A model generated the notes under the pieces. It was not told the DNA's origin and did no database searches. It saw only the letters and a program-made list of their open reading frames with translations. Below are positions 1 to 32,489 of a stretch of DNA of 32,489 nt, one piece after another. A program made the translations under genes and the position numbers. How positions within the stretch are numbered: the first letter of the stretch is position 1; every line of letters starts with the position of its first letter. This DNA is from Tannerellaceae bacterium (lineage in GTDB: Bacteria; Bacteroidota; Bacteroidia; Bacteroidales; Tannerellaceae), in the NCBI GenBank assembly GCA_031288515.1, contig JAITRG010000077.1, positions 1-32,489 on the forward strand, read 5' to 3'.

Positions 1-374
1 TAAACAATACTGGGATAGTCCGGACGCATACCCGGGCGGCGATCGGGCGTGTAAGCATCGTCGCTACGCCGGCGCTTATTGGCGGTGTAATGATTGATCA
101 TCGAATCCATAGCTCCCGGCGATACGCCGAAGAAAAGGCGGGGCTTTCCTAATTTCCTGAAGTCGCGATAATCGCCATGCCAGTCCGGTTGAGGAACGAC
201 AGCCACCCGTAGCCCTTCGGACTCCAGCAAGCGCCCAATTACGGCAACGCCAAACGAAGGGTGGTCTACATACGCATCGCCGCTAAAGAGAATAACGTCC
301 AGATAATCCCAGCCTCTCGCTTCTACTTCCTTTTTGGTAGCGGGTAACCAGGCGTTTAATTTATACGGATTCAT
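1..374 (-). CDS. ygiQ: YgiQ-family radical SAM protein, N-terminal part (runs off the window)
   Basis: The gene reads leftward from ATG at 374 and leaves the window after 124 codons, so it is absent from the ORF track. The translation contains WDYLDVILFSGDAYVDHPSFG, LGKPRLFFGVSPGAMDSMIN, HYTANKRRRSDDAYTPD and RPDY, which I recognise as the conserved N-terminal region of the YgiQ/DUF3362 radical SAM family (E. coli YgiQ has GDAYVDHPSFG, GNMDSMINRYTA and DDAYTPD at the same places). The radical SAM CxxxCxxC cluster would lie beyond the edge, so its presence cannot be checked. The biochemical role of the family is not settled. The start is supported by the family N-terminus and by a TACTTTTG box directly upstream. 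An intergenic region with a 22-bp tandem array lies upstream. Confidence 0.93.
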   Translation of the reverse strand, partial: MNPYKLNAWLPATKKEVEARGWDYLDVILFSGDAYVDHPSFGVAVIGRLLESEGLRVAVVPQPDWHGDYRDFRKLGKPRLFFGVSPGAMDSMINHYTANKRRRSDDAYTPDRRPGMRPDYPSIV

Positions 375-623
375 AGCGGCAAAAGTAGTGATTTTTCAGC
401 GTATTCTATTTCTACTTTAACACATTAATTCTTTCTCATCAAAAGCATAAAGCCCCCACCCCCTCTTCAGGCCCATACCATTAACCCGTTATACAGGCTT
501 GTTTGGCGACACCTTTCAGTTTTCAGCCGGTTTACAAGCGCTTGCGTATGAACAGCTATGGCTGAAAGAAGACCTTTCAGCCTCGTTTCAGCAAAAAAAT
601 TACAGGGCAGGCGAAAAGGAAAA
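375..623. other. Gene-free stretch with scattered CTTTCAGCC motifs and a hairpin
   Basis: No plausible coding region was found on either strand. The stretch holds several copies of a CTTTCAG(CC)/GGCTGAAAG motif (near 514, 521, 560, 574 and 585, with further copies near 819 and 852). Two of them, GGCTGAAAG at 560-568 and CTTTCAGCC at 574-582, form a perfect 9-bp stem with a 5-nt loop. No T-run follows on either strand, so it is not a typical intrinsic terminator. Confidence 0.5.
380..387 (-). promoter_or_regulatory. Possible -7 box of ygiQ (TACTTTTG), close to the start codon
   Basis: On the minus strand TACTTTTG fits the Bacteroidota TAnnTTTG element and ends only 5 nt before the ygiQ ATG, which would give an almost leaderless transcript. 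No convincing TTTG partner is seen about 19 nt upstream, so the call is tentative. Confidence 0.4.
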
Positions 624-799
624 AATCATTGAGACGCCTTTGGTAAATCATTGAGAAGACTCTGATGAACCATTAAGAAGACTTAAAAAAAGCGCTATGA
701 CGCCTTTGGTAAACCATTATAATGGTTTGGTAAAGAGTATATAATGGTTTACCGACAGCATTATAATAGTTTACTGAAGACTGTATAATGATTTTTTAT
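624..799. repeat. Degenerate 22-bp tandem repeat array, 8 units
   Basis: In register, units start at 624, 646, 668, 690, 712, 734, 756 and 778, each exactly 22 bp. Left units share AAtCATTgAGAaGaC-like sequence and right units share ATTATAATGGTTT-like sequence. The pattern CCTTTGGTA closes units 1 and 4. Unit 5 contains AACCATTATAATGGTT, the core of an 18-bp perfect palindrome at 711-728. GGTAAACCATTAT (708-720) is also inverted exactly at 741-753. No gene is visible inside. The array lies between the sbcC 3' end and the ygiQ 5' end. Its period is close to, but not the same as, the 21-bp arrays later in the window. Confidence 0.85.
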
Positions 800-1002
800 G
801 GAATAAATCCCTCCAAAGGCTGAAAGGGCTGTAAGGAAGCCGAAGTTCCTCTTTCAGGATTTCATCCTGTAAACCAATCATTTGCAACAAAAAGGAAAGA
901 TGAAAGGAAAGATGAATTAGTATCGTTTAGCAGGGGAGTTTTCCTGTTGAAAAAGTAGTTCCCGAACCGGTATCAGGTTTATCTCCTTTTTTTGCATGTT
1001 CT
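800..1002. other. Rest of the sbcC-ygiQ gap: small hairpin and a 12-bp tandem duplication
   Basis: CAGGAT/ATCCTG (855-860 and 864-869) form a 6-bp stem with a 3-nt loop. AAAGGAAAGATG occurs twice back to back at 891-902 and 903-914. No coding sequence is seen. No clear intrinsic terminator for sbcC could be identified. Confidence 0.5.
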
Positions 1003-4000
1003 TTAACTCTTAAACTCAAGCAAACGAATTATTTCTATCCTGCTTCTGCCATTCACTGCTTTAATAACCTGAATCTGAGCGTTAATACGTTCGGTCATTT
1101 CAGCTACATGCGAGATAATCCCTATCTTGCGCCCCTGGGTTTGTAATCGCTCCAAAGCATCCATTGCTATCCGCAACGTTTCTATATCAAGCGAACCAAA
1201 GCCCTCATCAATAAACAGGGACTCTACTTTCATCCGGTTTGATGACAGGGAAGAAAGCCCTAACGCCAAGGCAAGCGATATTAAAAACGATTCCCCGCCG
1301 GACAAGGAATGTACCGTGCGGACTTCGCCCAACATATCCAAATCGACCACCTGCAAGGCTAATGTATCCGGTATACGCTGTATTTCATACCGTTTGGAAA
1401 GTTCCTGGAGATGCTTGTTTGCGTAAGCGAGTAACGCATCCAGCGTATAGCCTTGAGCCAAAACTTTAAACTTTGACCCATCAGCCGAACCGAACATTTC
1501 GTTTAACTTCTTCCAGTTTTCGGATAGGGCAGACTTTTCGTTCAATTCCTTTTCGAACAGGGCGATCCGCTCTTTTCCCCTGTTATGGTTGGCTAATAAT
1601 ATATCAATCTCCGTATTACGGGCCGTTTTACGCCGTGTGGCTTCCTGTCTGTCAGCCAATGTTTCCTGCAAAATATCTTTTGTTTCCTCTTTTGCCGGCT
1701 TGCTTTCCGTCAGATGATGATTTTCCAGTGTTTTCTTTCGTTCATTCAGTGTAGCCAATGCGGTAGTCTTGCCCTGATGCAAACGGTTTAACAACTCCCT
1801 TTCGGCGATGACCCACGCATTATCTCTCGACAGCAAGTCTGATAAACGCTCGACTGTCACATCTTTATTCCTGGATAAAATCCACGTATCTACTGCTATT
1901 TGCAAATCATCGCAATGCCCGGACAGCCTCGAAATCTCCCGGGAAATTTGCTTAATTACCCCCTCTTGTTTTTCATTTGCAGCAAGAATTTTATTTTGTT
2001 CTTCTTTCAGCTTGGAAAATACGCCGGAAAGTTCTTTTTTCCTCTGAGTATATTGTTTCTCAACCTCGTCGGCGGCTTCTCCTTCAAGTATTCCGGCTCT
2101 TTTCTCCTGCAAATTCTCCAGCGCATTTTTTGTGTTTTTATGCTTTTCATATTTAGTTGCAAAAGCCTCTCCAGCTTCAATGAGCTGTTCTTTTTCCAGT
2201 TCTAAACTTGCCTGAAAAGTAGCTATCTGCTCATTCGCTTTACGTAAGGTTGATTCGTTTTTACTCCAGGCGCCGGCAACTGATTTTAGCAGATTTTGCA
2301 AAGCTCCCTGTTCAAACTTCGTTTTCCAGTCAGGGAGAAGCGCAAGAAAGCCATCCGATTTATTCATTGCTTCCTTCGATTGACTGGCATAGTTTTCAAT
2401 AACCGACGCTAAACGAATGTTTTCACTTTTGAGGCTTTCAATCCGGTTATCCAGCAAAGCTATTTTATCGGCCACCTCTTTTTTTGCCCTGTTAAGTTCA
2501 GTCTCCACCAGGCTTTCTCCGCTTATATTGCGATACGGGTGGCGCTCGCTTCCGCAAACAGGGCAGGGTTTTCCATCTTCCAGTTTTAGCCGCAGCGCCG
2601 TAATTTCTGCAGGAAGCAACTTATTCAACCGTTCGGATTCCGCTAGTAATTCTGCACGTTTTACTGTTGCAGAGGCAAGTAATGTATTGGAATCGGCTAA
2701 CGTTTTAGCGTTATTCGCTTTTTGCTTAATTGCCGCAGTTGCGTCATCGAGCAAATTAACAATCAATTCTACTCTCGGGATAATATCCTTGTATTGTTCA
2801 TTTTGGCTGAACCATAGCCTGGCCTGTGAAGCCGTTTCTTTTGCGGAATCGATAGACGTCTGTGTTTTTACGATGGATTTTCCAAGTTTATTTTTCTTCT
2901 CGCCGGCCTGGTTATATTCTTCTTCAGCCTCTTTTGCGTTGTTTCTTGCCCCTGCTATCTGAATATCCAATTCCCGTGCCTGTTTGATTTCAGGTTCCAC
3001 GTTTTTAAATTCTTCATCGAATTTGAGTAAACGGCTTTCGCAAAGAGCCACCTTTTCAGTTGATTGTTTTAATCGCAAAGCATTCGTATCCCGTAGCTTT
3101 TCCTGTTCTGCAAGGTTGCGTTTGTTTTCCGTAAGCTGTTTGTCCGATGTTTTCAGTTCATTAAAGCTATCTCTGATTTCCTGTACGCTATCTACCTGTG
3201 CAAGATAATCGTAGCGGGGCTTTGCCTCTTCAATGGCTTTGACAGCGCCGGCCAGCCGTTGTTCCGCTTCTTTCACGCCGGCATCCAGCGCAGCCTCATC
3301 TGTTATCCATTTAATTTTATTTGCCAGAACCTCCATTTCTATCTTCTGACTCTCTATCTCCCGAATAATGGATAGTTTTTCAATGCCAAGCGTTTTTACT
3401 TCTTCTTCGGAAAGAAGTTCAATATCTCTGATGCGCTCCCGGATCAGGTTTAGTTCCTGCTCCGCGTTTTTCGACTTTTCATAAATAACGGCGGATATAC
3501 GGGAATAGACTTCTGTCCCTGTCAATTTCTCCAGAAGTTCCGCTTTCTCTTTTTGCGTCGCTTTTAAGAAGGTGGCAAAATCTCCCTGCGCGAGGAGGAC
3601 TGCCCGCGTGAATTGGTCGAAAGTCAGGCCAATCAGCCCTACAATCTTTGCCAGCAATTCTGTTTTCCGCCCTTGCTCTTCCACATTTGTCGTAAGATTG
3701 GCCAGCCTTAGTTCGGAATTTTGCAATGTGCCGCCTACCCTGTCACGTGATCGCCTGACACTCCACCGGCTCCGGAATTTCTCTCCTCCGAGCGATACGA
3801 AATCCACTTCCGCATACCCGTCGCTCGTGCCCCGCCTTAAAATGTTGCGGCTGTCTTTTTGATTGATTGTCTTATCTTTTACATCCGTTATCTGGATATT
3901 ATTCTCAGAAGCGCGATTGGTGCGGGGGGTATCGTCAAACAGTGCGAGGCAAAGCGCATCAAGTAAAGTTGACTTACCGGACCCGGTACTGCCGGTTATT

Positions 4001-4101
4001 GCGAAAATGCCGGCAGATTTTAATGGTTCTGTTGTAAAATCTATCTCAAATTCACCTTCCAGGGAGGCGAGATTTTTCCCCCTTATCGCCAGTATTCTCA
4101 T
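1003..4101 (-). CDS. sbcC: Exonuclease subunit SbcC (Rad50-like SMC ATPase)
   Basis: A 1032-aa protein, usual length for SbcC. It is the ATPase and tether of the SbcCD nuclease, which opens hairpins and trims protein-blocked DNA ends in the cytoplasm. Visible features in order: N-terminal MRILAIRGKNLASLEGEFEIDF, Walker A GSTGSGKST near residue 40, a Q-loop region (LLAQGDFATFLKA), two long coiled-coil arms, the zinc-hook CPVCGS near residue 514, the ABC signature HSLSGGESFLISLALALGLS, and Walker B ESLFIDEGFGSLD close to the C-terminus with a final H-loop (ISHV). The ATG overlaps the sbcD stop by 4 bp (ATGA), indicating translational coupling. The ATG is the family start. Confidence 0.97.
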   Translation of the reverse strand: MRILAIRGKNLASLEGEFEIDFTTEPLKSAGIFAITGSTGSGKSTLLDALCLALFDDTPRTNRASENNIQITDVKDKTINQKDSRNILRRGTSDGYAEVDFVSLGGEKFRSRWSVRRSRDRVGGTLQNSELRLANLTTNVEEQGRKTELLAKIVGLIGLTFDQFTRAVLLAQGDFATFLKATQKEKAELLEKLTGTEVYSRISAVIYEKSKNAEQELNLIRERIRDIELLSEEEVKTLGIEKLSIIREIESQKIEMEVLANKIKWITDEAALDAGVKEAEQRLAGAVKAIEEAKPRYDYLAQVDSVQEIRDSFNELKTSDKQLTENKRNLAEQEKLRDTNALRLKQSTEKVALCESRLLKFDEEFKNVEPEIKQARELDIQIAGARNNAKEAEEEYNQAGEKKNKLGKSIVKTQTSIDSAKETASQARLWFSQNEQYKDIIPRVELIVNLLDDATAAIKQKANNAKTLADSNTLLASATVKRAELLAESERLNKLLPAEITALRLKLEDGKPCPVCGSERHPYRNISGESLVETELNRAKKEVADKIALLDNRIESLKSENIRLASVIENYASQSKEAMNKSDGFLALLPDWKTKFEQGALQNLLKSVAGAWSKNESTLRKANEQIATFQASLELEKEQLIEAGEAFATKYEKHKNTKNALENLQEKRAGILEGEAADEVEKQYTQRKKELSGVFSKLKEEQNKILAANEKQEGVIKQISREISRLSGHCDDLQIAVDTWILSRNKDVTVERLSDLLSRDNAWVIAERELLNRLHQGKTTALATLNERKKTLENHHLTESKPAKEETKDILQETLADRQEATRRKTARNTEIDILLANHNRGKERIALFEKELNEKSALSENWKKLNEMFGSADGSKFKVLAQGYTLDALLAYANKHLQELSKRYEIQRIPDTLALQVVDLDMLGEVRTVHSLSGGESFLISLALALGLSSLSSNRMKVESLFIDEGFGSLDIETLRIAMDALERLQTQGRKIGIISHVAEMTERINAQIQVIKAVNGRSRIEIIRLLEFKS

Positions 4102-5282
4102 ATCTCAATCTCCTGTATTACTTTCTGCAAAAGAGTTTTCATCTCCGTGGGCATCTCTTTTCCGCTAAACCGGCGGCGAAAAATATCTGTCGCAATATCC
4201 ATCGGATTAATGGTTTGCAACTGTTCATAAGTGATAGCCTGCATTCCCGTATCCCGTTTTGGAGTAACGGCGGCAACACGGGCCAATCGCACGGACTTTG
4301 TTTTCAACGCCTCTTCTATGTTGTGCCGCAACGATGGGTCCGGTTCTGTAAGCAGTATTTTAATCTCAAGATAGGGAGACGTTTCCGTTATCTCTCCTTC
4401 CGGCAAATTAACTATTTCTTCAAGCGCTTTGTCAAAAGGCGCCGGCTCTGCAGGAATGCTTAGCAATTTTACAGGCGCATCGAACCCGATACGTTTAATT
4501 CCGGTCGAGCCGGTTATTTCAATAAATGTAACGCCTTGCTTATTATTCTTCTCTGCAAAAGACATCGGTAAAGGCGAACCGGCATACCTGACGTTTTCAC
4601 GGCCTGAAACCCGCTGCGCACGGTGAAGATGCCCAAGAGCCGTATAAGCTATCTCCTCCGCAAACGAGCCGGGCGATATACATTCCAATCCTCCTATTAT
4701 TGTGCGTTCAGACCGGTCGTTCTCCGATATTTCCGATCCGGTAGCCTGTAAATGCCCCATTGCAATAATGGGTCCCTTTTTGTCTTTCATCCGTTCATAT
4801 AGCGTTTCATACATTTGCTGCACTCCTTGCGTATAAGACCCGGCATCCGGATAATCTCCCTGCCGCAAATAAGGCACAGCAAGGCAATAACCACCTTTAT
4901 TGAGCGGAACAGTCAAATAGTCGAAATCAATCTCGCCCTCATTTGTCCGTTTTATAACTCCCCGAACAGAAACGTTCATACTTTCCAGCAAAGGATTGGG
5001 AGCTTCGAGGCGAGCGGCGGAATCGTGATTACCTGCAATAATGATTATCTGCAAATCCGGATTGTCTGCCGTAATATCCCGCAAAAAATGATAATATATC
5101 CGCTGAGATTCCGCTGATGGATTGGGGCTGTCAAACACGTCGCCCGCAAGCAATAAGAGGTCAACCTGCAATTCCCTGACTTGCCTCTTTAACCATTCCA
5201 GAAACTTATTATGCTCCGCCTTACGGTCATAATCAAAAAATGTCTGCCCGATATGCCAATCGGCTGTATGGATGATTTTCAT
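4098..5282 (-). CDS. sbcD: Exonuclease subunit SbcD (Mre11-like phosphoesterase)
   Basis: A 394-aa calcineurin-like metallophosphoesterase, the nuclease subunit partnering SbcC. Metal-binding motifs appear in canonical order: MKIIHTADWHIGQ at the N-terminus (D-x-H), LLLAGDVFDSPNP (GDxxD), IIIAGNHDSAARL (GNHD), AMGHLQATG and YTALGHLHRAQ (GHxH). The C-terminal third matches the capping domain and ends in VIQEIEI. It is the first gene of the sbcDC pair and overlaps sbcC by 4 bp. The short leader (5283-5354) separates it from the DUF4435 gene, which is read in the same direction, so read-through from the defence-like pair is possible. No convincing promoter was identified in that gap. Confidence 0.97.
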   Translation of the reverse strand: MKIIHTADWHIGQTFFDYDRKAEHNKFLEWLKRQVRELQVDLLLLAGDVFDSPNPSAESQRIYYHFLRDITADNPDLQIIIIAGNHDSAARLEAPNPLLESMNVSVRGVIKRTNEGEIDFDYLTVPLNKGGYCLAVPYLRQGDYPDAGSYTQGVQQMYETLYERMKDKKGPIIAMGHLQATGSEISENDRSERTIIGGLECISPGSFAEEIAYTALGHLHRAQRVSGRENVRYAGSPLPMSFAEKNNKQGVTFIEITGSTGIKRIGFDAPVKLLSIPAEPAPFDKALEEIVNLPEGEITETSPYLEIKILLTEPDPSLRHNIEEALKTKSVRLARVAAVTPKRDTGMQAITYEQLQTINPMDIATDIFRRRFSGKEMPTEMKTLLQKVIQEIEI

Positions 5283-5354
5283 GTGGGTAACTATTACGAT
5301 TGTTTATCAATTTGTTTGGAAAGAGAGATATTCTATGTACATAATATGTAATTT

Positions 5355-6200
5355 TTATTTCAAAATATCAAAACCATTTTTCTGTTGCCAATTAGATATT
5401 GCAGAAAATAATTTTGTGGTAGAAAACTCTCGAATAGTAAAAGATAATCGGAGATGACGGCAAAATTCGGTATGAGATATTTGCCCGCCAACAATTATAG
5501 AAAGCAATGCGGCTGTATCATGTCCATTACAAAGATTAAGAAAATCAGAGGTTTTATATTGATTTATAAAATTGTTAATGTTTTCAAGAGTCAATTCTTC
5601 GGTCCTCTTCGCTGATCGGTTATTTAATTTACTCAACAATTCTTGTTTTTTAATACTTATTTTACCGTCCGTTATTTCCGATAAATTTCCTCCAAACTTT
5701 ATCTCCTTAAAATTAATTTTGCATTGCTTTTTATCGTTGTACCAACGAATGTACGCAATATATAATGATTCATTTAACACATTGTTCCATATCTCCTGTG
5801 CATTTTCCAATATATTATATTCTATGAATAAATTCCTGCGTACATCATCAAAACCAAGCATTGTCATTTCAATGTCGTGGTAATCCGTAAAAAACAAATT
5901 TTTCGTGCCGGGATAATTTTTCTCTAAATGTAAAAAATCAGCATCTTGGATACCAATTACTTGTTTTGTCTCATCAGCAAGTTTATTTAAAGCTTTAGTT
6001 AATTGCCCTTTTCCTCCATTTACAAATTCTACTTTGGTTTTAGCTTCATTAAAAAACTTCGGATAAATCTTGCAGTCATTTTCTCCTTCAACTAAAATCC
6101 AGATTATCTTACTTCCCATATCACTACGCAAGGATAGTCTAATCTCAACGATTTTGTCGCGAGCGTCAATATTTTCTCTCAGGGTTCGATTTTCTTGCAT
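5355..6200 (-). CDS. DUF4435 / TOPRIM-like protein, PARIS AriB-like effector
   Basis: Probably 281 aa. The track starts at 6236, but the ATG at 6200 (MQENRTLREN) lies 4 nt past the stop of the upstream ATPase and fits better. The protein shows WILVEGENDCKIYPKFF near residue 37 (TOPRIM-type glutamate), VNGGKGQLTKALN, and VIGIQDADFLHL near residue 84 (DxD), followed by TDYHDIEMTM. This is the arrangement of DUF4435 proteins. In the PARIS anti-phage system the DUF4435 protein AriB (about 300 aa) is a TOPRIM nuclease held by the ATPase AriA and released on infection to cleave host tRNA. The size, order and tight coupling match that pair. The assignment as PARIS rather than another ATPase/DUF4435 system is inference. 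The sequence is clearly AT-rich compared with its flanks. Confidence 0.75.
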   Translation of the reverse strand: MQENRTLRENIDARDKIVEIRLSLRSDMGSKIIWILVEGENDCKIYPKFFNEAKTKVEFVNGGKGQLTKALNKLADETKQVIGIQDADFLHLEKNYPGTKNLFFTDYHDIEMTMLGFDDVRRNLFIEYNILENAQEIWNNVLNESLYIAYIRWYNDKKQCKINFKEIKFGGNLSEITDGKISIKKQELLSKLNNRSAKRTEELTLENINNFINQYKTSDFLNLCNGHDTAALLSIIVGGQISHTEFCRHLRLSFTIREFSTTKLFSAISNWQQKNGFDILK

Positions 6201-6204
6201 TGCA

Positions 6205-7569
6205 CTACTTAACGTTAGAAAGTTCATATAAATCACGAGTCAAATCCCATCTGTCATTGATAATTTGTGGCGCATGAGTTGAGATAAGAAATGATATATG
6301 TTTCATTTTGGCTATCCTTTGTAAATCCTGGATAAGTGCCTTTTGCCACATAACGTGTAATGAAATTTCCGGTTCATCTATTAAAATAAGGGTATTTGGA
6401 TTTGTCTTAAACAGTAATTCATATTGAAGTACGACTTCTTGCTGTTCTCCCGATGATAAATCAGCCAAATTCAATCTTTGCTCATTGCTTGATTGAAAAT
6501 AAAAACCCTGTGCGCCATTTATCATGATAGATTTAAAAGCAAATCTTTTTTCATTTAATATATTTACAAATAATTCTATTTTACTTAATAATTCATCATA
6601 CACACTTATCTTTTTTTCCGAATCCTCTAAATAAACGGTTAGTACATTAGCCGTATCTGTGTTATATTCCGTTACATCTTGTATTGTTGTTGCTATACCA
6701 AAAGTTCTTAACAATTCCTGTTTTCTGGTTAAATCAGCAAAACGAGATTTAAAATCACTTTCCGATAAAACTTCCTTGCACTCAATCAGGCGTTTAGGAA
6801 ATGAACTGTCTAATTGTTGTATGATTTTATATGCTTCTAATTGTTTTTTTACTATTATATTTTTCAAATCTTCTGCATATTTTTCAATTGTATTAATAAA
6901 AGAAGTATTTGGTTTGAGATTCCGAATCTCCACTACCGGTTTAAGTAATCGTTGCTCTTTTATTAGATAAACATTTATTTCACTTAAAATCTGTAATATT
7001 TGTGTATTTATACTGCCTCCCTGTCTTCTTATAAGCGCCATCAAACATTCCGGCAGCAGATTACTGTTTTTATCTAAAAACTCAGTTGTTTTTATTTGCT
7101 TTCCAGTCCTGTCATTAATCCACAAATCAGGCGCTAATTGTCGAACAGGATAAGATTCCTGTAACTCTTGCGCTAATTTATTTTCTAATTCGGAATTATA
7201 AATAAATGTATCTGTTAGCGTATTGTCGATATATAAATTTAAATGAATATCTGTCGTTTCGATATTTTGATTTATAATCCGTCGTTGATTATTAATTAAT
7301 TGAAAGGCCTGCTCTGTCTTTTCTTCGTTTTTCTTCTTTGTTATATCAATTCTTTTATTTTGATCAAATGAAAAAGAAATTAATTCAAAATTTAATTTTT
7401 GGAAATAGAAAAATCGCTGATTAAAAAGATTGTAAATAATATTCAGAATAGTGGTTTTACCATAACCATTCGGACCTGTCAAAATTGTCAGTTTCTCATC
7501 TCGATTTAGTTCGATATTATAGTCGAATAAACCAAACATTTTTTGTATTTTAATGATATTTAGTTGCAT
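6205..7569 (-). CDS. ABC-type AAA ATPase, PARIS AriA-like sensor
   Basis: A 454-aa cytoplasmic ATPase of the SMC/OLD-like AAA_15/AAA_21 type. Walker A TGPNGYGKTT is at residues 31-40, a signature-like DLSSGEQQEVVLQYELL near 370, Walker B LILIDEPEISLH near 393, and the H-loop ISTHAPQIINDR near 430. The middle is helical without an obvious zinc hook or nuclease domain, so it is not a fused OLD nuclease. It is followed 4 nt later by the DUF4435 gene, the order seen in PARIS, where AriA senses phage anti-restriction proteins. AriA is about this length. The AT-rich composition suggests horizontal acquisition. The alternative is a related ATPase/TOPRIM pair (OLD- or Gabija-like organisation), but Gabija has a different partner. 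Confidence 0.8.
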   Translation of the reverse strand: MQLNIIKIQKMFGLFDYNIELNRDEKLTILTGPNGYGKTTILNIIYNLFNQRFFYFQKLNFELISFSFDQNKRIDITKKKNEEKTEQAFQLINNQRRIINQNIETTDIHLNLYIDNTLTDTFIYNSELENKLAQELQESYPVRQLAPDLWINDRTGKQIKTTEFLDKNSNLLPECLMALIRRQGGSINTQILQILSEINVYLIKEQRLLKPVVEIRNLKPNTSFINTIEKYAEDLKNIIVKKQLEAYKIIQQLDSSFPKRLIECKEVLSESDFKSRFADLTRKQELLRTFGIATTIQDVTEYNTDTANVLTVYLEDSEKKISVYDELLSKIELFVNILNEKRFAFKSIMINGAQGFYFQSSNEQRLNLADLSSGEQQEVVLQYELLFKTNPNTLILIDEPEISLHVMWQKALIQDLQRIAKMKHISFLISTHAPQIINDRWDLTRDLYELSNVK

Positions 7570-7854
7570 AATATAGATAATTATATGATATAATCGAAAT
7601 TAAGTCGTAAAGTTACATATTTATTTTCAAATTACAGGCATCCCAAAGCTGCCCATTCTTCTTTTGATTCAATCAGAGGGCCGCTTATCGCTGAACATAG
7701 CGGGTTTCCACTCTCCTATGCCCGGCATCTACCTGTAAAAATTAAGATACGCCGGTTCTGCAATAACTCTCTTTTCCAAAAAGACAGGCAGCTTCTTACA
7801 ATCAGGCGTATTCTTTAATAGCAAGAACAAAACTCGTTAAAACATGTTAAAGTA
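7570..7854. other. Intergenic region upstream of the AriA-like gene; no gene recognised
   Basis: I found no credible coding sequence. A more GC-rich block around 7640-7800 contrasts with the AT-rich defence pair and could be a remnant of older sequence at an insertion edge, but its translations have stops in every frame. The region separates the divergent AriA-like gene and the ABC operon. Confidence 0.4.
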
Positions 7855-7885
7855 TTTGGTTTACAACAAACATTACTTACATTTG
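7855..7885 (+). promoter_or_regulatory. Canonical Bacteroidota promoter of the ABC/GntR operon
   Basis: TTTG at 7855-7858 and TACATTTG at 7878-7885 are separated by 19 nt, the textbook -33/-7 arrangement for the Bacteroidota primary sigma factor. The predicted transcription start lies near 7890, giving a leader of about 35 nt before the ATG at 7926. Confidence 0.8.
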
Positions 7886-7886
7886 A

Positions 7887-7914
7887 TGTGTTCTATCGAA
7901 CTAATACACTAATA
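7887..7914. promoter_or_regulatory. Candidate GntR (YtrA-type) operator over the transcription start
   Basis: Directly downstream of the -7 box are GTTC-TATC-GAAC (7890-7901), GTGT (7888-7891) facing ACAC (7906-7909), and the direct repeat ACTAATA at 7900-7906 and 7908-7914. The position over the start site suits repression by the GntR protein encoded in the operon. Binding is inferred from layout only. Confidence 0.45.
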
Positions 7915-7925
7915 AATTATATGAC

Positions 7926-8753
7926 ATGATTCAGTTAACAGATGTAAGTTTCGGATACCGTAAGCAAAAGCAAGCGCTTCACAGCATTAGCTTGGATATC
8001 AAACCGGGTATCATTTATGGTTTGCTTGGGAAGAATGGGGAGGGGAAAACAACGCTCCTTAATATTATGTGCGGGCTTTTGTTCCCGGATAGCGGTACTT
8101 GCCGCGTTTTTGACGAGGCGCCGGAAAAGCGGAAAGTTGTATTTCTTCAGAAGATTTTCATTTTACCCGAAGAGATTAACCTGCCTGATGTAACGGTTTC
8201 GGATTATATTAAGATGTATGCTCCTTTTTATCCTTCTTTCAGTAATGAGAGGTTACAGGCGTGTATTGAGTTGTTCGGGTTGGATATGGGCGACGTTACC
8301 TCGCGGTTGTCGCTGGGACAGAAAAAGAAAGTTGCCATCACGCTGGCTTTAGCCGCTAATACGCCGGTTCTCTTTATGGACGAGCCTACAAACGGGTTGG
8401 ATATCCCGTCGAAAAGTATTTTTCGCAAACTGCTTGGTTCATTTGTCCGCGAAGACCAGTCTATCATTATCTCGACTCACCAGGTGCGCGACCTGGAAAG
8501 CCTGATAGACTCGGTCGTCATACTCGACAACAAAGAAATCGTATTTAACAAATCGCTTGACGAAATAAGCGGCAAATTGAACTTCCGTACACTCGAAGCA
8601 GACGAAGAGGCGCTCTATTCCGAATTGTCGCCTCTCGGGAAAACAGGCGTGGTACGCAACGATTCGGGCGAAAAGAGCCATGTTTCGCTGGAATTGCTGT
8701 TTAATGCCATGATTTCTTCCAAAAAGACAATCAAACAAATTTTTAACGCATAA
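7926..8753 (+). CDS. ABC transporter ATP-binding protein
   Basis: A 275-aa ABC ATPase that would energise the integral membrane protein encoded next. Walker A LLGKNGEGKTTLLN is at about residues 34-46, the signature LSLGQKKKVAITLALA near 129, Walker B VLFMDEPTNGLD near 148 and the H-loop IISTHQ near 181. It resembles the CcmA/YtrB-type ATPases that sit beside small GntR regulators in Firmicutes and Bacteroidota. The substrate is unknown; such operons often respond to cell-envelope stress or antibiotics. It is the first gene behind a clear promoter and 11 nt separate it from the permease gene. Confidence 0.93.
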   Translation: MIQLTDVSFGYRKQKQALHSISLDIKPGIIYGLLGKNGEGKTTLLNIMCGLLFPDSGTCRVFDEAPEKRKVVFLQKIFILPEEINLPDVTVSDYIKMYAPFYPSFSNERLQACIELFGLDMGDVTSRLSLGQKKKVAITLALAANTPVLFMDEPTNGLDIPSKSIFRKLLGSFVREDQSIIISTHQVRDLESLIDSVVILDNKEIVFNKSLDEISGKLNFRTLEADEEALYSELSPLGKTGVVRNDSGEKSHVSLELLFNAMISSKKTIKQIFNA

Positions 8754-8764
8754 TCTTTATTACA

Positions 8765-9481
8765 ATGGATACTTATTTTAATTTGAAGCGAATCGGCTAT
8801 CTTTTGCGGGCCGACTGGATAGAGCATAAAAAAAGCCTGTTGTTTTGTTTGGGCGGGGTTTCGTTCGTATGGATCGCCAGCCTGTACTTCATATGGTCCG
8901 GCCGTACGGAAGCAAACTTCCAAAAAGCCTTTTTCTTTATCGGCGAACTGGTTACTTTTATCTATTATTGCCGCTTTATCAGCAAAAAAATCCACCAGCC
9001 GAAAGGTTTATATTATACGCTTCCGGCCAGCAACCAGGAAAAGTATTTCACGCTGTTGTTTGAAGGTTTATTATTCTTCCTGGCATTTGCGGGGATTTTC
9101 CGGTTGGGATTATTCCTGTTCAAGCTCTTTTCTCCCGGTTTCAGCGTGGTTAGCCTGTCCGGGTTATACGATGGATACGATGGTATCAGCCATGCCCCTA
9201 TCGCTATTTTACTCTGCCTGTCATCTATTATATTCCTGTCTCATATCACATTCCGTAAGTTTGCCTCTTTAATCGGCTTTACGGGTATAGCGCTTTATAT
9301 ACTGTTGTTTGCCGGCGTATCGTGGAAGGTTGTTTCTACGCTTACCAACGATACCGGCGTTACATTTGTTAACGAAGCGATTTGTTTTATGAGGCAGTTG
9401 TTTACGCCTGTTTTACTGATTGTTACAATCGTTGTTTTGTATATAGGGTATCTCAAACTTAAAGAAAAAGAACAGCGATGA
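8765..9481 (+). CDS. ABC transporter membrane protein, about six helices
   Basis: A 238-aa hydrophobic protein. Predicted membrane segments by eye lie near residues 25-45 (SLLFCLGGVSFVWIASLYFIW), 55-70, 100-120 (LLFFLAFAGIFRLGLFLF), 143-160, 168-188 (LIGFTGIALYILLFAGVSW) and 212-232 (FTPVLLIVTIVVLYIGYL). No enzyme motifs are seen. Its place between the ATPase and the GntR gene marks it as the permease half of the transporter. It overlaps the GntR start by 4 bp (ATGA). No specific family name is recognised and the substrate is unknown. Confidence 0.85.
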   Translation: MDTYFNLKRIGYLLRADWIEHKKSLLFCLGGVSFVWIASLYFIWSGRTEANFQKAFFFIGELVTFIYYCRFISKKIHQPKGLYYTLPASNQEKYFTLLFEGLLFFLAFAGIFRLGLFLFKLFSPGFSVVSLSGLYDGYDGISHAPIAILLCLSSIIFLSHITFRKFASLIGFTGIALYILLFAGVSWKVVSTLTNDTGVTFVNEAICFMRQLFTPVLLIVTIVVLYIGYLKLKEKEQR

Positions 9482-9861
9482 ATTACAATACAAGCCTGCC
9501 TATCTTTATACAGATAGCCGACCGGATAGCCGACCGTGTTTTAAGCAACGAATACCTTCCTGATACGCGTATTCCTTCCGTCAGGGAGCTGGCCGTAGAA
9601 ATGGAAGTAAACCCCAACACCGTTATGCGTTCTTTTGAATGGTTGCAGAGCCATGAGATTATCTACAACAAACGGGGTATCGGCTACTTCATTTCTACCG
9701 ACGCAAGGGAGAAAATCAGGGAAATGCGCCATCAGACCTTTACAGGCGAGGTTCTTCCTTCGGTCTTTAAAGAGATGATCCTGCTCGATATCAGCCTGGA
9801 CGAACTGTCTGAAGCGTACAACAATTATTTGTCGACTAATTTATCAACTAATAAACTATAA
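9478..9861 (+). CDS. GntR-family (YtrA-like) transcriptional regulator
   Basis: A 127-aa protein with an N-terminal winged helix-turn-helix: LPIFIQIADRIADRVLSNEYLPDTRIPSVRELAVEMEVNPNTVMRSFEWLQSHEIIYNKRGIGYFIS spans about residues 6-72. Only about 50 residues follow, too short for the FadR or HutC effector domains, so it belongs to the YtrA subgroup. That subgroup normally represses its own ABC transporter operon. It is translationally coupled to the permease gene. The repeats over the transcription start at 7887-7914 are its likely operator. Confidence 0.92.
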   Translation: MNYNTSLPIFIQIADRIADRVLSNEYLPDTRIPSVRELAVEMEVNPNTVMRSFEWLQSHEIIYNKRGIGYFISTDAREKIREMRHQTFTGEVLPSVFKEMILLDISLDELSEAYNNYLSTNLSTNKL

Positions 9862-9863
9862 CG

Positions 9864-9956
9864 ATGAAACGAAGTAATATCCTGTTTATAGCGCTGCTCG
9901 TTACCCTTTTTGTTTTACCTTTTATTATACTGGGGGTATTTTATATAGCCGGGTAG
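9864..9956 (+). CDS. 30-aa membrane peptide at the end of the GntR/ABC operon
   Basis: Too short for the ORF track. ATG at 9864 lies 2 nt after the GntR stop, and the frame runs to TAG at 9954-9956. The product, MKRSNILFIALLVTLFVLPFI followed by ILGVFYIAG, has a positively charged N-terminus and a single strongly hydrophobic helix filling the rest. Its position, coupling and composition suggest a real small transmembrane protein, perhaps a transporter accessory subunit. That role is inference. The alternative is a fortuitous short frame. Confidence 0.6.
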   Translation: MKRSNILFIALLVTLFVLPFIILGVFYIAG

Positions 9957-9967
9957 TAAATACCCGG

Positions 9968-12319
9968 TTATTCCGTTTTTATACTGTCTACCGGATTGGC
10001 ATTGGCTACCTGCCAGCTCTGGAAGGTAACGGTGGCGGTTGTTATCATCGTTACCAGCAGGAATGAGAGGGCGAATACCCACCAGTACAGCGGCGTTTTA
10101 TAGGCAAAGCTCCGGAGCCAACTGTCTATTGTATACCAGGCTACCGGGGCGGCTACTATAAAACAGACCATAAGTATTTTGATATAGCGCGCGTTAAACA
10201 TGGCCAGTATCTCCGGCGTGGTAGAGCCCATCACCTTGCGTATACCCACTTCCTTGCGCTTGTATTCGCTCTCGAATACGACCAGGCCGAAGACCCCGAC
10301 GATTGATATCAGTATAGCAATCAGGCTAAACCAGGCGATCAGCAAAGTCATCTTGTTTTCTTTATCATACACGGCTTGCAGTATCGTATCATAGGGGCGC
10401 ACGTTGAAGGCGTAATGTGGGGAAAATCCCTGGAGCGCCGTCTTGATAAACCCGATGGCGTCGTATAGATTCGATCCGGCTTTAATGCGTATATAGGCAT
10501 AGTCCAGCTCTTTGAATTGATAGTTGCCGTACAGCGTAAAAGCCATCGGCTCGATTTCTTTCCGTAAGGAAGTGATATTGATATCCGGGATAAATCCGAT
10601 TATCTGCCCCTCGCCTAACTTATCTCCTGCTGAAAAGCCAAATTCTTTGCGCGCCTTTTCATTGAATATGTATAAGGCCGGCATCTTTTCGGCCGATTTA
10701 TCCGTCGGGAGGAAACCGCGGCCTTCCGTCAGGCTGATACCTACCGTTTCCAGGTAATTCTCATCTACGCCGGCCATCTGGAATATGATGTTTTCCCCTT
10801 TCCAGTTCCTGGAAAACTTACCGTAGTAATCCGTCCCTGATAATAAATCACAGGCAAAAGCCACGCTCTCAATGGCTGAAGAACGAAGTAATTCATCCTT
10901 GAAAGCGCCTCCATTCTTACGAATATCGTCATTAACGTCTACTACAACCAGATGATCTTTATTATATCCCAGGGAGGCTTTTTGCATATACCGTACTTGC
11001 AGGTACATAAAGAGGGCCGTTATGATGAGGATAAAAGACGCTACAAACTGTATGCCTACAAGCGAGTTGCGCAGTTGCTTTCCCTTGGGCGACAGGCCGA
11101 AGCTGCCTTTCAGCGCCAGAGCCGGGGCAAACGAGGTGGCATAAAAGGCAGGATAAATACCGGCAAACAGCCCCACAAGCAAGGCTACGCCGCCTACGCA
11201 CAGCAGCAGGGGCAGATGATTGGGTAAATATATATCTACATCCAAGAGGGAGGTTAAGGAGGTGAGCGACAGCAGGTGCGTCAGCCCAAGCGACAGCAGC
11301 CAGGCTATCAGGCAGACAAGGACAGCTTCTATCGCCAGCGAACCTCTTAGCTTCCGTTCCGTTGCCCCCAGCACCTTTTGCGTATTGATGCTTTTGACGC
11401 GAAGCGGCGTAAGGGCGATGCTGTAATTGGTGAAATTGATCGTAGCGATCAGCAAAACAACGACTGCTATGCCAATCAGTATCCAAAGAGTAGTCATACT
11501 CGTTTTGGGAACGGTATCAAATTCCGAACCCATATCGTAATGGAGCCGGCTTACCGGGGTTAAGGAAAAGCTGAAGATTCCGTTTTTTACTACTTCATCT
11601 TCTACGGATTCGACATAGGTTTCTATCAGATTCTCAGCCGCCTCAGGCGTATCCAATTTTATATAGGCGACAAAGTTGAGGGTTCCGTATCCTGCATATC
11701 TGTCTCTTTCCGGGCTTATTTCCTTATAGATAACGTTGTTTACCGACGTATTGTCAGGGAAATCCCTGTATACGCCTCCTATCGTCCAGGCAAAACCATC
11801 TCCCGTCATCCGCTTCTGTATGGCCGGTTCATTGCCGAACATTTTATGCGCCATACTTTCCGGGATTAAGACCGTGTTCGGTTCTTTGATAGCATCTGCC
11901 TGGCCTTCCGTCATTTCAAAAGAGAACAGGTGCACAAAACCGGCGGATACATCCAGGGCGTCTTCCATAAACCATACATCCCCGCCATTTCTTTCCACAG
12001 AGAAAAAGGCGCTTCCGGTATTGGCGTCTGCAAAATAAGGGTCGATAATGGCGCTTTCTACCACGGAAGGAGATTTGCTTGCCAAATCTTCCGGCATAAT
12101 ACGGGAACTTATAGCATATCGATGCCCATCGAGAGAGGTCTCAATCCTGAATATGCGGTCGACGTCTTTAATAGATTTATTGAAGCCCAGGTCGTATGTA
12201 ACCTGCATCATAATCACGATAAAAGCGGTGAAGGCAACCGAAAGCCCTAAAACGTTCAACACAGACGCCATCTTAAACCGCCGGAACACACTTAGAAAAT
12301 TACGTAGCATTGTTTTCAT
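9968..12319 (-). CDS. FtsX/MacB-type ABC transporter permease (duplicated FtsX core)
   Basis: A 783-aa membrane protein. An N-terminal helix (residues about 20-43) is followed by a large periplasmic MacB-PCD-like domain, three FtsX helices (near 283, 330 and 375), a second helix plus periplasmic domain starting at LRNSLVGIQFVASFILIITALFMYL (near 420), and three C-terminal FtsX helices beginning LLIAWFSLIAILISIVGVFGLVVF with the conserved RKEVGIRKVMGST. The family works with a MacB/LolD-type ATPase, here the gene at 12497-13177, to move or extrude substrates across the envelope; the substrate is unknown. It has its own sigma-54 promoter and activator palindrome upstream, so it can be transcribed separately from the ATPase. 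It converges with the GntR/ABC operon, 11 nt from the small peptide gene. Confidence 0.93.
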   Translation of the reverse strand: MKTMLRNFLSVFRRFKMASVLNVLGLSVAFTAFIVIMMQVTYDLGFNKSIKDVDRIFRIETSLDGHRYAISSRIMPEDLASKSPSVVESAIIDPYFADANTGSAFFSVERNGGDVWFMEDALDVSAGFVHLFSFEMTEGQADAIKEPNTVLIPESMAHKMFGNEPAIQKRMTGDGFAWTIGGVYRDFPDNTSVNNVIYKEISPERDRYAGYGTLNFVAYIKLDTPEAAENLIETYVESVEDEVVKNGIFSFSLTPVSRLHYDMGSEFDTVPKTSMTTLWILIGIAVVVLLIATINFTNYSIALTPLRVKSINTQKVLGATERKLRGSLAIEAVLVCLIAWLLSLGLTHLLSLTSLTSLLDVDIYLPNHLPLLLCVGGVALLVGLFAGIYPAFYATSFAPALALKGSFGLSPKGKQLRNSLVGIQFVASFILIITALFMYLQVRYMQKASLGYNKDHLVVVDVNDDIRKNGGAFKDELLRSSAIESVAFACDLLSGTDYYGKFSRNWKGENIIFQMAGVDENYLETVGISLTEGRGFLPTDKSAEKMPALYIFNEKARKEFGFSAGDKLGEGQIIGFIPDINITSLRKEIEPMAFTLYGNYQFKELDYAYIRIKAGSNLYDAIGFIKTALQGFSPHYAFNVRPYDTILQAVYDKENKMTLLIAWFSLIAILISIVGVFGLVVFESEYKRKEVGIRKVMGSTTPEILAMFNARYIKILMVCFIVAAPVAWYTIDSWLRSFAYKTPLYWWVFALSFLLVTMITTATVTFQSWQVANANPVDSIKTE

Positions 12320-12354
12320 ATCATTTCAATTATTTTACTTGTTTCAATTACCGG

Positions 12355-12370
12355 TGCAAATCCCATGCCA
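12355..12370 (-). promoter_or_regulatory. Sigma-54 promoter (TGGCATG-N4-TTGCA) of the 783-aa permease gene
   Basis: On the minus strand TGGCATGGGATTTGCA matches the sigma-54 consensus TGGCACG-N4-TTGC at both the -24 GG and the -12 GC. It lies about 36 nt before the permease ATG. Paired activator-type sites lie 57-94 bp further upstream. Confidence 0.85.
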
Positions 12371-12422
12371 AAACATATAACCATATAACTAACAGCAAGA
12401 TATAACGCATGAAGAATAAAAA

Positions 12423-12468
12423 GGAGTGTCCAATAATTAGACAGCGCTGTCTAATTATTGGACACTCC
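12423..12468. promoter_or_regulatory. 46-bp perfect palindrome made of two 17-bp activator-type sites
   Basis: The palindrome is centred between 12445 and 12446 and every base pairs. It is built from TGTCCAATAATTAGACA at 12427-12443 and its inverse at 12448-12464, offset by 21 bp. Each 17-mer is a TGTC-N-AAT-N-ATT-N-GACA dyad. The position upstream of a sigma-54 promoter fits an upstream activating site for a bacterial enhancer-binding protein. As a hairpin in RNA it could also act as a terminator for the ATPase gene, although no U-run follows leftward beyond CTCCTTTTT at its edge. Confidence 0.8.
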
Positions 12469-12496
12469 CGGAGAAGTAAGGCCGTTTCAGGGCGCC

Positions 12497-13177
12497 TTAA
12501 ATAAATTCGCTCACGGATGATACGATGATACCGTCGAAGAGGTTGATTACCCGGTGGGCAAACGAGGCGTCGTGCTTGGAGTGCGTTACCATGATGATGG
12601 TGGTTCCTTCTTTGTTGAGCTCGGTAAGCAGTTCCATCACTTCGAGGCCGTTCTTACTGTCGAGGTTACCGGTAGGTTCGTCGGCAAGGATCAGTTTGGG
12701 ATTGGAAACTACGGCGCGGGCGATGGCTACGCGTTGCTGCTGCCCTCCGGACAGTTGCTGCGGGAAGTGTCCGGCGCGGTGGCTGATGTTCATCCGTTTC
12801 AGAATATCCGTAACCATCTGTTTGCGGTCGGACGATTTAATTTTCAGGTAAGTCAGCGGGAGTTCTACATTCTCGAATACGTTTAACTCATCAATCAGGT
12901 TAAAGCTCTGGAATACGAACCCGATATTCCCTTTACGCACCTGCGTACGTTCTTTTTCTTTCAGATGCCCTACTTCCTTTCCTTCCAGGTAATAATCTCC
13001 TTCCGTAGGATTATCCAGCAGGCCGAGGATGTTCAGCAAGGTAGACTTGCCACAGCCGGAAGGGCCCATGATGGCGGCAAACTCGCCGTCTTTTACTTCC
13101 AGCGACACTTTATCGAGGGCAATAGTTTCTACTTCTTCCGTGCGAAACGACTTACTTAAATTTTCAATTTTAATCAT
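12497..13177 (-). CDS. MacB/LolD-type ABC transporter ATP-binding protein
   Basis: A 226-aa ATPase. Walker A IMGPSGCGKSTLLNILGLLD is near residue 37, the Q-loop NIGFVFQSFNLI near 85, the signature LSGGQQQRVAIARAVV near 141, Walker B LILADEPTGNLDSKNG near 161 and the H-loop IIMVTHSKHDASFAHRVI near 195. This is the standard partner of FtsX/MacB permeases. It lies 50 nt downstream of the 775-aa permease gene in the same direction and is followed by the second permease gene after a control region, so one ATPase may serve both permeases. The substrate is unknown. Confidence 0.95.
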   Translation of the reverse strand: MIKIENLSKSFRTEEVETIALDKVSLEVKDGEFAAIMGPSGCGKSTLLNILGLLDNPTEGDYYLEGKEVGHLKEKERTQVRKGNIGFVFQSFNLIDELNVFENVELPLTYLKIKSSDRKQMVTDILKRMNISHRAGHFPQQLSGGQQQRVAIARAVVSNPKLILADEPTGNLDSKNGLEVMELLTELNKEGTTIIMVTHSKHDASFAHRVINLFDGIIVSSVSEFI

Positions 13178-13227
13178 GTCTGTTTATTGTTTAATTAATT
13201 AATGAATATGCTCAGGTTGCTTTTCTG

Positions 13228-15555
13228 TTATTCTGCTTTTATGTTCTTTACCGGGTTCTCGTTGGCGGCATGGTAGCTTTGGAAAAATACCGTCGCAAAG
13301 GCTACGAGCAGGCAGAACAGGCCGGCCGCTATAAATATCCAGGGATACAGCGGGATGCGGTAGCTGTAGGCCGTTATCCACCGGGTCATGATATACCAGA
13401 TAACCGGCGTGGCAATGACAAAGGCAATACCCACATACGTCATAAACGTAGAGACAATCTTTACAAGTATTTCCGTATTAGACGAACCGAATACCTTACG
13501 CACGGCCACTTCGCGCGCGCGTTGCTGGATAAAGTAGGTAGACATTGCCAACAGCCCCAGGAACGAGATTACAATCGCTATAATGGCAAAGATTACCACC
13601 AGGTCGGCCATGCGGCGCTGTTCGGCGTACGATTCTTCTATCTGCCGGTCGGTATACTGGCCGGAAAATTCAAGCTGCGAGATACGCTCGAAAACTTCTT
13701 TTACCTGGTCGCGGGCCGCGAAGGGGTCGCCCTGCGTTTCTATCAGTACGTTCCAGGGGTAGAAATCGGCTTCTTTGGCCACCCTGACGATAACCGGCTT
13801 CTTTTCATACGTAATATTGTTTAGCTGGAAGTCGCGTATGACGCCGGCAATGCGTTCCGGGTCTCCGTTTGTCCAAAGCCTGGCTTCGGTAACGTCTGCC
13901 GGCAGGCCGGTTTCTTTCAGGGCCTGTTCGTTCAGGAAAGACTGCGAGCCTTCCGCCGTACTGCTCCGGTAAAGCGTTTCAAATCCCAGCATATTGAAAA
14001 ACGTAGAGTCGCCCGTTAGAATCTGGAAAGATATGTTCTTCCCTTCATATATGGTAGTGTAGTTGTTCCCCCGGTTGAAAGGCACGCCTTGCGAACAGGC
14101 TACCCGCCTGACGGAGGCCAGCTGGCGCGTTTCGTTTACGAAGGTATTGATCTTTTCGCGGCTTTCGAACTGATGGGTCGGCACGTACAGCATATTGGCG
14201 GTATTATACCCGAGCGGGGCTTTTATCAGATGATTTATTTGCAGTATCATGGTGATAGACGCCGCCAGCAGCATAATGGTAATCACATTCTGGAAGGTAA
14301 TGAATACTTTGCTGAACACCATCTTCGTCTTCGCCCGGAAGCCTCCCCTTACGATATCTATCGGTTTGGCGTTTGAAATGATAACGGCCGGAAGCAGGCC
14401 GGAGATAACGCCCACCAGCGCCACTATCCCTGCGACCGCCATCGTATGCACCGGGGTAAAGAAGCCTCTCAGGTCAATAGTCGTTTTGAGCAGATCATTG
14501 GCAAGCGGCAGGGCGGCGAATGCCAGCAGCAAACCAACCAGGAACGAAATGGAACAAAGCGTTACCGACTCCAGCATCAGGCGGGCGAACAGCTCTCCGC
14601 GCGACGACCCCAGCAGGCGGCGGGTAGCCATCTCCTTCGCCCGCGAACCGGTTTGCGCCACCGTAAGGTTGATATAATTAATAACGGCAAAAATCAGGAT
14701 CAGGATACCGGTGAACATAAATACGATAACGAACGTCCAGTCGCTCTGCCGCAAGCTATGGGCCTGAATCTTGGAGAAATAAATATCCCTCAGCGGCGTA
14801 AACCTTACCTTCTGCCAGAGACCCCGTGTGTATATCCAGAATATCTCTTTCAGGTAGGCGGCAATTTCTTCCGTTCTCGCTTGTATATCGCTTCCCGGAA
14901 CCGTTTGGAAGAACACCTGCAAATCGGCGGCATTATTCCCGCTTTCCGAATCGAGGCTCGGGTTAAAGAAGCGGACGTTGTTTATATTAATAATAATGTC
15001 GGCGTAAGGGATCGTCGAGTTTTTTATGTCTTTTATAATCCCGTTTACCATCACATTGATCGAATCGTTTACCCGGATGAATTGCCCCATCGGGTCGCGG
15101 TCGCTGAAGGCCTTCCGGGCAAACGTTTCGGAAACCACCGCATAACCCCGGGTTGCCAACGCCGTCGCCGGGTCTCCCTGCGCCAGGGGGAAGGTGAACA
15201 TGGAGAAAAAGGTAGTATCCGCCAGCGCTATATCCGCCTTATACTTCTTATCGCCCAAAAAGACGCCTGCTCCCGTGATGACAGCCAGCGGGCATATCTT
15301 ATCTATCTCGGGGTATTTTTCGGCAATGCGTTCGCCTATGCGCCAGGCAAAGCCCATCCCGCCATCATGGCCAATCGCATAGATACGGTCGGCATTCTTC
15401 TGGAAGCGGTCGGTAGACAATCCCTGGCTTGCATACACCAGGATCAGGATGACAAACATCAGCGATACCGACAGACCGAATACATTGATAGCCGTAAAGG
15501 CTTTATTCTTTCTCAAAAATTGAAAAAAAGATTTAAAGTTCAGTAGATTATTCAT
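13228..15555 (-). CDS. FtsX/MacB-type ABC transporter permease (second paralogue)
   Basis: A 775-aa protein with the same plan as the 783-aa permease: an N-terminal helix (KAFTAINVFGLSVSLMFVILILVYA), a periplasmic domain, three FtsX helices from about residue 275 (WTFVIVFMFTGILILIFAVINYI), a second half starting near 415 (VFITFQNVITIMLLAASITMIL), and C-terminal helices with the conserved VVIFAIIAIVISFLGLLAMSTYFIQQRAREVAVRKVFGSSN. Both C-termini end in a similar NPV..IK.E motif. It is the promoter-proximal gene of the operon with the ATPase at 12497-13177, under a sigma-54 promoter at 15594-15608. The substrate is unknown. Such exporters in Bacteroidota are often linked to envelope stress regulators. 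Confidence 0.93.
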   Translation of the reverse strand: MNNLLNFKSFFQFLRKNKAFTAINVFGLSVSLMFVILILVYASQGLSTDRFQKNADRIYAIGHDGGMGFAWRIGERIAEKYPEIDKICPLAVITGAGVFLGDKKYKADIALADTTFFSMFTFPLAQGDPATALATRGYAVVSETFARKAFSDRDPMGQFIRVNDSINVMVNGIIKDIKNSTIPYADIIININNVRFFNPSLDSESGNNAADLQVFFQTVPGSDIQARTEEIAAYLKEIFWIYTRGLWQKVRFTPLRDIYFSKIQAHSLRQSDWTFVIVFMFTGILILIFAVINYINLTVAQTGSRAKEMATRRLLGSSRGELFARLMLESVTLCSISFLVGLLLAFAALPLANDLLKTTIDLRGFFTPVHTMAVAGIVALVGVISGLLPAVIISNAKPIDIVRGGFRAKTKMVFSKVFITFQNVITIMLLAASITMILQINHLIKAPLGYNTANMLYVPTHQFESREKINTFVNETRQLASVRRVACSQGVPFNRGNNYTTIYEGKNISFQILTGDSTFFNMLGFETLYRSSTAEGSQSFLNEQALKETGLPADVTEARLWTNGDPERIAGVIRDFQLNNITYEKKPVIVRVAKEADFYPWNVLIETQGDPFAARDQVKEVFERISQLEFSGQYTDRQIEESYAEQRRMADLVVIFAIIAIVISFLGLLAMSTYFIQQRAREVAVRKVFGSSNTEILVKIVSTFMTYVGIAFVIATPVIWYIMTRWITAYSYRIPLYPWIFIAAGLFCLLVAFATVFFQSYHAANENPVKNIKAE

Positions 15556-15593
15556 CGGTTTTTCTTTTTACGTTATGTTTCTCTTATACTGGA

Positions 15594-15608
15594 GCAAATG
15601 ACGTGCCA
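15594..15608 (-). promoter_or_regulatory. Sigma-54 promoter (TGGCACG-N4-TTGC) of the permease/ATPase operon
   Basis: TGGCACGTCATTTGC on the minus strand is an exact match to the sigma-54 consensus. It lies about 38 nt before the ATG at 15555. Two activator-type sites lie 53-93 bp further upstream, the same geometry as at the second promoter. Confidence 0.9.
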
Positions 15609-15660
15609 AAAATACATCTTTCTGTTATTTAATCAATTATAAACACAGACATTCTACGGT

Positions 15661-15701
15661 AGTGTCCAATAATTAGACAGTAGTGTAAAAAAATTAGACA
15701 C
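15661..15701. promoter_or_regulatory. Pair of activator-type sites upstream of the sigma-54 promoter
   Basis: AGTGTCCAATAATTAGACAG at 15661-15680 is a 20-bp exact copy of one arm of the palindrome at 12423-12468. A weaker copy, AGTGTAAAAAAATTAGACAC, follows at 15682-15701, offset by 21 bp. The shared sequence, spacing and distance to a sigma-54 promoter mark both loci as targets of one enhancer-binding protein, not encoded in this window. Confidence 0.8.
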
Positions 15702-15754
15702 ATCCCCCCTGCCCTGACTCCCTGATGGAAGCCGGGGGGCGACAGGCGGCGGGC

Positions 15755-16408
15755 TTATCCTATCACCTTGGTTATGGGGTCAGACCAGGGGCCTTCCTGC
15801 AGGCGGGGGTTCATCCAGGCGGCGGTAAGGACGATGCGCCGGCCTTCGTCCTTCATGTTGAAGTAGAGCGTGAGCCGCAAGCGGGTAGACAATTCAAGAC
15901 GCCATTCCACTTCTTCTTCAAACTTCCAGTGGAGCTTGAAGCCATGATAGGGCTTGAGCTGTACGCCCTGCGTGGGCTGTCCGTGCTCGCTGCGGGCGAC
16001 GTATACCACGAGTTCGTCTTTCCGGTACGCGGTACTTACAAGGGGAGCTTCCGTGGGCACAGGCAGCGGCCGCCGTCCGGGGCGCACGCGGGGGCGGAGG
16101 CTCATGAGGGCTAGGGCGGCGTCGGGCACGGTTTCCTGGCCTTCAAGGTAGTTGATAAAGATCGAAAGGAAGCCCTTCAGATCGGCGAAGGCCCTCTTTT
16201 TTCCCACCGACGTAACATGGTTGCGCGTAGCGCGGTCGCTATTGGCCTGGTAAGCCTTGCTTGCGTCGGCTATCAGAGCGTAGAGGCTTGCCAGGCGCGC
16301 CCCGTCGAGGCCCCAGCTTGCCGAGTGTTCTTTACACTGCTCATAAATAGTGTTTACAAATGCCAGGAATTGCCCGTCCGGCAGCGCATGATAACGTACT
16401 TGCCCCAT
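15755..16408 (-). CDS. Unrecognised 217-aa protein (gene A) beside a 21-bp repeat array
   Basis: The track starts at 16465, but ATG 16408 (MGQVRYHALP) gives 217 aa, exactly the length of the paralogue at 31459-32112, and a TATCTTTG box overlaps the longer start. The first 100 residues are helical (FLAFVNTIYEQ, RATRNHVTSVGKKRAFADLKGFLSIFINYLEG). After a proline-rich linker (RPGRRPLPVPTEAPL) the last 100 residues look beta-rich, with VQLKPYHGFKLHWKFEEE and NPRLQEGPWS. The K-P...W...W.NPR.GPWS pattern recalls fibronectin-III-like ends of small Bacteroidota hypothetical proteins. No signal peptide, membrane helix or catalytic motif is visible. It aligns without gaps to gene B at roughly half identity. 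A long 21-bp tandem array begins about 100 nt upstream. The function is unknown. Confidence 0.8.
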   Translation of the reverse strand: MGQVRYHALPDGQFLAFVNTIYEQCKEHSASWGLDGARLASLYALIADASKAYQANSDRATRNHVTSVGKKRAFADLKGFLSIFINYLEGQETVPDAALALMSLRPRVRPGRRPLPVPTEAPLVSTAYRKDELVVYVARSEHGQPTQGVQLKPYHGFKLHWKFEEEVEWRLELSTRLRLTLYFNMKDEGRRIVLTAAWMNPRLQEGPWSDPITKVIG

Positions 16409-16462
16409 AGCGTGTTTTTTTAAAGATAAAACAAAATGAACGTTCTTACAAAGAAGCCATAG

Positions 16463-16470
16463 CAAAGATA
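16463..16470 (-). promoter_or_regulatory. Probable -7 box of gene A (TATCTTTG)
   Basis: TATCTTTG on the minus strand fits TAnnTTTG and lies about 55 nt before the chosen ATG at 16408, between that start and the repeat array. The paralogue at 31459 has the identical octamer in the corresponding place. A clear -33 TTTG is not seen. Confidence 0.55.
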
Positions 16471-16504
16471 AAAGAATTATCAGGAATCCCTATACTATTT
16501 CATT

Positions 16505-17593
16505 GATTTTTATTTATTTCCACATAATTCTTACTTGTTTCCGGGCGATTCCTATCTATTTCCGGACAAGTCTTATCTATTCCCGGACGATTCTTATCTA
16601 TTCCCGGACGATCCTTATCTATTCCCGAGCGATCCTTATCTATTGTCGGGTAATTCCTATCTATTTCCAGGTGATTCTTATCTATTTTCGGACGATTCTT
16701 ATCTGTTTTCGGATGATTTCTATCTATTTCTGGGCGATTCCTATCTATTTCCAGATAAATCTTATTTATTTTCGAATAATTCTTATCTATTTTCGGGTGA
16801 TTCCTATTTATTTCCGGATGATTTTTATCTATTTTCAAGTAATTCTTATCTATTGCTAGATGATTCCTATCTATTTCCGGGCAATTCTTATTTATTGTCG
16901 GGTAATTTCTGTTTATTTCTGGGTAATTCCTATCTATTTTTAGATAAATCTTATCTATTTTCGGATGATTCCTATTTATTTCCGGATGATTTTTATCTAT
17001 TTTTGAGTAATCCTTATCTATTTCTGAATAATTTCTATCTATTGTTGGGTGATTTTTATCTATTTTCAAGTAATTTTTATCTATTGCTGGATGATTCCTA
17101 TCTATTTCCGGGCAATTCTTATTTATTGTCAGATAATTTCTGTTTATTTCTGGGTAATTCTTATCTATTTTCAGGTAATTCCTATTTATTTCCGGGTGAT
17201 TTTTATCTATTTTTGAGTAAATCTTATCTATTTCTGGATAATTTCTATCTATTGTTGGGTAATTTTTATCTATTATTAAGTAATTTTTATCTATTTCAGG
17301 TAATTTTTATCTATTTTCAGGTAATTTTTATCTATTTTCGGGTGAATTATATTTGTTTCTATGCAAATTATATTTGTTTTTTGATAATTTTTATGTGTTT
17401 CCAGGTGAATTTCATGTATTTCAGATAAATTTTATGTGTTATTGAATGAAGTTTATGTGTTATTGAGTAAATCTTATTTGTTTTTGAATAAAATTTATAT
17501 GTTTTTGGATAAACCTTATTTATTTTTAATAGATTCTACATGTCTTCAAGTTGACTTTATGTATTTTTCTGCAAATTCTATGTGTTTTTGAGT
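16505..17593. repeat. 21-bp tandem repeat array, about 52 units (array A)
   Basis: In register from 16505 the sequence divides into 21-mers with a near-constant core TTATCTATTT, preceded by GATTC or AATTC and followed by CCGGAC, TCGGGT or similar. Units 1-40 (to 17343) are well conserved; units 41-52 decay into AT-rich sequence that keeps the period with three 1-bp losses (units 38, 44 and 49). Variation is mostly C/T and G/A transitions on the plus strand, which is strongly pyrimidine-rich. Units 16-26 (16820-17050) recur as units 27-36 (17051-17260) with one unit lost, a higher-order duplication. The array fills the gap between divergent gene A and the exported phosphatase/nuclease gene. 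Confidence 0.95.
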
Positions 17594-17621
17594 AAACTTT
17601 GAATGAATAATCTTATCTTTG
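17587..17621 (+). promoter_or_regulatory. Possible promoter of the EEP-family gene
   Basis: TATCTTTG at 17614-17621 fits the Bacteroidota -7 box. A TTTG at 17587-17590, contributed by the last decayed repeat unit, lies 23 nt upstream, at the long end of the usual spacing. Transcription would start near 17626, so translation from the track start at 17603 is unlikely. Confidence 0.5.
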
Positions 17622-17665
17622 ACGATGTGAAAAATACATCTGATTATTCTATGGCAAATATTAAC

Positions 17666-18727
17666 ATGAAAATCACTAAACAACTGGTTTACGCATTATT
17701 ACTCGCCTTTGGGGCATTTTCCTGCACGCAGGAGAAAAGTGTGGATTTGAAAGTATTGCAGCTGAATACCTGGATACACGGGGAGCGTGTGCCCGGAGCG
17801 GCCGGAGGAATCGCCGACCTGATAGACCTCGCCGACCCCGACGTGGTATTGCTGTGCGAACTGGACGCCGGAAGCGAAACGCCCCTGGCGCAACGGTTGG
17901 CTGACGAACTCGGCAAACGGGGAAAAACGTACTTCAGCGACGGCAAGAACCTGCAAACCGGTATCCTGTCTAAATATGCCCTCGAAAACGTCTCGGTACT
18001 CCTCCCTACCATCGAACGCCACCGGCCGCTGGTCAAGGCGCACATCGCCGTAAACGGGCGGACGGTCGCCGTCTATTCGGCGCATCTGGACCACATGCAC
18101 TACGCCCCTTACCTCCCGCGCGGATACAACGGAGAGGGCGGAAAACTGGACGCGCCGGCTACGCACCCCGATTCGATTCTTGCAGACAGCCGCGCTTCCT
18201 GGCGAGACGATGCCATCCGGGGTTTTCTCCGTGAGGCGGAAGCGGAAACAGCCAAAGGACGCCTGGTAATCATCGGCGGAGACTTCAACGAACCGTCGCA
18301 CCTCGACTGGCAGGAAGACACGAAGGACATTCGCGACCACCGGGGCGCCGTTGTCCGCTGGGACGTGTCGCAAATGCTCTATGAAGCCGGCTACATCGAC
18401 ATTTACCGTCATCTCTACCCCAATGCCCTGACGCATCCGGGATTTACCTGGCCGGCCGGCAATACGTATGCCCGGCTGGAAGACCTCTACCCGGCGCCCG
18501 ACGCCGACGAGCGCGACCGTATCGATTTCATTTACTGCTATCCGCAACCGGGCGCCATACCGGTCAAAGCATGCATCGCAGGCCCGCCCGCTTCGGTAGT
18601 TTACGGAAAAATCGCGCCCGACGAAACCGCCGACGCCATCCTCGCCCCACAAAGCGTCTGGCCGAGCGACCACAAAGGCAACCTGGCCATTTTCCGCATC
18701 TCGCCGCCGGCAACATCCCATCCGTAA
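17666..18727 (+). CDS. Secreted endonuclease/exonuclease/phosphatase-family lipoprotein
   Basis: The track starts at 17603, but ATG 17666 begins a normal signal peptide (MKITKQLVYALLLAFGAFSC) and lies after the likely promoter, giving 353 aa. Cys20 after FGAFS suggests a lipoprotein. The mature part has the EEP (DNase I/synaptojanin-like) motifs in order: LQLNTW, VVLLCELD, TGILSKY, VAVYSAHLDH, IIGGDFNEPSHLDW, the region GFTWPAG, DRIDFIYCYPQ and the final WPSDHKGNLAIF. These supply the metal-binding Glu, the DxN pair, Asp and the catalytic His. Substrates of this superfamily range from DNA to sugar and lipid phosphates, so the activity cannot be assigned. The gene is monocistronic as far as can be seen. 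Confidence 0.88.
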   Translation: MKITKQLVYALLLAFGAFSCTQEKSVDLKVLQLNTWIHGERVPGAAGGIADLIDLADPDVVLLCELDAGSETPLAQRLADELGKRGKTYFSDGKNLQTGILSKYALENVSVLLPTIERHRPLVKAHIAVNGRTVAVYSAHLDHMHYAPYLPRGYNGEGGKLDAPATHPDSILADSRASWRDDAIRGFLREAEAETAKGRLVIIGGDFNEPSHLDWQEDTKDIRDHRGAVVRWDVSQMLYEAGYIDIYRHLYPNALTHPGFTWPAGNTYARLEDLYPAPDADERDRIDFIYCYPQPGAIPVKACIAGPPASVVYGKIAPDETADAILAPQSVWPSDHKGNLAIFRISPPATSHP

Positions 18728-18953
18728 ACGCAACCGGACGCACCGGCAAGCCCGCTACCCATAAAGGCCGCGGGCAAGTTTTATGTTGTCAAGCGCCAAA
18801 GTTCAGGCCATCTCCCATCGCCCGGATTGCAGAAAGGCATTCCTAATGAACGAAATTCCGTAGCCATGTCCTAGGCAAACAGCCACAATGGTTTTGCCCT
18901 TTCCTCTTTTTGGCGCGATTCTTCGATAGCATTCACCCGGCGCTGTTTTTCCC
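18728..18953. other. Gap after the EEP gene; no gene recognised
   Basis: No intact coding sequence is visible. In the frame of the remnant at 18954-19181 an in-frame TAG precedes SPGAVFPLRYVL, so the start of that gene, if it was here, has been lost. No clear terminator of the EEP gene was found. Confidence 0.4.
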
Positions 18954-19181
18954 TTGCGATATGTATTGATCAATGGCGTGAAAGTGGCTGTGGAAAATTT
19001 GTTTGACAAAAAGCCTCTCACATTTTATGAAGTTGTTTATAAAGCGCCGGAAGAACATAAAGGAAATGGTAACGTTACTGTCATGTTCAGATCGCAAGCG
19101 GGCAAACATGCCGGAACGGTATTTGCCTTGAAGTCAACAATCGATCCGTGGAAATTTCCGAATTATAAGTTTTATTTCTAA
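18954..19181 (+). pseudogene. C-terminal fragment of a glycoside-hydrolase-like protein
   Basis: The 75-codon frame opens only at a TTG and reads RYVLINGVKVAVENLFDKKP, LTFYEVVYKAPEEHKGNGNV and TVMFRSQAGKHAGTVFALKS. This resembles the C-terminal beta-domain (DUF6805-like) of GH127-type and related Bacteroidota glycoside hydrolases, where a VNGV...E.....FY.VVY.IPEE..+GK..VTV+F.A..G..AGGVF pattern closes the protein. There is no upstream catalytic part and an in-frame stop precedes it. A strong terminator follows 10 nt after its stop, as expected for the true end of a former gene. The family assignment is from memory of the pattern and is tentative. Confidence 0.55.
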
Positions 19182-19190
19182 AACACGTAA

Positions 19191-19220
19191 AGGAGAGGGC
19201 CTCAAAAGTCCTCTCTTTTT
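19191..19220 (+). terminator. Intrinsic terminator downstream of the gene remnant
   Basis: GAGAGG at 19193-19198 pairs with CCTCTC at 19210-19215, extended inward by a G-T and a C-G pair, with a loop of about 7 nt. A run of T (19216-19220) follows. The reverse strand shows only a weak T-rich tail, so it may give partial termination for the rhamnose operon that ends at 19253. Confidence 0.8.
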
Positions 19221-19252
19221 ATGGGCGCATACTGGGGAACCGTGAATTTCCT

Positions 19253-21433
19253 TTATAATACAAGGCTATGCGTGCCGGCAGTTACTTTCTGCCTTTTACC
19301 TTCAGGCGATACGACTTCGGCAGAAGTTCCTTCGGGCACTGTTAGCTGAACCTGAAGCCGGCTGCCTGATTTCTTTATTCCTACCGTTATTTTACCGAAA
19401 TGGGTATCTACTACGGCTCCGACTTCGGTAAGATTGCCCATCTGAGGCTCTACTTTAAAGGTTTTAAAGCCGGGCGACGACGGTTCGACGCCACAGACTT
19501 TCCGGCTTAGCGCCGTCAGCGGGCCTCCGCTCCAGGCATGATTAATCGTTCCGCCACCGAACCCTTCGTCTCCAATGCCCCATCCCTCAAACAGCGTGGT
19601 ATATGGGTAAGCCATCATTCCGGCATAGCGTTCCTTCATGCGCTGCAAAGCAAATTCCGGCCGGTTCATCCGGAAGAGCGCTTCCAATACATACTTCTCC
19701 ATATAGGGGCTGGCGTGGTATTCTTTCCGCAAGACATTTATTATGGCTGGGTATTTATCTTCCGTCGCCAGTCCGGATACAACGGCCATTGCCTGCGCCC
19801 GGTCGTCGGTTTCGCCTTTATAGCCAGGGGAACGATAGGCTGCCCCATTCCAGAAGCGGATGTCGAAACAGTTGGCTAAGGTTTTCATCTTTTGGGTGAT
19901 AAAGGCTACGTCTTCCTGTTTGCCAAGTTGCCCGGCAAACGCTCTTTGCGCTTTGAGGGCTAAGTAATACCAGCAGTTGGTAAGTACGCCCATGTCTATA
20001 TTTTCGCCCCAGTCGCCCCAGTTCCATTCGCCGGTACGTTCGATAGCCAGGCCGCTTTTATCTACTTTCCACACGTCATGCAGGTAACGGGAGAGGCGGT
20101 CGTAAATTACCGGGACAAAAGCGCTGTCGGCGCTATAAAAGTACTGGGTATAAAAACCATACCATCCTACGGAAGCCAGCATCTGGAGAGGCAATTCTTT
20201 CGCCCAGTTACCGGCAGGCACGGGAGAATAGATCACGCCGTCTGCACGCTGCCAGTTCATCAGTTCGTAGATACCTTTAAGGGCCAATTGCTGTCCCGGA
20301 GGAGAAAGTGTATAGAAGACTTCGCCCAGTTCGTTCACTTCGTCTCCCCACCATTGGGCGCGTTCCCTGTCGGGGCAATCCATATAGCTGTCGCGCATGG
20401 TTATATAAAGCGTTCTGGCCGAGCGCTTCCACAATTCGTTATAAAAAGGGTCGTTGCATTGGAACGAGCCGCTGAACTCGGCATTATAACCTGTCTCGCG
20501 ATACCCGGCTTCGAGTACTTTTACCCCTTCCGGGATGATATACCATACCTCATGGCCGTTCATCCATCCATAGCTTTCGTATTCCTGCACACCTTCGCGG
20601 GTGATGTATTCGGCGCGGACGTTATTGGAACTTCCTCCACGATAATTGTCTGTCTGCATATGGATTGTGGCGCCGGATTTTGCTTCTACCCTTAACCAGG
20701 GAGTTACCTGGCAATTGTAAGGAAGCTTACCAATGAGCGTATCGCCGGATTGCCTCATCCCGAAATAAGGCGTTAGCCCGTAATCTTTCCATTGCGGGAT
20801 GGGGCGTTCTACCAATTGCCCGAAAGGGGCGTCTCCTGCTTTGGCTACCGGAACGGCTTGCGGCAAAGAGCCTTCAAAGGCGGTTTGATTCCAACCGTCT
20901 ATTTCCCGCCGGGCGTCAAAACGGATATTGCTTTCCGGCAAACGATAGTTGGGAAACGGGGCTTCCGTATTCTGATAGGCTTCATATATGTCGCACTGCC
21001 AGCTTGCATCAGAGGCAATTTCTATACCGGGAGCCGCCGCATCAAACAGCAGAGCCGCTTTACCGCTATTGATATGGCTAAACCCGTCTTGCCCGAAATG
21101 CCATACCAGTACGGCTATCAGATTCTCTCCCGGCGTGAGATAAGGCGCAATATCTACTACGTCGTAATAGGTATCATGCGGCGAAGGGCCGCGCTTCAGC
21201 CCGCCTTCAAAAACGACCATTTGGTTGTTTATCCAAAGCCAGTATTTGGAATCGGCGGCAATACGGGCTTTAAGAGATTGCGGAACGGTGGCGATATCGG
21301 CCGTTTTCCGGTAAATCAACCAGGTGTTTTTAGCGCTCTGACATCTTTCCGTATTAATCCATTGCCCTTTCCATTCTGCGGCAAACGTATGCTGCGCTAC
21401 CATAAGCAGCGCGAATAAAAACAGCTTTTTCAT
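19253..21433 (-). CDS. Alpha-L-rhamnosidase-type glycoside hydrolase (GH78-like), exported
   Basis: ATG 21433 gives MKKLFLFALLMVAQHTFAAEW, a clean signal peptide, 2 nt after the stop of the gene before; the track start at 21439 is a TTG that overlaps that stop. The product is 726 aa. A beta-sandwich N-terminal region (KYWLWINNQMVVFEGGLKRGPS, Bac_rhamnosid_N-like) is followed by an (alpha/alpha)6 barrel with MRDSYMDCPDRERAQWWGDEVNE (the GH78 DCP.RE...W.GD segment), ERTGEWNWGDWGENIDMGVL, TTLFEGWGIGDEGFGGGTINHAWSGGP and a C-terminal beta-domain (GKITVGIKKSGSRLQVQLTVPEG). It probably removes terminal L-rhamnose from plant or bacterial glycans outside the cytoplasm. It is the last gene of the rhamnose operon. 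Confidence 0.85.
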   Translation of the reverse strand: MKKLFLFALLMVAQHTFAAEWKGQWINTERCQSAKNTWLIYRKTADIATVPQSLKARIAADSKYWLWINNQMVVFEGGLKRGPSPHDTYYDVVDIAPYLTPGENLIAVLVWHFGQDGFSHINSGKAALLFDAAAPGIEIASDASWQCDIYEAYQNTEAPFPNYRLPESNIRFDARREIDGWNQTAFEGSLPQAVPVAKAGDAPFGQLVERPIPQWKDYGLTPYFGMRQSGDTLIGKLPYNCQVTPWLRVEAKSGATIHMQTDNYRGGSSNNVRAEYITREGVQEYESYGWMNGHEVWYIIPEGVKVLEAGYRETGYNAEFSGSFQCNDPFYNELWKRSARTLYITMRDSYMDCPDRERAQWWGDEVNELGEVFYTLSPPGQQLALKGIYELMNWQRADGVIYSPVPAGNWAKELPLQMLASVGWYGFYTQYFYSADSAFVPVIYDRLSRYLHDVWKVDKSGLAIERTGEWNWGDWGENIDMGVLTNCWYYLALKAQRAFAGQLGKQEDVAFITQKMKTLANCFDIRFWNGAAYRSPGYKGETDDRAQAMAVVSGLATEDKYPAIINVLRKEYHASPYMEKYVLEALFRMNRPEFALQRMKERYAGMMAYPYTTLFEGWGIGDEGFGGGTINHAWSGGPLTALSRKVCGVEPSSPGFKTFKVEPQMGNLTEVGAVVDTHFGKITVGIKKSGSRLQVQLTVPEGTSAEVVSPEGKRQKVTAGTHSLVL

Positions 21434-21435
21434 AT

Positions 21436-24021
21436 TCAATCTTTATAAGTAAACGTATGCAAACCGGAGCCTACGGATTGTTTAACGCCGTTTACAATAA
21501 TATCGGCCGTGCAATTGGCAGGGATACTTACTTTCAGCGTTACCTGTCCTTCCTCCCTTGTCCAATGAGAATAAACGTATCCGTTTACCGACCGGTAAGC
21601 GCCTTTCGCCCAGCTCAGCTCCTTCACGAAGTGAGGCGTTATCAATACATTCCTGAAGCCGGGCTTCGACTCGTCATAATTTATACCGGCAATCCGGTTC
21701 ATCATCCAGGCAGACACGTCGCCCATAAATACATGGTTCAGCGAAGCATCATGAAACTGAGGACTCAACGTCCATGTCTCGGCCAAGGTGGCGTACCCCA
21801 TTGTTTCCACCCAGTATCCCCACGAAGGAGCATCTGTTTTCAATACCATCTTCATGGCGTCTTCTACGTATCCGTACCGGGTAAGCATGGCGGGAACCGT
21901 TTTGCTGCCTAATAAGCCAAAATCAAGGAAATGATCGCCCGCCTCCACTACTTCTTTTAATTTAGCGGCTACGGCCTCTTCCCTGCCTTCGGGCACAATA
22001 CCCAGGTAAAGAGCCAGCGCCTGCGCCGTTTGCGTGCCTTCGGCATAGGTATTGGCGGCGGCATCGAAGAATTTAGCGTTGACCAGTTCTTTCAGGCGGG
22101 CAGCCTTCTGCTCGTAGGGAGCCGGGTCTTTTCCTGTCAGGCCGGCAAAACGGGCCATCAGGGTATAATCCAAATAATAATAGGCGGTAGACGTATATTC
22201 GTAGTTTGTAACGGCTTTCCAGTATACCCAGTCGCCCAGTCCGAACGGCAGGTATCCGCCGTCTTTTTCTTTCGCCTGAAGATAGGCCAGGTAACGTTCC
22301 ATCACAGGATAAATCTTTTCGATGCATTGGGTATCGCCATAATAGTTATACAAAGCGTTCGGTATGATAAAGAGCGCAGCGTCCCATACCGGCCCGGGCC
22401 ATTCGCCGTATCCCCACCCGCTCGATGGAATAATCCCGGAAATGCCGCCCCCTTCGAGTTGATTGTCGATAAAGTCGTTCATCCATTTTTCATAGAACGT
22501 AATGCCGTCGAAACCCAGCAGCCCCAGGTCTGCGGCAACATGCGCATCAGCCGTCCAGCCGTTCTTTTCGCGTTGCGGACAATCGGTCGGTATGCTATGG
22601 ATATTGCTGCGGTAAGCCAGCATGGTAGCGTCCCAGATTTTGTTCATCAGTTCATTGGAACAACTAAAGCTTCCAGCCGGGTTCAAATCTGTATGGATAA
22701 AACAGGCGGTAAGGCTTTCTTCGTTTAGCTCAACAGGCTCGGAGGCTTCTACTTCCACATGTTGAAAACCATGATAGGTAAAGGATGGCATAAAGGTTTC
22801 GCCGGCTTCATCGCCACTGAGGTAATAGATATCCGTCTGGAATTTCTCATACGGTTTCACCGGATGATAGTATACGTCGATATTCCCCTGCTCAAGACGG
22901 CCGTTTTCTTTTAATAATTCGCCGTATTTCAACGTTATTTTCGTGCCGGCAGCGCCTTTTATATCAAGCCTGCATAAACCGGCAATATTTTCAGGGAATG
23001 AGAAGACATACAGCTTATCGCTGAATTTCTTAACAGAATCGGGAGAATAGTAACCGGTAACGGAAATACCCGGCGCCGGCTGCGCCGTAATAAGAGGAGC
23101 GGGCGCTTGCGTAAGCGTGGCAGGCTGCCAGCCGCTTTCGTCGCACTCAGGCGTTTTCCAGCCTTTGTCGAGCCGCGCATCATATATATCGCCGCTATAC
23201 AAATTGTTATATAAATAAGGGCCGGTAGACGTTTTCCAGCTTTCATCCGTACCGAATGTATCTACCGTACCATCCGTATAGGTTACACGAAGTTCGCACA
23301 TCATACGCGGCCGGTTACGCCAGCGGGCTTCATGGAAATTCCACGTAGCCACCGACTGTTCGTTATACCAGCCATTGCCTAATACGGTTGCGATGATATT
23401 TTCTCCCGGTTTGAGGCTGTAAGTAACGTCGTGCGTTACGTAAAGAATGCGCTTATCAAAATGCGTATAACCTGGATCGAGGTAGTTCACGCCTACGCGC
23501 GAACCATTAATAAAGGCTTCATAATATCCGGCGGCGGCTATATAGAGGCGGGCCTTTTCTACCTCTTTGTTTATCGTTACTTTCTTGCGGAAAAGCGGAG
23601 CCGGTTCATACTCTTTATCATGGCTGTCGGTAATCCATCCGGCAGACCAGTCGGCAGCGGAAAACTTGGCTGTCTCAAAATAAGCGGTATCGCTTGTCAG
23701 GGTTTTCGTTCCTTTTTCGTCCCATCCTGTTACTACCCAGTAATACCCTGTATGGGGCTGAAGAGGAGTTCCTTCCTTGTATGTTTCCAATTTACCGGGT
23801 TCGGCGCCTAATTTTATTTCATACCGGGAAATGACGGCAGGTTCTTCGCCATCGTTTTCGTAGCTCCAGGTAAGCCGTGGCGCAGGCGTACCTATTCCTG
23901 CAGGGTCGTACAGATATTCGGTACGCAGGTCTGTCGGCGCGATATGCCGGTTCTCCCGGTTACATCGTATCGCAGTAAATACCCATACTACGCAAACAAT
24001 AATAAATAATAATTTCCGCAT
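21436..24021 (-). CDS. Alpha-L-rhamnosidase (GH78), probable lipoprotein
   Basis: 861 aa, the length of multi-domain GH78 enzymes. MRKLLFIIVCVVWVFTAIRC is a signal sequence with a possible lipidated Cys20. Domains in order: a fibronectin-like segment (LRTEYLYDPAGIGTPAPRLTWSYEND), Bac_rhamnosid_N with YIAAAGYYEAFINGSRVG and YLDPGYTHFDKRILYVTHDV, a further beta-domain ending near 430, then the catalytic barrel with IHSIPTDCPQREKNGWTADAHV and FLDFGLLGSKTVPAMLTRYGY, and a final beta-domain (WTREEGQVTLKVSIPANCTADIIVNG). The DCPQRE...W..DA block is the GH78 signature. It hydrolyses terminal alpha-L-rhamnosides. It lies 10 nt downstream of the 584-aa hydrolase gene. Confidence 0.93.
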   Translation of the reverse strand: MRKLLFIIVCVVWVFTAIRCNRENRHIAPTDLRTEYLYDPAGIGTPAPRLTWSYENDGEEPAVISRYEIKLGAEPGKLETYKEGTPLQPHTGYYWVVTGWDEKGTKTLTSDTAYFETAKFSAADWSAGWITDSHDKEYEPAPLFRKKVTINKEVEKARLYIAAAGYYEAFINGSRVGVNYLDPGYTHFDKRILYVTHDVTYSLKPGENIIATVLGNGWYNEQSVATWNFHEARWRNRPRMMCELRVTYTDGTVDTFGTDESWKTSTGPYLYNNLYSGDIYDARLDKGWKTPECDESGWQPATLTQAPAPLITAQPAPGISVTGYYSPDSVKKFSDKLYVFSFPENIAGLCRLDIKGAAGTKITLKYGELLKENGRLEQGNIDVYYHPVKPYEKFQTDIYYLSGDEAGETFMPSFTYHGFQHVEVEASEPVELNEESLTACFIHTDLNPAGSFSCSNELMNKIWDATMLAYRSNIHSIPTDCPQREKNGWTADAHVAADLGLLGFDGITFYEKWMNDFIDNQLEGGGISGIIPSSGWGYGEWPGPVWDAALFIIPNALYNYYGDTQCIEKIYPVMERYLAYLQAKEKDGGYLPFGLGDWVYWKAVTNYEYTSTAYYYLDYTLMARFAGLTGKDPAPYEQKAARLKELVNAKFFDAAANTYAEGTQTAQALALYLGIVPEGREEAVAAKLKEVVEAGDHFLDFGLLGSKTVPAMLTRYGYVEDAMKMVLKTDAPSWGYWVETMGYATLAETWTLSPQFHDASLNHVFMGDVSAWMMNRIAGINYDESKPGFRNVLITPHFVKELSWAKGAYRSVNGYVYSHWTREEGQVTLKVSIPANCTADIIVNGVKQSVGSGLHTFTYKD

Positions 24022-24031
24022 AGTTTTCTTT

Positions 24032-25786
24032 TTATTCTGTCAGTATGGTTATTCCTTCCGGAGCCTTTATGACGCTTTCTATTTCGCCGTCCGCTTTTTT
24101 CTCATGGCGAATGGTTATTATACCCCGGGGCGTGGGGAATGTACCTTCTACCCATTGCAAATCGCCAAGATTCGGAACGATACGCACTTTGCTGCATCCG
24201 GGTTCTACCACCTGCACGCCGAGGACATATTCGCTCAGCCACGCCGTAGGCCCCGAAGCCCAGCCGTGGCAAAGGCTATGCCTGAAACCCTTGTAACAAT
24301 AATCGCCGTAATCTCCGTGAATATCTTTTTTCCCTTCGGGAATCAATTCGTCAATACGCCCGGCATTTGCCAGCCAGTCGATATTGAAGTCTTCCCAGAA
24401 AGTAGTGGCGCCCAAATCAAGCATGGCGCCCCAATAGCGGCGGATTACGTCGAGCGCCCCCCGGTAGTTTCCGGCGGCCGCCATGGCGCGCAGCATATAG
24501 TATCCGTAAAAGGTAGAGAAGCCGCTTGCGCCATTGACCGATAAGAATTTCTCGTCTGCCTCATCCGGTTCCATCATACCTGCCAGCGCCATTAATGCTG
24601 CCGCTTGTTTGGATCCCGGGGCATCCGGCTTTTTCCCCGAATTGAGGACGGCTTTGTATGCTTCCGACGATACTTTTACGGCACGGTCCGTGGCCTTGCT
24701 ACATTCTTTAGCCAATTCAAAGTCGCCAAGAATGGCGCATAGTTCTCCGCCTGCTTTGAAGGCCATGATCATCAAGGCCTGCAAGCCGGCGTTTATCGCT
24801 TCTTTATTTTCGCTCGAAGGCCAGTCGAGGAAACGGCTCCCGTCTAACTGTTCACGCCCGTCCTTGTCTGTCTTATCCATTAAGTAGCGAAGCAGGCCGG
24901 CGAGGTATTCTTTCTGTTTTTCCAGGTATTTTAAATCGCCCTGGTAGTAATACCAGTCACGGTGTATCAGTATCCACCAGAGGGAGTATGAGCTTATGCT
25001 GTTCATCCAGCCCGGGAGGGGCGTTATATCCCGTACCAAGTCGAGGCTTTTGGGTACGGATTCGTTTTTACCGAATACGGTATTCACCGTCATCACTTCG
25101 GGATGAAGGTCGCCCACCCATACGAGGCGGTCGCGTTTGATACCGTCCCACAGGTAATCCTGCATATTGAGGTGTACCGTGTATGCGCCCGTCTGCCAGA
25201 TACGGTTGAGCCGCTCGTCGTTGCAGCGGAACGAGCCTTTATAGGGAATATCGCGATAGGTATAAACGGCTCTTATCTCTTTCAGATACAGCTCTGTTTC
25301 TTTACTTACGAGGTCTATCCGCGCAAAGCGGAAACCGGAGTTACCTACCTCCATTACGCCAAGCCAGGGAAGGGTTATTTTAAAATCCCTCATGGCATGG
25401 TCGTTGGTGGCTCCTTTTTCGCCAATGTCGCTCATCGCTTCGCCGGCGGATTCTCCCAAACGGATTCTTACTTCTACCGGCGTTTGCGAATCAGACATCC
25501 CGGTAACGAGTTGGATGCCTCCTTGCAGTTCGCGTCCGAAGTCAAGCAGGATAGCAGCCGAGGCGTCGCCTGTATTTTTCATTACGCAGATGCGGCTATT
25601 GGACAAATCGGATTGCCCGTTTCCCGGCAAAAGCAGATTGTCTACATTTTTAATCAGCGTATCGTTCTGTTGCCATACAATCCGAACGGGAGAAAGATAC
25701 TCCCTCACCCGTTCATCCCGTTGCCGGGCAATGGCGGGAATAGAAAGGATTGCTAATATAATAACTGTTGCCTTTTTCATTTTCAC
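24032..25786 (-). CDS. Alpha-L-rhamnosidase-like hydrolase (GH78-like), exported
   Basis: 584 aa with signal peptide MKMKKATVIILAILSIPAIA (a second Met at residue 3 is equally possible). The N-terminal beta-domain reads ILLDFGRELQGGIQLVTG, as in rhamnosidase accessory domains. The barrel begins at YKGSFRCNDERLNRIWQTGAYTV and carries YLWDGIKRDRLVWVGDLHPE, the counterpart of the DCP.RE...W.GD segment but with Gly-Ile in place of Cys-Pro. It continues with CHGWASGPTAWLSEYVLGVQ and a C-terminal beta-strand region. It is shorter than typical GH78 proteins and belongs to a divergent subgroup, so its bond specificity is less sure. The operon context supports action on rhamnosides. Confidence 0.78.
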   Translation of the reverse strand: MKMKKATVIILAILSIPAIARQRDERVREYLSPVRIVWQQNDTLIKNVDNLLLPGNGQSDLSNSRICVMKNTGDASAAILLDFGRELQGGIQLVTGMSDSQTPVEVRIRLGESAGEAMSDIGEKGATNDHAMRDFKITLPWLGVMEVGNSGFRFARIDLVSKETELYLKEIRAVYTYRDIPYKGSFRCNDERLNRIWQTGAYTVHLNMQDYLWDGIKRDRLVWVGDLHPEVMTVNTVFGKNESVPKSLDLVRDITPLPGWMNSISSYSLWWILIHRDWYYYQGDLKYLEKQKEYLAGLLRYLMDKTDKDGREQLDGSRFLDWPSSENKEAINAGLQALMIMAFKAGGELCAILGDFELAKECSKATDRAVKVSSEAYKAVLNSGKKPDAPGSKQAAALMALAGMMEPDEADEKFLSVNGASGFSTFYGYYMLRAMAAAGNYRGALDVIRRYWGAMLDLGATTFWEDFNIDWLANAGRIDELIPEGKKDIHGDYGDYCYKGFRHSLCHGWASGPTAWLSEYVLGVQVVEPGCSKVRIVPNLGDLQWVEGTFPTPRGIITIRHEKKADGEIESVIKAPEGITILTE

Positions 25787-25816
25787 TTGCTTGCTTTTAC
25801 TGTCTGACTATGTTTA

Positions 25817-26614
25817 CTATTCTATCTTATCCAGGCCGAATGCCGGAACCAAGCCATCTAACTGTTCATCGGTCATTCCTTCGGGTTCGTAGCCTGCCAT
25901 GCGGGCGCTGAAGTAGATTTGCGCCGATTTGCCGAGCGTATCGATTGCATCGAAACATTCGATAATGTCTTCGCCTACGGCCAGGATACCGTGTTTCTCC
26001 CAGAATACCACGTCGTGCTTTTCGAGCTGTTTGATTGTGGCGTGCGCCAGTTCAACTGTTCCCGGTATTTCATAAGGAACGATTCCTATTCCTTTCGGTA
26101 CGATGATACGGCACTCCGGAATCATACTCCACAGCAGTCGGGTGATAACTTCCGACTGTATTAACGGTTTGCAATGCGTCATCCCTATCAGATCGGTAGG
26201 ATGTGTGTGCAATACCACTTTATTGTCGCGTCCTTTGGCGCGGAGGTAATTGTGCATCAGCAGGTGGGAAGGCAGTTCGGAAGTAGGCGCAATCGCTTCT
26301 TCGGCAATAATTTCGTATGAAAGGCCGTCGTCGGCAATCCGTATCAGGGAACCGTTGGCAAATGGCGCCTGCGCTACGTATCGCATCCGTTTACCGGTTC
26401 CGGTTACGTAAAAGATGTGCCCGGCGAGCGCTGTCATGGCTTCCGGCAAAGATACCGCAGGGGCGATGGCAGGCCGTTTCTTTTCTTCTTCACTCATCAG
26501 GGCGGTAACGTTCACCGATATGTTTCCTCCGTTACGCTCTGCCCAGCCTTTGGCCCAAAGATATCCGGCCACTTCGGCTATACGGGCTATTTCACGCATT
26601 AATACCTCATTCAT
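25817..26614 (-). CDS. rhaD: Rhamnulose-1-phosphate aldolase
   Basis: 265 aa, close to E. coli RhaD (274 aa). A class II zinc aldolase that splits L-rhamnulose-1-phosphate into dihydroxyacetone phosphate and L-lactaldehyde in the cytoplasm. The zinc ligands are seen in VVLHTHPTDLIGMTH (HTH near residue 137) and the third histidine in VVFWEKHGILAVGED (near 207). GYLWAKGWAERNGGNISVNVT at residues 18-38 is the phosphate-binding loop of the class II aldolase/adducin fold. It follows rhaT by 89 nt, the largest gap in the operon, and precedes the hydrolase genes by 30 nt. The start ATG is the family start. Confidence 0.94.
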   Translation of the reverse strand: MNEVLMREIARIAEVAGYLWAKGWAERNGGNISVNVTALMSEEEKKRPAIAPAVSLPEAMTALAGHIFYVTGTGKRMRYVAQAPFANGSLIRIADDGLSYEIIAEEAIAPTSELPSHLLMHNYLRAKGRDNKVVLHTHPTDLIGMTHCKPLIQSEVITRLLWSMIPECRIIVPKGIGIVPYEIPGTVELAHATIKQLEKHDVVFWEKHGILAVGEDIIECFDAIDTLGKSAQIYFSARMAGYEPEGMTDEQLDGLVPAFGLDKIE

Positions 26615-26703
26615 TCTTTTGATTCTTTTATTTATTTTATTTTCTATGATTATTATTCTATTACTTTAATTACCGATTATTTTACGTAGCTGCTCCGGCT
26701 ATT

Positions 26704-27723
26704 TTAAACAAGATTCGGGAAGAAAAGGGAGAATATCAACAGCCCCATGCCGGCGACGAGGACATAGATTGTCGTCATGCCTGTTCCTTTCCACTCTTTG
26801 AGGATAATGCCCCATACGTTGCTTAATATAACATTGAGCGACATCAGGATACTCCACGAAAAGGCCAGCATCACGGGCGAACCGGCGAAATAGCTCTTTC
26901 CCATTCCCAGACCGAAAAACTGGGAGTACCACAACACGCCGGCTAAGGCGCAAAATAACACATTATTGAGCAATGCTCCGCCTGATACGGCGAAATAATC
27001 TTTCCCGCTTTTGTTTTTAATGTTCTGGAAGATGCAGTAAACCGCATTGGTAAAGAAGCCTCCCAGCGTTACCATCAGGGTGGCGGGCAACGTTTTGAAC
27101 AACTCGTTGCTTCCGTCTGCCACAAGCGGCTCGCCGGCTTCAAGTCCCAGAGCGAAACAGGCGCTCATAACGCCTGCCAGCAAAGCGACCGACAATCCTT
27201 TTGTCAAGGCGAAATCTTTTACGGCCGCTTTCTTTTCTTCTTCCGTCATATTCTTTGCCCGCAGGCTTCCGGCATAGCCTATCACGGCAATACCTCCGAG
27301 GGTTATGCAGACGCCGATGAGGAGTATCAATCCATTGCCTTGAAACAAATCCGTACCTTTCATCAGCGCGGGAATGACCGTGCCGAATGCAGAGCAGGTT
27401 CCCAGGGCGATAGACTGCCCCAGGGCTATTCCCAGGTAGCGCATGCTCAGCCCGAAGGTGAGCCCCCCTATCCCCCACAGTACGCCAAAGCCCATTGCCT
27501 TGAGTGCGGCGGATGGGTCGGCAGAGAGAATCTGCGCCAGGCTGCTTCCTTCGGGTACAGCCAGCAGCGCGCCCAAAAGAGGAAAGACGAGCCAGGCAAA
27601 GATTCCCTGTACAAGCCAGAAACATTCCCAGCTCCATCCTTTCACTTTATTAACAGGTACGTATGAACTGCTTTGTCCGAAACTCCCTATCGCAATAATT
27701 ACTAAACCGATAATCGTGTTCAT
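26704..27723 (-). CDS. rhaT: L-rhamnose/proton symporter RhaT
   Basis: 339 aa with about ten membrane helices, matching E. coli RhaT (344 aa) in length. Diagnostic stretches are PVNKVKGWSWECFWLVQGIFAWLVFP, GFGVLWGIGGLTFGLSMRYLGIALGQSIALG, LLNNVLFCALAGVLWYSQFFGLGMG and ILSNVWGIILKEWKG. E. coli RhaT has the same KVKKWSWE, MWGIG, TMRYLGM, LWYLQFF and LKEW landmarks. It imports L-rhamnose with a proton across the inner membrane. It lies between rhaI (18 nt) and rhaD (89 nt). Confidence 0.95.
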   Translation of the reverse strand: MNTIIGLVIIAIGSFGQSSSYVPVNKVKGWSWECFWLVQGIFAWLVFPLLGALLAVPEGSSLAQILSADPSAALKAMGFGVLWGIGGLTFGLSMRYLGIALGQSIALGTCSAFGTVIPALMKGTDLFQGNGLILLIGVCITLGGIAVIGYAGSLRAKNMTEEEKKAAVKDFALTKGLSVALLAGVMSACFALGLEAGEPLVADGSNELFKTLPATLMVTLGGFFTNAVYCIFQNIKNKSGKDYFAVSGGALLNNVLFCALAGVLWYSQFFGLGMGKSYFAGSPVMLAFSWSILMSLNVILSNVWGIILKEWKGTGMTTIYVLVAGMGLLIFSLFFPNLV

Positions 27724-27741
27724 AAAAAAAACGCTGTTTTT

Positions 27742-29001
27742 TTAGATTCTCTTACTCGTTACTTCTTTTTCGTACTTCTGGATGGCGGAAATGCACTCTT
27801 CGTCCGGAGGGACGTCGTTGCTCATGCAATACATATCCCATACGGCGTTCCAGGGGAGGGTTTTGGCTGCTTCCTGCAGGGCGAGGCGTTCAAAGTATTT
27901 TCCTTCTGCTTCGTATTGCTGCAAAAGGCGGGAGGGTTCAAGCATGGCGGCGAGGATGGCTTTTTGCGTAGCCCGGCAACCGATTACGTAGGCTCCGATA
28001 CGATTGATCGTAGCGTCGAAATAATCGAGGCCGATATGTACGCGATCCAAGGCGTCGCAGCGGATTATTTCGCGGGCTAAATCCAGCAGGTCGTCATTCA
28101 GTATCACTACATGGTCGCTATCCCAGCGTACCGGACGGCTTACGTGGAGCATAATTTCGGGCGTGAAAAGAAGCAGTGACGAAATCTTGTCGGCAACGCT
28201 CTCCGTCAGATGGAAGTGGCCGGTATCAAGGGTTACGATTTTCCCCTTTTTCGCCCCGTATCCCAGGTAGAAGTCGTACGAGCCTACGGTATAGCTTTCC
28301 AGGCCGATGCCGAAGAGTTTTGCTTCGATACAGTCTTTCATATGGCTGTATTCGGCGGCGAATATCTCGTCGAGCGACTGTTCGAGGATACGGCGGTATT
28401 TCAGGCGGTTGGCCGGCACTTCCTTGCTTCCGTCATGAATCCAGAGGTTCATCATGCAGGGGTCTCCCTGGGCAACGCCTATTTCTTCGCTTATGCGGCG
28501 GCAGCGTTTGGTGTGTTCGATCCAGAAGTTGCGGATGGCGTCGTCGGGGTTCGACAAGGTGAGGTTGCCGCTCTTGGGGTGCGAGAAGGAGGTGGAGTTG
28601 AAATCGAGCTTCATACCGTTTTCCCTCGCCCATTGTATCCAGGAGGCGAAGTGGGCCGGCTCTACTTCGTTGCGGTCTACTTTTTTACCGCCGAAGTCGC
28701 CGTATATTTCGTGCAGGTTCAGGCGATGGCGGCCGGCTATGTATGAAGCGGCCGTTTTGACGTCAGCGCGCAGTTCGTCGATGGTGCGGGCACGTCCGGG
28801 ATAATTGCCGGTCACCTGAATACCGCCGGTCAGTTCTCCTCCCTGACTCTCAAAGCCGCTTACGTCGTCGGCCTGCCAGCAATGGAGGGATAGAGATACT
28901 TTTTTCATTTCTTCAAGTTTCTGGTATACGTCTATGCCATAAACTTGGTAACGTTCGGTTGCCAGTACAAATGCAGCCCGGATGGATTGTTCTTTTTGCA
29001 T
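27742..29001 (-). CDS. rhaI: L-rhamnose isomerase
   Basis: 419 aa, usual length for RhaA/RhaI. It converts L-rhamnose to L-rhamnulose in the cytoplasm using divalent metal ions in a TIM barrel. Recognisable segments are LSLHCWQADDVSGFE near residue 37, HRLNLHEIYGDFGGKKVDRNEV near 96, LDFNSTSFSHPKSGNLTLSNPD near 133, VTLDTGHFHLTESVADKI (D and H metal ligands, near 265), LHVSRPVRWDSDHVVILND near 294 and IHIGLDYFDATINRIGAYVIG-type sequence near 322. It is the second gene of the operon, 40 nt after rhaK. The name rhaI follows Bacteroides usage; rhaA is the E. coli name. Confidence 0.96.
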   Translation of the reverse strand: MQKEQSIRAAFVLATERYQVYGIDVYQKLEEMKKVSLSLHCWQADDVSGFESQGGELTGGIQVTGNYPGRARTIDELRADVKTAASYIAGRHRLNLHEIYGDFGGKKVDRNEVEPAHFASWIQWARENGMKLDFNSTSFSHPKSGNLTLSNPDDAIRNFWIEHTKRCRRISEEIGVAQGDPCMMNLWIHDGSKEVPANRLKYRRILEQSLDEIFAAEYSHMKDCIEAKLFGIGLESYTVGSYDFYLGYGAKKGKIVTLDTGHFHLTESVADKISSLLLFTPEIMLHVSRPVRWDSDHVVILNDDLLDLAREIIRCDALDRVHIGLDYFDATINRIGAYVIGCRATQKAILAAMLEPSRLLQQYEAEGKYFERLALQEAAKTLPWNAVWDMYCMSNDVPPDEECISAIQKYEKEVTSKRI

Positions 29002-29041
29002 ATTATTCTATTTTATAAATTCATTAACTGTTTACTTGTTT

Positions 29042-30469
29042 TTACTGCTCCCCGGGCAGGAATACTTCGGGCGGGAAGGCGGCGGCTATGAGGCGGCGCA
29101 TTTCCCAACGGTCTTTTAAGAGACCGGCGGCTTTGGCCTGAATCATGATATTGCCTATGGCTGTGGCTTCGGCCGGGCCGGCTATGACGGGTATTCCTGC
29201 GGCATTGGCCGTAAAGCGGTTCAAGAGGTTATTGCGGGAGCCTCCTCCTATTACGTGCAGCTTTTCAATGGGAAAAGGGGCAATTTTTTTCAGGGTGGCA
29301 AGCGTTTCGCCGTAACGGTTTGAGAGGCTGGCAAAGATGCAGCGGACAAACTCGGCGTGCGTCGAGGGCGCCGGCTGGCCGGTATGCCTGCAATAAGCGG
29401 CGATGGCGGCGGTCATACGTTCCGGATTGGCAAAGGAGGGGTCGTCGGGGTTCACTGTAGAGGGGAAGGCGGCGGCTTCTGCGGCCATCGCTACGATTTG
29501 CGGGTAGGCGTAGGTTTGGCCGCTTCGCTCCCACTCTTTCCGGCACTGCTCGAGGAGCCACATGCCGGTGATATTTTTCAGGAAGCGGGTAGTGCCTTCT
29601 ATCCCTCCTTCGTTGGTGAAATTATTCCGGTAGGATTCGCCGGTGATGATGGGCTGTTCTACTTCTATGCCCATCAGACTCCACGTGCCGCTGCTCAGGT
29701 AGGCAAAGTTTGCGTCGGCGGCGGGTACGGCGGCAACGGCCGAGGCTGTATCATGTCCGGCAACGGCTATGACGGGGATTTTCCCGGCGCCCGTTTCCTT
29801 CGCCACAGAATCGGTAAGCAGGCCTGCGAATGTGCCGGGCATAACCGGACGGCGCAGTATGCCGGGCGAAACGCCTGCCGCTTCGAGCAGCCCGGGTTCA
29901 AACTCTTTGGTGGCCGGGTTCAGTATCTGCGAGGTAGAGGCGATTGTATATTCGCACACTTTATTGCCCGTAAGCATGTAGGAGAGCAGGTCGGGGATGA
30001 AAAGGATTTCCGCGGCTGCTTCGAGTGGGGCGAAACGGCGCTGCCTGGCCCTGTAAAGCTGGAAGAGGCTGTTGAAGTTCATTATCTGTATGCCCGTGAG
30101 CCGGTAGACTTCTTCGCGGGGGATGATGCGGAAGAAATCGTCGGGGGCGCCTTCGGTGTAAGGGTCGCGATAAGCGCGGGGCATGCCCGTGAGCGAGCCG
30201 TCGGCTCCTACAAAACCGTAGTCTACGCCCCAGGTATCGATACCCATCGAATCAATCGCCACGCCTTGCCGCGCGCAGAGGGAGAGGCTTGTTTTGATGG
30301 ATTCACAGAGGCTGAAGACGTCCCAATAGTATCTTCCGTGCAATTCTATAATGTTATTGGGGAAGCGGTGCGCTTCCTGCATTTCGAGCTTGCCGCTCTC
30401 TACCGAGGCGATGACGGCACGTCCGCTCGTGGCCCCGATATCAATGGCTAAAAAGGTATGTTTCTTCAT
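29042..30469 (-). CDS. rhaK: Rhamnulokinase
   Basis: 475 aa FGGY-family sugar kinase (E. coli RhaB 489 aa). It phosphorylates L-rhamnulose to L-rhamnulose-1-phosphate with ATP. The N-terminal phosphate-binding motif FLAIDIGATSGRAVIASV is at residues 6-23. Others are SMGIDTWGVDYGFVG near 76, the catalytic-base region AVAGHDTASAVAAVPA near 237, LSSGTWSLMGIE near 260 and the C-terminal adenosine motif HVIGGGSRNNLLNRFTANAAGIPVIAGPAEATAIGNIM near 405. It is the promoter-proximal gene of the operon and faces the AraC-type regulator gene across 95 nt. The ATG at 30469 is the family start. Confidence 0.95.
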   Translation of the reverse strand: MKKHTFLAIDIGATSGRAVIASVESGKLEMQEAHRFPNNIIELHGRYYWDVFSLCESIKTSLSLCARQGVAIDSMGIDTWGVDYGFVGADGSLTGMPRAYRDPYTEGAPDDFFRIIPREEVYRLTGIQIMNFNSLFQLYRARQRRFAPLEAAAEILFIPDLLSYMLTGNKVCEYTIASTSQILNPATKEFEPGLLEAAGVSPGILRRPVMPGTFAGLLTDSVAKETGAGKIPVIAVAGHDTASAVAAVPAADANFAYLSSGTWSLMGIEVEQPIITGESYRNNFTNEGGIEGTTRFLKNITGMWLLEQCRKEWERSGQTYAYPQIVAMAAEAAAFPSTVNPDDPSFANPERMTAAIAAYCRHTGQPAPSTHAEFVRCIFASLSNRYGETLATLKKIAPFPIEKLHVIGGGSRNNLLNRFTANAAGIPVIAGPAEATAIGNIMIQAKAAGLLKDRWEMRRLIAAAFPPEVFLPGEQ

Positions 30470-30564
30470 GGTAAATTAACAATTACATCAGTAAACGATG
30501 CAAAAGTAAGCGTTCGTTTGCTATCTTTGCTTACTAAAATGACAATAATCTTTTCAATTCTGAC
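30470..30564. promoter_or_regulatory. Divergent control region of the rhamnose operon and its regulator
   Basis: In 95 nt there are two back-to-back TAnnTTTG boxes: TACTTTTG on the minus strand (30501-30508) toward rhaK and TATCTTTG on the plus strand (30522-30529) toward the regulator. A perfect inverted repeat, AGTAAGC at 30505-30511 and GCTTACT at 30529-30535 with 17 nt between, overlaps both boxes. It is the best candidate for the AraC-type protein's site. Clear -33 TTTG elements are missing, in keeping with promoters that need an activator. Confidence 0.6.
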
Positions 30565-31452
30565 ATGAATAAAGAGCACGACCAGCTTCGCTACCTTTCC
30601 ATCGGCCCGGCCGATGAGGATTGGGGGATTGTGGTGACTACGGTGGGGTATCAGTTTGTTTCCCCGCAAGGCAAGTATCCGCTTTCCAGGCATCCCGATA
30701 CGTATGAATTCAAGCCACAGAACGGGCGTATCCTTAATGAGTATCAACTGGTGTACATTACCAAGGGGAGCGGGCGCTTCTCTTCGCAGTCGTGCCGCGC
30801 GGAGCAAAAGATAGCGGCGGGCACGATGATACTGCTTTTCCCCGGCGAATGGCACAGCTATTATCCCGACAGCGAGACCGGTTGGAACGAATACTGGGTG
30901 GGCTTCCACGGGATACATATAGACCGGCGCATAGAGAAGCAGTTTTTTACCGCGGGCGAGCCTTTGCACCACATCGGGCTTAGCGCTACCATTATCGGGC
31001 TGTACGAAGATATACTGAAGTTTGCTTCGGAAGAGAAGGCGGGCTACCAGCAGATGATTTCCAGCATTGTGCTGCATATCCTGGGCGCGGTTTATTATAA
31101 GAAGAAGAATACTTCGTTTACCAATACGTATATGGTAGACAAGATAAACGAGGCGCGCGTCCTGATGAAGAAGCAGGCGGAAAACCCGGCCAGCCCGGAA
31201 GAGATAGCTTCCGGGCTGGGATTAGGGTATTCGTGGTTTCGGAGGATGTTCAAGGAATATACAGGCGTTTCGCCCGCCCAATATCAACTGCAGCAAAAAC
31301 TACTGCGCGCCAAGGAATTGCTTACCACCACCTCGATGAACATTTCCGAGATAGCCTGGCGCCTTAAATTCGAGAATGCCAGCCAGTTTTCCACCTTCTT
31401 CAAGAAGAAGGAAGGCGTTACCCCCTCCGAGTTCCGCGAAAGAGCGCATTGA
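30565..31452 (+). CDS. rhaR: AraC-family regulator of rhamnose utilisation
   Basis: 295 aa. The N-terminal 150 residues form a cupin-like sensor (LVYITKGSGRFSSQSCRAEQKIAAGTMILLFPGEWHSYYPDSETGWNEYWVGFHG, near residues 56-110). The C-terminal 100 residues carry two helix-turn-helix motifs: SPEEIASGLGLGYSWFRRMFKEYTGVSPAQYQLQQKLLRAKELL and then MNISEIAWRLKFENASQFSTFFKKKEGVTPSEFRE, the AraC signature. It reads away from rhaK. In Bacteroides a protein of this type next to the rhamnose genes activates them, so the same role is likely here. It converges with gene B, only 6 nt apart. Confidence 0.88.
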   Translation: MNKEHDQLRYLSIGPADEDWGIVVTTVGYQFVSPQGKYPLSRHPDTYEFKPQNGRILNEYQLVYITKGSGRFSSQSCRAEQKIAAGTMILLFPGEWHSYYPDSETGWNEYWVGFHGIHIDRRIEKQFFTAGEPLHHIGLSATIIGLYEDILKFASEEKAGYQQMISSIVLHILGAVYYKKKNTSFTNTYMVDKINEARVLMKKQAENPASPEEIASGLGLGYSWFRRMFKEYTGVSPAQYQLQQKLLRAKELLTTTSMNISEIAWRLKFENASQFSTFFKKKEGVTPSEFRERAH

Positions 31453-31458
31453 CGGGGG

Positions 31459-32112
31459 TTATCCTACCACCATGCCGATGGAGGGCGCCCAGGGGCCTTC
31501 CTGCAGGCGCGGGTTTATCCATGCTGCTGAGATGGTTACGCGGCGCGTTTCATCCTTCGCATCAAAAAAGATGGTGTGATGAAGGCGGGTGGATATTTCG
31601 ACATGCCAGTCTGCTTCCTCTTCGAACTTCCAGCGCAGCTTAAAGCCGTGATAGGGCTTAAGCTGTACGCCATGGGCGGGCTGTCCCTGCTCGCTGCGGG
31701 TAACGTATACCGTTATCTCGTCGTGCTGCTGCGAAAAGCGGAGCAGCGGGGCTTCCGTGGGTACGGGCAGCGGCTTGTGCGCAGGCTGCGTGCGCGGGCG
31801 GAGATGCATGTCTGCCAGGTTTTCGTCCGTCACCTCTTCATTGCCTTCAAGGGCGTCAATGAAGAGCGAGAGGAAATGTTTCAACTCTCCGAATGTCAGT
31901 TTTTTCTCCACAGAGGTAAGATGATTGCGCGTGGAAGGCGTATTGTTGGCTATGTATGCATTGGTAGCTAAGCGTGTATGCATTTCCAGCTTTTTTACGC
32001 GTTCTGCGTCTAACTTCCAGTTAATCTGATGGTCATTAACCTGTGTGTAAAAATCGTTGGCAAAAGCAATGAACTCTTTGTCCGATTGCTTTAAGGTACT
32101 TCTCCTGTTCAT
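31459..32112 (-). CDS. Unrecognised 217-aa protein (gene B), paralogue of gene A
   Basis: 217 aa from ATG 32112 (MNRRSTLKQS). It aligns with gene A end to end without a gap. The helical N-terminal half shares FYTQ, TRNHLTSVEKK and LKHFLSLFIDALEG with A's equivalents. The linker PLPVPTEAPL is identical, and the C-terminal half shares VYVTRSEQGQP, GVQLKPYHGFKLRWKFEEE, EISTRLHHT and AAWINPRLQEGPW. The C-terminal half is the more conserved, the N-terminal half more variable. No signal peptide, membrane helix or catalytic motif is seen. A 21-bp tandem array lies about 125 nt upstream, as at gene A. Its stop is 6 nt from the rhaR stop, with no terminator between. Confidence 0.82.
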   Translation of the reverse strand: MNRRSTLKQSDKEFIAFANDFYTQVNDHQINWKLDAERVKKLEMHTRLATNAYIANNTPSTRNHLTSVEKKLTFGELKHFLSLFIDALEGNEEVTDENLADMHLRPRTQPAHKPLPVPTEAPLLRFSQQHDEITVYVTRSEQGQPAHGVQLKPYHGFKLRWKFEEEADWHVEISTRLHHTIFFDAKDETRRVTISAAWINPRLQEGPWAPSIGMVVG

Positions 32113-32166
32113 GATTAATTTAATTTAAGCGTTTAATATAATGATCCTTTTTCTTATAAAGCGTAT

Positions 32167-32174
32167 CAAAGATA
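32167..32174 (-). promoter_or_regulatory. Probable -7 box of gene B (TATCTTTG)
   Basis: TATCTTTG on the minus strand about 55 nt before the gene B ATG is the same octamer at nearly the same distance as upstream of gene A. No convincing -33 element is seen. Confidence 0.55.
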
Positions 32175-32238
32175 GCAGAATTATTGATAACATCTATATT
32201 ATTTCAATTTTTTTTTGCATGGGATTGAAAAAAATCCG

Positions 32239-32427
32239 CGCAGAAACGGGTGATTTCCACGCAGAAACGAGCCTTTTCTACACGGAAACGAGCGATTTCC
32301 ACACAGAAACGGGCTTTTTCCACACGGAAACGGGCTTTTTCCACGCGGAAACGGGCGATTTCCACGCGGAAACGGGCGGCTTCCACGCGGAAACGGGCGG
32401 CTTCCACGCGGAAACGGGCGATTTCCG
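32239..32427. repeat. 21-bp tandem repeat array, 9 units (array B)
   Basis: Nine units of exactly 21 bp start at 32239, 32260, 32281, 32302, 32323, 32344, 32365, 32386 and 32407. The consensus begins CGCGGAAACGGGCGATTTCC. Units far from gene B (6-9) are nearly identical, and those near it (1-4) carry A for G and C/T changes. Most units have GGAAA facing TTTCC across 7 nt, giving each a small dyad. The sequence is unrelated to array A, but the period, orientation and position upstream of a paralogous gene are the same. A tenth, degraded unit may follow at 32428. Confidence 0.95.
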
Positions 32428-32489
32428 TGGGGAAAGTTACGGATGTTTTGCTATCTGGCGCGAATATCGGCGCTCCACATTAACTTTTC
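32428..32489. other. Window end beyond array B; nothing recognised
   Basis: These 62 nt hold a possible degraded tenth unit (GGGGAAAG) and otherwise no supported feature before the window ends. Confidence 0.3.

Follow-up and report, generated by a model that had tools for sequence, protein, structure and literature searches.

Genes of an undescribed small-protein family are almost always preceded by private 21-bp repeat arrays

Rows of short repeats that adjoin the gene for a repeat-binding protein are well established from iterons and from parC/ParR, in which the repeat sequence is conserved and the proteins are of the ribbon-helix-helix or Rep type. RAYT genes have REP sequences on their flanks (PMC3116915) and encode tyrosine (Y1/HUH) transposases that occur in a single copy per type (PMC3116915; PMC8049555). 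Among the Bacteroidales, the nearest described minisatellite is BrickBuilt, a minisatellite MITE of Porphyromonas gingivalis with a 23-bp unit and inverted leader and tail ends (PMC4596501). The module considered here, a gene paired with a private repeat array, fits none of the known systems, and neither such a pairing nor the protein family has been found described in the open-access literature.

The window analysed, i.e., the whole 32,489-nucleotide stretch of a Tannerellaceae contig, contains two copies of this module with the following features.

15755..16408, reverse strand: gene A, a member of the 217-aa family, with its ATG at 16408 and its stop codon ending at 15755 (open reading frame, paralogue search and alignment)
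16463..16470, reverse strand: TATCTTTG box of gene A, 62 bp before the ATG, between array and gene (sequence)
16505..17597 (start approximate), no strand assigned: array A, period 21, about 49-52 degenerate units (repeat analysis)
31459..32112, reverse strand: gene B, 217 aa, 54% identical to gene A (open reading frame, paralogue search and AlphaFold)
32167..32174, reverse strand: TATCTTTG box of gene B, between array and gene (sequence)
32235..32435, no strand assigned: array B, nine 21-bp units with the dyad core TTTCCGCGTGGAAA, a motif also dispersed elsewhere in the genome

The order of protein, TATCTTTG box and 21-bp array, which the original prediction had read at both genes, is confirmed by these coordinates, the inner edge of array A lying 97 nt from the ATG of gene A. 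Unit comparison has likewise upheld its statement that the two repeat sequences are unrelated, next to proteins of 217 aa each that share 54% identity. Its description as a two-copy module holds for the pairing of genes A and B with arrays and not for the number, as C103 and C165, two further paralogues in the 3.84-Mb draft genome of the window, have 21-bp arrays with unrelated units as well, which makes the module a four-copy one in this genome. Promoters of Bacteroidota have a -7 element of the form TAnnTTTG, and TATCTTTG fits this form, so that we take it to be the -7 element of genes A and B. A TAnnTTTG box at about 62 bp, between array and gene, is found in both genes and their closest relatives, and the position of 61-62 bp recurs at the loci L002, L004 and L005. 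Window positions 19253-30469 have, judged by the translations, the look of a rhamnose-use cluster, with alpha-rhamnosidase-like proteins, an aldolase, a transporter, an isomerase and a kinase, followed by an AraC-type regulator.

The module of gene and array has been established by computation well beyond the window. A single scoring scheme covering all periods from 8 to 60 has been applied to 112 non-redundant genes for which 200 bp or more of upstream sequence is available, and 99 of them carry an upstream array of period 21 (74 genes) or 42 (25 genes); one further gene has an array of period 41, one of period 51, and 11 have none. On the downstream side, period 21 or 42 occurs in just 6 of 118, a difference with a Fisher P of 3e-42 that is nominal only, since the genes are related to one another. 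The original prediction had expected arrays to be enriched upstream of homologues, as they are, and had regarded homologues without arrays above background frequency as evidence to the contrary, which these counts do not provide. Its combination of fixed gene, fixed period and free repeat sequence extends to at least 112 genes in four phyla. At the surveyed loci, the median distance between array end and ATG is 79 bp, and the arrays have a median of about 11 units, with up to about 49. The same association has been observed in 41 genes drawn from three genomes, those of a Treponema, a Dysgonomonadaceae and the isolate TAV2, in which most copies have a unit of their own. Of the 116 arrays of period 21 or 42 within 1.07 Mb surrounding family genes, 102 are situated directly 5' of such a gene; the remaining 14 are for the most part microsatellite-like, coding, or located at contig ends.

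Several features of individual loci have been noted alongside. At the nadK, AraC and EEP flanks, the gene-less relatives are rearranged and offer no clean empty site for comparison. Tandem repeats of 8, 9 and 14 bp directly follow the stop codon in the Prevotellaceae loci L069, L079, L083, L094 and L099. At L002 (1204-2148) array and gene form one unbroken open frame, and several copies in G521 show long open frames of 300-457 aa; in both cases a fused repeat-plus-protein product is possible.

The 217-aa proteins belong to a family that had not been described before; its members are small, 217-222 aa across the module, and homologues are found in Bacteroidota, Spirochaetota, Planctomycetota and Verrucomicrobiota. 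Their distribution is patchy: 37 of the 125 genomes in the window's taxonomic family have them, with at most 16 matches per genome, as do just 5 of 396 genomes sampled across the phylum, the window's own among them. The scan of named genomes has returned 305 relatives, the best 80 of which come from Tannerella, Prevotellaceae, Dysgonomonadaceae, Odoribacteraceae, Planctomycetaceae and Treponema bins and from the isolate Geminisphaera colitermitum TAV2, a Verrucomicrobium with 5 copies. From accession series and isolate names, we read nearly all of the named host bins as being of termite-gut origin. Copy numbers reach 46 in a Treponema, the maximum, within a genome of 2.7 Mb; a planctomycete has 32 copies and a Dysgonomonadaceae bin 31. 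The phyla are intermixed in the family tree beyond what a single origin per phylum needs, which falls short of proving cross-phylum transfer, since paralogy and binning errors could contribute to the mixing.

No model in the Pfam, NCBIfam, PADLOC and PHROGs profile libraries matches the family; Pfam gives no convincing match in any of 31 + 71 members, and PDB sequences give none to the family. A phage origin has been rejected as unsupported, with no homologue in phage, plasmid and IMG/VR records. AlphaFold2 predicts an N-terminal helix bundle and a C-terminal beta-sandwich (pLDDT 91 for gene B and 94), and Foldseek assigns the C-terminal half of the model to the FN3 domains (E ~1e-5, probability 1.00, target TM up to 0.76), with no match to the helix bundle among its best results. 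The predicted proteins thus share the FN3 beta-sandwich fold with fibronectin type III domains but differ from them in having no convincing Pfam match and in the fusion to an N-terminal helix bundle.

Regarding the described systems, the module is somewhat like REPIN-RAYT in its logic. In both cases a gene is flanked by its own palindromic repeat type, and the types differ between genes of one genome; here the flanking repeats are the private arrays with their enrichment in dyads, not every array being palindromic. The scattering of a repeat type through extragenic space, typical of REPIN-RAYT, is found here for the gene B and C165 motifs in two genomes (G000 and G007), whereas a Treponema motif stays in cis. 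The protein, by contrast, combines a helix bundle with an FN3 fold and has no match to a transposase, Y1/HUH or other; up to 46 paralogues occur per genome, compared with a single copy per RAYT type, and the repeats form head-to-tail arrays of period 21 or 42 instead of inverted REP doublets (REPINs). By this analogy, the module would follow REPIN-RAYT logic without the transposase, and with a different defining protein it is not a member of that system. BrickBuilt resembles the arrays as a many-copy intergenic tandem minisatellite of Bacteroidales, some copies of which have promoter activity (PMC4596501). It differs in its 23-nt unit, as 99 of the 101 loci with an array have period 21 or 42, and in being one element family of fixed sequence in one species with no linked protein family, whereas here the sequence is free and a gene family spans four phyla. 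Operator and centromere arrays such as iterons and parC/ParR also have rows of short repeats adjoining a gene, but in the present module the repeat sequence is free and the protein fold is different. The array units are contiguous, without the spacers of CRISPR-like arrays.

Arrays apart from the family genes have been surveyed in 769 kb of the 3.84 Mb of the window's genome (G000). The core TTTCCGYGYGGAAA of gene B recurs there, in identical or closely similar form, in 21-bp arrays at C10, C29, C19 and C39, which precede pstS, dxs, a dnaB-like gene and a cation ATPase gene, respectively (gene names from translations), and arrays related to that of the C165 gene are found at C54 and C289. Gene B (83%) and the C165 gene (86%, with synteny across 8 kb) both have orthologues in the sister genome G007, in which both motifs are dispersed in 21-bp clusters, including 22 exact gene B core sites, many of them 21 or 42 bp apart. 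Genomes of the same genus without these orthologues show no such dispersal; the gene B core has 0, 3, 3, 1 and 0 isolated sites in G008, G005, G004, G003 and G009. The C165 motif forms clusters in G000 and G007 alone, the holders of that orthologue; the same five genomes give isolated one-mismatch matches at most, and G006 and G012 give none. Different family members with different arrays are present in G009, and G004, which is 99% complete and without the family, shows no period-21 array in 800 kb. The arrays before pstS and the ATPase gene occupy the same positions in G000 and G007, and the centre of the core is not the same in the two, ACGC being frequent in the arrays of G000 and absent in G007; that it differs at all loci together suggests a change in trans. 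This co-occurrence constitutes a single clade contrast, G000 and G007 against the rest, and because both genomes share both genes the two motifs do not represent two independent origins. The one motif examined in Treponema G520 has been found only in its own cis array.

Arrays of 21 bp beside unrelated genes, which according to the original prediction would count against the module if equally common, do exist in the window's genome but have been seen only in genomes that hold the gene of their motif; we regard them as informative and not fatal on this ground. They also bear on the suggestion of a selfish minisatellite that has no function for the gene, spreads by slippage or recombination and accompanies the gene by hitch-hiking or an insertion preference. 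Dispersal before unrelated genes, other dispersed 22-bp arrays in the genus and the known BrickBuilt minisatellite MITEs of Porphyromonas (PMC4596501) would suit such an element, but it fails to account for one period on the 5' side of 99 of 112 genes in four phyla or for a relative that lacks the gene and has no period-21 array in 800 kb, which renders it decidedly improbable.

Dispersed intergenic arrays of another kind, with a period of 22, occur at window positions 623-794 and at eight loci in the surveyed 769 kb of the window's genome (L255, L277, L283, L290, L292, L305, L306 and L310); unlike the 21-bp arrays, most of these share a AAACCATTATAATGTCTTC-like sequence between loci. G004, a genome of the same genus, has twelve period-22 arrays (L319-L348) in about three palindromic sequence families, which may have a different partner. 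At L238 in G015, degenerate palindromic CATCCAGATGATG-like repeats, about 21 bp apart, follow the nadK stop codon; no family member has been found in G015 with gene B as query.

The sequence of the unit is unrelated between most genes, even between L086 and L091, the proteins of which are 89% identical. A few close orthologues share an array core, and protein similarity predicts array similarity only in few close pairs. For several paralogue pairs, DNA homology ends near the inner edge of the array and, on the 3' side, a few to about 50 bp past the stop codon. Dyad symmetry exceeds that of column-permuted controls in 38 of 102 arrays (p<=0.05), about 60% having no significant dyad, and is strong in 48 of 119. 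Mismatches within the strong dyads are balanced between G-T (75) and A-C (86), and this lack of a G-T bias makes the symmetry seem to act on DNA, not RNA. The counts over all arrays (304 versus 385) likewise contain no G-T excess and leave the array-derived or small RNA of the original prediction unsupported. An RNA leader of tandem hairpins, serving as regulatory or protein-binding RNA, would agree with the often palindromic units, with arrays that fall inside the predicted leader at a number of Bacteroidota loci and with a slight preponderance of G-T over A-C (39 versus 26) in that subset. Given the mismatch counts, the promoter box downstream of the array in the gene B clade and the absence of any Rfam match in the window, we consider it very improbable.

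As the period is fixed and the sequence free, the array could instead be a structural or tuning element independent of sequence, in which units placed every two helical turns curve the DNA and whole-turn changes in copy number tune a promoter. A wedge model gives coherent curvature for random units at period 21 and at 31-32, little at 17-20 and 23-30 bp, and an intermediate result at 22. Real units are no more curved in it than permuted ones (median p 0.45), and selection on intrinsic curvature of the unit sequence has been rejected for want of a signal. Together with dyads and motif-specific trans arrays, which it leaves unexplained, and a promoter upstream of the array in many loci, this result makes a purely structural role improbable.

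The main rival, which the original prediction had not considered, is a translated leader, in which 21 bp would correspond to seven codons. Its product would begin with a short N-terminal segment and continue as heptapeptide repeats, and the operon would consist of two genes, one for this hypervariable repeat peptide and one for its conserved FN3 partner. A TAnnTTTG promoter precedes the array by no more than about 170 bp in 35 loci; in the last 150 bp before the array, the box is found 35 times in sense and 11 times in antisense orientation. The first ATG mostly follows 22-43 nt past the box and opens a frame that spans the array in 21 of 29 cases, compared with 42% for other codons (P=0.001), and leader N-termini are homologous in some pairs (L064/L060, L083/L079 and L074/L069). 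Taken together, these observations indicate that the array may be translated in a subset of Bacteroidota. Over all 101 loci, however, ATG-started frames through the array are hardly above chance (60 versus 49-52), and antisense open frames are nearly as common as sense ones (196 versus 225). Unit variation within arrays shows no codon periodicity, and the codon-position signal in the N-terminal pairs is weak (48/44/66); this speaks against coding as a general rule, although it may apply to the subset. The promoter box of the gene B clade stands between array and gene, and dyads and scattered arrays find no explanation. A translated leader is thus unlikely, if clearly the strongest of the alternatives.

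We favour over it the reading that each array is a private DNA element of its gene, made of dyad sites and read by the module, to which we assign a probability of roughly 0.4. An array would then present a helically phased row of dyad sites, 21 bp being two turns, and its most likely reader would be a dimer of the encoded protein or a complex recruited by that protein; recognition by the encoded protein is what we infer. An array-binding protein and helical phasing, two of the roles suggested in the original prediction, would both be part of this reading. Such reading would control the adjacent gene and act in trans on scattered arrays, in analogy to a RAYT and its own REP sequences or a regulator and its operators. 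Repeat turnover is proposed to grow and rewrite the arrays while period and symmetry are kept, and the sequence of the unit would drift freely for this reason.

Arguments for this DNA element come from the near-constant 5' arrays, rare on the 3' side, and their location next to family genes in the 1.07 Mb; from the dyads, the G-T/A-C balance and the missing codon periodicity; and from the trans arrays, which occur in the two genomes with the matching orthologues, keep their positions before pstS and the ATPase gene with the core centre changed everywhere, and have no period-21 counterpart in 800 kb of the gene-less G004. On the other side, the protein carries a slight net negative charge (-0.8), with a basic helix 3, and has no recognised DNA-binding fold, and unrelated arrays beside proteins of 70-89% identity (e.g., L086/L091) are odd for a lock-and-key recognition. 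The cis-only motif of G520, the single clade contrast and the majority of arrays with no significant dyad weigh against it as well, as does the promoter before the array in many Bacteroidota loci, by which the array may be transcribed.

We tentatively propose a new class of gene-repeat module, in which a helix-bundle/FN3 family is spread over four termite-gut phyla, each paralogue would possess and read a 21-bp dyad array of its own in cis, subject to continual rewriting, and some lineages would carry the same motif scattered in trans. The family is abundant in four phyla of one habitat and without annotation, and its most conserved feature outside the protein is the period of a repeat, not its sequence. 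If the array is translated, the module would be a new hypervariable repeat-peptide operon; if it is read by its own protein, a protein-DNA pairing would be rewritten copy by copy, which would offer a test bed for the co-evolution of specificity and repeats.
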